This document shows positions 1 through 64,000 of a stretch of 64,000 nt of DNA, piece by piece. Source of the DNA: Candidatus Kryptoniota bacterium. GTDB lineage: Bacteria > Bacteroidota > Ignavibacteria > Kryptoniales > JAKASW01. Position 1 is the first letter of the stretch. Each line of letters starts with the position of its first letter. The notes below the pieces were generated by a model. That model searched no databases. It was not told where the DNA came from and was given only the letters and a program-made list of their open reading frames with translations. A program made the position numbers and the translations under genes. The DNA is taken from contig JAHECO010000016.1 of assembly GCA_024641705.1 (NCBI GenBank), positions 1 to 64,000 of the forward strand, in the 5' to 3' direction.

Positions 1-93
1 CTTCAAGCCAACCCATGCTCCGCGAGTCGACTCCGCCAAGGCAAGCAAACGCTCCCTGGTCGCCTTCGGCTGTTTTATCTCTGTCATCGTCAT
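1..93 (-). CDS. 5' end of an unidentified gene (runs off the left edge)
   Basis: An open frame on the minus strand begins with ATG at 93 (or the in-frame ATG at 87) and stays open to the window edge, giving only 31 codons. The visible N-terminus is short, charged and helix-prone (contains ATRERLLALAESTRGAWVG). It has no signal peptide or membrane segment and I do not recognise the family. An AT-rich stretch lies upstream, but no clear ribosome-binding site precedes the ATG. A small antitoxin-like or DNA-binding protein would fit the composition, but that is a guess. Confidence 0.3.
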   Translation of the reverse strand, partial: MTMTEIKQPKATRERLLALAESTRGAWVGLK

Positions 94-174
94 GAAAACA
101 ATTTAACATAATCAATGCTTATTTGTAACAATATTTACTGCGTTTGTATTAGTATGTACACCTGGAACATTCGT

Positions 175-248
175 GGGCAGTGAGGGATTCGAACCCCCGA
201 CCCCATGCGTGTAAAGCATGTGCTCTAAACCAGCTGAGCTAACTGCCC
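175..248 (-). tRNA. tRNA-Val (anticodon UAC)
   Basis: The reverse complement folds as a complete cloverleaf: 7-bp acceptor GGGCAGT/ACTGCCC, a D arm beginning TAGCTCAG, a CATGC/GCATG anticodon stem with loop TTTACAC (anticodon TAC), and a T arm with TTCGAAT. CCA is not encoded. It lies 14 bases downstream of tRNA-Gly on the same strand, so the two are probably one transcript. Confidence 0.96.
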
Positions 249-262
249 GTTGGGGAAGTGGA

Positions 263-333
<71 letters not shown>

Positions 334-380
334 ATGAATAACTACCATTTCTGCAAAGAACTCGAGTGAAGTCCTTGGAG

Positions 381-449
381 GCCCAGCCATTCTTTGGGGC
401 TGGCATTCGGACTTTATCCCGCCTACGGCGGGAACTGAATTACTCGCGC
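381..449 (-). pseudogene. Broken tRNA-Gly copy interrupted by a palindrome
   Basis: Reading the minus strand, the acceptor 5' strand and start of the D arm (GCGCGAGTAATTCAGT) are identical to the intact tRNA-Gly; with flanks the match is 21 bp (318-338 versus 434-454). The D loop is then replaced by a palindrome-bearing insert of about 25 bp. After that GAATGCCAGC, the D-arm end and anticodon stem, resumes and is followed by a CCAGC...GGCTGG hairpin. The T arm and the 3' acceptor strand are missing, so it should not give a working tRNA. Confidence 0.55.
417..433. repeat. Short perfect palindrome within the tRNA-Gly remnant
   Basis: Seven-base arms TCCCGCC and GGCGGGA flank the 3-base loop TAC. 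It sits exactly where the D loop of the tRNA-Gly copy should be. I saw no second copy in the window, so whether it is a dispersed genomic repeat cannot be decided here. Confidence 0.6.
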
Positions 450-454
450 ATGAA

Positions 455-672
455 AAATCACAAAGAACACAAAGACCAGAAACTCGTTCTTAGGCGTTTC
501 CGCCTTGCCTCCTGCCGCCCGGGGCCGGTGAAACCGCACTAATATGCACCACAATTCGCTGAGTTTCAACCACCGCCCTTTGACACGTGGTTCGGCCGGT
601 AGTCGGACAGCGTAAGATGGATGAGAGAGGCGAGGAAGGCCGCATAAAGGCCGGAAACTGGCCTGTGAAAAT
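455..672. other. Intergenic stretch with no gene seen
   Basis: This separates the tRNA-Gly remnant from the anmK terminator. It begins with a purine-rich run (CACAAAGAACACAAAG) and then becomes GC-rich. An open frame reading in from the anmK end has no start signal or recognisable protein. I see no RNA gene or mobile-element boundary. Confidence 0.5.
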
Positions 673-698
673 CTCCGGAGACGCTTACGCCTCCGGAG
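673..698 (-). terminator. Probable rho-independent terminator of anmK
   Basis: Arms CTCCGGAG (673-680) and CTCCGGAG (691-698) pair around a 10-base spacer, seven bases beyond the anmK stop. On the minus strand the hairpin is followed by ATTTTC, a weak T tract. Confidence 0.5.
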
Positions 699-704
699 CT
701 CTCT

Positions 705-1886
705 TTACGGCAGGCATATCTTGCCGAGCAAGGTGTTTCGGGAAGCACCTGTGACCTGGCGGAGATTGGCACTGTTGCCGGAAATCGTCTCGTTCGCAAG
801 TACCGCAAAGCAAATCGCTTCCTTTGCGTCGGATGAAATGCCGATGTCCTCGGCTTTCATGATCTTTGCGTCTCCGAAGTGATCGCGAAGGGATTTCAGC
901 ATGAACGAATTGTGAGCCCCGCCTCCGCTGACGTACAACTCCTCAACGTCCCCTTTGACCTTGAGAAACAACAGGTAGTTGACGTATACCGACATAGCCG
1001 TGAACTCGGTCACTGTCGCGATTAAATCCTCTTTCCTCCTGTCACCGTAACGAACTAGGAGGGAACTGACGAAAGTCTTCCCGTACTTTTCTCTGCCGGT
1101 CGACTTAGGAGGAGACATTCGGACAAAGTCGTCGGTCATCAATGCGTCAATTATGTCTCCCTGCACTGTCCCTGAACCAGCTACCTTGCCGTCCGCATCG
1201 TAATCCTTTCCGAAGAACTCCTTCGTCAGCTGGTCGACGATCATGTTCCCGGGGCCGGTGTCGAATGCCAAGACATCGTCCGGGCCGCATCCCTTACTGA
1301 GATATGTAATATTGGCGATGCCTCCTATGTTCAAGAGCCCGCGGGTTGCCGCATCAGATCGGAACATGATGTAATCGAAGTACGGTACGAGCGGGGCCCC
1401 CTGGCCGCCGAGTGCGACATCTGCTACACGAAAGTCGCCGACGGTCACTGTGTTGGTGAGTTTTGCGAGGACAGAAGGGTCTCCGATCTGGAGCGTTGCA
1501 GCGGCATTTTTTCCGAACATTTGAAGATGGTCCGGGAGATGTTGAATAGTCTGGCCGTGCGAGCCGATCAGGTCGACATCCTCAATCCCTATCCCGGCAT
1601 GTCTGCATAGCTCAATGACGGCATCGGAGTATAAATTCGCGAGGAGGAAATTCAGCCGGGAAATGTCAGCGACGTCGCTCGTATCGGATTGAGAATTCCG
1701 AAGAAGTACCTCCCTGAGACCAGAGGGAAAGGGGACTGTTAAGAAATCGAGTTGCTTCAATCCCGTATCAGCTCCGTTGCCCTGTATCTCAACCAACGCC
1801 GCATCGATGCCGTCCAGGCTCGTACCGCTCATGAGTCCGATGACGAGTCTTTTTCGCTTATTGACTAACTCGATTAACCGCTTCAT
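705..1886 (-). CDS. anmK: Anhydro-N-acetylmuramic acid kinase
   Basis: AnmK phosphorylates and opens 1,6-anhydro-N-acetylmuramic acid released during peptidoglycan turnover, giving MurNAc-6-phosphate for recycling in the cytoplasm. The 393-residue protein has the family's normal length. It carries the N-terminal nucleotide-binding signature GLMSGTSLDGID (residues 17-28), a GDFRVADVALGGQGAPLVP block and LNIGGIANITYL in the middle, and SGGGAHN near the C-terminus, all typical of AnmK. It is divergent from nfo with only 29 bp between the start codons. A hairpin terminator follows the stop. No murQ or other recycling gene is adjacent, so it appears to be a single-gene unit. Confidence 0.96.
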   Translation of the reverse strand: MKRLIELVNKRKRLVIGLMSGTSLDGIDAALVEIQGNGADTGLKQLDFLTVPFPSGLREVLLRNSQSDTSDVADISRLNFLLANLYSDAVIELCRHAGIGIEDVDLIGSHGQTIQHLPDHLQMFGKNAAATLQIGDPSVLAKLTNTVTVGDFRVADVALGGQGAPLVPYFDYIMFRSDAATRGLLNIGGIANITYLSKGCGPDDVLAFDTGPGNMIVDQLTKEFFGKDYDADGKVAGSGTVQGDIIDALMTDDFVRMSPPKSTGREKYGKTFVSSLLVRYGDRRKEDLIATVTEFTAMSVYVNYLLFLKVKGDVEELYVSGGGAHNSFMLKSLRDHFGDAKIMKAEDIGISSDAKEAICFAVLANETISGNSANLRQVTGASRNTLLGKICLP

Positions 1887-1912
1887 TTTCGGAGAGCTTT
1901 CCGCTAAATTCT
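1882..1912 (+). promoter_or_regulatory. Possible promoter of nfo
   Basis: TTC at 1882, 20 bases, then TAAATTCT (1905-1912). This is one base off the TTG-N20-TANNTT pattern seen at other genes here. The box ends three bases before the nfo ATG, so the transcript would be leaderless; no Shine-Dalgarno sequence precedes that ATG. Confidence 0.22.
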
Positions 1913-1915
1913 TTC

Positions 1916-2812
1916 ATGAAAACGACCAATACTGACAATTCCGTCCTGATAGGGGCACACATGTCCGTCGCAGGAGGTCTTCATACCGCTTTCGAAAGAG
2001 CCGATCGGGTCGGGTGCACTGCGATGCAGATATTCACCAAAAACTCCAATCAGTGGAACGACCCGGACCTCACGCCTGAGGACATTGAAAAATACCGAGA
2101 GGCCGAGAATAAGTCAAAAGTTCGAATAGTCGTATCTCATGATTCCTACCTGATTAACCTTTGTGGCGCGACGAAAGAATTGCTTCAGAAGTCCAGGCGA
2201 GCATTTGTGAAGGAAATACAGCGATGTCAGTCGCTGGGAATAAAGTACGTCGTCTTTCATCCCGGTGCACACACGACTCTGGACAGGACGGAGGGGCTGA
2301 GACTTGTGGCGGAATCGATCAACCGCGCCCACGACGAGACCGCCGGGTCGGAAGTTGTGACTCTTATAGAGACGACCGCCGGACAAGGTACGACTGTCGG
2401 AACAAGTTTTGCCGAAATTGCCGAGATGATATCGATGATTAGAGATACACGCCGAGTTGGCGTCTGCATCGACACCTGCCACATCTTCGCGGCCGGATAC
2501 GACATCAGGACTGAAACAGGATTCAACAGGACGATGGAAGAATTCGAAAGCCTCATCGGTTTTTCCATGCTTCACGCAGTTCACTTCAACGATGCCAAGA
2601 AGCCCTTGAATTCGCATGTCGACAGGCATGAACACATCGGGAAGGGCGAGATCGGGAGGAAAGCTTTCGGCTTCTTCATGAACGACCGGAGGTTCGCGAC
2701 TGTCCCGAAAATTCTCGAGACACCGAAGGGAGAAGACGGCTACAAAATGGATATCGAGAACCCGAGACTTCTTCGTTCCCTTGTGAAGAAGGAGAATCGT
2801 GGGCGCAAGTAG
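1916..2812 (+). CDS. nfo: Endonuclease IV (AP endonuclease)
   Basis: Nfo cleaves DNA 5' to abasic sites in base excision repair, using a trinuclear zinc centre in a TIM barrel. The 298-residue protein matches the family over its length. The expected metal ligands are seen in VVSHDSYL, VFHPGAH, LIETTAGQG, CIDTCHIFAAGYD, HFNDAK, the HVDRHEHIGKGEIG block and LETPKGEDG. The start is placed at 1916 because GAHMSVAGG must lie close to the N-terminus, as in other Nfo proteins. The gene is divergent from anmK. The ATG lacks a Shine-Dalgarno sequence. Confidence 0.97.
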   Translation: MKTTNTDNSVLIGAHMSVAGGLHTAFERADRVGCTAMQIFTKNSNQWNDPDLTPEDIEKYREAENKSKVRIVVSHDSYLINLCGATKELLQKSRRAFVKEIQRCQSLGIKYVVFHPGAHTTLDRTEGLRLVAESINRAHDETAGSEVVTLIETTAGQGTTVGTSFAEIAEMISMIRDTRRVGVCIDTCHIFAAGYDIRTETGFNRTMEEFESLIGFSMLHAVHFNDAKKPLNSHVDRHEHIGKGEIGRKAFGFFMNDRRFATVPKILETPKGEDGYKMDIENPRLLRSLVKKENRGRK

Positions 2813-2885
2813 TCGGACCATGCATCAGCTAAAGGTTCTCCTGCGAGTCCGCGGCAACCCCTGTAAACGGCCTCACCTATTGTTG

Positions 2886-4079
2886 CTAACCTTTTAGAAC
2901 TCTAAGCTTTCCGCCGATTTTTTCAAATGCGTTTATAGCTCTGTCTAAATGTTCCTTCGAATGAGCCGCTGACAGTTGGACCCGAATTCTTGCCTGACCC
3001 TTGGGCACGACAGGGTAGGAGAAGCCGATCACGTATATTCCCTCGTTCAACAGATCATTGGCAAAGTTGGTGGCGAGCTTTGCATCGTAAAGCATAATGG
3101 GGACAATCGGATGTTCGCCTGGTCTTATTTCGAAACCGCGCTCGGACATCTCCTTCCGGAAGTAGGCGGTGTTCTGTTCGAGCTTGTCACGCAGCTCGGT
3201 ACTCGATTCAAGGAGGTCAAAAATGGCGATGGCGGCCCTCACGATCGGAGGGGGAAGCGTATTGGAGAAGAGATAGGGCCGGGAACGTTGCCTGAGCAAC
3301 TCAATGATCTCCTTGCGGCCGCTCGTGAACCCGCCTGAAGCGCCGCCCGCAGCCTTACCGAGAGTACTGGTTATTATGTCGACGCGTCCCATGACATTGC
3401 GGTACTCTATGCTACCCCTGCCGGTCTTGCCGACGAACCCTGTGGCGTGGGAGTCATCCACCATGACGAGGGCGTAGTATTTGTCGGCGAGGTCACAGAT
3501 CGCATCGAGCCTGGCTATGTCTCCGTCCATAGAGAAAACCCCATCGGTGGCAATCATCTTGAACCGCGATCCTGCTGCTTCTTTAAGCTTTTCTTCTAGG
3601 TCTGCCATGTCAGCGTGTTTGTACCTGAATCTGGCGGCCTTGCAACCGCGTATGCCGTCGATAATGCTCGCATGATTCAACTCGTCGGAGATAATGGCAT
3701 CCTCCTCGCCCAGGAGGGGCTCGAAAACTCCGCCGTTGGCATCGAAGCAGGCGACGTAAAGTATGGTGTCTTCAGTGTGCAGAAACTTCGAGATCTTCTT
3801 TTCCAGCTCTTTATGAATGTCCTGGGTGCCGCAGATGAACCTGACAGACGACATTCCGTATCCGCGTTCATCCAGCCCCCTCTTCGCTGCTTCGAGAACT
3901 TTCGGGTGACTTGAAAGCCCCAGATAATTATTAGCGCAGAAATTAAGTACTTCCTTTCCGTCAGCCAGCTTTATCACTGCGCCCTGTTGGGAGGCTATGA
4001 TCCTCTCTTCCTTGTAGAGACCACCGTCACGAATAGAGGCGATCTGGCTGGCGAGATGTTCTTTGAATTTGCCGTACAT
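2886..4079 (-). CDS. kbl: Glycine C-acetyltransferase (2-amino-3-ketobutyrate CoA ligase)
   Basis: This PLP enzyme interconverts glycine plus acetyl-CoA with 2-amino-3-oxobutyrate, the second step of threonine degradation after threonine dehydrogenase. The 397-residue protein is a fold-type I alpha-oxoamine synthase. It has [14 protein letters not shown] near the N-terminus, the PLP-contact [11 protein letters not shown], and the Schiff-base lysine in [13 protein letters not shown]. The residues closely follow Kbl rather than the BioF or serine palmitoyltransferase branches. The start has a good ribosome site (AGGAG, 6-7 bases before ATG). No tdh gene is adjacent. A threonine aldolase is encoded about 30 kb away, offering another route from threonine to glycine. 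Confidence 0.95.
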
Positions 4080-4350
4080 TGGATTCTCCTAGGTTTTGTG
4101 ACAGCCGCGGTTGGAACCTGTGCGATCCGCAAGGCGCGGAATGTCCGAATGGATGGCAAGCGGCGTTCTGTCGGGAGCCACCTTGTGTTACGCCGGCATG
4201 ATTCCGGTTTCAAGTTGAATACAAGACATGTTAGCCAGTAGCCCCTGAAAAATCAATCACGCTCGTGGCCAAAGCGTTGACTTGTCATGCGGCTCTCCGG
4301 GAAGTTCGTTGGACATTCAATGAGTCGGACAATTGAGCGAAGGGAAGTGC
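4080..4350. other. Intergenic stretch between kbl and the RND pump gene
   Basis: This should hold the kbl promoter. The best candidate I find on the minus strand is TTG-N20-TAACATGT, a weak match. No open frame with recognisable content and no RNA gene was seen. Confidence 0.4.
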
Positions 4351-4372
4351 GGCGCGGTTGGGCCACCGCGCC
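4351..4372 (-). terminator. Strong GC hairpin after the RND operon
   Basis: GGCGCGGT (4351-4358) pairs perfectly with ACCGCGCC (4365-4372) around a 6-base loop, 11 bases beyond the RND pump stop codon. No T tract follows on the minus strand, so it may act as an mRNA 3'-end stabiliser rather than a classic intrinsic terminator. Confidence 0.4.
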
Positions 4373-4383
4373 CTCGTCGCTGT

Positions 4384-7300
4384 TTACAACTCTTCCTGTT
4401 TCAACTCACGCCGGAATGTCTCTTCGAATATCGTATAGAGCGTGGGTATGAATATGAGCGTAAGGAATGTGGATACAGTCAATCCGCCGATGACGGCAAT
4501 TGCCAGGGGTGCCTCCGACCTGTCACCGCCCATCCCGAGTGCCATGGGAATGAGTCCGACGACTGTGGCGAAGGAAGTCATCAGGATCGGGCGGAGCCTG
4601 GTTCGGCCTCCGAGCAAAACTGCCGCGTGCAGTTCCATGCCGGTCTTCCTCAGACGATTGATATAGTCGATGAGCAAGATCCCGTTTGATACGACGATGC
4701 CCACCATGACTATGACTCCTTCGAATGAGGTAACGGAGAGCGTCGTGTTTGTGAGGAATAGAGCCCATACCACGCCGGCCATGCCGAGCGGTATCGTAAA
4801 CATGATGATGAAAGGATCGACAAGGGATTGGAACTGCGATGCCATGACCATATAAACGAGTATGATGGCAAGTACAAGCGCCAGGAGGAGCGCCGCGAAC
4901 GTGCTCTTCTGCTGCTCGATATTGCCGCTCTGAACTATCTGGAATCCGGACGGCACTGAGAGGTGATTCAGCCGGCTTTGTATGTCTGAGGTGACACTGC
5001 CCAGGTCCCTGCCGGTGACGTTGGCAGTGACGTCGATAATGCGCTGCTGGTACTTGCGGTCAATCTCGACAGGCGTGTTCGTCATCTCTATGTCAGCGAT
5101 GTTGCCGAGCTTCACAAGCTGGCCCGAGCTGCTCGGGACTGTAAGCTGGCGGATGTCGTCGATTCTGTTGCGGTCGCTTTCCTGTAAGCGAACGAGAATG
5201 TTGAACTGGTTGCCGGTCTTCGGATCGGTGAACTGTGATGCCACGGTACCGTCGATCGCGGTCGCCACAGTATTTGCGATATCCGCGACGTTCACGCCGA
5301 GAGCGCCTGCTTTCTCCCTGTCTACCACGACTTTGAGTTGCGGCATATTGGGATCCATGCTTATCTGTGCGTCCGTTGCGCCTGGGGTGGTGCGGACGAT
5401 GTCATAAACCTTGTTAGCCAGATCCTCAGCCGTCGGGATGTCGTATCCCATTATCTGCACGTCGATGGGTGCTGAGGAACCGAAGTTGAGGAGGAAATGG
5501 AGGAACCCACCCGGGCTGAGAAATATCTTTGCCCCTGGAAGGGAAAGGAGCTTCGGCCTCAGTTCGTCGACGATCTGGTCCTGTGACCGGTTTCTGTCGG
5601 TGGGCGGCACGAGCTGCACCTGAATATTTGCGGCATACGTGCCGGGGTTTCGGCTGAATAGATTGCCGCTCTTCTGGGAGGGGACGCCGAGGTCGGCAAT
5701 GATGGCTTTTGTTTCAGGTACGTTTGCCTTTATTATCCCTTCCACGTTCTCGACATACTTCTCCGTCTCCTCGATGCGCGTCCCGACTGCCAACTTGACG
5801 CTCACTGAAAATTGGCTTTCGTCGCTGTCCGGGAAAAATTCCGTCCCCACAAACTTAAAGAGGGCGAAAGACGCCACCGCAAAGAATGCTACGGAAACGA
5901 TCACCTGCCACTTGTGTTTGAAGGTGTAGGCGATCGTCTTCTGATAGTACTCGTCCACTGTGTCAAAAAATTTCTTCGAGCTCAACTTCACACGATCCCA
6001 GTAGTTTGTCGTGTTGGGGTCGATTTCCTTTTCGGGCGTGAGGATGCGGTAACAGAGAAGCGGAGTGACACTCCTGGAGACAAAGAAGGAGGCGAACAGG
6101 GCCACCGTGATCGTCAGGACCAACGGCAGGAATAACAGCTTTGCAATTCCCGTGACGAAGAGAACCGGGAGGAAGACTATCACAGTTGTCAGAGTCGAGA
6201 TGAATATGGGGCCGGCGACTTCGAGAGCAGCATCTAGAGTTGCCTGCATCCTCGAGACGTTGGTCCTCTCCATCAGGCTGTAGTGCCTGGAAATGTTCTC
6301 CAGCTCAACGATCGAATCGTCGACAAGACGTCCTACGCCGAGCGCCAACCCTCCCAGAGTCATGATGTTAAGCGAAGTGGCGCTGAACCTGAAGTAAACG
6401 AAAGCGACGAGAATCGAAAGGGGAATCGCCACGAATATCACGATCGCACTCTTCACATCCCTGAGGAAGAGCAGGATTACGATCACGGCCAGGAGTCCGC
6501 CGAGCGCCGCCTCCTGCTCCAGACCGCTGATGGAGTCTCTGATATAAGTGCTCTGGTCAAAAGCGATGGATGATCTCACCGACTTCGGGACTCCGTCGAG
6601 CCTGGGGAGCTCCTTCATGATCTCGTTCACGACCTGCACTGTATTTGCATCGGGCGATTTTTGCACCCTGAGCACAACGCCGTTCTTGCCATTCACCCGT
6701 ATGAGCTCGGACTGCTCCTGGTACGAATCTTCGACCGTCCCGATGTCCTTTATGCGGATCGGCACCCCCTTTACGACTTTGACGATGATATTGTCCATCG
6801 GCTGGACAAGATTGAATTGCGTATCGGTTGTCAGGGAGTAGTCGAACACACCCGTTTTGAGGTCGCCGGACGGAATGATAAGATTAGAGTTCGCGACTGC
6901 TTGGGTAACCGCGGTTATCGGGATGCCTAGCGCGTCAAGCCTGTGCCTGTCCACGACGACATGGATCTCTCTTATCCTGCCGCCACTCACCCCGGCCTGC
7001 GCGACGCCCGGAAGATGCTCGAGCTGTGGTTCTATAACGTTGTATGCGAGGTCGTATAGCTTCCGCTGTCCCATATCGCTGCTGAGTACCACGGTGCAGA
7101 CGGGGAGGTTCGATAAGTCGAACTGAAGGGCGATCGGCTGGGACACCCCGGGCGGTAGAAGATTATACGCTCTGTTGATTTTTTGTATTACATCGACCAG
7201 GCCGACGTCGGTGTTCGCGCCCCAGTTGAAAAAAATGAAGATCTGGGAGACACCTTCTCGCGTGCGTGATTGCACGTAATTGACATCGTTCGTGCTGCTG

Positions 7301-7512
7301 ACGGCTCTCTCCAGTGGAACGGTGATCGTCTGCTCCATATCCGTCGGAGCGGCGCCGTTGTAAAACGTGATAACTGAGACGACCGGTATCTGGATGTTCG
7401 GAAGCATATCGATCGGCAGCTGGAGGAACGATACAATTCCGAGTACGAATATGGCTAACGACCCCATCAGTGTAGAGATAGGGTATTTGAGTGCAAGGCG
7501 GGTTATCCACAT
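4384..7512 (-). CDS. RND-family efflux pump, inner-membrane permease (HAE1/AcrB type)
   Basis: This inner-membrane proton-driven transporter exports hydrophobic or amphiphilic compounds as a trimer with a periplasmic adaptor. The 1042 residues match the usual length. They start with the first membrane helix, followed by the porter-domain FYNGAAPTDMEQTI block. The TM4 proton-relay aspartates are present in GRLVDDSIVELEN (Asp398-Asp399). The TM10 lysine of E. coli AcrB is not conserved; the segment reads GIVVSNGILLIDYIN, as in many AcrB-like pumps outside the enterobacterial group. The start lies four bases after the adaptor stop. It is the last gene of a sigma/anti-sigma/Spy/adaptor/pump unit. 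The substrate is unknown and no TolC-type channel is encoded in the window. Confidence 0.93.
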   Translation of the reverse strand: MWITRLALKYPISTLMGSLAIFVLGIVSFLQLPIDMLPNIQIPVVSVITFYNGAAPTDMEQTITVPLERAVSSTNDVNYVQSRTREGVSQIFIFFNWGANTDVGLVDVIQKINRAYNLLPPGVSQPIALQFDLSNLPVCTVVLSSDMGQRKLYDLAYNVIEPQLEHLPGVAQAGVSGGRIREIHVVVDRHRLDALGIPITAVTQAVANSNLIIPSGDLKTGVFDYSLTTDTQFNLVQPMDNIIVKVVKGVPIRIKDIGTVEDSYQEQSELIRVNGKNGVVLRVQKSPDANTVQVVNEIMKELPRLDGVPKSVRSSIAFDQSTYIRDSISGLEQEAALGGLLAVIVILLFLRDVKSAIVIFVAIPLSILVAFVYFRFSATSLNIMTLGGLALGVGRLVDDSIVELENISRHYSLMERTNVSRMQATLDAALEVAGPIFISTLTTVIVFLPVLFVTGIAKLLFLPLVLTITVALFASFFVSRSVTPLLCYRILTPEKEIDPNTTNYWDRVKLSSKKFFDTVDEYYQKTIAYTFKHKWQVIVSVAFFAVASFALFKFVGTEFFPDSDESQFSVSVKLAVGTRIEETEKYVENVEGIIKANVPETKAIIADLGVPSQKSGNLFSRNPGTYAANIQVQLVPPTDRNRSQDQIVDELRPKLLSLPGAKIFLSPGGFLHFLLNFGSSAPIDVQIMGYDIPTAEDLANKVYDIVRTTPGATDAQISMDPNMPQLKVVVDREKAGALGVNVADIANTVATAIDGTVASQFTDPKTGNQFNILVRLQESDRNRIDDIRQLTVPSSSGQLVKLGNIADIEMTNTPVEIDRKYQQRIIDVTANVTGRDLGSVTSDIQSRLNHLSVPSGFQIVQSGNIEQQKSTFAALLLALVLAIILVYMVMASQFQSLVDPFIIMFTIPLGMAGVVWALFLTNTTLSVTSFEGVIVMVGIVVSNGILLIDYINRLRKTGMELHAAVLLGGRTRLRPILMTSFATVVGLIPMALGMGGDRSEAPLAIAVIGGLTVSTFLTLIFIPTLYTIFEETFRRELKQEEL

Positions 7513-7516
7513 ATGG

Positions 7517-8632
7517 TTATCTCGTCACCCTTACTTTCATTCCGTCGTTCACGAGGTCCTGCCCCAGAAAGACTATCTCATCATTGCGGGATATCCCCGA
7601 AAGGATTTCATCCCTGTTGTCCTGGGCAATACCGACTTTCACGTAGGACTTGTGGACCGTGTTGTCCTTCGTGACCGTGTAGACGTAATAACCCGAGTCG
7701 TCTCTCATGATGACCTGGGAGGGGAGTATCACGGCATTATCGGCTTTGGCAATGAGGAGATTCACCGTTGCGTACATGCCAGGCTTCAGGAGCCTCTGAG
7801 GATTGTCGACGTCGACCTCCACAGGCATCGTCCTGGTGGCGAGGTCAAGCTGCTGACTGACTCTCGTTATTCTGCCGTGAAAGACCTGATCGGGGTAAGC
7901 ATCTACGACGATCTCGGCGTCTTTGATTTTTCCGATAAGGGGGACGTCTCTTTCGAGAAGATCCACCATGATCTTCACCTTGCTTATGTCCGCGAGGTAG
8001 AAGAGGGTAGAGGTCTGGGAGTTTGTCGATGCAGTTACGTATGTGCCGGGATCGAAAAACCGTCTCGTTACAAATCCTGAAAACGGCGCGGTTATCCTGC
8101 AGTACCCCAGCTGCGTAACTGCGTTCCTGTAATTTGCAGAGGCGGCTTCCGCCTGGGCACCGGCGACCTTGTAGGCAGTCTCCGCGTTATCGAGGTCCTG
8201 TTTGGCTATGAGGTTCTGTTCCAGAAGACTCTTGTCGCGCTCGTAAATCAACTTTGAGTTGGCAAGGGTAGCCTGTGCCTGCAGGAAAGCTGCCCTCGCC
8301 TGGCGTGCATTCTCAGCATAGACGGTCGTGTCGATGAGAGCCAGGATCTGCCCCTCCCGCACATAGTCGCCGATGTCGACAAACTCCTTCTCGATGTTTC
8401 CATTCACCCTCGGAAAAATGCTCGACTCCTGGATGGCAGCTATGTCGCCGGAGAATGTAAGCGTTCTTGAGATTGTGCCGACCTGTGCCTGCGAAACCTG
8501 TACGGAGGGAACCGGTCGCGTAACTTTGGCGGCTTCTTCGGCATTCGACCTTACCCTCATGTAAATCAACAGAGCCAGCAATACTATCACGCCGGCGGAA
8601 AAAATATAAACCCGCTTTTGATTCTTACTCAT
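7517..8632 (-). CDS. RND efflux periplasmic adaptor subunit (membrane fusion protein)
   Basis: The adaptor links the inner-membrane pump to an outer-membrane channel. The 371-residue protein has an uncleaved-looking N-terminal helix (about residues 8-26) and no lipobox. The usual order follows: a lipoyl half-motif (VNGNIEKEFVDIGDYVREGQ), an alpha hairpin of about 80 residues, the second lipoyl half around CRITAPFSGFVTRRFFDPG, a beta barrel, and a membrane-proximal domain ending in VRVTR. It is encoded immediately upstream of the pump (4-base gap) and eight bases after the Spy-like gene, so all are probably translated from one mRNA. Confidence 0.93.
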   Translation of the reverse strand: MSKNQKRVYIFSAGVIVLLALLIYMRVRSNAEEAAKVTRPVPSVQVSQAQVGTISRTLTFSGDIAAIQESSIFPRVNGNIEKEFVDIGDYVREGQILALIDTTVYAENARQARAAFLQAQATLANSKLIYERDKSLLEQNLIAKQDLDNAETAYKVAGAQAEAASANYRNAVTQLGYCRITAPFSGFVTRRFFDPGTYVTASTNSQTSTLFYLADISKVKIMVDLLERDVPLIGKIKDAEIVVDAYPDQVFHGRITRVSQQLDLATRTMPVEVDVDNPQRLLKPGMYATVNLLIAKADNAVILPSQVIMRDDSGYYVYTVTKDNTVHKSYVKVGIAQDNRDEILSGISRNDEIVFLGQDLVNDGMKVRVTR

Positions 8633-8640
8633 TCAATTTC

Positions 8641-9000
8641 CTACTGGTTGTCGTTTTCACGTTGCATCCTCCTGTCCAGCGAATCGAGTTTCACCTGCTG
8701 TCCGGGAGTGAGGATTGACCTGATCATCTTCTGCGTCGAGTCGACCTGGCTCTGCATGGATGTCTTGAAGTTTCTCCGGATGGCCTGGAATTTCGGATGA
8801 ACGAATGTGATTATCGAATCCAATTGTTTCTGCTGGGTCTGTGACAGACCAAGCTGCTGCGTCATAAAACTCACGAACCTGGCTTTACCGAAGTGGGCGT
8901 CGGTCGGCTGGAAATAGAAGTGATCTATCGCGAAGCCGGCTACACCGCCGATGACCAGTGAAACGATCACGGTCATCAAGAGAGTTCTTTTCGTTACCAC
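8641..9000 (-). CDS. Spy/CpxP-like periplasmic protein
   Basis: A 119-residue protein with one N-terminal hydrophobic segment (residues 7-25) followed by an all-helical region. It carries two LTXXQ-type motifs, LSQTQQ and LTPGQQ, typical of the Spy/CpxP/heavy-metal-sensor family. Such proteins act as periplasmic chaperones or dampen envelope-stress signalling. The GTG start directly abuts the anti-sigma stop codon and has AAGGAG eight bases upstream. Its place between an anti-sigma factor and an efflux pump suggests a sensing or feedback role, which is inference. The short C-terminus is highly charged. Confidence 0.8.
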   Translation of the reverse strand: MVTKRTLLMTVIVSLVIGGVAGFAIDHFYFQPTDAHFGKARFVSFMTQQLGLSQTQQKQLDSIITFVHPKFQAIRRNFKTSMQSQVDSTQKMIRSILTPGQQVKLDSLDRRMQRENDNQ

Positions 9001-9447
9001 TTATTTGCTCCTTACCACAAGTTCGAGTACCTGGTCGTTGGAGAGGTTGGATTGCTCGAGAGAACTTTTTTCGATGTTCGTCAGCCTGCCCGCCATTTCC
9101 ACCGGGTTTACTTTCGGCTTGTGGAACAGTTGAAGAGATATCAGGAGAATTACAATGAGGGTGGCAAGACTGATGATTATATCCTCGAGCGCCAGGCGGA
9201 ATTCACCTGCAGGGGACTCCGACTTCTGATTTCTGAACCGCGTGATGATGCCGTAATTGAAACGCTCATCCAGCGGGACCATGAAAGAGTCGTTGATCAC
9301 GCCTCTGAGTGACAGCATCGACTCCAATTCGCTTCTACATGCGACGCACGTCGCGATGTGATGTTCGAATTCAGCTCGTGCATCGGTGGAGAGCTCGTCG
9401 TGCGCGTAGGAATCGACATAGACGGTGTAGCGGCAGCTATTTCCCAT
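9001..9447 (-). CDS. Zinc-binding anti-sigma factor (ZAS / zf-HC2 type)
   Basis: This membrane-anchored anti-sigma factor is predicted to hold the adjacent ECF sigma factor inactive. The N-terminal 40 residues contain the HX3CX2C signature (HIATCVAC). A single membrane helix lies at about residues 89-107 (DIIISLATLIVILLISLQLF), followed by a periplasmic tail of about 40 residues. The gene overlaps the sigma gene by 11 bp, the usual translationally coupled arrangement for such pairs. The tail is a plausible sensor, with the Spy-like product as a possible partner; that link is inference. Confidence 0.88.
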   Translation of the reverse strand: MGNSCRYTVYVDSYAHDELSTDARAEFEHHIATCVACRSELESMLSLRGVINDSFMVPLDERFNYGIITRFRNQKSESPAGEFRLALEDIIISLATLIVILLISLQLFHKPKVNPVEMAGRLTNIEKSSLEQSNLSNDQVLELVVRSK

Positions 9448-10081
9448 TTGACAGCCTCTCGGTTAATTTCTCACGAAGGACTTGTCTTGCCCGGAACACC
9501 CTCGTCTTGGCTGTCCCGATGCTTATCTTTAAAGACCTGGCTATTTCGTCGTAGCTCAGTTCATCTATCTCGCGCAGCGTAACGGCGACGCGAAGGATGG
9601 GGGGGAGCTTTCGCATTTCTTCTCTCACGATCCGGATCGTTTCTCCGGAGTCGAAAATGTTGACCGGGTCGCTGGAGGTGCCTGTCTGTACCTGTTCCTG
9701 TCCACCGTACTCATCGTTTCGACCGAACGCCTCTGTGAAATTGAATATGCGTTTTATCTGTTTCCGTCTTATTTCGTCCCGGCATAGATTGACCGTGATT
9801 CTTATGAGATAAGTGTAGAATGATGAATCTCTCCTGTAGCGTCTGATGGAATTGAAGGCTCTGATGAAAGCCTCGTGCGAGACCTCCTCGACGTAGTCTC
9901 TTCCCATGATCGAGTAGACTGTCGCCGCGACTTTTCCCTTATATAGGCCGATGATCTCTGAAAATGCGGATTCATCGCCCTGAAGAGCGCGGTCGATGAT
10001 TTCCTTTTCCCTGGTTCTTTTGTCATACACCTTCGATCCATTAGACGAGTCAGGGGTGCTGCGGTTCAGTTTATCCACCAT
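9437..10081 (-). CDS. ECF-type RNA polymerase sigma factor (RpoE-like)
   Basis: A 214-residue sigma-70 family protein lacking regions 1 and 3. Region 2 includes YVEEVSHEAFIRAFNSIRRYR and the region 2.4 stretch FYTYLIRITVNLCRDEIRR. Region 4.2 is the helix-turn-helix LSYDEIARSLKISIGTAKTR. The start is placed at the ATG at 10081; a longer in-frame extension reads back through the divergent ABC gene and is not protein-like. The gene leads the unit with its anti-sigma factor, a Spy-like protein and RND efflux genes, so this sigma factor probably controls its own operon as an envelope-stress or efflux response. An untranslated linker of about 30 residues rich in charge separates regions 2 and 4. 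Confidence 0.92.
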   Translation of the reverse strand: MVDKLNRSTPDSSNGSKVYDKRTREKEIIDRALQGDESAFSEIIGLYKGKVAATVYSIMGRDYVEEVSHEAFIRAFNSIRRYRRDSSFYTYLIRITVNLCRDEIRRKQIKRIFNFTEAFGRNDEYGGQEQVQTGTSSDPVNIFDSGETIRIVREEMRKLPPILRVAVTLREIDELSYDEIARSLKISIGTAKTRVFRARQVLREKLTERLSNGK

Positions 10082-10091
10082 AATATTTGTG

Positions 10092-10122
10092 TTGATAATT
10101 TTGCTGAACGCGAATAAATTTC
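10092..10122 (+). promoter_or_regulatory. Promoter of the ABC exporter locus
   Basis: TTG (10092-10094), 20 bases, TAAATTTC (10115-10122). The -7 box ends eight bases before the ATG, so the mRNA leader would be only a few bases. It faces away from the sigma-factor gene. Confidence 0.5.
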
Positions 10123-10130
10123 CAAACGTT

Positions 10131-11082
10131 ATGGGTCTAGAGATTAGAGGAGTTAGAAAGCTGTTCGGCTCAATAACAGCGGTCGACGGCATTACGTTCC
10201 AGATAGATGTGCCCAGTGTTGTCGGTTTCCTCGGTCCCAACGGGGCGGGGAAGACGACCACAATGAGAATCATCACCGGATTCCTCGGCGCGAGTGAAGG
10301 CGAGGTAAAGATCGACGGTCAGACGGTCGGTCAGGACAACGCATCTCTCCGGTCGAAGATCGGATACCTGCCGGAAAGCAACCCGCTGTACACAGAGCTG
10401 GAGGTACATGAGTTTCTGAAGTTCACCGCGGCGCTCTCCGGCCTCGACGCACAGCGAACCGGCGAGCGCCTGGATTTTGTCGTCGAGCGGTGCGGACTCA
10501 GAGAAGTCCTTTACGAACCGATCTACAGGCTCTCGAAGGGATACAAACAGCGGGTGGGACTGGCTCAGGCCCATTATCCACGATCCGGCAATACTGATAC
10601 TGGACGAGCCTACTTCCGGCCTCGACCCGAACCAGGTTATCGGGATCAGGGAACTCATATCAGAACTTGCCCGTGAGAAATTTGTTGTCCTCTCGACTCA
10701 CATCCTCTCAGAAGTTCAGGCCCTGTGCGACAGAGTGTTGATCATCAACAGGGGCAAGCTGGTTCTCGACGCAACCGCCGATGAACTCAGGCACAGCGGA
10801 ACAGGGGCTCTTTCCATCATAGTGAAAACGAACACCGAGGCCGGCAGAGTCGCAGGGATTTTCGAAGAAGCGCTCGGGGCGCAGCGATGTACCGCCAGCA
10901 GAAACGGCGACACGATTACCTTGGAGCTGTCGGTCAAAGATGCCCAGGAAGTCCGCGAGAAGGTGTTCGATGTCTGCGTGGCTAATAATTTCAAGATGCT
11001 CGGGCTGGCGAATTCCGGGTCGGACCTTGAGAACATATTCAGAGAATTAACCATTGGTACAGATGAAACAGGACAGCACTAA
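10131..11082 (+). pseudogene. ABC transporter ATPase (GldA/CcmA-like), frameshifted
   Basis: The ATPase of an ABC-2 exporter. Walker A (GPNGAGKTTTMR), the Q-loop region (GYLPESNPLYTELEV) and the LSKGYKQRVGLAQA signature are in one frame. Walker B (ILILDEPTSGLDPNQ), the H-loop (LSTHILSEV) and the C-terminal domain continue in the next frame. The break is at about 10572-10575: GCC-CATT-ATC-CAC reads normally as A-L-I-H if one base is removed. The start is at 10131, since the in-frame upstream extension is the antisense of the sigma gene. All other parts are intact and the downstream genes overlap normally. A one-base assembly error is therefore as likely as real inactivation. Confidence 0.85.
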
Positions 11083-11785
11083 CAGCATGTGGGCCCTCCT
11101 GAAGAAGGAGATACTCATCTCTTTGAAGACCCCGTCGGCATATGTCGTGATCATAGTTTTCCTTCTGATTTCCGGATACATGTTTGCGGACAGCTTATTC
11201 CTTTCCAGCGTCGCCACTCTGCGACCGTTCTTCACGTTAACGAGCATTCTGTTCCTATTCTTTATTCCCGCCCTGACTATGAGGTCTTTCTCCGAAGAAC
11301 TGAGGAGCGGGACGCTGGAAGTCCTCGTGACTCACCCCATAAGCAGGGGCAAGCTTGTCACGGCAAAGCTGCTTTCGAGTTATCTGATTGTCGTGGCGTC
11401 TCTTGTTCCGACATTGTTCTACCTTCTGGTAGTCGGAAGCATTGGTAACATAGATCCGGGGACCGCCATTGCAGGCTACCTCGGGCTGCTGTTTCTGGCC
11501 GCAGGGTATGTCTCCGCAGGCGTGTTCGCATCGAGCCTCACCCAGAATCAGGTCGTCGCCTTCATTATCACCTTGTTCGTCCTGTTCCTGTTCTTCATCC
11601 TGGACAAAGTCACGGCGCTGACAACCGGTTCGCTCGCCTACATCCTCCAGTACGCGAGTTCCGATTTCCATCTCTCGAACTTCTACAAAGGAGCCGTTGA
11701 CCTGCGTGATGTCGTTTATTTCTGTGGAGTTACGGTTTTCTTTTCCGGCATGACTTCAAAGTGGCTGGAGCTGAAGTTCAAATGA
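11063..11785 (+). CDS. ABC-2 type permease (GldF-like)
   Basis: An inner-membrane subunit of about 240 residues with six hydrophobic segments, partner of the adjacent ATPase. The MRSFSEELRSGTLEVLVTHPI block between helices 2 and 3 is the characteristic coupling region of GldF/NosY-type permeases. The ATG at 11063 lies within the last codons of the ATPase gene. A TTG at 11054 would add three residues. The stop overlaps the next start by four bases (ATGA), which implies coupled translation. The substrate is unknown. The GldA-GldF-GldG order resembles the gliding-associated ABC locus of Bacteroidota, but homologues occur widely in non-gliding bacteria. Confidence 0.9.
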   Translation: MKQDSTNSMWALLKKEILISLKTPSAYVVIIVFLLISGYMFADSLFLSSVATLRPFFTLTSILFLFFIPALTMRSFSEELRSGTLEVLVTHPISRGKLVTAKLLSSYLIVVASLVPTLFYLLVVGSIGNIDPGTAIAGYLGLLFLAAGYVSAGVFASSLTQNQVVAFIITLFVLFLFFILDKVTALTTGSLAYILQYASSDFHLSNFYKGAVDLRDVVYFCGVTVFFSGMTSKWLELKFK

Positions 11786-13356
11786 AAAAGCAATTGCGAG
11801 ACGCAATCGTACAAGGGATTCTCCTCTTCGTTGTAATCGTACTCGCCAACCTGGTCGTAAGCGGTTGGTTCTTCAGAATTGATCTCACCCGCGACAGGGT
11901 GAACACGTTGTCTCCCGCGACGGGAGAGCTGCTGAAAGATCTGAAGGACCACATGATCGTTCGCGTGTACTTCAATTCGGATCTTCCTTCCCCCTACAAC
12001 AGCAACCGCACGGCACTGATAGATATGCTGCAGGAATTCCGGAGCCTGTCGGACGGCAAGCTGGAGTACGACATAATAGATCCGGAGACCGATGCGCAGG
12101 TAGAGAGGGGAACCTCCCAGGGCATACCTCAGGTACAGGTGCAGGTGATCAACAACGACAAGCTGGAAGTCAAGCGTGCCATGATGGGGCTTGTGATTGA
12201 ATACCGGGCAAGAAAGCAGGTCATCCCCGTCATCGAAAACCTCTCCAACTTCGAATATGAGATGGCATCGCGAATGGATCGCCTGATTAATCCCCATAAG
12301 AAGACAATCGCAATCGCTCAGGGGAACGGCGAGCCGTCGTTCGAAGATATCCAGAGAGCCGAACAGGCCCTGTCGCGAAGGTACGAGGTGATCACGGTAG
12401 ATTTCTCGAAACCCGTTCCCGATTCCGTTTCAGCGCTCCTCGTCATACAGCCGAAGACCGCTTTCGCCGACTCGCAGCTCTATAACCTGGACCAGTACAT
12501 GATGCGTCGGGGAAGGGCGGCTTTCCTTACCAGTATGGTAAGCGCTTCAATGCAAAGCCAATTTGCGACCGATCTGTCCCTTAATCTCTCCGGGCTGTTC
12601 CACAGCTACGGGTTCAGTATAAAGAAGAATCTTGTCCGCGATGCGGTGTGCGCGTCGGTGTCCGTCATGCAGCGCGAAGCCGGCATGACGATTCAGACCG
12701 AGATTCCCAACCCCTACATCCCGATCGTCGGCAACCTCGGCAAATCATTCATAGTCACTCAAAACCTGCACCAGATCGTCGTGCCGTTTCCAAGCGAGGT
12801 TGACACGTCCTACGCAGATGAACTCCATCTGCGGGTAATCCCTTTCGCGACTTCAAGCGAGCGAAGCGGGGTGCAGACGAGGGTCTACAACCTCGATCCG
12901 ACTGCACAATTCACGAGGGCGATGTTCGACGACCACTACCTGCTCCTTGGAGCGGCTATCTCGGGTGCGATCCATTCCTCTATCCCCGATACCGCCCGCT
13001 ACGCGAAAGCCGACGGTGCGCGGAAAAACGAAGGCCGGGAACGAGTGGTGGTTATGGGTAACGGCGATTTCATGCAGGATGCGTTTCTGAGCAACCCTGA
13101 GAACCTATCGATTTTCCTGAACATCGCCGACTATTTGACCGACGATCTCGGTCTCGTCTCCATACGGTCGAAGACGTTTCTCCCTCCTCCTCTTGAGCCG
13201 GTTTCGGAGACGACGAGGGTGGTTACCAAGGACCTCATTGCGGCATTTCCTCCGCTGCTTGTGCTGGCAATCGGTCTTCTGTACTGGCGGAAAACAGTCA
13301 GGCGCCGGAAAAACTACCGAAGTTCACTTGCACCGAGAGAAAACGAGACAATATGA
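11782..13356 (+). CDS. GldG-like ABC exporter accessory protein
   Basis: A 524-residue protein of the family found beside ABC-2 permeases (GldG / uncharacterised ABC-type transport auxiliary component). One N-terminal helix (about residues 12-33) is followed by a large soluble periplasmic region beginning RIDLTRDRVNTLSPATGELL, the conserved opening of this family. A C-terminal helix near residues 490-510 precedes a basic tail. The start is the ATG overlapping the permease stop; an in-frame GTG at 11761 would add seven residues inside the permease gene. The gene is coupled to the next one by another ATGA overlap, so ATPase, permease, GldG and DUF4340 form one unit. Confidence 0.88.
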   Translation: MKKQLRDAIVQGILLFVVIVLANLVVSGWFFRIDLTRDRVNTLSPATGELLKDLKDHMIVRVYFNSDLPSPYNSNRTALIDMLQEFRSLSDGKLEYDIIDPETDAQVERGTSQGIPQVQVQVINNDKLEVKRAMMGLVIEYRARKQVIPVIENLSNFEYEMASRMDRLINPHKKTIAIAQGNGEPSFEDIQRAEQALSRRYEVITVDFSKPVPDSVSALLVIQPKTAFADSQLYNLDQYMMRRGRAAFLTSMVSASMQSQFATDLSLNLSGLFHSYGFSIKKNLVRDAVCASVSVMQREAGMTIQTEIPNPYIPIVGNLGKSFIVTQNLHQIVVPFPSEVDTSYADELHLRVIPFATSSERSGVQTRVYNLDPTAQFTRAMFDDHYLLLGAAISGAIHSSIPDTARYAKADGARKNEGRERVVVMGNGDFMQDAFLSNPENLSIFLNIADYLTDDLGLVSIRSKTFLPPPLEPVSETTRVVTKDLIAAFPPLLVLAIGLLYWRKTVRRRKNYRSSLAPRENETI

Positions 13357-14276
13357 GCAAGACAACGCAACTACTCATCGCAGTCCTCGCAATACTGGGA
13401 GGGATATACCTCGTAGAGCGACTGACGTCAAAGACGTCAACGACTGAAACTGTCAGTCCTTTTGCCGGGTTAGACACGTCGAGCATCAATCGCGTCCAAG
13501 TGAATTTTGGCGGGGAAATAGTAATCGAGAGATCAGGCGACCGATGGATGATAACATCTCCCTTGGACTTCCCGGCCGCCCCCGGCCAGATCAGCATGCT
13601 GCTTGCAAGAATAGCGTCAGATCCGTCCGCATCCGTCGTGGCGGACAATCTCACCGACAGCTCAGCCTACGGGCTCGGTGGTGAAGCGGGTTTCGCCAGT
13701 TTCAGCGACGCCGACGGCAGAAAGATTGCCATGAGGATCGGCAACCTGACACCCGACTTCAACGGTTGCTACATTGAGCTTATGGGGGAGAAGAAAATAC
13801 TTCAATTGTCCACAAACATCCGGATGCTTGTCGCTCAGTCGCTGACCAACTGGCGTGACAAGAGGATGTTCCGGTTCAACCTGTCGGAGATAGAATCCGT
13901 GGATTTCGCGCTCGGAGATACCCTTTATCACTTCATCCCATCGGACTCGGTGTGGGAAGTAAACGGTACGGACGTTCCTGCAACGAACGCGCGTGATATA
14001 GTCGAGTCGCTCTTGGGCTCGACAGCATTGGGATTCATCGACAGCAGCGTGTCGCCATCCACCGTAATACTTGATTATGGGGTTACGCTCACGAACCGGG
14101 AGCACCTTACGGGGCAGATATTCAAGTCGGCTGGGTCCGAAGTCGCGTTCGGTCAGCTCTGCCTGTCGAACTCAGCCGACAATCAGGTCTACACAGTCAG
14201 TTCCACTCTCCCCGCCGGCATCCTTCGGGGGCTCAGGGAACTCCAGAAAAACTACCTTACTAAAGTGAGTTCGTAG
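13353..14276 (+). CDS. DUF4340 domain-containing protein
   Basis: A 307-residue protein with an N-terminal signal-anchor (residues 5-22) and a repetitive beta-rich periplasmic region. DUF4340 proteins are regularly encoded right after GldG-like proteins in ABC exporter loci and may form a periplasmic complex with them; the biochemical role is unknown. The start overlaps the GldG-like stop by four bases. The last 25 bases overlap, tail to tail, the end of the convergent DUF6263 gene. Typical family features visible are a W-x-I-TSPLDFPA segment and a later LTNWRDKRMFRF segment. Confidence 0.85.
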   Translation: MSKTTQLLIAVLAILGGIYLVERLTSKTSTTETVSPFAGLDTSSINRVQVNFGGEIVIERSGDRWMITSPLDFPAAPGQISMLLARIASDPSASVVADNLTDSSAYGLGGEAGFASFSDADGRKIAMRIGNLTPDFNGCYIELMGEKKILQLSTNIRMLVAQSLTNWRDKRMFRFNLSEIESVDFALGDTLYHFIPSDSVWEVNGTDVPATNARDIVESLLGSTALGFIDSSVSPSTVILDYGVTLTNREHLTGQIFKSAGSEVAFGQLCLSNSADNQVYTVSSTLPAGILRGLRELQKNYLTKVSS

Positions 14277-15073
14277 TCGGTCTTCTGGTTCATCGGGATC
14301 GTCATCTTCTGCTGCCCCGAGGAAGCCATCATCAGATCCTGAACTGAAGACCCGCTGATCCTGACCACCTTCCCGCTCTTGTAGTCAAACATCGCCGTCC
14401 CGGATATATTTCCGGTGCCGGTGATTCCGAACTCGACGCCCTGGTAAGCCGTAGCTCCTTTAAGAGTCACCTTTCCGGAAAAATGGATCTTGACGCACGG
14501 GATGCCGTCCAAGGTTTCCTCACTGAGGAGTCTATAGTTCGAGTTGGTATTCACGACGATTGAGCCTTCACCGCCGCCCGTTGCCACGGTGTCGGTCTTG
14601 TCCTGCTTCCATTCCGAGCCGACCTTGACTTGCTTGGCGGGCAATCTGAAAAAGAGGCTGCCGAAATCCTTCATCTGGCCGGCCGGCGTTTTGGCAAACG
14701 CGGTATCCAGCCAGGCTGAAGATATCTCCTCGCCATTCGGATGTATCCTTGCCTGCTTTACCTTTCCAACCGCAGGGGAAGATGTCCTGTTAGTATCGCC
14801 GTTAGGCATGAGCGCCATGTTGCTGCTGGAATCGATCGTGATATTATAAACAAGCTCGTTCCCGGATCTCGTGCTGGTCATGGAAATCATCTGATCCGAG
14901 CTCACCGTCACTTTGGCCTGCTGACCCATCATTGATTCCGTAGTCAGCAAATTTGTGTGAGCTTTGTAGTGCAGTGCGGACGGACCGGTCGCCTTGTACT
15001 CCAGCTTATACTGGGCAAATGCACCGGCATTCAGTAGTAGGGCAGTAACTAGAATTGCCGCTATGTTTTTCAA
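14252..15073 (-). CDS. DUF6263 family secreted protein
   Basis: A 273-residue protein with a clear signal peptide (MKNIAAILVTALLLNAGAFA, cleavage probably before QYKLEY) and a beta-rich mature part, matching the DUF6263 pattern of Bacteroidota-group secreted proteins. The function is unknown. The start is a TTG at 15073, chosen because GGAGG lies four bases upstream and the signal peptide begins there. It sits about 33 bases after the stop of the membrane Fe-S protein gene on the same strand. Its 3' end overlaps the DUF4340 gene on the other strand by 25 bp. Confidence 0.75.
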   Translation of the reverse strand: MKNIAAILVTALLLNAGAFAQYKLEYKATGPSALHYKAHTNLLTTESMMGQQAKVTVSSDQMISMTSTRSGNELVYNITIDSSSNMALMPNGDTNRTSSPAVGKVKQARIHPNGEEISSAWLDTAFAKTPAGQMKDFGSLFFRLPAKQVKVGSEWKQDKTDTVATGGGEGSIVVNTNSNYRLLSEETLDGIPCVKIHFSGKVTLKGATAYQGVEFGITGTGNISGTAMFDYKSGKVVRISGSSVQDLMMASSGQQKMTIPMNQKTDYELTLVR

Positions 15074-15106
15074 TTTACCTCCATTTTTGTTTTTATGTTC
15101 TAGATT

Positions 15107-17125
15107 CTAGACCGCTGAAGTGTCAAGCTTGGCGCCGTTCAAGGCTTCGAGGATAAGCTCCGCCACGTCTTTGACTTCGACGGACTCGGCCTCCTTTGCC
15201 TTCAAACCGTCAGTAAGCATTGTCATGCAAAAGGGACACGCCGATGCGATGACGTCGGGATCGGTGGAGAGAGCTTCCTCGGTGCGCTCAATGTTGACGC
15301 GCTTTCCAGTCTTTTCCTCCATCCACATCCTTGCTCCGCCGGCGCCGCAACAAAATCCCCTGTCTTTCGAGCGCTTCATTTCGACCAACTCGGTTCCTTC
15401 CATGCTCCCCAATACCTGTCTCGGGTCATCGTAGATGCCGTTGTAACGGCCTATGTAACAGGAGTCGTGATACGTGATGCGGGATTTCTGGGAGTCCGTG
15501 AGCTTCAACCTGCCGGTTTCAATGAGTTCGCGAATAAACTGTGTGTGATGGACGACTTCATACGTCCCGCCGAAATCCGGGTATTCGTTTTTCAGCGTGT
15601 TGAAACAATGAGGGCAGGTAGCAACAATCTTCTTGACGTTATGTTTCTTCAACGTCTCGATGTTCTCCTTGATGAGGGTTTGAGCAAGATACTCGTTACC
15701 GCTGCGGCGGGCAGGATCGCCCGAGCACTTTTCCTCGTTACCGAGAATGGCAAACCTGACGTTTGCAAGTTTCATCAGCCCGGCAAATGCGCGTGCTACT
15801 TTCTGATATCTGATGTCGAAACTCCCGGCGCAACCCACCCAGTAGAGTATATCGAAATCGTCGTTGATGTTCGAAGCTATTGGAATATCGAATCCCTCGG
15901 TCCATTTGGCACGGTCTCTCCAGTTGAAAGCCCATACTGTGTAGTTGTTTTCGAGATTGCGGTACGCCGCTGCGAGCTCGGGAGGGAAACGCGACTCGTT
16001 GAGCACAAGGTATCTTCTCATCTCCACTATGGCGTCCACATGTTCTATCGTGACCGGGCATTCCTCCATGCAAGCACGGCATGTCGTGCACGACCACAAC
16101 TCCTCTTCGGATATGAAACCGTCTACCAGCGGTTTCCCGGCGTCGTCCATTTTCACCAGCAACGACGGTGCTCTATCCATCGTGCGATGCCTGATGTCGG
16201 TTATGATCTTCCGCGGCGAAAGCGGCTTGCCGGTGATATTGGCAGGACAGACCGAATCGCACCTGCCGCATTCCGTGCAAGTGTAGCCGTCCAGGAGCTG
16301 CTTCCAAGTCAGGTCTTCGATATCGCCGGCTCCGAACTTTGTGATATCCTCCGCCTCAAGGCTCAGGGGGCGCAACTCACCTTTCGGCCCAAGCTTGGAA
16401 AAGTAGACGTTGAACGCCGAAGAGCCGATGTGGAGATGCTTCGAGTAGGGGAGATAGTTCAGAAAGCCGAGGACGAGCCCGACATGGGCCCACCAGAATA
16501 TCTGGTAGGCGACGTCCTTCGAACCGGGGGAAGAATCCGCGAAAAATGAAGCTATGAAGGCTGAGAAAAACCTTGCTCCCGCATCGAGTGTGTCGCCGCG
16601 TGCCGGGGATTTCTCGAGCGAGATATGGAGTGCATTCTGCAGGAACATCGACACCATGATCAGGAGTATGAGCACCAATATCAGGTTAGCGTCGAATCTG
16701 GAGTGACTCGTCGACTGGAGGCGTTTAATGTGGGCTATGTTTCTCCTGTAGAGTGCCAGAAAAACCGAGAGGATGACCAGTAGACCCACGAGGTCTTGCA
16801 TAAATACAAGGGGTCCGTAGAGCACACCGAGAAACGAGAACGACAGATTCTCGCCGATCCCCTGTAGGAAAGTCTCCAAGATCGCCGTCAGGAGAATCAC
16901 GAAGCCCCAGAAAATGAAGAAGTGCATCCAGCCGGCGATTGGCTCCCTCAGGAGTTTCTTCTGCCCAAAGACCAGCGAGAGTACGTTTTTCATGCGAGAC
17001 CCGGCATTTCCACCCCTGCTCTCGCTCTTGCCGACCCTTAGGTATCCCACCAATCTCTTAACATTGAAACCGAAAAAGCCAAAAGCCAACAAAAGAATGG
17101 AGAGGAAGATAATAGTTCTCATCAT
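15107..17125 (-). CDS. Membrane-bound HdrD-like Fe-S oxidoreductase
   Basis: A redox protein of about 672 residues that fuses a NarI-like cytochrome b membrane domain (residues 1-230, with histidines in WMHFF and WWAHVGL) to a ferredoxin domain. The two 4Fe-4S motifs are CTECGRCDSVCP (about 284-295) and CTTCRACMEECP (about 347-358). They are followed by two cysteine-rich CCG domains, the second ending CCGAGGARMW. This architecture matches the DUF224-type membrane oxidoreductases proposed to pass electrons from electron-transfer flavoprotein to menaquinone in beta-oxidation. No etfAB or acyl-CoA dehydrogenase is adjacent, so the donor is open. ATG starts at 17125 and 17122 are both possible; a GTG at 17128 is less likely. 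Confidence 0.9.
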   Translation of the reverse strand: MMRTIIFLSILLLAFGFFGFNVKRLVGYLRVGKSESRGGNAGSRMKNVLSLVFGQKKLLREPIAGWMHFFIFWGFVILLTAILETFLQGIGENLSFSFLGVLYGPLVFMQDLVGLLVILSVFLALYRRNIAHIKRLQSTSHSRFDANLILVLILLIMVSMFLQNALHISLEKSPARGDTLDAGARFFSAFIASFFADSSPGSKDVAYQIFWWAHVGLVLGFLNYLPYSKHLHIGSSAFNVYFSKLGPKGELRPLSLEAEDITKFGAGDIEDLTWKQLLDGYTCTECGRCDSVCPANITGKPLSPRKIITDIRHRTMDRAPSLLVKMDDAGKPLVDGFISEEELWSCTTCRACMEECPVTIEHVDAIVEMRRYLVLNESRFPPELAAAYRNLENNYTVWAFNWRDRAKWTEGFDIPIASNINDDFDILYWVGCAGSFDIRYQKVARAFAGLMKLANVRFAILGNEEKCSGDPARRSGNEYLAQTLIKENIETLKKHNVKKIVATCPHCFNTLKNEYPDFGGTYEVVHHTQFIRELIETGRLKLTDSQKSRITYHDSCYIGRYNGIYDDPRQVLGSMEGTELVEMKRSKDRGFCCGAGGARMWMEEKTGKRVNIERTEEALSTDPDVIASACPFCMTMLTDGLKAKEAESVEVKDVAELILEALNGAKLDTSAV

Positions 17126-17141
17126 CACGACCTGATTTTCA

Positions 17142-17172
17142 TGAATATATCCTTGCGGGCAGATACAATCAA
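17142..17172 (-). promoter_or_regulatory. Promoter of the HdrD-like gene
   Basis: TTG (17172-17170), 20 bases, TATATTCA (17149-17142) on the minus strand. Its -33 box is the left half of CAATTG, the right half of which serves the divergent SDR promoter. Confidence 0.5.
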
Positions 17173-17203
17173 TTGAAGTGTTTTCGATGGGAGGTTATCT
17201 TTA
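17173..17203 (+). promoter_or_regulatory. Promoter of the SDR gene
   Basis: TTG (17173-17175), 20 bases, TATCTTTA (17196-17203). The box ends four bases before the SDR ATG, so transcription should begin at or very near the start codon. Confidence 0.55.
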
Positions 17204-17207
17204 AGGC

Positions 17208-17912
17208 ATGAGACTTAAGGACAAAATTGCAATTATTACGGGAGCGTCCAGAGGTATTGGCAGAGCTGTGGCTTACAAATATGCCATTGAAGGGAGTAAA
17301 GTCGTCGCGGTGGCACGTGACGGCGCATTGCTGGATTCACTTCTGGCGGAGATTTCGAAAGAAGCCGGGAGGGCCACAAAAATTCTGGCCGACATCACCA
17401 GGGAAGAGGAGTGTCAGCGTATCATCGAGACCACAATGTCCCTGTACGGAAGAATCGATATACTCGTTAACAATGCTGGATTTCTCGGGAGCCGTAACGA
17501 CATAACGTCGACCAATGCAGAGGAATGGCGCAGGGTATTTGAGACAAACACAAATAGTACCTTCATACTCTCCAAGCTCGCCGCCATCAAGATGAAGGAA
17601 CGGAAGAGCGGCTCAATAATAAATCTTACTTCCGGGGTCGTCAGAAACCCTCAGCCGAAATGGGGGGCGTATCTGCCTTCGAAATTCGCGGTGGAAGGAC
17701 TCACGCTCATGCTTGCGCAGGAGCTTAGAGGTGATGGCATCAGGGTCAATATGGTCGATCCCGGCCGGACAAACACGGATATGATAGTGAAGGCTTTCCC
17801 GGAGATTCCCCGCAACAACTTCAAGTCTCCCGACGACGTTGTCGAGGCATTTGTGTTCCTGGCGTCGGACGAGTCCCGGTTGGTTACAGGCACCCGGATT
17901 TCAGTGATTTGA
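17208..17912 (+). CDS. Short-chain dehydrogenase/reductase (SDR)
   Basis: A 234-residue classical SDR with TGASRGIG (cofactor binding, residues 12-19), NNAG (about 88-91), catalytic Ser in NLTSG and YLPSK (Tyr-x3-Lys). It resembles the FabG / 3-oxoacyl reductase group, but the substrate cannot be read from the sequence. The C-terminus is short: it ends VTGTRISVI with no following glycine-rich tail. The ATG starts at the expected position for the Rossmann fold (RLKDKIAIITGAS). The promoter box lies immediately upstream, which suggests a leaderless mRNA. It is divergent from the HdrD-like gene, so the pair may share regulation. Confidence 0.9.
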   Translation: MRLKDKIAIITGASRGIGRAVAYKYAIEGSKVVAVARDGALLDSLLAEISKEAGRATKILADITREEECQRIIETTMSLYGRIDILVNNAGFLGSRNDITSTNAEEWRRVFETNTNSTFILSKLAAIKMKERKSGSIINLTSGVVRNPQPKWGAYLPSKFAVEGLTLMLAQELRGDGIRVNMVDPGRTNTDMIVKAFPEIPRNNFKSPDDVVEAFVFLASDESRLVTGTRISVI

Positions 17913-17948
17913 GAAGGGCACGAATTCGTCAGGTCCTCCCGGATCTGA

Positions 17949-17979
17949 TTGATATTTACTGCAACTAAATTTATATTTT
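17949..17979 (+). promoter_or_regulatory. Promoter of parAB
   Basis: TTG (17949-17951), 20 bases, TATATTTT (17972-17979), within an AT-rich patch 44 bases before parA. Confidence 0.5.
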
Positions 17980-18023
17980 GTGCACATGAACGCGGTCGAG
18001 AAACAATCTGAAATGGCGACATT

Positions 18024-18869
18024 ATGGGAAAGATAGTTGCCGTCGCCAACCAGAAGGGTGGGGTCGGGAAGACCACGACGACAGTCAATGTGTCTGCATG
18101 CATCGCAGCTATGGAACACAAGGTCCTCCTGGTTGATGTCGATCCTCAATCAAACGCCACAAGCGCGCTGGGCTTCGACAAGAACGAGGAGCATACAAGC
18201 ACATACGACATACTGATTGGTTCTTCCTCCGCCGACACCGCTGTTCGCGACACAACTCTCGCCTATTTGAAGGTTGTTCCTTCCGATATAAACCTTGTCG
18301 GGGCTGAAATAGAACTGGTCGATGTTGAAAACAGGGAAATGCTTCTGAGGAACGCTCTGGCTCCATTGAAAGAGAGTTTCGAGTACGTGTTCATCGACTG
18401 CCCTCCGTCGCTCGGGCTGCTGACGATTAACGCCCTCGTAGCCGCCGACAGTGTCCTTGTCCCCGTACAGACCGAGTATTTCGCCCTTGAGGGGCTGGGA
18501 CAGCTGCTGAACACAATATCGCGCGTCAAACGCAGCCTCAACCCTGACCTGGAGCTTGAAGGTGTGTTGTTGACAATGTTCGACTCCCGGCTGAAGCTCT
18601 CGAACCAAATTGTCGAGGAAGTCCGGAGATACTTCGAGGAACGGGTCTTCAAGACGGTCATTGCCAGAAACGTCAGGCTGAGTGAGGCGCAGAGCTTTGG
18701 AAAACCGATCATACTCTACGATGCGGCATCGCTGGGGGCACGGCACTACATGGAGCTCGGCAGGGAGATTCTCGGAAGAAATTCGGGGTCTGACCCGGCG
18801 CTGCGATCGGATGGAGTTAAGCCCGCCGAGGATAACCCCATGAGCGATAGAGAAAACAATAACGCATGA
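18024..18869 (+). CDS. parA: Chromosome partitioning ATPase ParA (Soj)
   Basis: ParA is the nucleoid-binding ATPase that moves ParB-parS complexes. The 281-residue protein starts with the deviant Walker A box KGGVGKTTT (residues 11-19), has VDVDPQSNATSALG, Walker B in FIDCPPSLGLLT, and the ARNVRLSEAQSFGKPI segment conserved in chromosomal Soj proteins. The C-terminal 25 residues are a divergent polar tail. The stop overlaps the parB start by four bases. The setting (parA-parB-ridA) is chromosomal rather than plasmid-like; no replication gene is nearby. Confidence 0.96.
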   Translation: MGKIVAVANQKGGVGKTTTTVNVSACIAAMEHKVLLVDVDPQSNATSALGFDKNEEHTSTYDILIGSSSADTAVRDTTLAYLKVVPSDINLVGAEIELVDVENREMLLRNALAPLKESFEYVFIDCPPSLGLLTINALVAADSVLVPVQTEYFALEGLGQLLNTISRVKRSLNPDLELEGVLLTMFDSRLKLSNQIVEEVRRYFEERVFKTVIARNVRLSEAQSFGKPIILYDAASLGARHYMELGREILGRNSGSDPALRSDGVKPAEDNPMSDRENNNA

Positions 18870-19804
18870 AATCCAACGTCCGCCTTGGCAGAGGCTTAGA
18901 TGCGCTCATCAAGAAAGATTCGGGAGGTGCGTTCGAATCCCCGGTTTCGCCGGTCTCCCATGTGGGTTCCGTCAACTCAATTTCCAAAATTTCCGTCAGC
19001 AAGGTTAGGGCCAACAGGTTCCAGCCCAGAAAGGATTTCGGGAGGGAAGGGCTTGAAGAGCTCAAGAACTCGATCAAGGAGAATGGGCTTGTCCAGCCTA
19101 TTACGGTAAGGCGGGTAGAAAACGGGATGTTCGAGCTTGTCTCCGGGGAGCGGCGACTGCGGGCGGTTTCCGAGCTGGGCCACAAGGAGATAACCGCCTA
19201 CGTCCTCCAGGTGGACTCCGACACGAAGATGCTCGAACTGGCGCTGACTGAGAACCTGCAACGTGAAGACCTGAACCCTGTCGAGGTCGCCACAGGCTAC
19301 CAGCGGCTGATCGACGAGTGTACGCTGACGCAGGAGCAAGTTGCGGAACGAGTGGGAAAAGATCGCGCCACTGTTGCGAATTTCCTCCGCCTTTTGAAGC
19401 TGCCCGCACAAATTCAAAAGAGTCTGATAGAGGGAGAGATCTCCGCCGGGCATGCAAGAGCCCTGCTGGCCATCGAAAATCCCGTCGAGCAGTTCCGCCT
19501 CTTCAACAGGATCGCCCGTCAAAACCTCAGTGTCCGACAGGTCGAGAAAGAAGTCAGGCTTCTGCTGGGGAAGGAAGGGAAGAGGCAAGGACGGGGTGGG
19601 CGATCGGCAGACCGCGGCACCGAATCCGACGCGACAAACGACCCGGTCATACTCGACCTGATCGACAAAATGAGAAAATACCTGGGCACGAAGGTCAGGA
19701 TAAATTTCACTGGTCCTCACGCGGGTGAGATCAAGATTGAGTTCTACAGCGAGGACGACCTTGGACGCCTGGTCGAAATAATTATACAGGATGAAAAGGA
19801 ATAA
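18866..19804 (+). CDS. parB: Chromosome partitioning protein ParB (Spo0J)
   Basis: ParB is a CTP-dependent DNA clamp that loads at parS. The 312-residue protein opens with the family's GRGLDALI motif. It has the CTP-binding SGERRLRA motif, the ENLQREDLNPVE segment, a helix-turn-helix (TQEQVAERVGKDRATVANFL) and a C-terminal dimerisation region ending in a beta strand. The linker around residue 245 is rich in Lys, Arg and Gly. It is coupled to parA by a 4-bp overlap. I saw no full TGTTTCACGTGAAACA-type parS site in the window. Confidence 0.95.
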   Translation: MKSNVRLGRGLDALIKKDSGGAFESPVSPVSHVGSVNSISKISVSKVRANRFQPRKDFGREGLEELKNSIKENGLVQPITVRRVENGMFELVSGERRLRAVSELGHKEITAYVLQVDSDTKMLELALTENLQREDLNPVEVATGYQRLIDECTLTQEQVAERVGKDRATVANFLRLLKLPAQIQKSLIEGEISAGHARALLAIENPVEQFRLFNRIARQNLSVRQVEKEVRLLLGKEGKRQGRGGRSADRGTESDATNDPVILDLIDKMRKYLGTKVRINFTGPHAGEIKIEFYSEDDLGRLVEIIIQDEKE

Positions 19805-19810
19805 ACGGCA

Positions 19811-20182
19811 TTGAAGATCTTAAATTCTCAGAAGGCACCACAACCGATAGGCCCCTATTCACAGGGCATTGAAGCGGATGGATTCATATTTCTTTCAGGA
19901 CAGATCGGGCTGGACCCCGAGGCCGGTGCGATGGTCGACGGCCTTGTCGCGCAGACAAAGCAGGTTATGCAGAACATTCACGCTGTCCTGGAATCGGCGG
20001 GCTGCAACTTTTCGAACGTGATCAAATCTACGGTCTATCTTCGGAACATGAACGATTTCGCCCAGTTCAACCAGGTGTACGCTGAATACTTCAAAGAAAA
20101 CCCTCCTGCGCGCACTACAGTGGAAGTCTCCGCCCTCCCGAAGAACGCATTGATAGAGATCGACATCATTGCCAGGAAGTAA
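19811..20182 (+). CDS. ridA: RidA family reactive enamine/imine deaminase
   Basis: RidA hydrolyses reactive enamine/imine intermediates made by PLP-dependent dehydratases. The 123-residue protein matches the family's length and has the N-terminal GPYSQGIEADGFIFLSGQIG block. It also has NPPARTTVEVSALP, with the conserved arginine that binds the substrate carboxylate, and a C-terminal LIEIDIIA. The start is a TTG at 19811, six bases after parB, because KILNSQKAPQPIGPYSQ is the expected N-terminus and no ATG is available. It is probably cotranscribed with parAB. Confidence 0.93.
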   Translation: MKILNSQKAPQPIGPYSQGIEADGFIFLSGQIGLDPEAGAMVDGLVAQTKQVMQNIHAVLESAGCNFSNVIKSTVYLRNMNDFAQFNQVYAEYFKENPPARTTVEVSALPKNALIEIDIIARK

Positions 20183-20786
20183 CCTGCCGAAGGTTTCACG
20201 TCTCGGCCTTGCGCTTGCCGTAATTTTCGTCATTGCTCCAATAAGAGGTGAAGCCCAGGTCCACGCAGCAGCAGGTACAACCAACAGCACGCTCGATCTT
20301 CGACAGGCCCTGGGAATCCGGTCCGTTGCATTCGACTCTTCAGGTATGCCTCCGGCTGAATTTGCCGATACTTCAGCGTATATCCGGCAGCAGAAATCAC
20401 CTCTGGCGGCCGTTCTCTTTTCAATTATCCCTGGAGGGGGACAGATCTACAACGGGAGTTATTGGAAGGTGCCGATTGTCTGGGGAATTCAGGGTTATTT
20501 CGTCTCGCAGTGGATAGCGAACAACAAAGAGTACAAGTCCTTCCAGTCCCAGTACTCGAAGTCGATCACTTCTTCAAATCCTACTGGTGACGCGACGACC
20601 AAAGGATTGCGCGACACTTACCTTAGCCAGCGCGACTCTTACACGTGGTACATTGCCGGCACGTATCTTCTCTCAATTCTTGACGCTTACGTCGATGCTG
20701 AATTGTCCGGTTTCGACGTGTCCCCAAATCTCGGTTCGACAGGCTCAGGAAAGACTTTTGCCCTCGCCTTCCGAATGAAGTTCTGA
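20169..20786 (+). CDS. DUF5683 domain-containing protein
   Basis: A protein of about 205 residues with a hydrophobic N-terminal signal-like segment (residues 10-25). The DUF5683 core follows: QQKSPLAAVLFSIIPGGGQIYNGSYWKVPIVWG, described here as a signature spanning about residues 73-105, then two more hydrophobic segments. DUF5683 proteins are small membrane proteins common in Bacteroidota and often lie beside parAB; the role is unknown. The TTG at 20169 overlaps the end of ridA by 14 bp. The last 42 bases overlap, tail to tail, the convergent symporter gene. Confidence 0.8.
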   Translation: MPGSNLPKVSRLGLALAVIFVIAPIRGEAQVHAAAGTTNSTLDLRQALGIRSVAFDSSGMPPAEFADTSAYIRQQKSPLAAVLFSIIPGGGQIYNGSYWKVPIVWGIQGYFVSQWIANNKEYKSFQSQYSKSITSSNPTGDATTKGLRDTYLSQRDSYTWYIAGTYLLSILDAYVDAELSGFDVSPNLGSTGSGKTFALAFRMKF

Positions 20787-22235
20787 CTTCAGCCTCTCCG
20801 TCGCGTCAGCGCCGGCTAAGCCTCTCAACTTCTCGAAGATTCCCGCCAAATAGAAAACCACCGATAGGGATAGGCCCGGATACATCGGCTGGATACCGAG
20901 CGGGTATTGGGGATTCATCGTGCCGCCCGCAATTACTCCCGACAACAACCACGCCAGGGACACTGTCCATCCGAAGGTCATCGAGAGAAAAATATATTTA
21001 CGATCCGCTCTTAGTTTTGGGAAATAGCTCGACATAAGCGGTATGAGAAGCCCCGGTATGAAGACCGTTCCGAGGTCGTACCAGATTTGAATGATCGACG
21101 GGATAAGCAGTGCAATTGCGATCGATATCAGGGCGGTGAGAAAAATCCCGACCTGTGAGTACCGCATGATCCGCCGATGCGATTCGGGCTCGCTTTCGTG
21201 GCGCCGTAACATTCTGAAAAGAATGTCTTTGCCAATGGTTACGGCCGATATGAAGGTCAGGCTTTCAAGGCTCGACATGATTGTCGCCAGAAGCCCCACA
21301 TAGAATAATCCCTTGATGAAGGCGGGAAGCACCATTTCGGCGAGTGCCGGGTAGGACATGGCCGGATGTGCAAGGTGAGGAAGCAGGGCCCTCGCGTAGA
21401 GTCCTGTCACCGAGGTCATGAAATCAAAGAATAACCAAAAGAGTATCGAAAGAAGGATACCGTATCTAGCGACGGATCCTGACTTTGCGGCGTAACATCG
21501 CTGATGAAAAGCTGGATCGATCAACGTCCAACTTGCTATGAAGAACCATGCGATAATATACTGCCAGGAGTTTCCGCCCGTCAGTGTCAAATGACCCGGT
21601 GGAACGTGTGAGTTGATGAATGAGAGACCGCCGTAGTTCAGGTAACAGAAGGGAAGGATCACGCCGAAACCGATGTACATCATTACGAATTCAAAGGCGT
21701 TGGTCTTGACGTCTGAGTGAAGCCCGCCGGAATAGAGATACGCTATCGAAACCGCCGTGGCAAAGACGACTGACAGTACCAACGACCAACCGAAGAGCAT
21801 CTCGACGATTATTCCCACCATGAGAACGTAGGGAGCTGGTGTGACGATGAAGAGAGTGAGAAAAGAACCCATGTTAGCGGTGCGGTCTCCGTAGGTTTCC
21901 CTGAGCTTATCGGGAATCGTGTGGAGTTTAGCTTTATGGATTCTCGGCGCCAGGAATACCGCGAATATTACCGCAAAGACATAGTAAGGCACGCCGAAGA
22001 TGAACCAGTTAGATATGCCGTACCTGTATGAGAACTCACCGACGCCAAGTATGCCTCCATACCACGTCGACACCAGCGTCGCAATGAATACCGGCAGCGT
22101 GAGGCTCCTGCCGGCAACAAGGTATTCATCAAGATGACCGCGTGCCTTCCTCGCGGCGCGAAACCCGACAAAGACGACGGCTGAGAAATACACGACTATA
22201 ACGAGCCAATCCGTCAGAGCAAGTTTTACGGTCAT
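20745..22235 (-). CDS. Sodium:solute symporter, candidate thiamine or thiamine-precursor transporter
   Basis: A 496-residue SSS-family inner-membrane transporter with about 13 hydrophobic segments, starting LALTDWLVIVVYFSAVVFVG. The family's DEYLVAGRSL and STWYGG blocks are near the N-terminus, and MSSLESLTFISAVTIGKDI lies in TM8/9. It is the third gene of an operon headed by a TPP riboswitch and overlaps the thiamine pyrophosphokinase stop by four bases. In Bacteroidota this slot usually holds PnuT. Predicted thiamine-regulon symporters of this family (ThiV) are known elsewhere, so uptake of thiamine or a precursor is the best inference. Its 3' end overlaps the DUF5683 gene by 42 bp. Confidence 0.85.
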   Translation of the reverse strand: MTVKLALTDWLVIVVYFSAVVFVGFRAARKARGHLDEYLVAGRSLTLPVFIATLVSTWYGGILGVGEFSYRYGISNWFIFGVPYYVFAVIFAVFLAPRIHKAKLHTIPDKLRETYGDRTANMGSFLTLFIVTPAPYVLMVGIIVEMLFGWSLVLSVVFATAVSIAYLYSGGLHSDVKTNAFEFVMMYIGFGVILPFCYLNYGGLSFINSHVPPGHLTLTGGNSWQYIIAWFFIASWTLIDPAFHQRCYAAKSGSVARYGILLSILFWLFFDFMTSVTGLYARALLPHLAHPAMSYPALAEMVLPAFIKGLFYVGLLATIMSSLESLTFISAVTIGKDILFRMLRRHESEPESHRRIMRYSQVGIFLTALISIAIALLIPSIIQIWYDLGTVFIPGLLIPLMSSYFPKLRADRKYIFLSMTFGWTVSLAWLLSGVIAGGTMNPQYPLGIQPMYPGLSLSVVFYLAGIFEKLRGLAGADATERLKSELHSEGEGKSLS

Positions 22236-22858
22236 ACGTCCTTTATCATAACGAGAAGGCCGCCTTCACGAACCACGATCCTGATATCTTCTGCCGCGGA
22301 ACGGTTGCTGACACCGTGACCGCCTTTCGGTAGCACCGCCTTGCTGAGCTCGAACTCCAGACCGTCGGTAGTGATGACCGTCTCGTCGACCATGGCAATG
22401 AGAGATACGGTCGTACCCAGCGGAATCCTCTCGCCGAGAGTCTCAGTCACAGGAAAGATCACGTACTCTTCGTCGGCCAGGACGATGTGACACTTCCTTG
22501 AATATTCGAAGGCGATGATGAGATTTGCCAGCGTGTGGTCGATCCTGCCGCCGGAGAACGCCGTTACAAGGAAGTTGTCCATCCCTCGATCCAGCATGAC
22601 ATCCAGGGTCTTCTCGAAATCCGTGTTCGCCTGCGAGGGGACTCTCACTATTTCAGAGGTCGGAGGTAAGTCTGTACGGTTATCGAGCGAGTCCAGGTCG
22701 CCGACGACAAGATTCGGGACGTAGCCGGTCAGCAGCGCCTTGTTGGCGCCGCCGTCGGCGCAGACAATACTAGCCGGCCGGCTGACAAGCCGTCGGAGTC
22801 TTGCCGCACTCGGGGGCTGGCCATTGCAAAAGACGAGCGAGAAATTGTCAAACTTCAT
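22232..22858 (-). CDS. Thiamine pyrophosphokinase
   Basis: This enzyme transfers pyrophosphate from ATP to thiamine, converting salvaged thiamine directly to TPP. The 208-residue protein shows CADGGANKAL, VVGDLDS, ANTDFEKTLDVML, the GGRIDHTLAN motif and a C-terminal domain with GVSNRS. These are the nucleotide- and thiamine-binding motifs of bacterial TPK. The start follows the receptor stop by four bases. It lies in the riboswitch-controlled operon between an outer-membrane receptor and an inner-membrane symporter, so import is followed by trapping as TPP. No thiC, thiE or thiD gene is present in the window, in keeping with salvage. Confidence 0.94.
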   Translation of the reverse strand: MKFDNFSLVFCNGQPPSAARLRRLVSRPASIVCADGGANKALLTGYVPNLVVGDLDSLDNRTDLPPTSEIVRVPSQANTDFEKTLDVMLDRGMDNFLVTAFSGGRIDHTLANLIIAFEYSRKCHIVLADEEYVIFPVTETLGERIPLGTTVSLIAMVDETVITTDGLEFELSKAVLPKGGHGVSNRSAAEDIRIVVREGGLLVMIKDV

Positions 22859-22862
22859 CTGC

Positions 22863-25406
22863 CTACAAGCCGACGGTGCAGCTCAAGAAGAAATTCCGTG
22901 TCGCAGCAGGGAAGAAGTAGACCCCTTCGCCGTGTGCGATGTACACACGGTTGAGCAGGTTATTCACATACAGTTTGAATTCAACAGAAGACATCGAGAA
23001 CAATTTTCTGAGCTTATACGAGACCCAGGCATTGACGACAAAATATGGGTCTATCATCCTGGATGCAAGATTGAAATTGTCCGTGTACTGGGATCCTGCG
23101 TACTGGCCAAGGAGAACGACCGACATGTCGCCCGCGGTATAAGAGCCCCTGATGTTTCCCATCAACTCCGGAAAACCGGATATCCTGTTTCCATCGAGCG
23201 ATATGCCGGAGGATGAAGTGTTCCCGAGGCTGTCCGTGTAGCTCGTGTACTCTATCAACCTGTTCCTGCTCAACGTGATATTCCCGTAGAGTGAGAAGTT
23301 GCGGGTGACCGATGCGCTCCCCTCGAGTTCCACGCCGATGTGGCGTGTGCGTTTTGCATTTCCGGTGATCGGCTGTCCGTACTGATCGAGGAGGCCGTTT
23401 GAGACGAGTTCATTATAGAACTCCATCCAATACGCGGTTACGCCTGCACGGAAGCGGTTGTTCGAAAAACGATAACCGAGTTCAAAGTCGTTTAATGTCT
23501 CCGGCTCCACGAGCGGACCGCCGAAGTTGTAGGTGCCGTCGCTGTTGAGGGCAAAGTGCGGAGCTTCACCACCGCTGGACTCGTCTGCATTATAGAGGCT
23601 CACTAGCCTGGGCTCACGTGATGTCCTGCTGACGCTGATGTAAGCGCTGGATGTGGGACTAATGTTGTAGTTTAGGCCGAGCCGGGGGTTGAAGAAATGA
23701 TACGGAACTACGAAGTGCGTCCCCACAAATTTCTCATCGAATAGGTCATACTGTTTGAATTGGTATTCTAAGTCGAGCATCAAAGTGGCCTGGGATGAGA
23801 GGTCGTAGAGCTCATGTCCGTAGAGAGCGGCAACGTCGGTCCGGGCCTGCCATTGGTTATAGCGGTATCCTGCCGGCACTCCCGGTGGTAGATCCTGTGC
23901 CCACCGGATGGTTGCCCAGTGATTGGAAACGTTCTGAGCGAGCTCTGCGCCGATTACGAGGCTGCCGTTGAGGTGGCGTATCGTGAGGCGTGGTATCCAT
24001 CCGTATTGTTTGAGACCGACGTAAGCGTGGATCAAAGCGTCACCCGGATTGCCTGTGGGATGAAAACCATACTCGGAGGTAATCCTGAAGTAACTGGTAT
24101 CTGCCCAAGAACCGTCATAGTCGTAGAAACCAGAACCGAGCACAAGGAAGAACGAATTGTTGAGAGTAAGGGCGGGGGAGAGCCTGATTTCGTTCAGGAG
24201 TTCGAAATGAGGCTGCGAGAAGTTTTCAATTTCCGAAGGTCTTCTCGGGACCGCGTAGACTGTATCCTTCCCATCAGACGATATGTATCTTGTCATATTA
24301 GGTGAGTAGTTGACCCAACTGCTGTCTGAATTCCAGTCATCCCAGTTGGAAGTTCTGAGATTCTTATCCAGAGCGGCGAATTTCGGGAGTCCCAGGTATG
24401 AGAGTCCATCTGAAATCGGGCCGCCGTACATGTTAACTGTAGTCGTCATGTTCGCGTCATACCTCGTCGCACTCAGGAAGTAACTGTTAAGGTCGACCCA
24501 GGAGCTCTGTCGGTAACCGTCGGTCATGTTCTTGGCAAGGTGGGCGTAGAATGTGTATTTGCCGTCGATCAGCCCCGAACCGAACGTCGCCGAGTAGCGT
24601 CGCGTCATACCGGTTCCAAAGAGACGGTCCGAAAGATTTCCATCCGGAGATTCACCGGTGGAGCCGGCACCGAAGGATAGGGTAAGTTGGCGCTCACTTC
24701 CGAGGTTTGTGGTCTCCACGTTAATTGAGCCGCCTATCGCCGGAGCCCCGTAGAATTCGTTTCCCGCACCGCGCTGTACCTGAACGATTTGAGTTGACGC
24801 CTGGAGGTCCGGCACGTCGATCCAGTATACGTTATGATCCTCAGGATCGTTCTGAGGAATACCGTTGATCATTATCGATATCCTGCGCTGGTCAAACCCG
24901 CGCATGGTTATGTATGAGTAGCCGATACCTTCGCCGTTTTCCGAATATTGTGTTATCGACGGAAGCTGCGACAGGAGGACAGGAATATCCTGAACGGCAT
25001 ACTGCTCTTTGATGGAACTGTTTGTGAGATTGCTGAACGTGACCGGCGAGCGTCTCGCCTGGGCGAACTGGGCAGTCACTAGAATAGGACGCAGCTGAAA
25101 CGTTCTTCTTTGCAGGGCCACAATGAAATGAGCTCCTGGTGCCTCATGTGTCACCGATGTGGTGGTGTATCCAGGTGCTTTCACCTCAAACCGATAAGAG
25201 CCAGGCCGAATGCCGGGAAACTCGAATGATCCATTTCCGTCTGTCAGTGTGCTGTCAGCACCCGGGAAGATTGTCACAACCGCCTGAGGAATCGGCAGGT
25301 TGTCGGTAGAGTCTATTATTGTACCCTTGACTGACACGGCTTGCTGGGCGCGAGCGTTCAGCCCCAGTCCAAGTAGCAAAGACAAGCTAAGTATTAAAGA
25401 CTTCAT
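22863..25406 (-). CDS. TonB-dependent outer-membrane receptor, probable thiamine uptake
   Basis: A gated beta-barrel receptor of 847 residues from the chosen start. It has a signal peptide (MKSLILSLSLLLGLGLNARA), then a carboxypeptidase-regulatory-like domain (about residues 24-105), a plug with DIPVLLSQLPSITQYSENGEG and QRGAGNEFYGAPAIGGSINVE, and a long C-terminal barrel. The ATG at 25406 is preferred because AGGAG lies seven to eight bases before it and the signal peptide starts there. An in-frame ATG at 25493 would add 29 residues and lies just behind the riboswitch. Thiamine as ligand is inferred from the TPP riboswitch and the downstream kinase, as in the OmpThi group. Confidence 0.9.
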   Translation of the reverse strand: MKSLILSLSLLLGLGLNARAQQAVSVKGTIIDSTDNLPIPQAVVTIFPGADSTLTDGNGSFEFPGIRPGSYRFEVKAPGYTTTSVTHEAPGAHFIVALQRRTFQLRPILVTAQFAQARRSPVTFSNLTNSSIKEQYAVQDIPVLLSQLPSITQYSENGEGIGYSYITMRGFDQRRISIMINGIPQNDPEDHNVYWIDVPDLQASTQIVQVQRGAGNEFYGAPAIGGSINVETTNLGSERQLTLSFGAGSTGESPDGNLSDRLFGTGMTRRYSATFGSGLIDGKYTFYAHLAKNMTDGYRQSSWVDLNSYFLSATRYDANMTTTVNMYGGPISDGLSYLGLPKFAALDKNLRTSNWDDWNSDSSWVNYSPNMTRYISSDGKDTVYAVPRRPSEIENFSQPHFELLNEIRLSPALTLNNSFFLVLGSGFYDYDGSWADTSYFRITSEYGFHPTGNPGDALIHAYVGLKQYGWIPRLTIRHLNGSLVIGAELAQNVSNHWATIRWAQDLPPGVPAGYRYNQWQARTDVAALYGHELYDLSSQATLMLDLEYQFKQYDLFDEKFVGTHFVVPYHFFNPRLGLNYNISPTSSAYISVSRTSREPRLVSLYNADESSGGEAPHFALNSDGTYNFGGPLVEPETLNDFELGYRFSNNRFRAGVTAYWMEFYNELVSNGLLDQYGQPITGNAKRTRHIGVELEGSASVTRNFSLYGNITLSRNRLIEYTSYTDSLGNTSSSGISLDGNRISGFPELMGNIRGSYTAGDMSVVLLGQYAGSQYTDNFNLASRMIDPYFVVNAWVSYKLRKLFSMSSVEFKLYVNNLLNRVYIAHGEGVYFFPAATRNFFLSCTVGL

Positions 25407-25427
25407 CACTTCTCCTAAAACTAATAA

Positions 25428-25480
25428 ACCGTTTCCGTTTCCGACGTGGGAAATATCCAACAGTCGAAAAGAGAAACGGT
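25428..25480 (-). terminator. Possible riboswitch expression-platform hairpin
   Basis: On the minus strand ACCGTTTC (25480-25473) can pair with GAAACGGT (25435-25428), with an inner CGAC/GTCG pairing, and is followed by TTTATTAGTTTT. It lies between the TPP aptamer and the receptor start, the right place for ligand-controlled termination. The loop is long, so this is tentative. Confidence 0.35.
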
Positions 25481-25494
25481 CTAAGAGAAGCATC

Positions 25495-25586
25495 GTCCAT
25501 TTTCCTCCGCTGGAATTACCCAGATCAGGTTCGTAGGGTTTTATCTCAGCCGTCCCATTTTCTCCGGGACAGCACCCCTAACGGAC
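25495..25586 (-). promoter_or_regulatory. TPP riboswitch (THI element)
   Basis: The minus strand carries the conserved TPP aptamer: GGGGTGC, GGCTGAGAT, ACCC, GAACCTGATCTGG and TAATTCCAGCGGAGGAAA, in the right order and spacing. The P1 helix can form between GTCCGTT (25586-25580) and AATGGAC (25501-25495). The promoter's -7 box ends four bases before P1, so the transcript should begin at the aptamer. It controls the receptor, thiamine pyrophosphokinase and symporter genes, presumably switching them off when TPP is plentiful. Confidence 0.96.
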
Positions 25587-25589
25587 AAA

Positions 25590-25620
25590 CGAATTTAACG
25601 TCTCATCGGACCCAAATCAA
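25590..25620 (-). promoter_or_regulatory. Promoter of the thiamine salvage operon
   Basis: TTG (25620-25618), 20 bases, TAAATTCG (25597-25590), placing the expected transcription start at the 5' strand of the riboswitch P1 helix. Confidence 0.6.
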
Positions 25621-25788
25621 GATTGAAGATTGACAATGAGAAGAGTCCTACGGGATGTATCGAGTAATGGGCATAACGGGAGGGGAGGAGAAAGCGCAGA
25701 GTGCGGGGGCCTAAGCGACGGTTCGCTCGCCAGTGGCGGTCCAAACTCAAGGTAACATAATGCTTATTCTGTAACTACTAAACGGCAT

Positions 25789-25821
25789 AAAAAAGGCGGA
25801 GATGCCGGATGCACCTCCGCC
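25789..25821 (-). terminator. Rho-independent terminator of the Asp-box protein gene
   Basis: GGCGGAG (minus strand 25821-25815) pairs with CTCCGCC (25801-25795), with an inner TGC/GCA pairing, and is followed by six T residues. It lies 28 bases beyond the stop. Confidence 0.85.
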
Positions 25822-25848
25822 TGGCCCGCTCTCTATGAGCCGGCCTAC

Positions 25849-28800
25849 CTACTTCTTTACGCTTATCGTCGGACCGGCAAAGAGCGTCGGAACTCCGTTC
25901 TCCTGCGCAAGCTTGTTGAACGCTGGAATGTCCGTTGTAAGTATGGAGTTGAATTCATTAAGGTGCCCGGCAAGCTGGCTGCCGAGTTCCCTCATGGTCT
26001 CCATCGTGACCTCACTCGGAACCCCGTTGTATGGCGAGAAGAAGCCGTACATCATTCCCCCGATACGTGCATCCAGATGCGTGAAATCGTGTATGTCATC
26101 CTCTCCAACATCATGCTGGATGTTCTTAGAGTAGAGCGTGTCCTTCAAAGCAGTCAGCTTCTTGCCCAGCTTTGACATTTCATCGAGGATGGACTTATAT
26201 TTTCCGTCTTTCATCCCTTGCTCATCAGTCGCAAGCGACTTCCTTATACCTGCCATTTGCTCATCGAGCCCCTGTATTCGATTTAACATGTCGTTCAGGG
26301 CCGAATTCTGATTTCTAACTTCAAGACCGTTTGTAGCGTTGGAGGTAAAGTAGTCCGAAGGCACCGTGAACCTCGGGTCCGGCATGACGTCTACCTGGGT
26401 AGAATCCGTCTTGCCGGTGGCACTTACCGTGATTTTGTAGATGCCTGGAGTAACCATAGGTCCGCGGGTAGAATACGGATTCTCTCTCATGACCATTTTG
26501 GGATCTATCTTGAGTGGACTCGGTCCCTGGTAGCGCATGTTCCATACCAGCCGATTGAAGCCCTTCTTGTTCGGCCCGTAAACCGTAGCCACATGATTGC
26601 CGGCATCGTCCGATATTACCACTTCAACCGGAGTCTTATGCTCTTTCATTTCCCCCGGCTTCGTACTCAATGTGTCTTTCAAGTAATAGTCTATCATGAT
26701 GCCATTGGGCTGGTTTGGAGCCGAGTAAGTGCTCAGATCATTGAAAGCATCCCTGTTCCACATGTGATACATGTATGCAGGGAGAGAGCTGAATAGATGG
26801 AACTGTTCGCTTGCCATCCTGGCGCTGTACTCTTCAAGCGGCGTTATGTTGTCGAGAATGAATATCCCGTTCCCGTGTGTAGCAACCACCAAATCGTGTG
26901 TCCGCTTTTCGAATTTCAGATCGTAGACACATGCCGTCGGGAAATTGCTGTTCAACGGCATCCACTGAGATCCATCATCGGCGGAGTAGAACAAACCTGC
27001 ATCGGTACCTGCCACGAGGAATCCCTTGACATTCGGGTCTTCGCGGACCACGTGGACCGGATAATCTTCCGGTAAGCCGTGCGAGATCGCTGTCCAGGTC
27101 TTGCCGTAGTTATCCGTCCTGTAGACGTAAGGCCGGTTGTTGTCGAGCTCGTGAAAATCTACCGCGATATTGCAGGCCGCCGGGTTGAAGGGCGATGGAT
27201 CGACCTGGTAGATGCGGCCCCATTCCGGGAGGCGTTCAATGTTCTTTGCGACGTTCTCCCAGTGCTGACCGCCGTCCCTGGTCATCTGTACCAACCCGTC
27301 ATCGGTGCCGACCCAAATGACATTCGAATCGAGAGGTGAAATCCCGATTGAAAGAATCGTGTCATAATTCTCCGCGCCGCTAATGTCCAGATTGATATTT
27401 CCGCCGCTCGGACGCTGTTTCGACTTGTCGTTGCGAGTCAGGTCCGGGCTGATCACGGTCCAATGAATGCCGCCGTCCATTGTCTTGAACACGACGTTGG
27501 CACCCAGGAACACCTCATTCGCATCTGTATAGGACACTGCGATCGGGGTGGTCCAATTGAACCTATACTTCAGTTCGGAAGGAGGCATATCGGGCGAATC
27601 CCAGGAGTACGGCCGGATATATCTCGACAAACCGGTCCTGAGATCGAGTCTTCTGACGAAGGCATCCTGCGATTCCGCATAGACAATGTTAGGATCGCTC
27701 GGTGCCGGCACCACATACTCGCCGTCGCCGCCTGCGACCGTAAACCAATTCTGACCCGTGACTCCCCTGCCGTTCAGGTTGGAAGAGACACCGTACCACG
27801 CGTTGTTGTCCTGAAGTCCTCCGCCGAGATTGAAGGGCCTGCTGCTGTCGACTGCCACCTGGTAGAACTGCTCGATCGGCAGGTTGTTCAGGAATCTCCA
27901 GGTCTTTGCGCCATCCACGGAAAGAAATGCACCGCCATCGTTACCGAGTATTATCCGATCGGCATTCTGCGGGTCTATCCAGATTGCGTGGTGATCGACG
28001 TGGACCTCGCCATTCACGTTCTTCACTGTCTTCCCGCCGTCAGTCGACTCGGTTATTTGAAACGAGAGGAAAAAGAGTTTGTTCTCATTATCCGGCGACA
28101 CTATGAAATTCGAGAAGTAAAACGGCCGCACATCCAATTCATGGTTGTTGCTGACCATATGCCAGTGATCGCCGAGATCTTTTGAATCCCAAAGCACTCC
28201 CTTTTTCGATTCGATTAGCGCATAAATATGATCCGGGTTGCTCGGTGCTGCGGCTGCGGCAATTCTGCCCAGCGAACCCGCCGGCAGACCTTCGCTCAGT
28301 TTCTTCCATGTTGATCCGCCGTCAGTCGATCTATAGAGTCCGCTACCATCTCCACCGTCCTCAAGCATCCACGGCCTTCTGACTACCTGCCACATGCCGG
28401 CGAACAGGACTTTTGGGTTGCCCGGATCCATCACGAGTGAAGAAGCGCCCGTTGTATCGTTGACGAACAGGACCTTCTCCCAGGTCTTCCCACCATCCGT
28501 TGTCCTGAAGACTCCCCGGTCCTTGTTGGGCGCCCATGCATGACCGATCGCGGCGACGAAAACATTGTCGGGATCGGACGGGTTGACCACTATCTTCGAG
28601 ATCTGTCCGACATCCTTCAGGCCCATGAACTGCCACGACTTGCCTGCGTCAGGCGAGAAATAGACGCCCTTGCCGGTTATTATGTCGTTCCTCAGATTTG
28701 CCTCTCCGGTACCTACCCAAACGTAATTCGGGTTAGACGGGGCGAGAGCTATGGCGCCGATAGAAGATGTAGCTTCGTGCGAGAACACTTGCTTCCAGGA

Positions 28801-29049
28801 AATCCCGCCGTCCATGGTTTTGAACACTCCACCACCGGCCGCGCCGACGTAGTAGATACTCGGTTGCCCGGGAATTCCGGCGACCGCGCTCACCCTTCCT
28901 CCAGCTGCGGCGGGACCTATGTTCCTGAACTTAATGTTGTGCATAACATCGCTGGTGTCACTTTTGGCTGCCGCAAGAAGTGGGAAAAGGCAAAGGATCA
29001 TGATGCCTATCATCCCTTTCTTAGCAATACTTCCCTTCTCATTTGGCAT
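25849..29049 (-). CDS. Large secreted VPS10/BNR-type beta-propeller protein
   Basis: A 1066-residue exported protein with an N-terminal signal segment (GMIGIMILCLFPLLAAAKS). About eleven Asp-box (BNR) turns of the form S/T-x-D-x-G-x-x-W follow, for example TMDGGISW, SPDAGKSW, TTDGGKTW, STDGGSTW, TRDGGQHW and TDNYGKTW, across residues 50-720. This predicts one or two sortilin-like propellers. A C-terminal region contains an immunoglobulin-like part and a helical segment near residues 960-1030. Such proteins are annotated as glycosyl hydrolase/sialidase-like, but Asp-boxes alone do not show catalysis. The start at 29049 is chosen because GGAGGA precedes it by six bases; an ATG at 29064 lacks such a site. 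Confidence 0.85.
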   Translation of the reverse strand: MPNEKGSIAKKGMIGIMILCLFPLLAAAKSDTSDVMHNIKFRNIGPAAAGGRVSAVAGIPGQPSIYYVGAAGGGVFKTMDGGISWKQVFSHEATSSIGAIALAPSNPNYVWVGTGEANLRNDIITGKGVYFSPDAGKSWQFMGLKDVGQISKIVVNPSDPDNVFVAAIGHAWAPNKDRGVFRTTDGGKTWEKVLFVNDTTGASSLVMDPGNPKVLFAGMWQVVRRPWMLEDGGDGSGLYRSTDGGSTWKKLSEGLPAGSLGRIAAAAAPSNPDHIYALIESKKGVLWDSKDLGDHWHMVSNNHELDVRPFYFSNFIVSPDNENKLFFLSFQITESTDGGKTVKNVNGEVHVDHHAIWIDPQNADRIILGNDGGAFLSVDGAKTWRFLNNLPIEQFYQVAVDSSRPFNLGGGLQDNNAWYGVSSNLNGRGVTGQNWFTVAGGDGEYVVPAPSDPNIVYAESQDAFVRRLDLRTGLSRYIRPYSWDSPDMPPSELKYRFNWTTPIAVSYTDANEVFLGANVVFKTMDGGIHWTVISPDLTRNDKSKQRPSGGNINLDISGAENYDTILSIGISPLDSNVIWVGTDDGLVQMTRDGGQHWENVAKNIERLPEWGRIYQVDPSPFNPAACNIAVDFHELDNNRPYVYRTDNYGKTWTAISHGLPEDYPVHVVREDPNVKGFLVAGTDAGLFYSADDGSQWMPLNSNFPTACVYDLKFEKRTHDLVVATHGNGIFILDNITPLEEYSARMASEQFHLFSSLPAYMYHMWNRDAFNDLSTYSAPNQPNGIMIDYYLKDTLSTKPGEMKEHKTPVEVVISDDAGNHVATVYGPNKKGFNRLVWNMRYQGPSPLKIDPKMVMRENPYSTRGPMVTPGIYKITVSATGKTDSTQVDVMPDPRFTVPSDYFTSNATNGLEVRNQNSALNDMLNRIQGLDEQMAGIRKSLATDEQGMKDGKYKSILDEMSKLGKKLTALKDTLYSKNIQHDVGEDDIHDFTHLDARIGGMMYGFFSPYNGVPSEVTMETMRELGSQLAGHLNEFNSILTTDIPAFNKLAQENGVPTLFAGPTISVKK

Positions 29050-29083
29050 TTCGTTCTCCTCCATTTTGTGATAAAGAATTGCG

Positions 29084-29545
29084 TCAACTTATTCGAACCG
29101 GGTGTTTGTTTCCTTTTGTTTGACGACGATTAGTCTTTTTCTCACCGATGAATTTCAGATGACTCCCGCAGCCGGCTTTGCAGTCGGTCGCGCCGAATTG
29201 CCTGACCACAACTCTGCCGTCCGTGAGGCGGTTCAACCGACACTCCTCCATTCCGGAAAGGACGACCTTTGAGACTCTTGCCCGGGGACTCTTCAATAAG
29301 TAGTCGATGTGCCAATGAAGGACCTTCCGGTTTGAAAGGTGTCGGAGAATCCTGCTCTTCATATTTCTCCTGGCGCTTCCCGTATAAACGTATTTGCCGG
29401 GCGGAAAGACGCAATTGCCCAGCTTTCCCACACTTACCCGGAAAGTCGAATCCAATCGGAAATGGATCTGATAGCTTGTGAAACTGCCGTCCCGCAGGAC
29501 GAGCCGACGGAACCGACTTTCTTTGCCGATCTCGAGTGATCTCAT
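29084..29545 (-). CDS. GIY-YIG nuclease family protein (DUF123)
   Basis: A 153-residue protein of the DUF123 branch of the GIY-YIG superfamily. The core reads KYVYTGSARRNMKSRILRHL, standing for the GIY-YIG strands and following Arg helix, then HWHIDYLL and a cysteine/histidine-bearing ATDCKAGCGSHLKF near the C-terminus. DUF123 domains occur alone or fused to endonuclease III and are thought to act in DNA repair; activity has not been settled. ATG at 29545 is preferred to an in-frame GTG at 29563. It is encoded 34 bases upstream of the Asp-box gene, but the two are unlikely to be functionally linked. Confidence 0.82.
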   Translation of the reverse strand: MRSLEIGKESRFRRLVLRDGSFTSYQIHFRLDSTFRVSVGKLGNCVFPPGKYVYTGSARRNMKSRILRHLSNRKVLHWHIDYLLKSPRARVSKVVLSGMEECRLNRLTDGRVVVRQFGATDCKAGCGSHLKFIGEKKTNRRQTKGNKHPVRIS

Positions 29546-29665
29546 TCGTTCCGCTGCCGGCACCGGTTGGAGAGGTTAATTTTATTCATATATCATGAAA
29601 CGCGCGATCAAAGACCGTTCGCCCATCCTTGGCCACGGTAGATGGGTTTATCATTTAGACGAGCA

Positions 29666-30632
29666 TTATCGATCAAGGTTCGCGTCTTCGGAATAAATCG
29701 TCAGCTTCTGTCCTGCCTGTAGGTAGCCGCTCCTCTGCAGGTTGTTCCACTCCAGAAGTTCGCCGACTTTGACGCCGTACTTATCCGCTATTTTTGTGAG
29801 CGAATCTCCTCGCTTCACGATGTAAGTCTGAGTCGTATCTTGCGACACGAATGAACCTCCGTCGCTACTTGGCGCCGAAGCGACCAATGTTGTTGACCTG
29901 GAGTCCTTCGGCAGATCCAGGCTCCAACTGCCCGGGGGAAGGCTCTTCCTTAACAGCCAGGGGTTCAAGTATTTGATTTCCTTGTAACTCGTGCCCTGTT
30001 GCAGCGCCCAGGCGGCAAGATCATAGATGCGACCAACGGTGACCGTTCATTCCCATATTGTAAGCAGCTGCAGCAAGAGTCCATGTCCCGAACATCGAGT
30101 GAAGATCTGAAAGGTACCTCAAGCTCGCATCCGTCGATTTAGTGAAATTGAATCGTTCATCGACAAAGTAATTCACCTTCAAGCCGTAGCGCCTCGCGGT
30201 CTCCGGAGTAAACTGCCAAATGCCTGCCGCACCTTTGCTTGATACGAGATTACGGAGAGCGCTTTCGGCGACGGCGAGATACTTGAGGTCTTCAGGAAGA
30301 TTCATCTCGCTCAGCTTCTCTTCCACGTAAGGGAAATATCGACTGCTTCTTTTAAGGTCCAGGATAATCTGGGCGTCTGAAAGTTCGATGTAGAAGGCTT
30401 GTTCCATCCTTCGGCGAACGTCCGGAACCTCCAGGGGCATCCTCTCGCCACAAAAACTTAGTGAGTCGGGAATGCGGTAGGTCGACAAACGACTAACGTC
30501 TGCAGGCGATAAACCGCTCTCTGCATCGCTCCGGTCAAGACCGTACCTGTGCAGGAGCAAACCGGCACCGACGGCCAGGGCCACAATCAGTGGAAAGGCT
30601 ACTGCGACAAAGCGGCTAGAAATTCGTGACAT
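29666..30632 (-). pseudogene. LysM lytic murein transglycosylase (MltD-like), broken by deletion and frameshift
   Basis: The 5' frame (30632-30021) encodes a membrane anchor (about residues 8-27) and an SLT domain with AVAESALRNLVSSKGAAGIWQFTPETARRYG, including the catalytic-type Glu, up to AAAAYNMGMNG. It then runs into a stop. The 3' frame resumes immediately as TVTVGRIYDLAAWALQQG and continues through LNPWLLRKSLPPG to a LysM repeat (YIVKRGDSLTKIADKYGVKVG). The roughly 50 residues that normally end the SLT domain are absent, so this is more than a one-base slip. The junction (about 30035-30047) lies on the palindrome AACGGTGACCGTT. Intact homologues cut peptidoglycan glycan strands in the periplasm. 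Confidence 0.8.
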
Positions 30633-31320
30633 ATCCGTGTCTGATTCCGAAGTCCTTGATTATCTGGACGACCTCTGCGGGCTCGTCGCATACGTTAAAT
30701 ATTTTGAGATCCTCGGCCGAGATGCACCCTTCAGCCATCGCCGTATCCTTCATCCAGGAAAGCATTTTCTCCCAGTACTTACTTCCCATAAGTATCACAG
30801 GGAATCCTTTCGTCTTCTGTGTCTGAATCAGGGTAATAGCTTCGGAGAATTCATCGACGGTGCCGTAGCCGCCGGGCATGACGACGAAGCCCTGCGCGTA
30901 TTTTACGAACATGACCTTCCGCACGAAGAAGTGCTGAAAAGTCATGAGTTTGTCTGGGTCGATATACTCGTTGGGCCTTTGCTCGAATGGGAGTTCTATA
31001 TTCAGTCCTATTGATTCCCCGCCCGCCTCTTTCGCACCTCTGTTGGCGGCCTCCATGAGTCCGCCTCCTCCCCCGCTTACGATCGCGTAACCTGTCTTGG
31101 CAAGTTCGAATGCGATCTGGCGCGTGAGTTCATAGTACTTGGACCCTGGTTTCATCCTCGCCGATCCGAATATCGAAACTGCAGGCGCGGACCTGCTGAG
31201 CAGATCGAAACCGTCGACAAATTCCGACATGATTTTGAAAATACGCCAGATGTCTCTCTGCCTTGCCTCGAGCACGGACAACCGGTCGTTGTTGGGGGAA
31301 TGATTAATCGTGGTGCTCAT
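30616..31320 (-). CDS. LOG family / TIGR00730 Rossmann-fold protein
   Basis: A 234-residue lysine-decarboxylase-like (LOG) protein. It carries SIFGSARMKPGSKYY, the phosphate-binding SGGGGGLMEAANRGA and the PGGYGTVDE signature that defines the family. LOG proteins hydrolyse nucleoside 5'-monophosphates to ribose 5-phosphate and free base; in bacteria they have been linked to nucleotide salvage and cytokinin-like products. The start at 31320 is chosen because a longer frame reads back through trpG. It begins two bases after the trpG stop, so it is translationally coupled to the anthranilate synthase genes, although no pathway link is known. Confidence 0.9.
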   Translation of the reverse strand: MSTTINHSPNNDRLSVLEARQRDIWRIFKIMSEFVDGFDLLSRSAPAVSIFGSARMKPGSKYYELTRQIAFELAKTGYAIVSGGGGGLMEAANRGAKEAGGESIGLNIELPFEQRPNEYIDPDKLMTFQHFFVRKVMFVKYAQGFVVMPGGYGTVDEFSEAITLIQTQKTKGFPVILMGSKYWEKMLSWMKDTAMAEGCISAEDLKIFNVCDEPAEVVQIIKDFGIRHGYVTNF

Positions 31321-31322
31321 GT

Positions 31323-31892
31323 TCAGATTCTTCCATTGAGAAAATTTTGTAAGAGTATCTTTCCGCTCTGGGTCATGATAGATTCCGGGTGGAACTGGAC
31401 CCCGACTGTGGGATAATCCTTGTGTTTCAAACCCATGATAAGATTGTCCTCGGTCCACGCGATGACATCGAGCTTGTCGGGAAGGTCTTCCCTGGAGACG
31501 ATTAGCGAGTGATATCTCGTTGCGGGAAAAGGAATCGGCAGCGATGCAAAAACGGATCTCCCGGCATGAATTATCTGCGAGATTTTCCCGTGCATCGGCA
31601 CCGGGGCCTTGATGATTCTGCCTCCGAACACCTCACCGATCGCTTGGTGACCGAGACAGACACCGAGTATCGGTATCGTCTTATGGAATTCGGTGATGAC
31701 GGGTTCTGACAGGCCGGCCTCTGAAGGGGTCTTAGGGCCTGGCGAAATAACTATGGCCTCCGGCTTCATTTGGCGTATTTCTGCCATAGCAATCTTGTCG
31801 TTGCGGGCGACCCGGACACTCGCGCCCAGCTCTGAGAGATACTGGTAAAGGTTGTATGTGAATGAGTCGTAGTTGTCGATTAGGAGTATCAT
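31323..31892 (-). CDS. trpG: Anthranilate synthase component II (glutamine amidotransferase)
   Basis: TrpG supplies ammonia from glutamine to TrpE, and in many bacteria also to PabB for folate. The 189-residue class I amidotransferase begins ILLIDNYDSFTYNLYQYL and has the catalytic nucleophile in GVCLGHQAIG. The His-Glu pair is near the C-terminus in GVQFHPESIMT. It overlaps the trpE stop by four bases, which strongly supports pairing with TrpE. An amphibolic trpG/pabA role cannot be excluded because no pabB is nearby. Confidence 0.94.
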   Translation of the reverse strand: MILLIDNYDSFTYNLYQYLSELGASVRVARNDKIAMAEIRQMKPEAIVISPGPKTPSEAGLSEPVITEFHKTIPILGVCLGHQAIGEVFGGRIIKAPVPMHGKISQIIHAGRSVFASLPIPFPATRYHSLIVSREDLPDKLDVIAWTEDNLIMGLKHKDYPTVGVQFHPESIMTQSGKILLQNFLNGRI

Positions 31893-33382
31893 TGAAATTT
31901 ATCGACGAGTTTGAGTGTCTCCAGGTTGGCCTTCATTTTGTTGATCGACTCGTTGTACTCCCGTTCGGGGTCGGAATCATAGACGATACCGGCGCCTGCC
32001 TGTAAGTATGCCGTATCGCCATGAACGACGAGGGTCCGTATGGCGATGCAAGTATCCATATTGTTGTTGAAATCTATGTAGCCGATTGCCCCGCCGTAGA
32101 TATTTCTCCGGGTTCCTTCGAGTTCGGAGATGATTTCCATGGCTCGTACTTTAGGAGCTCCGCTCAGCGTGCCGGCAGGAAAGCAAGCTGCAAGCGTTTC
32201 GACAGCGTCCTTTCCCGCGTCCGTAGTCCCGACGACATCAGAAACGATATGCATCACATGTGAAAACTTCTCGACGTGCATAAAGTTCTCGACGCGGACG
32301 CTTCCCGTGGAAGCCACCCGACCTATGTCGTTTCTTCCAAGATCGACGAGCATCACGTGCTCCGCCTTTTCCTTTTCGTCGGTGAGAAGTTCGCGCGTGA
32401 ACTGCTCGTCCCTTTCGGGGGTGTCTCCGCGCGGGCTCGTCCCCGCGATTGGACGCATCTCGATCTTCTTCCCTTGCTTCCTTACGAACATTTCGGGTGA
32501 AGACCCTATCACCGCGAGCCGCCCGCCGTCGGCTCCGAACTCGAGGTAAAACATGTACGGCGACGGATTCAATGCGCGCACTCCCCTGTACAACAGAAAA
32601 GGATCACCTTTCAGGTCAAACTCGGCACGTTGCGAAAGGACCACCTGGAAGATATCGCCTTCGACTATGTACTCCTTCGCGCGGGAGACTATTTCCTTGA
32701 AACGGTCCTTCGTCATATTGAACCGGGCTTCACCAGCCGAGCAATGTATTCCTTCGCCATCCTGTTCCTTGTTCCCGATAATCCCAAGGATGCTTTTCAG
32801 GTATGCGAGTCGCTCCTTGACCAAATCTCCGAGGGACTCAGGCTTTCCGCCCAGGGGTATAAGAGCGACGAGAACTACACGCCGCTTCAAATTGTCCACG
32901 GCCAGGACGGTGTCATAGAAGTTGAGAAACACGTCCGGGATAATGCTGTCGGTGCCTTTGATGGGAATCGCTTCGAGATACTTCACAAAATCGTACTCGA
33001 AGTATCCGACGGCACCTCCAGACAGCGGAGGCAGGTCCTGAACGGGAAATATCTTGAATCTGGAGAAGAAGTTCTTTAGCTCGGATATGGGAGACGACGC
33101 GCCGGTCTTTGTACGCCCGTCTATCACAACCTTGCCGTCCAATACCTGGAAGCTCGAGAAAGGGTTCACGCCTATGAAGGAGTATCGCCCTATCCTTTCG
33201 CCGCCTTCCGCACTCTCCAGGAGGAAGCTGTCCTTTCCGAGTTTCCTGAGCTTAATGTACAAGCCGACTGGAGTGTAAATATCTTCCAGGCTCTCTACTA
33301 CAGCGGGATAGTGGGTATAGCCTGCTGCCCTCGCGCTTTCCAGTTCGCTTGTTGTGGGAATACGCTCAGTGACCAGTGGCAT
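31889..33382 (-). CDS. trpE: Anthranilate synthase component I
   Basis: TrpE makes anthranilate from chorismate, the first committed step of tryptophan synthesis. The 497-residue protein carries LLESAEGGERIGRYSFIG, where the LLES motif belongs to the tryptophan feedback site. The chorismate-binding half includes RPIAGTSPRG. PIAGT is typical of TrpE, while PabB has PIKGT. FPAGTLSGAPKVRAMEII and the GGAIGYIDF block follow. The other trp genes (trpDCFBA) are not in the window, so the pathway is split. The remaining partner is the overlapping trpG. Confidence 0.94.
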   Translation of the reverse strand: MPLVTERIPTTSELESARAAGYTHYPAVVESLEDIYTPVGLYIKLRKLGKDSFLLESAEGGERIGRYSFIGVNPFSSFQVLDGKVVIDGRTKTGASSPISELKNFFSRFKIFPVQDLPPLSGGAVGYFEYDFVKYLEAIPIKGTDSIIPDVFLNFYDTVLAVDNLKRRVVLVALIPLGGKPESLGDLVKERLAYLKSILGIIGNKEQDGEGIHCSAGEARFNMTKDRFKEIVSRAKEYIVEGDIFQVVLSQRAEFDLKGDPFLLYRGVRALNPSPYMFYLEFGADGGRLAVIGSSPEMFVRKQGKKIEMRPIAGTSPRGDTPERDEQFTRELLTDEKEKAEHVMLVDLGRNDIGRVASTGSVRVENFMHVEKFSHVMHIVSDVVGTTDAGKDAVETLAACFPAGTLSGAPKVRAMEIISELEGTRRNIYGGAIGYIDFNNNMDTCIAIRTLVVHGDTAYLQAGAGIVYDSDPEREYNESINKMKANLETLKLVDKFQ

Positions 33383-33444
33383 CGGCGCTCATCACAATGG
33401 TGGAGTAAATTCCTTCCGGCGTGCGAAGATATCGCGGCCCTTGA

Positions 33445-34461
33445 TCAGTTGACACGCATTTTCACCAGTATCTCGGCCGCCTTGGTCACCATTTCCCTGG
33501 AGACATCGAGGTGAGTGACAGCACGAAGTTTCCCGGCGCTTCCTGCGGAAAGCAGTACGCCGGCATTTTTTGCCTCGGCTATAAACTTGTCGATCCGAAC
33601 GGGCTGTTTCACTCCGAAGATGATAATGTTGGTTTCGACATGGTCGACATTGACTTCGAAGACAGGCGAATCGCCAAGTATACGTGCGAATGCTTTGGCG
33701 TTCTCATGATCTTCGGCCAGTCTCCGGAAGTTGTTCTCAAGCGCGTACAACCCGGCGGCTGCCAGTATCCCGGCCTGCCTCATGCCTCCGCCGAATACCT
33801 TCCTGAATCGCTTTGCCTTCGCAATGTACTCTTTCGTCCCTGTCAACACAGAGCCTACCGGCGCTCCGAGCCCCTTCGAGAGGCATACTGAAACCGAATC
33901 GAAATGCTTTGCATATTCGAAAACCTTTATGCCGGTCGCAACCGATGCATTCCAGAGACGCGCCCCGTCGAGGTGATACTTCAATCCATGCTTCACGACG
34001 ACGTCTTTGATCTCTTGTATCAACTTCATCGGGTAGATGCTGCCGCCCCCACGGTTATGCGTGTTCTCCACGCAAACGAGGCGCGTCGGCATCATGTAAT
34101 ACACGTCGGGCCTTATGGCTTCCTCCACATCCGCGGCGGTCATCAGGCCGCGAACTCCGGGGACCAGATTCAGCTGAATTCCCGACAGCAGCGCGGGTGC
34201 ACCGGTCTCGTAGTTGAAGATATGCGAATCCTTCTCGACGATTACTTCGTCTCCCGGTGATGTGTGCGTTTTCAATGCCAGCTGGTTGGACATAACTCCG
34301 CTGGGAACGTAGAGAGCACTTTCCTTTCCCAGTAGATCGGCGACGGTTTCTTGAAGGCGGTTCACGGTCGGATCTTCTCCGAAGACATCGTCACCGACCA
34401 CGGCATCTGCCATCACCTTGCGCATCGCCTCGCTCGGCTTGGTGACCGTGTCACTTCTCAA
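33445..34461 (-). CDS. ltaE: Low-specificity L-threonine aldolase
   Basis: This PLP enzyme cleaves L-threonine to glycine and acetaldehyde. The protein has about 338 residues with RSDTVTKPS at the N-terminus, ENTHNRGGGSIYP, HLDGARLWNA and the Schiff-base lysine in SVCLSKGLGAPVGS. Family members normally begin two to five residues earlier (IDLRSDTVT). Here the codons just upstream read N-Y-I-D but contain no ATG, so the start is either the TTG at 34461 or an ATT slightly upstream. It begins one base after the lnt stop, suggesting translational coupling. Confidence 0.92.
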   Translation of the reverse strand: MRSDTVTKPSEAMRKVMADAVVGDDVFGEDPTVNRLQETVADLLGKESALYVPSGVMSNQLALKTHTSPGDEVIVEKDSHIFNYETGAPALLSGIQLNLVPGVRGLMTAADVEEAIRPDVYYMMPTRLVCVENTHNRGGGSIYPMKLIQEIKDVVVKHGLKYHLDGARLWNASVATGIKVFEYAKHFDSVSVCLSKGLGAPVGSVLTGTKEYIAKAKRFRKVFGGGMRQAGILAAAGLYALENNFRRLAEDHENAKAFARILGDSPVFEVNVDHVETNIIIFGVKQPVRIDKFIAEAKNAGVLLSAGSAGKLRAVTHLDVSREMVTKAAEILVKMRVN

Positions 34462-34462
34462 A

Positions 34463-36109
34463 TCAATGTAATTCGTTTGAATCTCTCCTTGTTTCTCTGT
34501 CTCTAAATTTAAGAAAAAGTCCTATAAGAATGGACGCCCCCGAAATTATTTCAGCGATGTGAGCGATCCAGTTTCCATGCAGCGAATAGAAACTAGCACG
34601 GTCGACGATCGGTATATCCTCTGTCATAGTGGCCACTTCTCCGTACTTGCTCGGGGTGCCGATGATGCGGCCGTAGGGGTCGATGAATTCGGAGATGCCG
34701 GTGTTTGCCGACCGTACGATCGAGCGGTGGTTCTCCACGGCACGCATTATTGCGTAAGCCGCATGCTGGTACGGCCCTGACGTATTCCCGTACCACCCGT
34801 CGTTGGTTATGATGACGAGGAAATCCGCCCCGCGCTTTGCAAACTGGCGGACATATCCAGGGAAAACGCTCTCATAGCATATCACGGTCGAGAAGGCGTT
34901 CCCGTCAGTCAGTTTGAAGACAGTCGTGTCTGTGCCGCGAGCCCAGTTGCTTATTCCGACTCCCCATTTAAGGGGCTTTATCAAGAACGGCAATGCATCT
35001 GCATAAGGGAGTCTTTCGGCAAACGGAACCAGAATGATCTTCCCGTATGTCTGGTAGCGGTTCGAGTGCGGCAGGAAAAGAGCGGCACCGTTGTACGCGT
35101 CGTAGTACTCGTGCATATACTCGTCGTAGTGGCTGCTCGGTTTCGCACGGCTGCTGTCGGCGTAGTACTGCGCCAGAGGTACCCCGCTCAGAAGCGAGAT
35201 ACCCGTGGTGTCCACGAAAGTTTGTAACTCGTTCCGGTAAAAAGTGAACTGGGGAAGGAGTATGTAAAAAGGTATTGCCGTCTCCGGCCACACGACCAGA
35301 TCTGCACGGTGATGCAACGCCCGATAGGTCTCGTTTTCGTATGTCCGCAAAATTCCGACAGGGCTTCCCTCCCATTTTGCGTACGGGTCGATATTCGGTT
35401 GGACGATAGTCACCCTGAGTTTGTTTTCGAAATGAGAATGACCGGCCTTGACGAGTACTCCAAGACCGTATATCTCCGGCACGATGACAAACAACAACGC
35501 CGTGGAGACGTAAACCACCGACCTTGTCCTCCCCTGCCTAGTTCCGTCGAGCCAATGCATGATCGCGTAAGTCAGGAGCGAGTTCACGATCAGTATCTGC
35601 AGTGACACTCCGAACAACCCCGTCAAAGAAGCAAACTGTATCCCCGGCAAATTGTAGCATTGCGAATAACCGACGGTCAGCCACGGGAATGCGACCTGGG
35701 TAATTGAATGCAGGTACTCAAAGGACAGATAGATGAATGGGAACAAAAGTACGGCGACTCTGCCGAGCCTTTTTCGCAGGAAATGGTAGACGAGAATTGG
35801 AACGGCGAAGAAGAGAGGGTGACCGACGACGAGCGCCGCCCCGCCGATCATCATAAACGGGTCCGTTTCCCTGCTCCACCCTCCCACCCAATAGAGGGCG
35901 ATGACATTGAACACCAGGAAGCTGAAGTAGGAAAGTTTCAACGTCTCTCTGTAGTTGCGGGCCCGCTCCACCGCGAACAAGAACGGTATGAAGGCAACGA
36001 AGGCCAGCCACTCAAGATGAAACGGCGGAAATGAAATGCCCAGCATCGCACCCGAGACCACTCCGAGCGCAAGCTTTGAGTCGAAAAATTTGTGGAATTT
36101 CGCCATCAT
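34463..36109 (-). CDS. lnt: Apolipoprotein N-acyltransferase
   Basis: Lnt adds the third acyl chain to lipoproteins in the inner membrane, the last step of lipoprotein maturation. The 548-residue protein has about seven N-terminal hydrophobic helices followed by a nitrilase-like domain. The Glu-Lys-Cys triad is visible in VVWPETAIP, YGKIILVPFAE and VICYESVFPG; the conserved NDGWYG loop follows. A final membrane helix lies near residues 520-540. It starts directly after the stop of the membrane PHP protein gene (ATG at 36109 or 36106). Confidence 0.94.
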   Translation of the reverse strand: MMAKFHKFFDSKLALGVVSGAMLGISFPPFHLEWLAFVAFIPFLFAVERARNYRETLKLSYFSFLVFNVIALYWVGGWSRETDPFMMIGGAALVVGHPLFFAVPILVYHFLRKRLGRVAVLLFPFIYLSFEYLHSITQVAFPWLTVGYSQCYNLPGIQFASLTGLFGVSLQILIVNSLLTYAIMHWLDGTRQGRTRSVVYVSTALLFVIVPEIYGLGVLVKAGHSHFENKLRVTIVQPNIDPYAKWEGSPVGILRTYENETYRALHHRADLVVWPETAIPFYILLPQFTFYRNELQTFVDTTGISLLSGVPLAQYYADSSRAKPSSHYDEYMHEYYDAYNGAALFLPHSNRYQTYGKIILVPFAERLPYADALPFLIKPLKWGVGISNWARGTDTTVFKLTDGNAFSTVICYESVFPGYVRQFAKRGADFLVIITNDGWYGNTSGPYQHAAYAIMRAVENHRSIVRSANTGISEFIDPYGRIIGTPSKYGEVATMTEDIPIVDRASFYSLHGNWIAHIAEIISGASILIGLFLKFRDRETRRDSNELH

Positions 36110-37315
36110 TCAGTTTTTATAAATATAGATTGGGTTCGACAGTATCCAGGGATAAAGACGTTTCATGAAGAAAGGGAGCATGGTTCGCTTCTGGAATACC
36201 TGTACCCGATAGACTCCCGGCATGTCGACAGCCATGCTGATTGAGCCGGCGTTCCGGTAAACTGCAATGACTTTGCCATCTTTTACGACCTGGGTCTCGA
36301 CGCCGGTGCTGTCGGGAAGTGATATCCCGATTGTCGTGCCGGCCTGCAATCGAAGACTGTCTCCCATTATGGCCTCGGTGTTCCCTGAAGTGGCAGTAAA
36401 CAAGAATCCTCTGGCCTCCTCGAGACCTGAAAAAGCAACATACATGTTTCCGTTCCGGATGGCATTGAGCGTCAGTTCCCTGTCATGCCTGTACAGGGCA
36501 TTGTAGGGAGTTCTCGTCACGATAACCGTGTGGACGAGATTGAACATGCTCTCATAGGAAGGAAAATGCCAGCGGTTGCGTCCACCCATATCGATGTTGG
36601 AGCGCGCCCCGAGTGTGCCCAGCCCGACTATCCGGCGGCTTCTGTTCAATCGGTCGAAGTCTTCCATCCGTCTGGACGGATACTGGAGAACGTAATTGAG
36701 CGAACTTGGATCGATGGAGTAAGCGAAATAAGCGCCAAGAAGTTTGTTGATACCGAAAACGTTTAACATCTCCTTCCAGCCGCTGTCGAAATTGTAAAAC
36801 TCAATCCCGTTGAACGTCACGGCTTCATTGTTTTGTGCATGGATCCCGGGCCCGTTCTGCATTGAGTGTGCGAGCACCACGATATCCCCCTTCCGGGAAG
36901 CATCTTGCAGGACGGCGCTAAGACTCCTTCCGCTGTCGGGCAGGTGCGGCACGCTGTCACCGACTACCAGATATCGTTCTGCGCCCGAGTTAGCGGAGAT
37001 CTCGACCGCCGGGATAATCAGCGTCATTCCCCATCTTGCGTCGAGGCTGTCGAGTATAGGCTGTACGGTATTTACATCGGTAATTATCGCGAAATGGATC
37101 CCCATCGCGTCGCAGAGCCTGCCGATGTCTTCATATCCGGCGCTGCCGTCGGAGTAAGTCGTGTGCACGTTTACCACGCCGGAATATTCATAATACTTGC
37201 CGAACTGGACGCCAGGGAATCTACTCACGTGATAAGCCAGAAAGGCATTTGAGAAGGATACGACCGCGATGGCGAAAAATAACGCCGCCACCCACTTTAA
37301 CACTCTCTTAAGCAT
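36110..37315 (-). CDS. Membrane-anchored PHP-domain-like protein
   Basis: A 401-residue protein with one N-terminal hydrophobic helix (residues 7-27), so the rest is probably periplasmic. Residues 46-120 resemble a PHP phosphoesterase: VVNVHTTYSDGSAGYEDI keeps one histidine, but the following motif reads ITDVNT where active PHP proteins have a TDH-type histidine. VLAHSMQNGPG may supply a later ligand. The C-terminal third is beta-rich (SISMAVDMPGVYRVQVF). The substrate is unknown, and loss of a metal ligand makes catalysis doubtful. Its start overlaps the dedA stop by eight bases and its stop abuts lnt. Confidence 0.72.
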   Translation of the reverse strand: MLKRVLKWVAALFFAIAVVSFSNAFLAYHVSRFPGVQFGKYYEYSGVVNVHTTYSDGSAGYEDIGRLCDAMGIHFAIITDVNTVQPILDSLDARWGMTLIIPAVEISANSGAERYLVVGDSVPHLPDSGRSLSAVLQDASRKGDIVVLAHSMQNGPGIHAQNNEAVTFNGIEFYNFDSGWKEMLNVFGINKLLGAYFAYSIDPSSLNYVLQYPSRRMEDFDRLNRSRRIVGLGTLGARSNIDMGGRNRWHFPSYESMFNLVHTVIVTRTPYNALYRHDRELTLNAIRNGNMYVAFSGLEEARGFLFTATSGNTEAIMGDSLRLQAGTTIGISLPDSTGVETQVVKDGKVIAVYRNAGSISMAVDMPGVYRVQVFQKRTMLPFFMKRLYPWILSNPIYIYKN

Positions 37316-37919
37316 GACGCCTTCTTACGAAATATCTCGCAACCATCGACACTATCACGAGCACGACTAATATCGCGATGACAGTTCCGTAAATATCGAG
37401 GTACTGTTCGAGCTGCTTCCAATTGTGTCCAAAGATGGACCCGGCGTAAACGAGGAGTGAATTCCACAGAAGAGCGCTCAGAGCACAGAGAGGAAGTGTA
37501 ATCGCAACCGGCAGTTCGGAGAGCCCCACGAAGAAGGAGATGACCGCTCTCGTTCCTGAGAGAAATCGGTTAGCCACCACGAGTCCGTACCCGTATTTTG
37601 CAAACCACCTCTCCGCGACCATGATTTTGTCGAAAGGTAGGAAGGACGGTTTTCTCGCATCTATCAGTTTCTTGCCCAGGAAGAATCCGATGAAATACAT
37701 GACGATAAAACCTGCAGTGCTGCCGAGGGTAGCCGCGAGTACTGTTGCGGCAAATCCGAGCTTCCCTATTCCTACAAGCGATCCCCCGAAGGCGATTACA
37801 AGATCACTCGGCGTGGGAGGAAACAAATTCTCGGCAAACGCAAAGAAGAAAAGCGTGAAGTAGAGGTAGGAAGGATCGGTTTGATTGAGGAGGGTGACGA
37901 TGCTGTCGAGTTGGGTCAC
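37308..37919 (-). CDS. DedA family inner-membrane protein
   Basis: A 203-residue DedA/VTT-domain protein, a family implicated in undecaprenyl-phosphate or phospholipid flipping and membrane homeostasis. It has ENLFPPTPSDLVIAFGG near the N-terminus (the reentrant-helix segment) and RFLSGTRAVISFFVGL, the FxxR..PxxR-G-type motif, in the middle, with several hydrophobic helices and a basic C-terminus. The GTG at 37919 is chosen because it overlaps the ispF stop as GTGA. A longer frame from 37949 would lie inside ispF. The physiological substrate is not determined by sequence. Confidence 0.88.
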   Translation of the reverse strand: MTQLDSIVTLLNQTDPSYLYFTLFFFAFAENLFPPTPSDLVIAFGGSLVGIGKLGFAATVLAATLGSTAGFIVMYFIGFFLGKKLIDARKPSFLPFDKIMVAERWFAKYGYGLVVANRFLSGTRAVISFFVGLSELPVAITLPLCALSALLWNSLLVYAGSIFGHNWKQLEQYLDIYGTVIAILVVLVIVSMVARYFVRRRHA

Positions 37920-38383
37920 GATTTTTCCATGAGGACGATAGCGAAACAAGCGATGGCATTCTTGCCCACGAGCGTCCCTTCGGTGGTCTTTGCCTTTACC
38001 GACACACGCTCCGGTCCCACACCGCAGTCTGCCGCGATGGAAGCGCGAATGGCATCGTAAGATTTGCTGAGCTTCGGCTGGTCCGCCACAATCACCACGT
38101 CGATATTATTCACCCGCAATTTTGCCTTCGACGCGGCCTCGAGCGAAAACCTCAGAATCTGCCGGCTGTCTATCCCTTCTGTTTTCTTGTCATCGTCCCT
38201 GAAGAAGACTCCGATATCTCCTGCCGCGCAGGTGCCGAGGATAGCATCGGCAAGGGCATGCAGAACGACGTCCCCGTCGGAATGGCCCTTCAGACCCTTC
38301 GCGAAGTCGATGCCGACACCGCCAAGTTTCAGCGGCTTGCCCTCCGTCAGTTCGTGTGCGTCGAACCCGAAACCTACTCTCAT
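37916..38383 (-). CDS. ispF: 2-C-methyl-D-erythritol 2,4-cyclodiphosphate synthase
   Basis: IspF forms MEcPP in the non-mevalonate isoprenoid pathway. The 155-residue protein matches the trimeric family: RVGFGFDAHEL at the N-terminus supplies the zinc DxH, GHSDGDVVLHALADAILG contains the third ligand, and KAKTTEGTLVGKNAI is near the C-terminus. No ispD is adjacent, although the two are often paired. It overlaps acylphosphatase and dedA genes by four bases on either side, forming a tightly packed run. Confidence 0.96.
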   Translation of the reverse strand: MRVGFGFDAHELTEGKPLKLGGVGIDFAKGLKGHSDGDVVLHALADAILGTCAAGDIGVFFRDDDKKTEGIDSRQILRFSLEAASKAKLRVNNIDVVIVADQPKLSKSYDAIRASIAADCGVGPERVSVKAKTTEGTLVGKNAIACFAIVLMEKS

Positions 38384-38655
38384 AGCCCTTGAAACCCGCT
38401 GAACTCAAACGTAGGCTTGTCCCATTCGATCCTCACGTCGGACACATGTGCGGAAATAGGCCCCCGCTTCAGGTCCTTAATGAACTCCTCGACAATTCCC
38501 CGGTCCCCTTCAGCGACGATCTCCACTCGTCCGTCGGCAAGGTTCTTTGCGAACCCGTTAATCCCATACGAGCTCGCCTTTCTTATCGCAAAGTACCTGT
38601 AGCCGACCCCCTGGACCATGCCGCTCACGTAGAGATGGGCCCTCGCATCAGTCAT
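38380..38655 (-). CDS. acyP: Acylphosphatase
   Basis: A 91-residue enzyme that hydrolyses carboxyl-phosphate bonds of small acyl phosphates. The catalytic Arg is in VQGVGYRYFA and the catalytic Asn in GFAKNLADGRVEIVAEG. The domain fills the whole protein. It overlaps the ispF start by four bases and the alaX stop by eight. Confidence 0.94.
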   Translation of the reverse strand: MTDARAHLYVSGMVQGVGYRYFAIRKASSYGINGFAKNLADGRVEIVAEGDRGIVEEFIKDLKRGPISAHVSDVRIEWDKPTFEFSGFQGL

Positions 38656-39832
38656 GTCTCAGACCTCCTTTGACAAGAGCGACGACATCCTCCATTCGCG
38701 ACTTGTCGAATGCGATGGAATAGAACCCGTTCCTGCCTCCGCCCTTCACCCCGCACTTCGAACGGAGCTCGTCGAGTACGGCAGCAGCCGTTTTGTCGTC
38801 TGCGACGAGATTGAGATTCATGTAGCAAACGTTCCCTTCGACACGGTGAAATGCAAATGTCGATTTCACCCTGCGGGAAACGCAGCTGGCGACGAAACGG
38901 AGCTCTTCAGTGGTCTGGAGTACCGAGGAGAGGTCGGTGACATGAACGTCTGCAGAAGGCTTCTCGAGATTCGCCGCCATCTTCTCGCAGACATCCTCAA
39001 GCATTCTCTCTCCAAGAAACTTGATCCGGCTCTCTTTCTCATGCAGCTGATTCTTCAGTTTCTCAACGGCCGTAGGGAGTTCCTCTATGGTAGCTGAGAT
39101 ATTCCTGGAACTCTCGCGGGCAGATTTTAACAGTTCGTAGTACCGCCGGCTTGCTCTATCGCCGCAGAAGAACTCGATGCGTGTTAGCGCGCTTTTCACC
39201 TTCTCAACGTTGCCGGTAAGAATCATCCCGATCTCGGAAGTGTGCGTACAGTGCGTCCCGCCACAAGGCGACATGTCAAAATCCTTTACATCGATGATAC
39301 GCACGGTCCCTTCGACTTTCGGAGGCTTACGCAGCTTGAACGAGGCTATGTTGTCCCGGTCGGCGAAGTGAACGGTGACAGGTCTATTCTCGCGAACCAC
39401 CTTGTTCGCTTCTTCGACAGCACGGGCAACCTCATCTTCCGTGGGTTGGCGCGAGAGGTCGATAGTGCCTGTGTATTCGCCGAGCCTCGAAGAAACCGTC
39501 TCGATGCCGAAGAGGTTTTCGAACGCCGCAGAGAGGATGTGCTGTCCGGTATGCTGCTGCATATTGGCGAACCGCCTTGCCCAGTCTATCCGGCAAGTCA
39601 CCTTGCCGGGCCGTACTTCCGCCGGAACGACATGCAAGACCATGCCGTCTTCCTCAAATACATCCAGCACTTCCTGGCCGCCGATGAATCCGGTGTCGTG
39701 CTCCTGTCCGCCCGAGGTAGGGTAGAAATAACTCGTATCCAGGGCAACGACGAACTCCTCGCCTTTCTTGGAAGCGCGCGCGACGAGCGCGTCGAATTCC
39801 ACTGTGTAGGGGTCGTTGTAGTATGGTCTCAT
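38648..39832 (-). CDS. Alanyl-tRNA editing protein (AlaX-L type, with DHHA1 domain)
   Basis: This free-standing editing factor hydrolyses mischarged Ser- or Gly-tRNA(Ala). The 394 residues carry the AlaRS-like barrel with TSYFYPTSGGQEHDTG and the zinc-binding editing site HTGQH (about residues 94-98) with CGGTHCTH (about 192-199). A coiled-coil-like linker follows (IEELPTAVEKLKNQLHEKES), then a C-terminal DHHA1-like domain ending GGGRNGFYSIAF. There is no aminoacylation domain, and none is expected. It overlaps the CDF transporter stop by four bases. Confidence 0.9.
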   Translation of the reverse strand: MRPYYNDPYTVEFDALVARASKKGEEFVVALDTSYFYPTSGGQEHDTGFIGGQEVLDVFEEDGMVLHVVPAEVRPGKVTCRIDWARRFANMQQHTGQHILSAAFENLFGIETVSSRLGEYTGTIDLSRQPTEDEVARAVEEANKVVRENRPVTVHFADRDNIASFKLRKPPKVEGTVRIIDVKDFDMSPCGGTHCTHTSEIGMILTGNVEKVKSALTRIEFFCGDRASRRYYELLKSARESSRNISATIEELPTAVEKLKNQLHEKESRIKFLGERMLEDVCEKMAANLEKPSADVHVTDLSSVLQTTEELRFVASCVSRRVKSTFAFHRVEGNVCYMNLNLVADDKTAAAVLDELRSKCGVKGGGRNGFYSIAFDKSRMEDVVALVKGGLRHD

Positions 39833-41220
39833 TTGCCGTCGTGGGAGACAGGTTCCTGGTGAATCACTGCCTTCGATATTTGAGGGAATTCCTTTACGAT
39901 TTCTTCCTCGAGTTCGTTCACTATTCTAACGGTTTCCGCAAGCGAAAAGTTTTCGTTAAGCTGGCATGTCATTGCGACACGCATGCCGGCACTGCTCTCT
40001 GTGAAGTTCAAATTGCCGCAGCGCACGACTTCGCGTTTAGAACCGACGTATCCCAGCAGTTTCCGCGGAAGATCGCTGTTCCGGTAGTTCACGGATGTTG
40101 CGCGGATCAATTCATCCGCAGATTTGTCGATGTGTATGAAAATCTGGTCCACACCGCCTACGTGGTCGCGTATCGATCTTTCAAGTTCATCCGCTTTGAC
40201 GTGGGCTTCCTCGATCGTTCCGGCTGCCTCGACCTCCAGATGAAGGTCGACGACTATCCCGTATTCGGTGGAATAGACCTCCACTTCATGAACCTTGCAG
40301 CCCGCGGACTCGGCGGCAAACCTGATCTTGTCCGGCACGGTTTCCTCCTCTCCCTCGACCGGCTCGGCGTGGACGACCACATCGATACCGTCACGCACAT
40401 TCTTGACTCTCTGCTCGATTCCGTCCATGAGTTTGTGGGCCTGCTCGAACGGCAGGAGTCTAGGGAGTCCGACCACCATATCGACGAAAATCCTGCCGCC
40501 GGAATCCCTGACCCTGAGTTTCTTGAGTTCCCGAATGCCGGAGGATTCAAGGGCAGCAGACCTGATGTCTTCGACGAGAGCCGGATTGGGGCTTCTGTCG
40601 ACAAGTACGTCGATAGTTCTTTTGCCGAGTCTCAGGCTGATCATTACCACGATTATGGATACCCCGAGTGCGGCAACGGGGTCTGCGAAGGAGAAGCCGA
40701 ACCTTGCGCCGACGAGACCGATGATAACGACGCCGGAGCTCAGGATGTCCGTCGAGAAATGAAGCGCGTCGGCTTCAAGAGCTTGGCTGTGGTACTTCTT
40801 CGCGGCGCGAGAAAGCATTTTGGCCCGTGTGAAGTCTATTGCGATCGAAGTGGCCATCACGATGAAGCTCCAGACGGTAACTTCAATTTCCACCTGTTTG
40901 AAGAAGAGCCGGTTGATGGCTTCCCTGGCAATAAGGAAACAGGTGACGAGTAGGAGGACAGTCTCGAAGAGTGCGGAGATGTTTTCGAATTTGCCGTGTC
41001 CGTAATGATGCTCCGAATCGGCTGGCTTGTCGGCGGCACGGACCGCGAAGAGCGTCATCCCGGCTGCCATCAGGTCAAGACCCGAATGGGCGGCCTCGCT
41101 CAGGATCCCGAGGCTTCCTGTGCTGATGCCGACGATCAGTTTAAAGGTAGTAAGAAATACGGCGGCAACCACAGAACTGAGTGCCGCCGATATTTTTTCA
41201 TGAGACGAATATTTCGTCAA
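39829..41220 (-). CDS. Cation diffusion facilitator transporter with extended C-terminus
   Basis: This inner-membrane divalent-metal/proton antiporter has six predicted helices in residues 10-200. The intramembrane site is HSGLD (His45, Asp49) in TM2 and HFSTD (His154, Asp158) in TM5, as in zinc or iron exporters. At 463 residues it is much longer than the usual roughly 300. After the normal cytoplasmic domain (about 208-288, ending VVVHAEP), two further similar units follow at about 295-368 (ending IFIHID) and 375-458 (ending AVIHQEP). The metal cannot be assigned. A short inverted repeat (41221-41246) lies just before the start. Confidence 0.9.
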   Translation of the reverse strand: MTKYSSHEKISAALSSVVAAVFLTTFKLIVGISTGSLGILSEAAHSGLDLMAAGMTLFAVRAADKPADSEHHYGHGKFENISALFETVLLLVTCFLIAREAINRLFFKQVEIEVTVWSFIVMATSIAIDFTRAKMLSRAAKKYHSQALEADALHFSTDILSSGVVIIGLVGARFGFSFADPVAALGVSIIVVMISLRLGKRTIDVLVDRSPNPALVEDIRSAALESSGIRELKKLRVRDSGGRIFVDMVVGLPRLLPFEQAHKLMDGIEQRVKNVRDGIDVVVHAEPVEGEEETVPDKIRFAAESAGCKVHEVEVYSTEYGIVVDLHLEVEAAGTIEEAHVKADELERSIRDHVGGVDQIFIHIDKSADELIRATSVNYRNSDLPRKLLGYVGSKREVVRCGNLNFTESSAGMRVAMTCQLNENFSLAETVRIVNELEEEIVKEFPQISKAVIHQEPVSHDGK

Positions 41221-41264
41221 GTTGAGAAACTATCCCTTCTCTCAACGGCTGCTGAGGGCCGGGG

Positions 41265-42614
41265 TCAGGACTTAATGTATTTGTCGACCAGACTCTTCGT
41301 ACCTTTTGTATTGAGCTTCAGGAAGAGAAACTCGAACCTTTTCTCGAGTTCGAGGTTGGCCTTCTCGAACCAGTCTTTTCCGAGGTTCCACATCTGCTCC
41401 TTGAATGGTCCGAAGCCTTTCTTCCTCGTCTTGTAAATGAACTGTTCGTCCGTCATGTCGGGCTTCTTCTCGTCCGCCATGTTCTTCCGGAGATAATCGT
41501 AAATCGTATCCCGGAATTCCTTCGGGAACAGGTCATAGAGAAGGTTCTGGAAGCCGGTCGCGAGGTGGATCTCCGCCGTGCCAACTCCCGGGAATTTGTC
41601 GAAAAGCTCCTCGGGGAGAGTGGAAGCGCCGTGCTGTACCGTCCCGGCCATTCCGTATTCTTTGCGGGCTATTTCCGAAATGTCCTTGAGAACGTTGAAG
41701 TCGATCTTGACCCGTGCAACCGTCCCGTCGGGCAGCGGCACGCCGCCGTGGCTGGATCCGGTCTGAACACTGATCTTGCTGATGATCTTGACACCGGCCT
41801 TCTTCGCATTGAGAGCCTTTACATACCCCTGCATGTAGGCTCGGAACTCTTCGGGGGTCGAGTTCTTCCCCCCAACTTCTCCGATCTCTCCTCCCACAGA
41901 TATCGTGGTGCCCTGTGGTTCAAGCTCCCTGATCAGTGCCGTCATTTCAGCGGCAAGCTCGAAATTCACCCTCTGCTGCTCTATGGTCGTCGGTTTGCTG
42001 AGGTCGACGAGGGTCGACGAGTCAATATCTATGTTGTAGAACTGGGCGGCGATCGCCTCGCTGATCAGCGATCTGATGCCTTCGGTTTCCTTCTGCGGAT
42101 CGGCGGCAAATTTCTTGGCGTTGAACTGAAAATGGTCGCCCTGGATGAAGACGGGACCGGCATAATTCTCTTTCACCGCCGCAGCAAGCACGCAGGCGGA
42201 ATACTCGTCCGGCCGCTGGTCAGTATAACCCATTTCCGACTTGGCGATCTCAAACACGAATGGCCCGATGTTATTCTTCTTCGCAACGCGGAACATAGCC
42301 CGGGCAAAGTCGTAAGTAATTCCCCTTACGTTGACTGCGGGGACTGTGAACCCGGAGACTTCCCCGCGCCCAAAAGCGTCGTACAGGCCTTGAATGGATG
42401 CGGAGCCGCAGCCGAGAGACTTCGCAAGCTCGCGGATCAACCACCTTGTCTTTGTTTTGACTTCCTGATCTGAATTGAATACCGATTCGTATACCAGGGT
42501 ATCTATTGCCGAGCTGCGAAGCTTGTTCGCATCGGCTACTTTTGCCTTCTGCCAACCGTCAACCTCAACAACTCCATGCAGAGTATTTTTTAGTTCTTCG
42601 ACGTTCTTAACCAT
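41265..42614 (-). CDS. fba: Class II fructose-bisphosphate aldolase (long form)
   Basis: A zinc-dependent aldolase of glycolysis and gluconeogenesis. The 449-residue protein is longer than the enterobacterial enzyme. An N-terminal helical region of about 85 residues precedes the barrel, which has FTVPAVNVRG, the zinc-region FIQGDHFQF, SVGGEIGEVGG, SSHGGVPLPDG and AGTVQHGASTLP. The start has GGAGG five bases upstream. A promoter overlaps the rsmB 3' end. The closest class II relatives include tagatose-bisphosphate aldolases, so substrate scope could be broader, but no other aldolase is seen here. Confidence 0.88.
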   Translation of the reverse strand: MVKNVEELKNTLHGVVEVDGWQKAKVADANKLRSSAIDTLVYESVFNSDQEVKTKTRWLIRELAKSLGCGSASIQGLYDAFGRGEVSGFTVPAVNVRGITYDFARAMFRVAKKNNIGPFVFEIAKSEMGYTDQRPDEYSACVLAAAVKENYAGPVFIQGDHFQFNAKKFAADPQKETEGIRSLISEAIAAQFYNIDIDSSTLVDLSKPTTIEQQRVNFELAAEMTALIRELEPQGTTISVGGEIGEVGGKNSTPEEFRAYMQGYVKALNAKKAGVKIISKISVQTGSSHGGVPLPDGTVARVKIDFNVLKDISEIARKEYGMAGTVQHGASTLPEELFDKFPGVGTAEIHLATGFQNLLYDLFPKEFRDTIYDYLRKNMADEKKPDMTDEQFIYKTRKKGFGPFKEQMWNLGKDWFEKANLELEKRFEFLFLKLNTKGTKSLVDKYIKS

Positions 42615-42639
42615 TTAATCCTCCGAAATGTTTTCCTTA

Positions 42640-42670
42640 GAAATGTATCAAAACCGCGGGTTTCATTCAA
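42640..42670 (-). promoter_or_regulatory. Promoter of fba
   Basis: TTG (42670-42668), 20 bases, TACATTTC (42647-42640), about 25 bases before the fba ATG. The -33 box lies in the last codons of rsmB. Confidence 0.55.
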
Positions 42671-44055
42671 CGTTTCTTCCGAATTCTCGCGGCGAAGCTG
42701 CCGTCCATGTCGTGCCTGTGCGGGAAAGTCTCAACAAAACCCTCCTTCCCCACAAAGGACCTCTCTACCAGCTCATCGGCGGGCTCGAACTCGTATTCGG
42801 GATGGCGACTTATGAATCCCTGTACCACTTCCTGGTTTTCCTCAGCTTCGATAGTGCATGTACTGTACACGATAACGCCGTCCGGCTTGAGAAGCTTGGA
42901 GGCGTTCTCGAGGATGTCGGACTGGATATCCTTCAGCAGCGTAATGTCCTCCGGGTCGCGCTTCCACTTCGAATCCGGCTTCTTTCTCATGACGCCGAAT
43001 CCGGTACACGGGGCGTCAATCAGTATCTTGTCGTACAGCACCGCATCCGAGAACTTGGAGGCGTCAGCCACTACGATTTTGACGTTGCTATACCCCATCC
43101 GATCGACGGCATCCTGGATAAGCCTTGCCCTGTTCTCGTATTTCTCGACGGAAGTCAGGTCTACTTCTCCGTTCGTGAGTTCGAGAATATGCGTCGTTTT
43201 GCCTCCGGGTGCGGCGCACATATCCAGGATCCGCTCGTGAGGCTTGGGGTCGAGGAGAATAGAGACTATTCCTGCGCTTTCGTCCTGTACCGTGAACTGG
43301 CCCGCGCGGAAAGACTCGAGCTCTCCGATTCTTGAAAGCCCCTCCACGTAGAAGAAGTTTGATATGAACTGCCCGCGCGTCACCTTCAGCCCTTTTGACT
43401 CGAAACCGGATGCGAGTTCCTCCGGTGCGATCTTCTTCGGATTCACCCTTATGGAAAGCTTCGGACGTTCATTAAGTGCAGTAAGAAGTTGTTCCGTCTC
43501 GTATACTCCGAACCGGTTTATGAACCGCCTTACCAGCCAGGTCGGGAATGAATGGACGATGGAAAGCGCCTTGACCGGATCGTCTTCAATAGAGGGATAT
43601 TCGACGGTATTGAGTTTCCTGATGGATGTCCGGAGGATCGCGTTGACGAGGTTCGCAAGAAACTGGCCACGCAATTTCTTTACGAATTCCACTGCCTCAT
43701 TGACTGCTGCCGATTGGGGGACTCTTTCGAGGAACATTATCTGGTACATCGCAATCCTGATCGCATTCTTGATGTTGATGTCCAGCTTGGTGTAGTCACC
43801 GCGGTAAAACTGCGAAATGACGTAATCGATACGCATCTTCCAGCGGATCGTACCGTTCACGAGCTCGGTAAGGAACGACTTATCCAGCTTGCTTAACTCT
43901 GAATTCCTCAGTTCGAAGTCGAGCAGTTTATCCAGGTAGGAATCCGTTCTCTCGATCCTGTTCAGGACCTTCACGGCCACCTCGCGCGCCGTCTCGTAGA
44001 TCACTGTCTCGGTTTCCTCACGCGGATAGTTCCTAAACCTCTTAGGTTGTTCCAT
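42667..44055 (-). CDS. rsmB: 16S rRNA m5C967 methyltransferase
   Basis: RsmB methylates C967 of 16S rRNA using SAM. The 462-residue protein has an N-terminal NusB-like RNA-binding domain (residues 20-170, with VPQSAAVNEAVEFVKK). The methyltransferase follows, with SAM motif LDMCAAPGGKTTHILE and the catalytic cysteines in DAPCTGFGVMR and YSTCTIEAEENQ. A start ATG at 44055 has AAGGGG eight bases upstream. It follows rpmE after a gap of 237 bases that shows no other gene. Confidence 0.94.
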   Translation of the reverse strand: MEQPKRFRNYPREETETVIYETAREVAVKVLNRIERTDSYLDKLLDFELRNSELSKLDKSFLTELVNGTIRWKMRIDYVISQFYRGDYTKLDINIKNAIRIAMYQIMFLERVPQSAAVNEAVEFVKKLRGQFLANLVNAILRTSIRKLNTVEYPSIEDDPVKALSIVHSFPTWLVRRFINRFGVYETEQLLTALNERPKLSIRVNPKKIAPEELASGFESKGLKVTRGQFISNFFYVEGLSRIGELESFRAGQFTVQDESAGIVSILLDPKPHERILDMCAAPGGKTTHILELTNGEVDLTSVEKYENRARLIQDAVDRMGYSNVKIVVADASKFSDAVLYDKILIDAPCTGFGVMRKKPDSKWKRDPEDITLLKDIQSDILENASKLLKPDGVIVYSTCTIEAEENQEVVQGFISRHPEYEFEPADELVERSFVGKEGFVETFPHRHDMDGSFAARIRKKR

Positions 44056-44292
44056 CTCTGCACCCCTTGGTTTTTCATTCGCTGCGGTTTTTCCGCCGTC
44101 AAACCATAAGCATGCCCGGAATTGTTTCTGCGGTTACGACGGCGGTCTTTACGTAATAAATCTGGATACTGTGTCTTTTGTCAGGAAATCTATTTCCAAA
44201 GAACAGGCGAGTTGAAACCTCGGACACCTTCCTGTTCCGGCAAGCTGCCCCGGATCTGCGCTCCTAGGCAGCCGGAGCACAATCGCTGAAGG
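44056..44292. other. Intergenic stretch between rpmE and rsmB
   Basis: No convincing open frame, RNA gene or strong hairpin with a T tract was seen. It must contain the rpmE 3' end and the rsmB promoter, but I could not find a match to the promoter pattern used elsewhere in the window. Confidence 0.4.
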
Positions 44293-44514
44293 CTACGCCC
44301 CGGCTTTCTGCTTCTTGCCGTATTTCTGCATGAACTTCTCGACGCGTCCCGCCGAGTCAATGAGCTTCTGCTTGCCGGTGAAGAACGGATGACAGTTCGA
44401 ACATATCTCAACTTTCAGGAATTGGCCGGATTCAGTCGACCTCGTTTGGAAAGTGTTGCCGCAAACACAAGTCACCGTCACATTATGGTATTTGGGATGA
44501 ATTCCGCTTCTCAT
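44293..44514 (-). CDS. rpmE: Ribosomal protein bL31
   Basis: A 73-residue 50S protein of the zinc-containing type. CVCGNTF and CSNCHPF provide the cysteines, so this is the C+ form rather than the zinc-free paralogue made under zinc starvation. It starts [12 protein letters not shown], as expected for bL31, with AGGAG six bases before the ATG. A promoter lies about 20 bases upstream. Confidence 0.97.
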
Positions 44515-44534
44515 TTTTTCTCCTATTTACGCCA

Positions 44535-44565
44535 TAAATCTACCAAAATGGCCGATAACTTCCAA
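44535..44565 (-). promoter_or_regulatory. Promoter of rpmE
   Basis: TTG (44565-44563), 20 bases, TAGATTTA (44542-44535), leaving a leader of about 20 bases that contains the ribosome-binding site. Confidence 0.55.
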
Positions 44566-44603
44566 ATATCGATATCATTTCCCGCTTTTCGGTGTCCCGA
44601 CAG

Positions 44604-47315
44604 CTACCCCTTCAGCATTTGACGGAGAACCGTCTGGAGGATACCTCCGTTCTTATAGTAGTCCACATCGACATGACTGTCAAGTCTGGCGACGACGTCA
44701 AATTTGGTCGTTCTTCCTCCGTCTCCTGTGGCTGTCACGGTAAGCGTTTTGTGCGGTGCAAGGTTGTCACCGATGCCCGAGATTTTGAAAGCTTCCTTGC
44801 CCGTCAAGCCCAGAGTAGAGGCGTTTTCCCCCTCTTTGAACTGGAGCGGGAGGACTCCGAGACCGACGAGATTGCTTCGGTGAATTCTTTCATAGCTTTC
44901 CGCGATCACGGCTTTGATGCCCAGGAGCAACGTCCCTTTGGCCGCCCAATCCCGGGAACTTCCGCTGCCGTATTCCTTTCCGGCAATCACCAGCAGAGGC
45001 ACGCCTTCGGATTGATATTTCATGGCCGCATCATATATCCACATCTTCTCGCCACTGGGAATATGCATGGTCCAGCTTCCCTCGGTGCCGGGGACGAGCA
45101 AGTTCTTAAGTCGTATATTTCCGAACGTCCCCCGCATCATCACCTCGTGGTTCCCTCTTCGCGAACCGTACGAGTTGAAGTCCTTAGGCTGGACACCGTG
45201 CTCGATCAGGTATTTACCTGCCGGACTGGCAGCCTGGATCGTCCCCGCCGGAGAGATATGATCGGTGGTCACCGAATCGCCGAGGAGCGCCAGCACTCGC
45301 GCCCCCTCGATGTCGGTAGCAGCGGGAGGGTCGAGCGGCAAGTCCTTGAAGAAGGGAGGCTCCTGAATATAAGTCGATGTAGAGTCCCATTTGTAGCTGT
45401 TGCCCTTCGGAATGTCCAGCCCGCGCCATCTCTCGTCCCCGTCGAAGACGTGCGCATACCGCGACTTGTACATCTCGGGTCTGATCGACTTCTTCAGGAC
45501 TTCATTGATCTCATCCTGGCTGGGCCAGATATCCTTCAGGAACACCGGATCACCATTCTTCCCTTTCCCGATCGGCTCGGTCATAGGATCGAAATCCACT
45601 TTCCCCGCCAGAGCGTAAGCAACGACGAGGGGTGGTGAAGCAAGATAGCTCGCTTTAGCGTGCGGGTTGATTCTGCCTTCGAAGTTTCTATTTCCGCTGA
45701 GCACCGCGGCGGCGACAAGGCTTCCCTTCTCTACCGCCGAAGAAATATCCTCGTCCAGCGGTCCGCTGTTGCCGATGCATGTGGTGCAGCCGAATCCGAC
45801 CAGGTTGAACTTGAGCTCCTCGAGCGGCTTGAGTAGGCCGGCGTCTTTCAGATAGTCGATAACGACCTGTGAACCCGGCGCCAGGCTCGTCTTCACCCAT
45901 GGTTTCGGTTTGAGACCGTACTTTTCTACCGCTTTCTTGGCCAGAAGTCCCGCAGCCACAAGCACACTTGGATTCGAGGTATTCGTGCAGCTGGTAATTG
46001 CTGCGATTACTACCGACCCATGACGCATCCCGAACGACGCGCCGTCTCTTTGGACCGGGACGTCCCTGGAAATGTCCTCCTGCTTCACTGCGAAGCCGCG
46101 TTCAGCTGTCGGGGCTGCGAGTGATTTCGCAAATGATGTTTTGACTTCACGCAACGGGACCCGGTCTTGCGGTCTCTTCGGCCCGGCAATACTCGGTTCA
46201 ATTCTGCTCATGTCGACTTCGACTTCGTCCGAGTATATCGGCTCCGGCTTGTCTTTGCTCCAGAAGAGCTCCTGCTCCTTACAGTACGATTCGACGACCG
46301 CCACCTGTTCGTCGGCGCGGCCTGTCAACCTGAGATACTTCAACGTCTCCTCATCGACAGGAAAGAATCCCATCGTTGCGCCGTACTCGGGTGACATATT
46401 GCTGATCGTCGCACGGTCGGGCAGGCTCAATTGCCCGATTCCTTCACCGTAGTACTCCACTATTTTGCCGACCACTCCCTTCTTCCTCAGGGTTTGCGTA
46501 ATCGTCAGGACAAGATCTGTGGCGGTGATTCCTTCCGGCATCTCCCCCGTCAGTCTGACACCGACTACTTCGGGGGTCAGCATGAAATAGGGCTGTCCCA
46601 GCATGACCGCTTCCGCCTCGATACCTCCGACACCCCATCCGAAGACGCCCAGGCCGTTAACCATCGTGGTATGCGAATCTGTGCCGACCAGTGAATCCGG
46701 GAACGCCCTCATCTCGCCGTCCTGGCTCCTCGTTTCCACGACCCGGGCAAGGTGCTCCAGGTTTACCTGGTGAACGATGCCTGTATCCGGGGGAACCACA
46801 TTGAAACTCTTGAAAGCGCTTTGGCCCCATCTCAGGAGCTTGTAGCGCTCAACGTTTCTCTTGAATTCCAGCTCAGCGTTAAAGAGGAAAGCCTCTTCAG
46901 TACCGAAATGATCGACCTGTACCGAATGGTCGATAACGAGCTCCGAAGGTATGAGAGGGTTGATCCTGTCGGTGTCGCCTTTGCGCCTTTCGACCTCACT
47001 CCTCATTGCGGCCAGGTCGACTACGGCCGGAACACCGGTGAAATCCTGCAAAAGCACTCGTGCAGGCATAAACGCTATTTCCTTCTGTGGGAGGTGCTTA
47101 CCGTCCCAGCCCAGGAGCGCTTCAACATCCGAAGCGGTGACGATCTTTCCGTCCTCATGCCTGAGGAGGTTCTCCAATAAGATCCGAATTGAATACGGGA
47201 GATTGGATAAGTTGTGCTTCGAGTCGTTTAAGGAAGGAAGATGAAAAATCTTGAAGGTTGAATTCTTAGTCTTGAGATCTTTCTTTGCGGAAAATGAGTT
47301 TGACGAGACAGCCAT
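44604..47315 (-). CDS. acnA: Aconitate hydratase A
   Basis: Aconitase isomerises citrate to isocitrate in the TCA cycle. The 903-residue protein is of the AcnA/IRP type. The 4Fe-4S cysteines are in TSCTNTSNP and GFGCTTCIGNSGPL. ALLGDSVTTDHISPAG and YGSGSSRDWAAKG form the substrate-binding swivel domain, and an earlier GTDSHTTMVNGLGV block is also conserved. ATG at 47315 is preferred because GGAG lies eight bases upstream; a GTG at 47324 would add three residues. It forms a cluster with icd and gltA within 8 kb. Confidence 0.96.
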   Translation of the reverse strand: MAVSSNSFSAKKDLKTKNSTFKIFHLPSLNDSKHNLSNLPYSIRILLENLLRHEDGKIVTASDVEALLGWDGKHLPQKEIAFMPARVLLQDFTGVPAVVDLAAMRSEVERRKGDTDRINPLIPSELVIDHSVQVDHFGTEEAFLFNAELEFKRNVERYKLLRWGQSAFKSFNVVPPDTGIVHQVNLEHLARVVETRSQDGEMRAFPDSLVGTDSHTTMVNGLGVFGWGVGGIEAEAVMLGQPYFMLTPEVVGVRLTGEMPEGITATDLVLTITQTLRKKGVVGKIVEYYGEGIGQLSLPDRATISNMSPEYGATMGFFPVDEETLKYLRLTGRADEQVAVVESYCKEQELFWSKDKPEPIYSDEVEVDMSRIEPSIAGPKRPQDRVPLREVKTSFAKSLAAPTAERGFAVKQEDISRDVPVQRDGASFGMRHGSVVIAAITSCTNTSNPSVLVAAGLLAKKAVEKYGLKPKPWVKTSLAPGSQVVIDYLKDAGLLKPLEELKFNLVGFGCTTCIGNSGPLDEDISSAVEKGSLVAAAVLSGNRNFEGRINPHAKASYLASPPLVVAYALAGKVDFDPMTEPIGKGKNGDPVFLKDIWPSQDEINEVLKKSIRPEMYKSRYAHVFDGDERWRGLDIPKGNSYKWDSTSTYIQEPPFFKDLPLDPPAATDIEGARVLALLGDSVTTDHISPAGTIQAASPAGKYLIEHGVQPKDFNSYGSRRGNHEVMMRGTFGNIRLKNLLVPGTEGSWTMHIPSGEKMWIYDAAMKYQSEGVPLLVIAGKEYGSGSSRDWAAKGTLLLGIKAVIAESYERIHRSNLVGLGVLPLQFKEGENASTLGLTGKEAFKISGIGDNLAPHKTLTVTATGDGGRTTKFDVVARLDSHVDVDYYKNGGILQTVLRQMLKG

Positions 47316-47351
47316 TGGAATCACTCCGATTAATTCACGTTAAAACCACAT

Positions 47352-47382
47352 GAAATCTAATCAAACCAGCCACTCAGTTCAA
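47352..47382 (-). promoter_or_regulatory. Promoter of acnA
   Basis: TTG (47382-47380), 20 bases, TAGATTTC (47359-47352), about 36 bases before the ATG. Confidence 0.55.
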
Positions 47383-47390
47383 TGGAGACA

Positions 47391-47416
47391 AAAAAAGGCC
47401 GCCACTCGACGGCCTT
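47391..47416 (-). terminator. Rho-independent terminator of glnA
   Basis: AAGGCCG (47416-47410, minus strand) pairs with CGGCCTT (47401-47395), followed by a run of T residues. It lies 27 bases past the glnA stop and just upstream of the acnA promoter. Confidence 0.88.
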
Positions 47417-47443
47417 GAAAGGAGTAATCCAACTGCTACCGGA

Positions 47444-48880
47444 TTAAATATCGTAATACAACATGAATTCGTACGGATGTGGTCTCAGAGCGACCTGCTT
47501 CACCTCGTTGTTCATCTTGTATTTGATCCAGAGGCTTACGAGTTCTTCAGTGAACACATCACCCCTGAGAAGGAATTCGTGATCACGTTCGAGTGCCTTC
47601 AGCGAGTCTTCAAGGGACCCCGGGGTGGAAGGCACGTTCCTCAGCTCTTCGGGTGAAAGGTCATAGATATCCTTGTCAAGCGGTTCGCCCGGATCGATCT
47701 TGTTAATGATGCCGTCAATCCCGGCCATGAGGAGTGCCGGGAACGCGAGGTAAGGATTGGTGGAAGGATCCGGGACGCGAAACTCGATGCGTTTCGCCTT
47801 GGGGCTCTTCGAGTACATCGGAATTCTTACCGAAGCGGACCTGTTTCTCTGACTGTACGCGAGGTTGACCGGCGCTTCGAATCCCGGCACGAGCCTGTGG
47901 TACGAATTGGTTGTCGGGTTCGTGATGGCGCACAGTGCGGCAGCGTGTTTCAGCAGACCGCCGATGTAATAAAGTGCCATTTCGCTGAGATTGGCGTAGC
48001 CGTTGCCGTAGAACAGCGGCTTCCCCGATTTCCAGAGGCTCTGGTGTACGTGCATACCAGAGCCGTTGTCGCCGAACAGCGGCTTCGGCATGAAGGTCAC
48101 GCTCTTCCCGTGTTTCGTCGCGACGTTCTTCGTGACGTACTTGTAAGTCATGAGATTGTCGGCCATCCTGGTAAGAGTGTTGAACCGCATGTCTATCTCT
48201 GTCTGACCTGCAGTCGCGACTTCATGGTGATGGACCTCTACATCGATCCCCACCTTCTTCATCGTAAGAACCATTTCGGATCTCAGGTCCTGGAGGCTGT
48301 CTATAGGGGCGACGGGGAAATATCCTTCTTTGCTGCGGGGGCGATAGCCGAGATTCTGCCTGTCATTCCGCCCACTGTTCCATATACCCTCTTCGGAATC
48401 GACCTCATAGAAGCCGGTGTTGATCGACTGGCCGAACCTTACGTTATCAAACACGAAGAACTCGGCCTCGGGTCCAAAGTAGGCTGAGTCGGCAAGGCCC
48501 GTCGAGCGGATGTACGCTTCGGCTTTATGTGCAATGAAACGGGGATCGCGCCTGTACGGCTCGCCCGTTATCGGGTCCTTCACGTCGCAGATAATGTTGA
48601 TCGTTTTATGAGATGTGAACGGATCGATGAAGTACTCTTTTGCGTCAGGGATCAGAACCATGTCGCTTTCCTGTATGGCCTGAAATCCTCGGATACTCGA
48701 CCCATCAAAGCCTACTCCCTCTTCGAAAGAGCTTGGGGTCAGCTCGGATGGTAGTATCGAAAAATGCTGCCATTGTCCTGGGATGTCGGTAAATCTTAGA
48801 TCAACAATCTCAACTCCGCTGTCCTTGATAAACTTTAACAGTTTATCGATTTCAGTAGCAGACTTGGCAACTTTTGCCAT
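47444..48880 (-). CDS. glnA: Glutamine synthetase type I
   Basis: GlnA makes glutamine from glutamate, ammonia and ATP. The 478-residue dodecameric-type subunit has [25 protein letters not shown], the [15 protein letters not shown] nucleotide/metal site and NRSASVRIP. It also has the adenylylation-loop tyrosine in [11 protein letters not shown], so it is the GSI-beta form, potentially controlled by GlnE-type adenylylation. No glnE or glnB is in the window. AGGAGG lies five bases before the ATG. It follows an Lrp-type regulator gene by 15 bases and is probably cotranscribed with it. Confidence 0.97.
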
Positions 48881-48895
48881 TTGTTCCTCCTAGGA

Positions 48896-49369
48896 TTAAT
48901 TGGTTTGTGTTTTCAGTACTGTCGACTCTTTGATTGTGGACAATACCACGCTTGTCTTCGTGCTGAGCACTCCCGGCCAGGATTGAATTCTAGACAGTAG
49001 TTTTTCCAGTGAGTTGGTATTATCCGCCCGCACCTTGAGCAGGTGCGACCCCTCGCCCGTGACCGAATGACATTCGAGTATCTCATCGGTCTCTCTTGCC
49101 CTTTCCATAAACATCTGGTAATGCTTGCTGGAGTCGATGGAAACCGTAATAAAGGCAGTAATGTCCTTGCCCAGGCGCTTCGCATCCAATATCGCGGTGT
49201 ACCCTTTGATGAAGCCCCTTTCCTCCAGCTTCTGAATGCGTTCAGAAATGGTGGGAATAGTCAGGCCAAGCTGCTGGGCCATCTCGTTCAGCTTGGTTCT
49301 GGCATTCTTCTGCAGGATCTCAAGGAGCCTGTGATCAATAGGATCGAGCTTCTTGTCACTTATTAACAT
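48896..49369 (-). CDS. Lrp/AsnC family transcriptional regulator
   Basis: A 157-residue regulator with an N-terminal helix-turn-helix (LDPIDHRLLEILQKNARTKLNEMAQQLG region, recognition helix TIPTISERIQKLEERG) and a C-terminal RAM domain that binds amino acids and drives oligomerisation (ECHSVTGEGSHLLKVRA). Being the first gene of a two-gene unit with glnA, it is likely to control glutamine synthesis and itself in response to an amino acid. The ATG has no clear ribosome site. The AT-rich upstream region contains imperfect TTATTGCC/AATAAGC repeats that could be its operator. Confidence 0.93.
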   Translation of the reverse strand: MLISDKKLDPIDHRLLEILQKNARTKLNEMAQQLGLTIPTISERIQKLEERGFIKGYTAILDAKRLGKDITAFITVSIDSSKHYQMFMERARETDEILECHSVTGEGSHLLKVRADNTNSLEKLLSRIQSWPGVLSTKTSVVLSTIKESTVLKTQTN

Positions 49370-49410
49370 GATTCAACTGGATATTTAATTTAATAAGCAT
49401 TCTATTGGCA

Positions 49411-49441
49411 ATAAGTTAAAATAATAAAATCCGATTGTCAA
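49411..49441 (-). promoter_or_regulatory. Promoter of the lrp-glnA unit
   Basis: TTGACA (from 49441), with TAACTTAT (49418-49411) following after 20 bases counted from TTG. It lies in AT-rich DNA, right after the icd terminator. Confidence 0.5.
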
Positions 49442-49450
49442 GCGGTAAAA

Positions 49451-49477
49451 TAAAAAAGGCGGCCCATTGGCCGCCCG
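49451..49477 (-). terminator. Rho-independent terminator of icd
   Basis: GGCGGCC (49475-49469) pairs with GGCCGCC (49464-49458) on the minus strand and is followed by TTTTTTATTTT, 37 bases beyond the stop. Confidence 0.9.
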
Positions 49478-49513
49478 CAAATAGACGCACAAATTTGCTG
49501 TTTCTTGGGTCGC

Positions 49514-50770
49514 TTACATGTTCTTGACTATCGCGGCTCCGAACTCGGAAGTTTTGACCTCGGTGGCGCCTTCCATGAGGCGCGCAAAGTCGTAAGTCAC
49601 CACCTTCGACCCGATGGTCTTCTCCATTCCCTTCACGATCAGATCGGCAACTTCATGCCAACCGAGGTATTCGAACATCAGGACGCCGCTTAGTATTACC
49701 GACCCGGGATTCACTTTATCGAGGTTCGTGTACTTCGGCGCGGTCCCATGCGTCGCTTCGAAAATCGCGAAACCGTTGACGTAGTTGATGTTCGCTCCCG
49801 GAGCTATGCCGATTCCGCCGACCTGCGCAGCCAACGCGTCGGAGATATAGTCTCCATTCAGGTTAAGCGTCGCTATCACGTCGTACTCGGCCGGACGTGT
49901 CAGAATTTGCTGGAGGAAGTTGTCGGCGATTGCATCCTTTATAAGCAGCTTCCCCTCCGATTTTGCGCCCTGCTGGACTTCATCCCAGGTCACTATCGAA
50001 TCCCGGAACTCCGCTTTCGCCAGCTCATAACCCCAATCTCTGAATCCGCCTTCCGTATACTTCATTATGTTGCCCTTGTGCACGAACGTGACGCTCTTTC
50101 TTTTCTTGTCGAGCGCATACCTGATCGCCGCGCGTATCAAACGTTTCGAGCCTTCTTCGGAGACAGGCTTTATGCCGATGCTGGACGTTTCGGGGAATCT
50201 TATCTTCTTGACCCCCATCTCCGATATGAGCCAGGATACCACCTTCTTCGCTTCAGCTGTACCCGCGCGCCATTCGATACCGGCGTATATGTCCTCGGTG
50301 TTTTCACGGAAGATCACCATGTCGATAAGTTCAGGTCTCTTCACGGGCGAAGGTACGCCTCCGAAATATCTCACGGGTCTGAGGCAGACATATAGGTCAA
50401 GCATCTGTCTGAGCGCGACGTTCAGCGACCTTATTCCGCCGCCCACCGGCGTTGTCAGCGGGCCTTTGATTGCGACGGTGTACTCGTTGATCGCCTTGAG
50501 TGTATCGTCGGGAAGCCACACCTCGCGGCCATACACCTTGTTGGCCTTCTCGCCGGCATATACTTCAAACCACTCGATGCTCTTCTTGCCGGCATAGGCT
50601 TTCGCGACGGCCGCGTCAAATACCATTTTGCTTGCACGCCATATGTCCGGACCGGTGCCGTCGCCTTCTATGAATGGTATAATGGGATTGTCCGGTACCG
50701 CCAGTTTTCCGTTTACAGACTTAATCTTTTCCCCTTTTGAAGGAGGTGACAGCCTTTCGTAAGGATTCAT
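49514..50770 (-). CDS. icd: Isocitrate dehydrogenase (NADP-dependent)
   Basis: Icd oxidatively decarboxylates isocitrate to 2-oxoglutarate. The 418-residue protein follows the E. coli enzyme. [12 protein letters not shown] is near the N-terminus, and the substrate-site serine that IDH kinase targets in enterics is in [27 protein letters not shown] is the substrate/metal region. [16 protein letters not shown] carries the Lys-Tyr pair typical of NADP specificity. AGGAG lies six to seven bases before the ATG. The start overlaps the HIT gene stop by four bases, so it is part of the tmk-ctpA-gltA-HIT-icd run. Confidence 0.96.
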
Positions 50771-51234
50771 TCTCGTTCTCCTGATTTATCTTTCATTTTT
50801 ATCTTGCCGCGAATTTTGTTCGCGAATACTGCCATGTGCTCAGGGGACTCGTAAACTTTCAGGTTCGGCCTTATCTTCAGACCGTCTCCGTCGTAGCGCG
50901 GGGCAATGTGAAAATGGAAATGGAAGACCGATTGCCCTGCCGCCAAGCCGTTGTTGTTGAAAATATTGAAACCCGCGGGATGCACGGCATCCACGATCGC
51001 GCGTGAAACCAGTCTCAGCGATTCTGCGATCTCGAGCAGGACGTCCTTTGGAAGATCATTGAAGTCGGCAAAATGTTCCCGCGAGACGACAAGTGCGTGA
51101 CCGAAATTGATCGGGTTGATGTCGAGGAAGCTGACACTTCGCGCCGTTTCATAGAGTATTTCTGCTTCTGCCTCTCCTGCGATTATCCTGCAGAACGGGC
51201 AGGATCCCTGGTACATTTTGCTGCTGTCCGCCAT
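50767..51234 (-). CDS. HIT family hydrolase
   Basis: A 155-residue histidine-triad nucleotide-binding protein. CPFC near the N-terminus resembles the zinc site of HinT/Fhit-type proteins, and the triad reads HFHFHIAPR. It probably hydrolyses AMP-linked or dinucleoside polyphosphate substrates. The start at 51234 (MADSS) is chosen because the longer frame reads upstream without similarity. A second ATG at 51216 (MYQGSCPFC) is equally possible, and neither has a strong ribosome site. The stop overlaps icd. Confidence 0.9.
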
Positions 51235-51347
51235 CAAGCGTAAACTCGAGAATTCAGTCCGGGAATTGAATGCGAGTGCGGCGGCCGTCCCCCGCGTAGT
51301 GTCGTCCTGCCCCGGAGCAGGACAACACAAGAAAAAATATCCGTGCC

Positions 51348-52493
51348 TTACCTCTCTTCGAGGGGCACGAAATGAGCCTCCCGCTTCCCAACATACTCGG
51401 AAATCGGTCGGATCAGCCGGTTGTCGGAATACTGCTCCATGACGTGGGCAGTCCAGCCGGCGATGCGGCTCATGGCGAAGATCGGAGTAAAGAGATCCGT
51501 GGGAATTCCCAGGTAGTGGTAGGTCGAAGCGGAATAGAAATCCACATTCGGCACGAGCCCTTTCTCTTTCTTAACGAGTTCTTCAATTTTCTCGGACATC
51601 TCGTACCACCTGAGATTCCTGATGGTTTCTCCGAGTTTCTTGGAGAACCTCCGCAAATGCTTTGCACGCGGGTCTTCCACTTTATAAACACGATGGCCGA
51701 ATCCCGGGACCTTCTTCTTGTCTGCAAGCATCTTCTGCACATAAGGCTCCACGTTACCGAGGGTCTTTATTGCCGTAAGCATGTGCATGACATTCTCGTT
51801 CGCTCCGCCGTGGAGGGAACCTTTCAGTGTCCCCACAGCCGATGTCATCGCGGAATAAATGTCGGAGAGCGTTGCTGCGGTCACCCTTGCCGAAAAGGTC
51901 GATGCATTGAACTCGTGGTCTGCATGGAGGACAAGAGCGCAATCGAAAGTCTTCGACGCCATTTCACCCGGTTCCACACCGTTCATCATGTACAGGAAAT
52001 TCGCCGAATGGCCCAATGCGGGATCAGGTCTTATGAAGTCCCCGTTGGTGCGAAGGGTATGAAAATTCGCTACAATCGCCGGAAACCTCGCGACCAGCCG
52101 CAGTGCCTTACGCCAGTTTGCCTCGATCGAGTTGTTCTTCGCTTCCTCGTCGTAAAGCCCCAGCAGTGAGACGGCGGTCCTCAGGACATCCATCGGATTC
52201 GCCTTCTTCGGGGTCGACTTTAGGAAAGTTATGACCGGTTCCGGGAGTGCCCGGTTTGAACCAAGTTCTTTCTGAAACTTCAGGAGCTCTTCTTTCTTCG
52301 GCAGTGTGCCGTGCCAGAGGAGGTAGACAACTTCTTCGAAGCTTGCGTTGATTGCGAGTTCATCTATGTTGATACCGCGATATACCAGCTCGCCTTTCGT
52401 ACCGTCGATGAAACAGATCGCAGATTGACCGGCTACGATCCCATCGAGACCTCTTGAAAATGTTAAAGGTGCGTCAGCTACTGTATTGGACAT
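51348..52493 (-). CDS. gltA: Citrate synthase
   Basis: Citrate synthase condenses acetyl-CoA and oxaloacetate. The protein of about 381 residues is of the shorter, non-enterobacterial type. It starts TFSRGLDGIVAGQSAICFIDG and has catalytic histidines in SLHGGANE and PGFGHRVYKVEDPR and the aspartate in NVDFYSAS. The ATG at 52493 is preferred (AAGGAA about 10 bases upstream). An ATG at 52520 would add nine residues. It lies between ctpA and HIT/icd, giving a TCA gene group with nearby acnA. Confidence 0.95.
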   Translation of the reverse strand: MSNTVADAPLTFSRGLDGIVAGQSAICFIDGTKGELVYRGINIDELAINASFEEVVYLLWHGTLPKKEELLKFQKELGSNRALPEPVITFLKSTPKKANPMDVLRTAVSLLGLYDEEAKNNSIEANWRKALRLVARFPAIVANFHTLRTNGDFIRPDPALGHSANFLYMMNGVEPGEMASKTFDCALVLHADHEFNASTFSARVTAATLSDIYSAMTSAVGTLKGSLHGGANENVMHMLTAIKTLGNVEPYVQKMLADKKKVPGFGHRVYKVEDPRAKHLRRFSKKLGETIRNLRWYEMSEKIEELVKKEKGLVPNVDFYSASTYHYLGIPTDLFTPIFAMSRIAGWTAHVMEQYSDNRLIRPISEYVGKREAHFVPLEER

Positions 52494-52547
52494 TACTTTC
52501 GTTTCCTTGTTTGACTGCATCAAATTTAACCTTCATGCCGCGCATAA

Positions 52548-54197
52548 TCAATGAGTCAGACCGAGTATGCGCAGGTATAGGGGCCCGTCTTCGACGATCG
52601 ATTCCGCTACCTTTGCCTGCCGGTCGTGGCTCAAGGTAGACCTGATCTGTGCGGAATTTCCTTCGAACCGTCCGATGATTTCCGCAGTCAGTAATTCAGA
52701 AATTGCCTTTGCGTTTTTGTCGAAGAGACCGCGCTCATCATTCTCTATGCGTTTCGATATCGCTTCTATGTCCTTGTTTATCGATGAATCATAAGATGAA
52801 TTCGACGCGACCAATCCTGCATCGTCAATTATCTGGCCGAGTTTCGAGATGTAGGTGAACCCGTTGGCAGAAGCATACTTCTTGAAAGCTTCGAGTACGT
52901 CCTTGCCGGCCGTAAAATGAGCCGCGATCGAATCGTGCCTGGACCTGTAATCTGTCGCGAAGTTGAAGAAGAAGCCTCCGCGCATAAGCTGCACTACGTA
53001 GTCTGAAGGCTGGTTGCCCGCAACCATGGAATCAGGCGTTATGCCGCCTGCTTCGTAGACGCCGCGTCCGTCGAGTGTTCTGAATTCCTGCCTCAGGCTG
53101 TCCGGAATAATAGCGCTCTCACCGTCACGCCTGCGGTCATAATTGATTTTCTGTATGCATCTTCCGCTGGGGGTGTAGTATCTCGCCGTGGTAATCTTCA
53201 GCTGGGAATTATAATCGAGCGGGATGATCGTCTGTACCAGTCCCTTTCCGAATGTGTTTGTCCCGACGACCACAGCCCGGTCAAGATCCTGAAACGCTCC
53301 CGTGACGATTTCGCTGGCACTCGCGCTATTGCCGTTCACGAGGACCGCCAGGGGCAGATTCGGCGCGATCGGATCCTTGTCCGATACATATTTCTTGTCC
53401 GAGGAGGGGTCGCGTCCCTTGGTCATGACGATGACACTTCCCTTCGGGACGAAGAGTTCAGCTATGTTGACCGCCGATTCGAGAAGACCCCCCGGATTGT
53501 TGCGGAGATCGAGTATCAATCCTCTCAGCCTGGTTCGCGCCATAAGATCGGTGAGGGCATCTCTGACCTCGTCGTCTGAACCGCGAGAGAACTGATCGAG
53601 CTTTATGAAGCCTATGCTGGAATCGACAATCCCGTAATACGAGACCGCTTTCAGCCTCACTTCGGACCGCACAAGTACGACCTGAAACGGTTTCTCGTCG
53701 CCTTCCCTCTTGATTGTCAGAGTAACCTGCGTGCCGGGTTCACCCCGCACCATGTTGCTGATATCGTCGAGTTTCAAGGAGCTGACGTCGGTAGTATCGA
53801 TCTTGAGGATTTGATCCCCGATTCTGAGCCCCTGGCGCTGGGCGCTGTAGCCGTCGATAACGCCGGTAATGATTACTTTGCCGTTGGCCGTGCCGATCGA
53901 CACGCCGATACCGCCGTACTTGCCGGTGGTCAGCAAATCTATTTCTCCGCTGTTTTCCTTATCCATGTACACGGTGTAAGGGTCGAGCGACGCAAGCATT
54001 GCATCGATCCCCTTCCTCACGAATTGCTGCGGTGAGACGGGGTCGACGTAATTGTCGACGACGTCTTTGTACACTGCCCCGAATGTATCTATGCTTCGTT
54101 TTACTTCGAAGAAGCTTTCACTGTTCTGAATCGCAACAAAGCCCGCACTGGTCCCGATCAACAGAACTACGAATATCACAAGAAGTCTACGGCGCAT
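52548..54197 (-). CDS. ctpA: S41 family C-terminal processing peptidase
   Basis: A periplasmic tail-specific protease. The 549-residue protein has an N-terminal signal-anchor (LLVIFVVLLIGTSAGFVAI) and a PDZ domain (GGIGVSIG...GDQILKID). The S41 catalytic core has the serine in GNSASASEIV and the lysine in TFGKGLVQTI. A helical C-terminal extension of about 130 residues follows, with two LSHDRQ/ISELLTAEI segments. The ATG at 54197 is chosen because GGAGG lies six to seven bases upstream. It overlaps the tmk stop by 11 bp. Substrates are unknown. Confidence 0.94.
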   Translation of the reverse strand: MRRRLLVIFVVLLIGTSAGFVAIQNSESFFEVKRSIDTFGAVYKDVVDNYVDPVSPQQFVRKGIDAMLASLDPYTVYMDKENSGEIDLLTTGKYGGIGVSIGTANGKVIITGVIDGYSAQRQGLRIGDQILKIDTTDVSSLKLDDISNMVRGEPGTQVTLTIKREGDEKPFQVVLVRSEVRLKAVSYYGIVDSSIGFIKLDQFSRGSDDEVRDALTDLMARTRLRGLILDLRNNPGGLLESAVNIAELFVPKGSVIVMTKGRDPSSDKKYVSDKDPIAPNLPLAVLVNGNSASASEIVTGAFQDLDRAVVVGTNTFGKGLVQTIIPLDYNSQLKITTARYYTPSGRCIQKINYDRRRDGESAIIPDSLRQEFRTLDGRGVYEAGGITPDSMVAGNQPSDYVVQLMRGGFFFNFATDYRSRHDSIAAHFTAGKDVLEAFKKYASANGFTYISKLGQIIDDAGLVASNSSYDSSINKDIEAISKRIENDERGLFDKNAKAISELLTAEIIGRFEGNSAQIRSTLSHDRQAKVAESIVEDGPLYLRILGLTH

Positions 54198-54828
54198 TTC
54201 TTTCCTCCGCCACATTTTTTAATCTGTTCATAACGTTACCAAAAATCTCTTCTGCCGTCTTTTCAACGGGCACCTTTCCATCGACGAGCACAAAGCGTCC
54301 GGGTTCCCTTCTGGCGCACTCGGCAAATCCGCGGATTACTTTCTGGAAGAACTCCAGCTCCGCACCTTCCATTCGGTCTGCTTGTCGGCCGGCGAGTTCC
54401 CTCCGCTTGAGCGCGGTTTCGATGTCGATCTCAACCAGGAAGACCACTTCGGGCAACAGGCCTCCGGTGGCAAACCGGCTTACCATCTCGACATCCGGTA
54501 CAGGTATTCCCCGGCCGAAACCCTGGTAGGCGATCGAAGAATAGAAATACCTGTCCAGGATCACGGTTTTTCCGCCTTGCAGAAGGGGGGAAACCTTTTC
54601 GCGGACCAGCTGCGCCCTGCTCGCGCTGAAGAGGAGGAATTCCGTTACCGGGTTAATCCGGAGGTCCGATCTGTGGAGCAGGAGTTCTCGGACACCCTCA
54701 CCGAGGCGTGTGCCTCCGGGTTCACGGACGAGTTCGGTCGGGATTCCTTCACGGTTCAGACGATCAGAAAGAAGCTCTGCCTGGGTTGTCTTGCCGCTTC
54801 CGTCAATGCCTTCAAATGCTATTAACAC
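54187..54828 (-). CDS. tmk: Thymidylate kinase
   Basis: Tmk phosphorylates dTMP to dTDP. The 213-residue protein has the P-loop FEGIDGSGKTTQ at the N-terminus, REPGGTRLGE, the DRYFYSSIAYQG base-binding region and a lid containing AGRQADRME. The start is a GTG at 54828 (then L-I-A-F-E-G), as no ATG is available near the P-loop. The promoter's -7 box ends three bases upstream, so the mRNA appears leaderless. It leads the run tmk-ctpA-gltA-HIT-icd. Confidence 0.95.
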   Translation of the reverse strand: MLIAFEGIDGSGKTTQAELLSDRLNREGIPTELVREPGGTRLGEGVRELLLHRSDLRINPVTEFLLFSASRAQLVREKVSPLLQGGKTVILDRYFYSSIAYQGFGRGIPVPDVEMVSRFATGGLLPEVVFLVEIDIETALKRRELAGRQADRMEGAELEFFQKVIRGFAECARREPGRFVLVDGKVPVEKTAEEIFGNVMNRLKNVAEERNAP

Positions 54829-54831
54829 TCT

Positions 54832-54862
54832 CTAAAATAAGTTTGAATCGAAACTATTCCAA
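54832..54862 (-). promoter_or_regulatory. Promoter of the tmk run
   Basis: TTG (54862-54860), 20 bases, TATTTTAG (54839-54832). The box ends three bases before the tmk GTG. Confidence 0.5.
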
Positions 54863-54890
54863 TGTCCGGATATAAACATGAGTTGGAACG

Positions 54891-57311
54891 GTGCACAAAT
54901 TGATAATACCCGCCACAAAACCTATATTTTCATTTGTGAGAAGAAGCGGAAAGATCATCAAGTATACGGCGATCACGGTCGGGATTGTCATCCTGGTGGC
55001 CATAATTTTCTCGAAAGTGATTTTCTCCAGCGACAGGCTGACGGCGCTTGTCCTGCCCAAGATAAGCCAGCTGTTGAACCGCGATGTATCGGCCGAACAG
55101 GTCGAGCTCTCATTCTTCCCCACGATCGGCATCAAGATCACGGGCCTCAGGGTTTCAAACCCCTCGTACACCAAGTTTGACAGCCCTTACCTCCTGGATG
55201 CCCGGTCAGTGGTTATAGACGCCAAGATTCTTCCGCTGCTCAAGAACAGGCTTGTGATAAACAACGTTATATTCTACTCCCCCACATTTTACATCGAGCA
55301 GAATTCGAGAGGGAGGATGAACACTTACAGACTGCTGAATGAGTCTTTCTATCGCGACCGAGGGAATGTGAGAGGGTCGCTGTCGAGTCTTCTCCTTTCG
55401 AATTTCGAGGTAGTGAACGGAAACATCATCTGGTACGATAATCCTTCGGGCATTTCCACGAAGTTCCTGGGCGTGGACTTCTCATCCAGAATAAAGACGG
55501 TGGTGGAAGAAGATAAACTACTCCTGAACTCGCAGCTGGCTGTGGGTCGGTTCGAATTCTGGAAAGGCAACTCCGACATCTTCAACGGGAACAATATCGA
55601 CCTGTCCGCCAAGCTGGATTACGACAAACGGCACGACCTCGTTCAGATACAATCTGATGAAGCGTCGCTGTTCGGGATCAAGTTGAGAACGTCAATCGCC
55701 TTCTCGTTCTATCCCTCCCCTACCGTTTCCGTCTACACTGTGAACGTAGACTCATCGGCAGCAGGCCTCTACAACCTGATGCCTGCGTTCCTGCAGGATG
55801 TCATTATACCGAAAAGCATCAGAGGCCGCCTCGGACTTGAGTTCCATCTTGTCAAGCGACCGTCGACTGCCGATGTAAGGTTCCTCGTCAGCCTAAAGGA
55901 GTTCCGGGCAGCGCTACGGTCGGGGGATTCGCTGACGGTGCGAGACCTGACAGGCAGATATATGGTGAAGAATGATTCCTCCGCCTTTTCGCTCTCCGTT
56001 CCGCGCGTGGCGCTCGGAGAGAATTCTGCATCCATGGTGTTCAATGTAAGTCCCCCGAAGACGGCAGCCGCAAGCTTCACCGCCGACATAGACTTGAAAC
56101 GACTTGCCCGCAACCTTAACGTACCGGATGTCGACAGGTTTTCCGGATCGATAAGGGCAAAGTACAGATTCAAATACGACGCGGCAGCTAAGAAAGTCAA
56201 TGCAGACGGGCTCATAACTTTCGCCGACGCTCTGGTTCAGCTGCCGATAGGCATCGATACGCTTTACACCGGCGAATGCGACGGGAGTATAAGCCTGCGG
56301 AACAACAGGGCTACGTTCAACAAGCTCCTCCTCAGACTTGGAGCCAGCGACGCGGTGCTCACAGGTAGCCTGACCGATTATCAGACGGCCTTCCTCGGAA
56401 GTAAAACATCGGTGCCGGTGCTGAAACTGAGGGCGGTGTCGCGAAAATTCAGCACCATAGGACTTCTGCCTCATATGAACCTTAACGTAGGCAGACCCCT
56501 GCTTGCGTGGCTCCCCACGGCCAACGTCTCGCTCGACTTCAGCGCGGGAAGATTTGTAATGCCCAGCGACTCCCTTACAAAAGTCAAGGCGAATCTGCAG
56601 CTGCTCGACTATTTCGTGAAACTCAGGAGGCTGAGCTATTCTTCTCCGATCGGAGAGTTTACGGTAAGCGGCTGGACGGACTACAGCCAGGAGAGCAAGA
56701 CAACGTTCAGCGTAAGAGCAAACGTAGTCACCACAAACTTCGGCAGACTTGTACAAAAGTACCTCGGCAGGAGTGAAATAACCGGAGGCAGCGGAAGTGG
56801 GACTTTGACGCTCAACGGCGTATATGACGATTCCGGAAAAGTCGACCTCGCAAGCCTTGGTGGCCGGGGGCGTCTCAACCTCTCCAATGTCACATTGAGA
56901 AACTATTCTGTCCTGACGAAGTTGTACGCCTTCCTCGGGGCGAGAGGAAGGGACTTTGCAAGATTCAGGGATGCCGGCTTCGCGATCGACATAACGGACG
57001 GGAGAGTGTACTTCAACAGGTTGGTGGCTTATGGAAACCCGTTCGACTTCAGGCTCGACGGCTGGCACGGGTTCGACGGTACCCTGGACTACAAGCTCGC
57101 ACTGAAAGTGTATCCCCCGCTGAGCAACGAGATGGTTTCGTACCTCGGAAGATCGTACCCGGATCTTAACATCGGTCCCGATAACACGCTGAAGCTCGGC
57201 GTTGTTGCAGGCGGAACGACGAACGATGCCCGGTTCACGATAGTTTCATTCAACGGTGCGATTGCCGCGGCCAGGACATCTATCTCAGACGCAATCCTGG
57301 CCTCGAAGTGA
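54891..57311 (+). CDS. AsmA-like protein
   Basis: An 806-residue envelope protein with one N-terminal membrane helix (about residues 24-45) and a very long beta-rich periplasmic region. It belongs to the AsmA/TamB-like group proposed to bridge inner and outer membranes for phospholipid transport. Typical segments are RDVSAEQVELSFFPTIGIKI near the N-terminus and the C-terminal AsmA_2-like part (LKVYPPLSNEMVSYLG). The GTG start at 54891 is preferred; an ATG at 54878 is out of frame. It is divergent from tmk and overlaps the rsmA start by four bases. Confidence 0.85.
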   Translation: MHKLIIPATKPIFSFVRRSGKIIKYTAITVGIVILVAIIFSKVIFSSDRLTALVLPKISQLLNRDVSAEQVELSFFPTIGIKITGLRVSNPSYTKFDSPYLLDARSVVIDAKILPLLKNRLVINNVIFYSPTFYIEQNSRGRMNTYRLLNESFYRDRGNVRGSLSSLLLSNFEVVNGNIIWYDNPSGISTKFLGVDFSSRIKTVVEEDKLLLNSQLAVGRFEFWKGNSDIFNGNNIDLSAKLDYDKRHDLVQIQSDEASLFGIKLRTSIAFSFYPSPTVSVYTVNVDSSAAGLYNLMPAFLQDVIIPKSIRGRLGLEFHLVKRPSTADVRFLVSLKEFRAALRSGDSLTVRDLTGRYMVKNDSSAFSLSVPRVALGENSASMVFNVSPPKTAAASFTADIDLKRLARNLNVPDVDRFSGSIRAKYRFKYDAAAKKVNADGLITFADALVQLPIGIDTLYTGECDGSISLRNNRATFNKLLLRLGASDAVLTGSLTDYQTAFLGSKTSVPVLKLRAVSRKFSTIGLLPHMNLNVGRPLLAWLPTANVSLDFSAGRFVMPSDSLTKVKANLQLLDYFVKLRRLSYSSPIGEFTVSGWTDYSQESKTTFSVRANVVTTNFGRLVQKYLGRSEITGGSGSGTLTLNGVYDDSGKVDLASLGGRGRLNLSNVTLRNYSVLTKLYAFLGARGRDFARFRDAGFAIDITDGRVYFNRLVAYGNPFDFRLDGWHGFDGTLDYKLALKVYPPLSNEMVSYLGRSYPDLNIGPDNTLKLGVVAGGTTNDARFTIVSFNGAIAAARTSISDAILASK

Positions 57312-58144
57312 CGGGTAGACGAAAGGACCTCGCCAAGCGCGAGTATGCTTCCCGTGTTCCCGCCCCACACACGGCAAAGAGATCACTAGGTCAGAATTTT
57401 CTTGTCGACGAAAACATCTCCCGGAAGATAGTATCGGCCCTTCAGGTTGTACCGGGGGACCATGTTATCGAGATCGGACCCGGTAAAGGCGCACTGACAA
57501 GACTCCTTGCGAAGTCCGGCGCGCGAGTCACGGCCGTAGAGAAGGATTCGCGCCTGGCCGCAGATTTGCGGCAGTCGCTCGCCGGGTATTCAAACCTCGA
57601 AGTATTAGAGGGCGATTTCCTGGAATTTTCTTTCCCATCCTCACCCGCGAGATGCAAGGTCATCGGGAACATACCGTATAACCTGACCAGCAGGATCGTC
57701 TCGAGACTCGTCGATGAAAGACAGAGGATTGAGTCTGCGGTCCTCATGATTCAGGATGAGGTCGCACGCAGGCTGGCTGCCTCTCCCGGCACGAAGGAGT
57801 ACGGAGCGATCTCGATAAGGCTGCAGATCGTTTCAGACGTCGAGAAGCTGTTCATCGTCACCCCGCAATGTTTTCGTCCACGCCCGAAAGTCGATTCCCG
57901 CGTCGTGCGGTTCGTGTTCAAGACCAGAGAGCCGCTCGGGGATGAAGTCGGGTTTGTTCGCTTCGTCAAGGCTGCATTCGGGATGCGGAGAAAAATGTTC
58001 AGGCATTTTGTGGTACACAGTTATGGAAAGCGGTTTGTCGACCTCCTGGAAGAAAAATATCGTACCGGCAGAGTCGAGACCTTCGATCCGACCGAGATCT
58101 ATCGTATATTCGCAATCCTGGAAAGCAATGCTCGAGATATCTAA
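57308..58144 (+). CDS. rsmA: 16S rRNA dimethyladenosine transferase
   Basis: RsmA (KsgA) dimethylates A1518 and A1519 in 16S rRNA, a late check on small-subunit assembly. The 278-residue protein has LGQNFLVDENI, the SAM site IEIGPGKGALT and the catalytic GNIPYNLTSRI, with the C-terminal helical domain ending TFDPTEIYRIFAI. The start is a GTG overlapping the AsmA stop (GTGA). About 20 extra residues precede the usual N-terminus. It overlaps the following PAP2 gene by 17 bp. Confidence 0.95.
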   Translation: MTGRRKDLAKREYASRVPAPHTAKRSLGQNFLVDENISRKIVSALQVVPGDHVIEIGPGKGALTRLLAKSGARVTAVEKDSRLAADLRQSLAGYSNLEVLEGDFLEFSFPSSPARCKVIGNIPYNLTSRIVSRLVDERQRIESAVLMIQDEVARRLAASPGTKEYGAISIRLQIVSDVEKLFIVTPQCFRPRPKVDSRVVRFVFKTREPLGDEVGFVRFVKAAFGMRRKMFRHFVVHSYGKRFVDLLEEKYRTGRVETFDPTEIYRIFAILESNARDI

Positions 58145-59087
58145 ACTAAAACCCCTTGACAGGCTGAACATCATCGGCTTGTCACTTATCTCTGTTGTAG
58201 CCGTTATTTTTCACGAGAGGGTCGAATATTTTCTGTCGATTGTAGCCGCGAATGTCCTGGTTTCAATCGGAATACTCGTGCTGGCAAACGCCGGCGCTAA
58301 ACGCCCTAATTCGGTCATTCGATTTCTTGCGCACTGGTATACTATGCCCCTGATATTCCTTACGTTCAAGGAATTGTATCTGATGGTTCATCCGATTAAT
58401 CCTCACGATCTGGATTTCATCCTCATCAAACTCGACCGCATGATTTTCGGGACCGATCCGACTGCACTACTCGACAAAATCGCTACGCCCGGTCTGACGG
58501 AGTTCCTCCAGATATGCTACGGCAGTTTCTACCTACTCTGGTTCATCCTCGGGATCGACCTGCTAAGGCACCATAACGAAGAGGGCTTCTTCTTCTTCCT
58601 CTTCCTGTTGATGTACGGCTTCTACACCTCGTACGCAGGGTACCTTCTTGTTCCGGCGATCGGCCCGAGATTCACACTCTACGATTTCGCGCACCTCGAC
58701 AAAGACCTGCCGGGCCTATTCCTGACGCCCATCCTCAGGGGGATCATAAACTCCGGCGAGTCAATAACGAACGTCGCCAAGGCTGCGATGGTAGCACAGC
58801 GGGACTGTTTCCCCAGCGGCCACACCGAAATGACGCTGATAACCATTGCAGCCGCAATCCGATACAGGGCAAAGTCTGCGATGGTCATCGTCCCGCTGGG
58901 CAGCGGGCTCATATTCGCAACGGTTTACATGAGGTACCACTACGGCATCGACGTAATCGCGGGGGCGATCGTCGGGATAGTGGTATTGGCAAGCGGCAGG
59001 TGGCTCGAAACGAAGCTCGGCGGCAGCCGCGCATTAGGACTGGCAGACCGGCCCGAGTCCTACCACTCTACGTCACCCAGAAAATAA
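58128..59087 (+). CDS. PAP2-family membrane phosphatase (PAP2_3 type)
   Basis: A 319-residue inner-membrane protein with about six to seven hydrophobic helices. The later PAP2 catalytic motifs are clear: FPSGHTEM (domain 2) and YMRYHYGIDVIAG (domain 3, His and Asp). Domain 1 is not the classical KX6RP; VPAIGPRF occupies its place, as in PAP2_3 proteins related to inositol-phosphorylceramide synthase/lipid phosphatases. The substrate is probably a lipid phosphate, not determined. The ATG at 58128 is chosen (GGAAAG six bases upstream); upstream sequence in this frame is inside rsmA. Confidence 0.85.
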   Translation: MLEISKLKPLDRLNIIGLSLISVVAVIFHERVEYFLSIVAANVLVSIGILVLANAGAKRPNSVIRFLAHWYTMPLIFLTFKELYLMVHPINPHDLDFILIKLDRMIFGTDPTALLDKIATPGLTEFLQICYGSFYLLWFILGIDLLRHHNEEGFFFFLFLLMYGFYTSYAGYLLVPAIGPRFTLYDFAHLDKDLPGLFLTPILRGIINSGESITNVAKAAMVAQRDCFPSGHTEMTLITIAAAIRYRAKSAMVIVPLGSGLIFATVYMRYHYGIDVIAGAIVGIVVLASGRWLETKLGGSRALGLADRPESYHSTSPRK

Positions 59088-59119
59088 TACTGCCGAAGCC
59101 CTATAGCTCCGGCAGTATT
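59086..59119 (-). terminator. Terminator between PAP2 and eno (convergent)
   Basis: A perfect 10-bp stem, AATACTGCCG (59086-59095) with CGGCAGTATT (59110-59119). Read on the minus strand it is followed by ATTTTC, serving eno. It overlaps the PAP2 stop and may act in both directions. Confidence 0.8.
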
Positions 59120-59140
59120 CCTGGAACAAGGACGGGGAGG

Positions 59141-60421
59141 TCAGGCGTTCCTAAAAGCCTTCTTCCCTGCAAACTGGGATGCCCTGCCAAGCCTTCTTTC
59201 AATTCTGATGAGCTGGTTGAACTTCTCGACGCGCTCTCCTCGGGAGGCGCTGCCGGTCTTCAAAAGCCCGGCGCTTACAGCGACGGTGAGATCGGCGATG
59301 ATGGTATCCACGGTCTCGCCGCTCCTGTGCGATACGAAAGCACCGTACCCGTTGCGATAGGCGAGTTCGATGGTCTCGAGGGTCTCCGTCACGGTACCGA
59401 TCTGGTTTAGCTTAATCAGGATCGAATTGCCGATCTTCTTATCGATCGCCTTTGCCAGTATAGATTTGTTCGTGCAGAAAATATCGTCACCGACGAGCTC
59501 GATCTTCGAACCGAGAGTCTTCGTCAGGTTCGCCCAGCCTTCCCAGTCGTTTTCGGCAAGGCCGTCTTCGAGCGAAAGGATCGGATATTGCTTCACCCAT
59601 TTTTCCCAGAGCTTGATCATGTCGTCGCTGGTCTTCTTTTCCTTCGAACTCTTGAAGAAGAGATACTTCCCGTTGTCCCACATCTCGCTGGTCGCCGGGT
59701 CGAGACAAATTCCAACGTCGTGTCCCGGCTTGTAGCCTGCTTTTGTGATAGCTTCGAGAATTACTTCGATCGCGTCTTCGTTCGTTTTCAGATCCGGCGC
59801 AAAGCCACCCTCGTCGCCTACGCCTGTGCTGAGGCCCTTCGCCTTGAGGACCGACTTAAGACTGTGGAACACCTCGGCGCCCATCCTTATCGATTCGGCA
59901 AACGAAGGTGCATTGAAGGGTGCTATCATGAATTCCTGGAAATCGACGGTATTGTCCGCATGTTTCCCGCCGTTAATGATGTTCATGCACGGCACCGGGA
60001 GGAGGTTCGCGTTGACACCGCCAAGGAACTGGTACAGAGGAACGCCCGCGGTCGCGGCGCATGCGCGTACGTAGGCCATCGACACACCCAGGATAGCATT
60101 CGCACCCAGAGCCGACTTGTTCGGCGTGCCGTCCAGCTCGATCATGAAATAATCGAGTTCTTTCTGTGAGCTGAAATCTCTCTTCAATACTTCGGGCGCA
60201 ATCTTCCTTATGACGTTGTCGACCGCCTTCTTGACACCTTTTCCCCCGTAACGTTTCTTGTCTCCGTCGCGGAGTTCGGTGGCCTCCTTCTCGCCCGTTG
60301 AAGCGCCGCTCGGAACCATAGCTCTAGCCTGTGTCCCGTCTTCCAGCATAAGATCCACTTCTACAGTCGGATTACCTCTTGAATCAAGAATTTCGAGAGC
60401 CTCTAAAGATCTAATTTTCAT
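59141..60421 (-). CDS. eno: Enolase
   Basis: Enolase converts 2-phosphoglycerate to phosphoenolpyruvate. The 426-residue protein has [20 protein letters not shown] at the N-terminus, [11 protein letters not shown] (mobile loop), [23 protein letters not shown] (metal ligand), LIKLNQIGT (catalytic Lys) and [10 protein letters not shown]. The ATG at 60421 is chosen because GGAG is seven bases upstream and the conserved N-terminus starts there. It is terminated by a strong hairpin and has its own promoter behind the patatin gene. Confidence 0.97.
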
Positions 60422-60452
60422 TTTCTGTCTCCATGTTTGAAATAATTCATTC

Positions 60453-60483
60453 AAAAATTACGAACGAAGATCCTCGCATACAA
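60453..60483 (-). promoter_or_regulatory. Promoter of eno
   Basis: TTG (60483-60481), 20 bases, TAATTTTT (60460-60453), about 31 bases before the ATG. Confidence 0.5.
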
Positions 60484-60515
60484 TCTTTTGCGCGACGCGA
60501 TCATGGCGGCGCAGA

Positions 60516-63098
60516 TTATTGGTAAGACGATATTGTCGGTATCTCCACCCCTACCCTGAAGTAGAACATCCAGGGAGTAGACAGCGTCTGAAGCCGCGCG
60601 CCCCTGCCTGGATAGAATGCCTTGCCGGCGCTAACCTCCAGCGGACCAATGGGGGTATCGAATCCGAGCGACATCCCTATTCCCTGCTTCAGCGTCTTCA
60701 GGACAATGTTTTCCTGCTGCGCCCACACGTCACCCAGGTCGAACTCCCCGGAAAGGTATGTGTCGAAGAAAATCTTCACCGGAAGTTTAACGCGCAACTC
60801 CGCGCTTGCCAGAAATATCTGTCTTCCCCGCAGCGCATCTTCCATCAGACCATAAAACAAATCCTGTCCCCCCAGGCTGAACTGGCGCGTGATCGGAAGC
60901 GAGTTGTCGCCGAAACCAAATATATAGTGCTGCTTCAGGGTAAAATTCGAGAAGGCCGTCTGGTAGGTTTCGTAGTCAAAATAGATTCTCGAGAACGACA
61001 TTTCGCTGTTGAGACCTTTCAACGAAGTCTCGAAGAAAACGTTGCTGAGGATGCCTGTTTTAGGAAAGGCGGATTTGTCTCTCGTGTCTACGAACGACCC
61101 GAGCCTCAAATCCACCAGCCTGGAAGAAAAGGCTCCGACATAATTCTCCAGCGACCTGATTTTGTCCCAGCCGTAGTCGAGTGTGGCACTAACAGTGCCG
61201 AAGCGTCTTATCTGACTCCCGATTGAAAGCTGAAAGCCCGAACGTATGATCCTGTATTCCCCGACCGATGCCAGGTTCCAGGCTGCGGGTTTAGCCGGAT
61301 CAGGCTGGTCTACGTAATAGCGCAGATCCCTGAAGCCCGTAAATGCATGGAAGTCATACGTGAGGTCGGTGTTTAGAATTCGTGTGGTGCCGAAGAACAT
61401 CTCACCCAGTCTGTCCCTCACACCTCCGGAGAATGAGAAGCCGGCTCTTGTCCCCGTGCCGAATAGGTCGTCATCGGACAAAGAGGCGAAGATCTGGCCG
61501 TTCCGTTCGTTGTCTGCTTTCAGCCCGAAGCGCAGCAGCCTGGAACTCTTCTCGGCAACGTCGATCGTAAGAGAGGTGGCGGGGTCGAAGTGGGTCCATA
61601 GAAGCACCTGGCTGAAGAGATTGGTGCTGTAGATGTTGTTGAGCCCCTGGATAGCCCTGCTCGTGGTAAAAATGTCGTCAGGGCCGAGAGGAAATTCGCG
61701 CTTAATGAGGAACGGCTTGGCGACCACATTTCCCCGTAGAGACACCATCGCGATCTCTCCTTCGTCGATCGTGATGTCGAGCGCGGAATTGACGGAATCA
61801 TAAACGACGCTCCTTAGACGCGCCATGCCGAGGTCGTTCCTGCGGTAAATCCACACCAGCTTTTCACACGCCCGGTTTATCTGGGCCGGCGTGACGTAGT
61901 GTCCGAGAAGATCGTCGAACGGTCTTATCAGCACGGAGTCAGGCATCCTGAATGCCCCATAGAACCTGACCCTTGACATCAGGAGCAGAGAGCCTGCGTC
62001 ATATGGAGGGAGACCCTGGAGGATGTCATCGGTCTGCAAGTGCACGCCCCCCGTAATGTTCGGCGCACCGCCCGGCATACCTCCCTTTTTCATCGATATC
62101 TGCAAGCGACTTCTGTAAAGCGAATCTATCTTCCCGACCTCGCCTTCGGCGGCCAGCTTTCCCTGCCGGATAAGTGAATCGAGATCGGTAAAATCAGACG
62201 CAAGATGGTCACCGAGGTTTGGGGTGATCACGACATCTGCCCTCTCCAGTTGCAGTCTCGTCGACAACTGCATCATTATGCTGGTCATCTGGTCGAGGGC
62301 ATCCCAGGGGGAATCGATGTTGGTCTCCGACCGCAGTGGGCTCGTCGTGTTTACCGCAATGACTATGTCCGCTCCCATGCTGCGGGCTACGTCAACAGGG
62401 ATATTGGATACGAGACCGCCGTCCACGAGCTGCAGCGAATCGGCACGAACAGGAGTAAACACGACCGGAACGGTTGAGCTAGCTCTCATGGCCTGAGCAA
62501 GATCGCCCGCAGATATCACGACGCGTTTCCCAGAGACCATGTCCGTAGCGACGGAGCGGAAAGGGATTTTCAAGTCGTCGAACGAACTGACCACGCGATA
62601 AGGAGCGTTGAGGACGAGGCGGGTCAGCAAAGTAGTCAGCCGCTGGCCGTTTGCCAGTGCAGTGGGCAGAATCGGCTCGAATCCGTTAAGCCTGATAACC
62701 AGGAAGCTCTGCTCTTCATCCTGCTTTTGCTGGAGGAAAAGATCACTGCGGCTTACCGCGTCGGAGAGCGCCAACAGCTGGTTCCAATCCTGCGCCAACG
62801 CTATGGAGTCCAGCTCATGCGGAGAATAGCCGGACGCAAACAAGCCGCCGATGATGCTTCCCATGCTTGTTCCGACGACCATATTCACCGGTATATGGGC
62901 GGCCTCAAGCGCTTGGAGAACGCCTATCTGCGAGATTCCTCGCGAGCCGCCGCCGGAAAGCACGAGAGCTACCCTCGGCCGGCTTTCCTCCACGTAAGGG
63001 AAGAACCTGCCGGCTATCCGGTAAGTCTGCCCCTGTGCCTGCAAGGCACTTAACGACAACGTGAGTGTCAGGAATATCGCTTTTCTGAATATGTTCAT
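60516..63098 (-). CDS. Patatin-like phospholipase fused to a BamA-type outer-membrane barrel
   Basis: An 860-residue protein with a signal peptide (residues 1-23), a patatin lipase domain, a POTRA-like segment and a C-terminal barrel. The patatin domain has the oxyanion motif GGGSRG (49-54), GTSMG with the catalytic Ser (76-80) and DGGLVSNIP with the catalytic Asp (226-228). The POTRA-like segment includes ALDITIDEGEIAMVSLRGN. The barrel has the Omp85 features RFGLKADNERNG, GIGMSLGFDTPIGPLEVSAG and a terminal aromatic-rich strand. This order matches type Vd (PlpD-like) proteins, in which an Omp85-type barrel carries an N-terminal lipase. Whether the lipase is released or stays periplasmic is unknown. 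The start at 63098 excludes a non-secreted upstream extension. Confidence 0.92.
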   Translation of the reverse strand: MNIFRKAIFLTLTLSLSALQAQGQTYRIAGRFFPYVEESRPRVALVLSGGGSRGISQIGVLQALEAAHIPVNMVVGTSMGSIIGGLFASGYSPHELDSIALAQDWNQLLALSDAVSRSDLFLQQKQDEEQSFLVIRLNGFEPILPTALANGQRLTTLLTRLVLNAPYRVVSSFDDLKIPFRSVATDMVSGKRVVISAGDLAQAMRASSTVPVVFTPVRADSLQLVDGGLVSNIPVDVARSMGADIVIAVNTTSPLRSETNIDSPWDALDQMTSIMMQLSTRLQLERADVVITPNLGDHLASDFTDLDSLIRQGKLAAEGEVGKIDSLYRSRLQISMKKGGMPGGAPNITGGVHLQTDDILQGLPPYDAGSLLLMSRVRFYGAFRMPDSVLIRPFDDLLGHYVTPAQINRACEKLVWIYRRNDLGMARLRSVVYDSVNSALDITIDEGEIAMVSLRGNVVAKPFLIKREFPLGPDDIFTTSRAIQGLNNIYSTNLFSQVLLWTHFDPATSLTIDVAEKSSRLLRFGLKADNERNGQIFASLSDDDLFGTGTRAGFSFSGGVRDRLGEMFFGTTRILNTDLTYDFHAFTGFRDLRYYVDQPDPAKPAAWNLASVGEYRIIRSGFQLSIGSQIRRFGTVSATLDYGWDKIRSLENYVGAFSSRLVDLRLGSFVDTRDKSAFPKTGILSNVFFETSLKGLNSEMSFSRIYFDYETYQTAFSNFTLKQHYIFGFGDNSLPITRQFSLGGQDLFYGLMEDALRGRQIFLASAELRVKLPVKIFFDTYLSGEFDLGDVWAQQENIVLKTLKQGIGMSLGFDTPIGPLEVSAGKAFYPGRGARLQTLSTPWMFYFRVGVEIPTISSYQ

Positions 63099-63141
63099 GA
63101 AAACTTTCAGGTAACCGGCTATGCAGTTTGAAATTGTATGA

Positions 63142-63172
63142 GAAATATAGCAAACGAGGGCGATTATCCGAA
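63142..63172 (-). promoter_or_regulatory. Possible promoter of the patatin-barrel gene
   Basis: TTC (63172-63170), 20 bases, TATATTTC (63149-63142), one base off the usual TTG. It is about 43 bases before the ATG. The rest of the gap up to 63387 shows only a short CCGGC/GCCGG hairpin. Confidence 0.3.
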
Positions 63173-63387
63173 GAGGCTTCACAAACCGGCGATGTGCCGG
63201 CGTCTCAGGCATTTATTCCCGAACACCTGGAACATCCAGACCGGTGACTCTTTCCGAAAGCATGTGACAGCGTTCCGGTGGAAGTTTCAAGGCGTAGCGT
63301 GCTTCGTATAATTCAATTGGCAACGAACGATGCGTCGGGAACCGTCCCACAGCCCCCAAATCCAGCGTCCCCCGTAGATATTGATCT

Positions 63388-63655
63388 CTAGCTCACAAGA
63401 GCTTCGAAAACAATGTAGCCCACAACCAGAAGGAGCACTATGAATGCTACCCAGAACGCGCGGTCCTTCAGGACCTTCACCTTCTTTCTCGACGTGGCGA
63501 ACAAACCGACAACCACAAAGACTGCTGCGTTGCAGTTTGCACATCTCTTGACTCTAATAATCCCCAGCGCCTTCAGGAAAGATTCTATAAAGGAAGAAGG
63601 GTAATCAGACTGCAGCTTGGAAACAAGCAAGGCAGTCCGGACATCTCTTAGTCAT
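63388..63655 (-). pseudogene. Small zinc-ribbon membrane protein, frameshifted near its start
   Basis: A well-placed ATG at 63655 (GAGGG about six to nine bases upstream) begins MTKRCPDC, then hits a stop 16 codons in. If one base is removed near 63631 the frame continues to 63388 and gives about 88 residues: CPDC, about 30 residues, CANC, then two hydrophobic helices ending LLLVVGYIVFEALVS. Two paired CxxC motifs make a coherent zinc ribbon, so the shifted frame is probably the original one. Translation could instead start at a TTG at 63630, losing the first CxxC. Function unknown; small double-CxxC membrane proteins are common and poorly characterised. Confidence 0.6.
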
Positions 63656-63863
63656 CTTGAATTCCCTCGTACTACACGTTCGCGGATCCGGCTTCCCCTC
63701 ACAGACGGATTCAATTGCAAACCGTTCATACCTGTTTAATTCTTAATCGGTGCGTTGACTTTACGCCCCCTGTCCTTAACCCTTTTCAAGCGACGGTCGT
63801 GCGTGCCGCCACATCTTGTTTCAGATCCGGTCGTTCCCATCCTTCCTGACGCACGGCCGGAGT

Positions 63864-63936
63864 GGGCACGGTGGGACTCGAACCCACAACCTCTGGCTCC
63901 GGAGGCCAACGCTCTATCCAATTGAGCTACGTGCCC
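63864..63936 (-). tRNA. tRNA-Arg (anticodon CCG)
   Basis: A cloverleaf is seen on the minus strand with acceptor GGGCACG/CGTGCCC, D arm TAGCTCAATTGGATAGAGC, anticodon loop CTCCGGA (anticodon CCG) and T arm GTGGG-TTCGAGT-CCCAC. CCA is not encoded. Confidence 0.96.
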
Positions 63937-63943
63937 TTTTGAA

Positions 63944-63972
63944 ATTATAACCATTTAACCTGCGAGTTTCAA
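63944..63972 (-). promoter_or_regulatory. Promoter of tRNA-Arg
   Basis: TTGAAA (63972-63967), 17 bases, TATAAT (63949-63944), a near-perfect sigma-70 promoter. The -10 box ends seven bases before the mature tRNA 5' end. Confidence 0.8.
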
Positions 63973-64000
63973 TTCAATTTTTAGTTCACAAGTACGCCGT

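Follow-up and report, generated by a model that had tools for sequence, protein, structure and literature searches.

A three-component transmembrane switch, made up of an ECF sigma factor (SIG), a membrane anti-sigma factor (ASIG) and a small Spy-type protein (SPY), may stand before the genes of an RND efflux pump in the 64-kb window (the whole stretch of DNA that was analyzed). In the reading that we favor, to which we give a little under an even chance, SPY senses periplasmic stress, acts on the periplasmic tail of ASIG and so frees the sigma factor. An open-access literature search found no description of this five-gene unit or of the ASIG tail.

Layout and identity of the five genes

The reading frames of the window placed the five genes on the minus strand in the tightly packed order SIG-ASIG-SPY-MFP-RND (Table 1). 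SIG and ASIG overlap by 11 nt, and the gaps between ASIG and SPY, SPY and MFP, and MFP and RND are 0, 8, and 4 nt. The coordinates, strand and short spacing across positions 4384–10081 agree with the initial annotation, and its assignments of the ECF sigma factor, zinc anti-sigma factor, RND adaptor and RND permease were borne out by Pfam and NCBIfam scores above the cut-offs.

Table 1. Positions of the genes and sequence features in the window.
Feature	Position	Strand	Basis
RND permease, 1042 aa	4384..7512	-	ACR_tran 830 bits (cut-off 28)
MFP, RND periplasmic adaptor, 371 aa	7517..8632	-	RND_mfp 260 bits (cut-off 94.9)
SPY, small membrane-anchored Spy/CnrX-superfamily protein, 119 aa, GTG start	8641..9000	-	Profile A7
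ASIG, membrane anti-sigma factor with zinc motif, 148 aa	9001..9447	-	zf-HC2 30.6 bits (cut-off 22.2)
ASIG C-terminal periplasmic tail, residues 133–148, candidate docking/recognition peptide	9004..9051	-	Column conservation
ASIG H-x3-C-x2-C zinc motif, residues 30–37	9337..9360	-	Translation and invariant columns H30, C34, C37
SIG, ECF sigma factor, 214 aa	9437..10081	-	Pfam Sigma70_r2 47.0 bits and Sigma70_r4_2 55.3 bits, both above cut-off
Spacer between SIG and divergent ABC gene, 49 bp, strongly conserved in genus	10082..10130		Alignment of 13 genomes
Candidate sigma70-like promoter for divergent ABC operon, TTGATA-N17-TAAATT	10092..10120	+	Consensus scan
Divergent ABC-transporter ATPase gene, two frames in window	10131..11082	+	Pfam ABC_tran 80.9 bits (first piece)

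The Spy/CpxP-like identity of SPY was supported by a profile of its homologues. Taken alone, the sequence scored under the Pfam cut-offs (LTXXQ, 22.4 vs 24.3; Metal_resist, 18.4 vs 29.2), and a phmmer search of the PDB with it returned unrelated chains only. At E ≤ 0.01, 15 of the 29 homologues matched Metal_resist and 11 matched LTXXQ. The profile built from all 29 (A7) matched the solved Spy structure 3oeo in the PDB with an E value of 4e-4, the only match below 0.001, followed by NccX (0.054), 3zg1, which is labeled 'CnrR' and which we take to be CnrX (0.32), and CpxP (0.49); seven of the eight PDB sequences at E ≤ 0.5 were of the Spy/NccX/CnrX/CpxP kinds and one was apolipoprotein A-I. Judged by this profile, SPY probably belongs with Spy, NccX, and CpxP. 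A structural model of SPY was all-helical (helices at residues 4–29, 39–50, 54–96, and 99–118; mean pLDDT 63), and a Foldseek search with this model gave eight matches, none at E ≤ 0.001, while a second look yielded neither Spy nor CnrX.

The anti-sigma tail and its Spy-type neighbor

With an H-x3-C-x2-C domain encoded beside an ECF sigma gene, ASIG is a class I (zinc-motif) anti-sigma factor, and H30, C34, and C37 were invariant in 15 of 15 sequences as well as in all 22 ASIG proteins of the SIG-ASIG-SPY module. The latter invariance could point to a cytoplasmic signal, redox stress or zinc, being sensed by the zinc motif as in soluble ZAS anti-sigma factors, with SPY and the pump as mere outputs. 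This explanation is, however, very improbable given that ASIG has a hydrophobic segment with a conserved tail beyond it, and that membrane-bound class I anti-sigma factors, according to the available part of PMC7406223, often bear a zinc motif that may be structural.

None of the other four ASIG segments is as well conserved in the genus as the tail, whose mean column identity is 0.85 against 0.57–0.79 for the rest (0.57 for residues 1–84; 13 genus sequences). Across 15 sequences from two families, residues L135, D138, V140, and E142 did not vary; a similar tail was found in families f4 and f6, on whose addition the tail columns were no longer invariant. SPY adjoins 25 of 26 tail-bearing loci as against 2 of 30 tail-less loci, a count for which the tail pattern was defined once the tails had been inspected and the search profile itself included the tail, and in which tail and SPY both mark a single sigma clade, so that the 25 loci are not independent cases. 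At the 26th tail-bearing locus, a SPY-like frame was present. The count was based on 60 of the first 61 class matches outside the units of the genus and sister family, G286 (contig edge) being left out, and four rows were removed from it, namely L116 (a duplicate) and L107, L114, and L123 (contig ends). Both the conservation of the tail in the genus and its association with SPY speak for the earlier suggestion that SPY could report to the anti-sigma factor. A model of ASIG and SPY read through as one chain was too poor (mean pLDDT 45) to show whether SPY touches the tail, and it was set aside.

The tail could instead be a peptide that a periplasmic protease recognizes, with the sigma factor being freed by RseA-like stepwise proteolysis and SPY acting only as an effector chaperone of the regulon. 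A conserved peptide at the very C terminus suits a PDZ-type reader, and the genome carries genes of the Peptidase_M50 (site-2-protease) family; M50 matches were, however, also present in 14 of 14 control genomes, so their presence says little. The available part of PMC13114119 offers a precedent in Phocaeicola vulgatus, where removal of the anti-sigma factor raises cirY and spy together with two genes downstream, and where SPY is regarded as an output. Set against this, the tail tracks SPY rather than anti-sigma factors generally, and SPY is membrane-anchored with an invariant GxxxG motif (G18, G22) that a free chaperone would not need. We consider the proteolytic explanation improbable.

A second alternative concerns the signal within the genus, where a CnrYXH-like SPY would bind a transition metal through its own His and Met residues and the pump would expel it. 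In the genus, H36, H68, and M92 were invariant in 13 of 13 SPY proteins, and they occurred in only 1, 2, and 1, respectively, of 24 proteins from other families. Relatives bear isolate names (DBS, DX, FK_Sedi) that may hint at mine sites, NccX and 3zg1 are among the PDB matches of profile A7, and CnrX requires a conserved Met ligand, as the available text of PMC7689651 reports. However, the three residues are part of a set of eight genus-specific invariant positions, the others being L7, K39, P69, Q72, and F78, so the gain of His and Met does not stand alone. The class-wide SPY alignment contained no conserved His, Cys, or Met besides the start Met, and H68 and M92 appear to lie far apart on one helix of the weak model (pLDDT 63). 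Moreover, the RND permease stayed under the curated cut-off of each NCBIfam subfamily that it matched, for example 499.8 vs 701.45 for CusA/CzcA (TIGR00914), and by that cut-off it is not a heavy-metal (HME) RND pump. We consider a metal-responsive switch in the genus unlikely.

Conservation, outputs and promoters of the unit

The five-gene order was identical in 12 of 12 other genomes sampled from the genus, with the divergent ABC ATPase gene adjoining the unit in all 12 loci. In the sister family, an adaptor without a permease was found in both of the loci read that far. Families f2, f4, and f6 keep SIG-ASIG-SPY beside differing genes, and across the other families the module is followed by an adaptor alone, by a MacB-like permease and RND pumps of three clades, or by no pump; at loci L068, L073, and L081, SPY has no adjoining pump. 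The gene after SPY at L068 encodes a LysM/SLT protein. Since relatives keep SIG-ASIG-SPY but swap or lose the pump, it is SIG-ASIG-SPY that constitutes the conserved device, and since some module loci are without a pump, the main output may be something other than efflux. The self-contained circuit described in the initial annotation therefore holds as a conserved operon within the genus, but not beyond it, where the pump is not fixed to SIG-ASIG-SPY; unlinking of the sigma pair from the pump in relatives, which that annotation had named as grounds for refutation, does occur, although only outside the genus.

The adaptor and permease of a tripartite RND pump are encoded together here, whereas a channel gene of their own is not. 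A TolC profile prepared from the seven TolC proteins of the genome matched none of the window frames of at least 150 aa, in line with the earlier remark that no TolC homologue is nearby, and matched nothing in the 12 genus loci. The genome as a whole holds eight OEP-family genes (19 matches, the weakest of which, in four frames, belong to adaptors). Seven are full-length TolC genes, and beside each lie the genes of a dedicated adaptor and of an ABC, RND, or MFS-like partner; the eighth (C32), a frame of 268 aa that scores 30 bits, adjoins no pump. A search for an orphan TolC gene thus gave no convincing candidate. The channel would then be either shared or absent.

Outside the genus, 26 of 32 module loci carry an ECF-type promoter upstream of SIG, against 0.27 expected, the pattern having been drawn by eye from these loci beforehand and two of them, L081 and L116, being one unit. 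A module promoter of a sister family is of the GAAAC-N16-CGTT type. Loci lacking a detected SPY gave a promoter match in 3 of 30 cases, two of which (L079 and L107) are module members. Within the genus, no conserved ECF promoter was found before SIG among the 13 loci; the initial annotation had proposed to look for one upstream of position 10081. The strict pattern was absent from the spacer and occurred in 2 of 13 loci, in both inside the ABC gene, and the relaxed form AAC-N17-CGTT was present in the spacer of 4 of 13 genomes, that of the window among them. Matrices from other families, when scored on the genus, gave scattered matches with no shared place, and a genome-wide search with GRAACTTT-N13-CGTY gave three matches vs six for the reversed control, and so no regulon signal.

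The spacer itself is invariant at 26 of its first 42 positions in 13 genomes, and its near-matches in the genome comprised one with one mismatch (C82) and one with two, the reversed control giving one. Sigma70-like sites in the whole region numbered 4 vs 3.8 expected, and the candidate promoter of the ABC operon therefore draws whatever weight it has from spacer conservation.

Module sigma factors made up one side of a branch with support of 97 in the sigma tree, covering 41 of 68 rows in a set that was adjusted after a tree had been seen (L107 and L079 counted in; L111, with a SPY neighbor and no tail, left out). A first AU test had rejected a single module-sigma clade (p 0.0016) because its set omitted L107, which has the tail and is cut by the contig end before SPY. 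The tree omits L072, L106, and L124 (length), L116 (the duplicate), and L091, L108, and L115 (no sigma factor found).

Proposed mechanism and comparison with known systems

In the favored reading, with SPY as the sensor acting on ASIG, the cytoplasmic zinc-motif domain of the anti-sigma factor would tether the sigma factor to the membrane; ASIG would span the membrane once and expose a short periplasmic tail to be docked to or guarded by membrane-anchored SPY. A misfolded polypeptide or an amphiphilic or toxic compound, perhaps a metal in the genus, would engage SPY and shift its contact with the tail, upon which ASIG would release the sigma factor or be cut. RNA polymerase carrying the freed sigma factor would transcribe the operon, in the genus by putative autoregulation, giving more SPY and more pump, and the pump may borrow its outer-membrane channel from another pump operon. 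A wider reading, which we hold to be somewhat unlikely, is that of an exchangeable class-wide cassette. An anchored Spy paralogue would read a class I anti-sigma peptide of ~ 14 residues and would respond to ligands that are unfolded or amphiphilic, not to metal; differing exporters (adaptor-RND pairs of three clades, MacB-like plus RND, or none) would be placed behind it, and the genus would have re-tooled the sensor toward metal through H36, H68, and M92.

If the proposed switch is real, it would suggest that a Spy-type protein acting on an anti-sigma factor serves as a receptor of general use, to which differing exporters can be coupled. The short ASIG peptide is named as the likely signal-input site, which is directly testable. 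According to the available part of PMC7406223, only 6% of Bacteroidetes ECF sigma factors are associated with class I anti-sigma factors; a conserved switch with an anti-sigma factor of that class, in this phylum, therefore has some value of its own.

Several known systems share parts of this design. The RpoE-RseA-RseB system likewise combines an ECF sigma factor, a membrane anti-sigma factor and a periplasmic partner, RseB guarding RseA in the available account (PMC12153292). Unlike the present unit, it has no known pump in its operon, and RseB, to our knowledge, does not belong to the Spy superfamily. The RpoE8 operon of Azospirillum brasilense brings together a sigma factor, a hypothetical protein and a 'periplasmic heavy metal sensor', but the available part of PMC12826043 describes neither a pump nor an anti-sigma test.

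In Phocaeicola vulgatus (Bacteroidales), the CirY/CirZ pair is likewise followed by a co-transcribed Spy-type gene, the CirY sigma factor acts on its own operon, and a LysM gene of that system is paralleled by the LysM/SLT gene at L068. SPY is described there as a regulon chaperone, not a sensor, and, in contrast to the present unit, no efflux genes are mentioned, 'efflux' and 'RND' having 0 occurrences in the available text (PMC13114119).

The closest logic may be that of CnrYXH and NccYXH of Cupriavidus metallidurans, which, in the available part of PMC7689651, also bring together an ECF sigma factor, a membrane anti-sigma factor, an anchored Spy/CnrX-superfamily protein and an RND pump. There the Spy/CnrX-fold membrane protein controls the membrane anti-sigma factor and hence the pump, and a periplasmic protein serves as the sensor, the role that is proposed by analogy for SPY. 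CnrY is, however, a class II anti-sigma factor in the available part of PMC7406223, whereas ASIG is of class I with a zinc motif. SPY has no class-wide metal ligands, and the genus residues H36, H68, and M92 are not equated with those of CnrX. The pump of the present unit lies outside the CusA/CzcA family by cut-off, is without a channel gene and changes between families. As read from the sequences, the logic would be that of CnrYXH, but with a class I anti-sigma factor and no class-wide metal ligand, and, if so, it would join the CnrYXH design (metal, RND pump) and that of CirYZ-Spy (envelope stress, no pump).

Gene order in the genus and the outer-membrane channel

The five genes encode an ECF sigma factor (SIG), a membrane anti-sigma factor with a zinc motif (ASIG), a Spy/CnrX-superfamily protein (SPY), an RND adaptor (MFP) and an RND permease. 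They proved as tightly spaced as the initial annotation had stated, and all products except SPY passed the curated family cut-offs.

Coordinates of the operon and adjoining features
Feature	Position	Strand	Spacing
SIG, ASIG, SPY, MFP, RND permease	4384-10081	minus	11-nt overlap; gaps of 0, 8 and 4 nt
Spacer between SIG and the divergent ABC gene	10082-10130		
Divergent ABC ATPase gene	10131-11082		

In the search for relatives, 12 further genomes from the genus came up, and all 12 encode ASIG (49-59% identity). The order SIG-ASIG-SPY-MFP-RND, preceded by the divergent ABC gene, was present in every one, so the gene order is conserved across the genus genomes sampled. A tandem second RND permease in the same operon was complete at six of these loci (L027, L028, L029, L031, L033 and L034), partial at a contig end at one (L036) and not seen at five, an arrangement that recalls two-permease pumps such as MdtBC. 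An RND tree (FastTree) placed the second copies in one group of intra-genus origin that does not include the window's branch; the window therefore represents the single-permease state.

The seven TolC proteins of this genome were combined into a profile, which was run against frames of at least 150 aa. No match was found in the window, as the initial annotation had claimed, nor in the 12 genus loci, two sister-family loci or 60 class-level regions, many of them cut by contig ends; the sole other matches were two adaptors (16.7 and 14.6 bits). The proposed search for an orphan TolC did not yield one in the genome, where all seven full-length TolC genes adjoin another pump and one further short TolC-type frame is doubtful. 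The pump most likely borrows its outer-membrane channel from elsewhere.

The SIG-ASIG-SPY module beyond the genus

Contrary to the self-contained circuit that had been supposed, the sigma pair is not fixed with its pump outside the genus: the adaptor lacked an adjoining permease in both sister-family (f2) loci that were read further, and no pump followed the module at L068, L073 or L081. In f2, SIG-ASIG-SPY-MFP lay after murA in five of seven genomes, the remaining two being 78% and 71% complete. For f4 and f6, an mnmA-like gene preceded the module wherever the upstream region was read. Followers included an adaptor and RND permease directly (L076, L077, L084, L095 and, judged by its RND gene, L083); an adaptor, MacB-like permease, second adaptor and RND permease, in that order (L070, L071, L072, L074, L075, L078, L079, L080, L085, L088, L089 and L092); and an adaptor and MacB-like permease with the RND gene not in view (L086 and L087, plus the cut loci L069 and L094). 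At L081/L116, which are one unit, an MFS transporter gene follows SIG-ASIG-SPY in place of an RND or MacB-like cassette. Pfam was used to check the MacB_PCD/FtsX identity of one MacB-like permease (L070), the LysM/SLT neighbour at L068 and the MFS neighbour at L081. The RND proteins formed three clades, the window's including L070, L076, L077, L083 and L095.

A wider ASIG profile was run against 395 genomes sampled from the phylum. Among the matches listed, the highest-scoring came from this class, and the best one from outside it reached 51.6 bits (positions 4-120 of 152); an f4 match (G098, 75 bits) falls outside the inspected set. In the class-level search, genomes of f4 had up to nine ASIG-profile matches each, which suggests that such anti-sigmas expanded in that family.

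Promoter elements upstream of the sigma gene

Outside the genus, the usual ECF promoter layout, G[AG]AAC-N16-CGT[CT], was found upstream of SIG at 26 of 32 module loci with N15-17 allowed, 25 of them having exact N16 spacing (0.27 expected from shuffles). The element occurred at three of 30 loci without a detected SPY, two of the three being module members. The presence of this layout before SIG argues for autoregulation of the module in those families. Within the genus, the strict pattern was found before SIG at only 2 of 13 loci, at no shared place, and what stands of the ECF promoter proposed before 10081 is a relaxed AAC-N17-CGTT, found in the window and three other genus genomes.

The 49-bp spacer is strongly conserved in the genus (26 of 42 positions invariant), much of which is explained by a putative sigma70-like promoter serving the divergent ABC operon. 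The -10-like box of this promoter ends about 8 nt upstream of the ABC start codon, so the ABC mRNA may be leaderless. The window has the ABC ATPase gene in two frames. At the 10 genus loci (of 12) where no contig end interrupts it, the gene is a single frame of 333-379 aa, so the split may be genuine or may stem from misassembly.

The anti-sigma tail, SPY and the putative signal

The positions invariant in 15 ASIG sequences from two families were M1, E18, the H30/C34/C37 zinc motif and L135, D138, V140 and E142, the last four falling within the final 14 residues. In 13 genus sequences this short periplasmic tail (residues 133-148) has a mean column identity of 0.85, higher than that of the membrane segment (0.79), the stem (0.74) and residues 1-84 (0.57). 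The f4/f6 tail approximates to [IL]SKDDxxxAxxSK at the extreme C-terminus, and once these sequences are included, invariance is confined to M1, E18 and the H30/C34/C37 motif. Of the 56 class loci that could be counted, SPY adjoined ASIG in 25 of 26 with a tail versus 2 of 30 without (Fisher 2e-12), a figure that overstates the case because all 26 tail loci belong to f4 or f6, because one clade unites their sigmas with the f1 and f2 sigmas (support 97; 41 of 68 rows), and because the tail was included in the search profile and the pattern fixed after looking. The lone tail-bearing exception (L079) has a SPY-like frame. The comparison shows that tail and SPY were retained jointly while ASIG dropped to about 15-25% identity. 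A second triad type comprises an anti-sigma of ~200 aa and then a secreted helical protein of 159-171 aa (L082, L096, L103, L112, L117, L119 and L121), weakly Metal_resist-like in three of five scanned, all below cut-off; its sigma factors group in a clade of their own (support 99).

The window's SPY is membrane-anchored and 119 aa long, and alone scored 22.4 bits for LTXXQ, slightly below the cut-off of 24.3. A profile of 29 homologues matched Spy best (E 4e-4) and NccX (0.054), 3zg1 (0.32) and CpxP (0.49) more weakly. The residues invariant throughout the class (G18, G22, L52, Q56, D61, L97 and Q101) give the membrane helix a GxxxG and include two motifs resembling L-x-x-x-Q. No metal ligand was conserved in the class-wide SPY comparison and the pumps vary, which points to a general envelope signal. 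The first rival is metal sensing in this genus, where H36, H68 and M92 of SPY are invariant (13/13) and occur in only 1, 2 and 1 of 24 other sequences; however, five other genus-specific invariant residues are neither His nor Met.

It could also be that SPY is solely an output and the ASIG tail is read by a protease, and SPY is presented as an output for CirYZ-Spy of Phocaeicola vulgatus (PMC13114119).

In CnrYXH of Cupriavidus metallidurans, metal binding by membrane-anchored CnrX is relayed to CnrY, with release of CnrH and expression of RND genes (PMC7689651). By analogy with CnrYXH, the unit most likely works through SPY, which would act on the periplasmic tail of ASIG and so free SIG.

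Searches of open-access literature turned up no description of either the tail or exchangeable pumps, which is weak evidence of absence. Triads of sigma, anti-sigma and Spy type are already in print, namely CnrYXH (PMC7689651), CirYZ-Spy (PMC13114119) and the Azospirillum RpoE8 operon (PMC12826043), the last judged by its annotation. The present unit differs from CnrYXH in anti-sigma class and in pump subfamily, and is therefore not a member of that system.

Follow-up and report, generated by a model that had tools for sequence, protein, structure and literature searches.

The window, that is, the whole 64,000-nucleotide stretch of DNA that was analysed, contains an operon that lies throughout on the minus strand, an orientation missing from the first-pass annotation. 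It begins with a TPP riboswitch aptamer (25485..25589; covariance model RF00059, 67.5 bits against a gathering cut-off of 54.3), followed by genes for a TonB-dependent outer-membrane receptor, predicted to be a thiamine receptor of the OMPthi type (22863..25406; PF00593 barrel, PF07715 plug and PF13620), a thiamine pyrophosphokinase (TPK; 22232..22858; TIGR01378 equivalog, 132 bits against a cut-off of 76, with PF04263 and PF04265), and a sodium symporter of the SSS family (20745..22235; PF00474, 92.8 bits against a cut-off of 22.8), a predicted thiamine transporter occupying the position of PnuT. This succession had been proposed from the letters of the DNA and was confirmed for all four elements, as were the 4-base gap between the receptor and TPK genes (22859-22862) and the 4-base overlap, ATGA, between those for TPK and the symporter. 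Mechanically, the open reading frame of the receptor starts at 25493; we preferred instead the ATG at 25406, because AGGAGAAG is found just upstream and the resulting N-terminus resembles a signal peptide. A strong terminator-like hairpin with 12 pairs and a T run (25794-25822, minus strand) is situated just past a large gene (29064-25849), between that gene and the thiamine operon.

In the minimum free energy (MFE) fold of the leader RNA, a strong hairpin (25408..25491, minus strand; z -5.0) appears immediately 3' of the aptamer, and is predicted to bury the ribosome-binding site (RBS) of the receptor gene, AGGAGAAG, which pairs there with CTTCTC. A similar pairing was predicted at the equivalent position of L041, L042, L044 and L049, and was less clear in the genus members L043, L045, L046 and L201. 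These folds suggest that the hairpin is likely the expression platform and acts on translation, such that the leader would permit translation of the receptor gene when TPP is low. Promoter scans gave matches at about the level of shuffled sequence.

In most studied Bacteroidota the inner-membrane step of thiamine uptake is taken by PnuT. The window operon shares the TPP riboswitch, the TonB receptor, the TPK and the presence of one inner-membrane protein with the OMthi-pnuT-tnr3 operon of gut Bacteroidetes, but this protein is PnuT (PF04973) in the latter and an SSS protein (PF00474), encoded by the third gene, in the window (PMC5613172). The host genome (4.6 Mb in 95 contigs, 100% complete), in which gene presence and absence were judged by family searches, contains two TPP riboswitches only, one of them that of the window operon. 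The other heads thiC, a 355-aa AIR-synthase/ThiL-like gene, thiD and thiE (L038, G000:C30:66000-82000, 5383-9401), where all names except thiC and thiE were read from the sequence. No gene in the whole genome matched PF04973 (PnuC/PnuT) above the cut-off, the sole match having 11 bits; hence, a genome-wide search for a PnuT gene under a TPP riboswitch of its own, named in the first-pass annotation as evidence against its reading, returned none. PnuT is absent from the host, which can synthesise the pyrimidine de novo, and uptake of thiamine may be non-essential for this host because it possesses ThiC, ThiD and ThiE. Across the genus, the capacity for de novo synthesis is unevenly distributed, with ThiC occurring in only 2 of the 13 sampled members (G000 and G124).

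To evaluate the association of the symporter with thiamine genes, we compared the corresponding loci across relatives. TPK adjoins the symporter in all 30 loci comprising that of the window and its 29 nearest relatives, and 115 of 140 non-identical members of the symporter clade are TPK-linked. These members span Ignavibacteria, Kryptonia, Marinimicrobia, KSB1, Calditrichota and Armatimonadota, and the clade is split from the other SSS proteins of the host genome at 100% SH-aLRT. Of the receptor-TPK-SSS loci whose upstream sequence is complete, 80 out of 80 have a TPP riboswitch there, as against only one of 25 TPK-SSS pairs without a receptor, in counts that include some genomes present in two collections. 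The constant adjacency of TPK in the 30 loci, together with the riboswitch in 80 out of 80, indicates that the linkage is not due to chance. Additionally, the riboswitch follows the receptor gene and not the transporter. Pairs of TPK and SSS genes with neither a TonB receptor nor a detectable TPP riboswitch were seen in L149-L153, L188, L191-L194, L196 and L203.

The first-pass annotation had named, as a check, a search of related genomes for the symporter together with absence of PnuT, and the two largely coincided. Among 245 genomes of the host's class, the symporter (counted at E <= 1e-30) occurred in 186 and PF04973 above cut-off in 19, with both in only two (Fisher 5e-10). Likewise, ThiC was present in 35 genomes, three of them with the symporter (2e-20), and PF02581 (ThiE/TenI) in 52, including 17 with the symporter; since these genomes are mostly drafts, related and non-independent, the Fisher values overstate significance and are indicative only. 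The 59 class genomes devoid of the symporter comprised 32 with ThiC, 17 with a PF04973 gene and ten with neither. Only four PF04973 genes, all from family f17, were counted as PnuT; those outside f17 were neither beside TPK nor under a TPP riboswitch and were not counted.

Family f17 allows a direct comparison of the two transporters within the same operon. In four of its genomes (L125-L128) the gene after TPK is pnuT, and the three loci that are complete also have the receptor upstream, whereas other f17 genera contain the receptor-TPK-SSS arrangement. A TPP riboswitch was detected in all three complete PnuT loci; its match was strong in L127 but weaker in the other two, L126 and L128. In L127, moreover, the kinase and pnuT genes overlap by 4 bases, as do the kinase and symporter genes of the window operon. 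The window receptor is homologous to those of PnuT operons. In the receptor tree, five f17-type receptors form a single clade (100/96), in which the pair from SSS operons is nested among those from PnuT operons, being sister to two of them. This mixed clade indicates that the receptor persisted through an exchange of the inner-membrane gene, in one direction or the other. The receptor of L173, an SSS operon also from f17, fell outside this clade; the kinase tree was poorly resolved and adds nothing to the argument for a swap. The exchange gives direct comparative support to the initial proposal that a different transporter superfamily takes the inner-membrane step, and we consider it very probable, and well supported by comparison, that the symporter carries thiamine as a non-orthologous replacement of PnuT.

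The AlphaFold2 model of the symporter (mean pLDDT 79.7, pTM 0.80) matched CHT1, SGLT1/2, NIS and SiaT at Z of about 29-33, indicating an SSS-type fold, with CHT1 (Z 33) and SGLT structures as the closest. By profile, the best solved relative was also a choline transporter chain of the SLC5A7 type (3e-25; human CHT1, 3e-13). The pocket residues were assigned by profile-based alignment between distantly related proteins, and not from a residue-level superposition. In the alignment with human CHT1, Trp58, Tyr84 and Trp385 correspond to the cage residues W62, Y91 and W406, but the position of CHT1 W254 is taken by Asp240, an Asp in 144 out of 144 TPK-linked members, and that of Trp141 by Thr/Ser. 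Ser321 and Ser322 align, in the same alignment, to the Na2 ligands S346 and S347 on TM8; among the 144 members, the first is mostly Ser (Ala in 15) and the second Thr/Ser, so that Na+ coupling at the Na2 site is likely. Conversely, the Na3 positions, D188 and D349 in CHT1, are N/D and variable in the symporter family and, as far as the alignment goes, this second Na+ site is not conserved. Choline and thiamine both possess a quaternary nitrogen, which makes an aromatic cage plausible for the symporter.

According to the first-pass annotation, homologues outside any thiamine context would contradict a role in thiamine transport. Such homologues do exist in other families, although they are altered at positions aligned with the pocket. 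Sampled symporters of families f15, f19 and f25 precede a gene for a CDP-alcohol phosphatidyltransferase (directly in L170, L174 and L182) and contain Ile or Leu at the position of Trp385, which aligns to the choline cage. Those from f3 (L144-L148) and f20 (L186) stand alone, in genomes without ThiC, and have Asp240 replaced by Ala or Ser and Arg246 by Phe. These substitutions suggest that lineages outside thiamine operons may carry something else, through a possible change of cargo. The nearest plasmid-borne symporters were 25-30% identical to that of the window, and no thiamine genes were found beside them at the four loci inspected, two of which were near agmatinase genes.

The first-pass annotation set the arrangement against the well-known one of Bacteroidota and missed that the same gene set had been published in 2017 for Caldithrix abyssi. 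The relevant passages of that genome paper place a TPP riboswitch, a TonB receptor, a sodium-solute symporter and a thiamin pyrophosphokinase in one locus, Cabys_3975-3977, with the riboswitch upstream of the receptor as in the window operon; they assign thiamine transport to the receptor, leave the role of the symporter undiscussed and contain no comparison with PnuT (PMC5317091). C. abyssi belongs to a different phylum, and our literature searches found no description of the arrangement in Bacteroidota, the Caldithrix paper being the one match. The arrangement is, therefore, already known, and what is new is its breadth, its exclusion of PnuT-family genes and of ThiC, the swap within the operon and the prediction of the pocket. 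SSS proteins have also been associated with vitamin B1 elsewhere: knock-out of a diatom SSSP abolished thiamine uptake (PMC9544697), and ThiV is listed among the B1 transporters of gut genomes (PMC6593275). The ThiV/SSSP proteins of SAR11, Methylobacillus and algae share with the window symporter the SSS family, a TPP riboswitch, in our case as third gene of a riboswitch operon, a link to uptake of B1 or its precursors and a Phe-His pair in the TM6 region; unlike in the window operon, the passages describing them mention neither a TonB receptor nor a TPK partner (PMC11452348, PMC4260697, PMC9544697). With respect to the ThiV signature (Tyr78, Asp139 and Phe254-His, SiaT numbering), the window symporter has a Phe-His pair at Phe243-His244, and no Asp is seen in its TM3 stretch 123-142, which was matched to SiaT at less than residue level.

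These similarities bear on the identity of the cargo. The symporter could import the pyrimidine precursor HMP, or aminomethyl-pyrimidine, and belong to the operon only through shared TPP control, as suggested by the apparent transport of HMP by the TPP-regulated ThiV of SAR11 (PMC11452348) and by the resemblance of Phe243-His244 to the Phe-His signature of HMP/thiamin symporters. However, within the families whose sampled members are TPK-linked, 139 genomes contain the symporter and 136 TPK, whereas in 122 of the 139 ThiC is missing, as is any PF02581 gene that could couple pyrimidine and thiazole; an imported pyrimidine precursor would thus be unusable by the known route, while TPK can use free thiamine. 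This strengthens the argument, already made in the first-pass annotation, that a precursor would be no substrate for the kinase. Furthermore, the partner kinase acts on thiamine, relatives have PnuT in the same operon slot and ThiC is encoded in the host genome itself. We consequently regard a role as HMP carrier as improbable and set it aside, most host genomes being without ThiC and ThiE; the cargo is likely thiamine, as judged from gene content.

Alternatively, the symporter might carry another B1 vitamer or a breakdown product, such as thiamine monophosphate or oxidised thiamine, and the replacement of a cage Trp by the invariant Asp240 implies that the pocket is no plain copy of the choline site. 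We deem this very improbable, because TPK needs free thiamine and phosphate esters would require a phosphatase, none of which is encoded in the operon. That the protein is no vitamin transporter at all, but adjoins TPK by chance or carries solutes in general, could be argued from the members of the wider clade that stand alone or beside a CDP-alcohol phosphatidyltransferase gene; nevertheless, the persistence of the TPK-SSS linkage over six groups, from Ignavibacteria to Armatimonadota, and the exclusion with PnuT-family genes and ThiC make this extremely improbable.

Taken together, the comparisons give us high confidence that the operon would serve thiamine salvage under TPP control, with the symporter substituting for PnuT. 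In the proposed pathway, the TonB receptor, from its family and operon, would move thiamine across the outer membrane and the symporter would import it, as free thiamine and together with Na+, through the inner membrane, whereupon TPK, by its family assignment, would convert it to TPP, trapping the vitamin and closing the feedback on the riboswitch. PnuT is a facilitator, and accumulation through it depends on the kinase; the SSS version, unlike PnuT, should concentrate thiamine actively.

With less assurance, we favor the broader proposal that members of the TPK-linked SSS clade are symporters dedicated to free thiamine, coupled to Na+ and interchangeable with PnuT, and that their cargo site is an aromatic cage of the choline type in which Asp replaces one Trp. 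They would then constitute the main entry of thiamine into B1-auxotrophic Ignavibacteria and their relatives, perhaps including Bacteroidota reported to have no known B1 transporters. For several Bacteroidota clusters, a coastal survey detected no described system of B1 synthesis or transport (PMC10881298). The symporter family is a candidate to fill such a gap. PnuT and the sodium symporter would represent a clean pair of interchangeable transporters in an otherwise unchanged operon, widening thiamine uptake in the phylum beyond PnuT.
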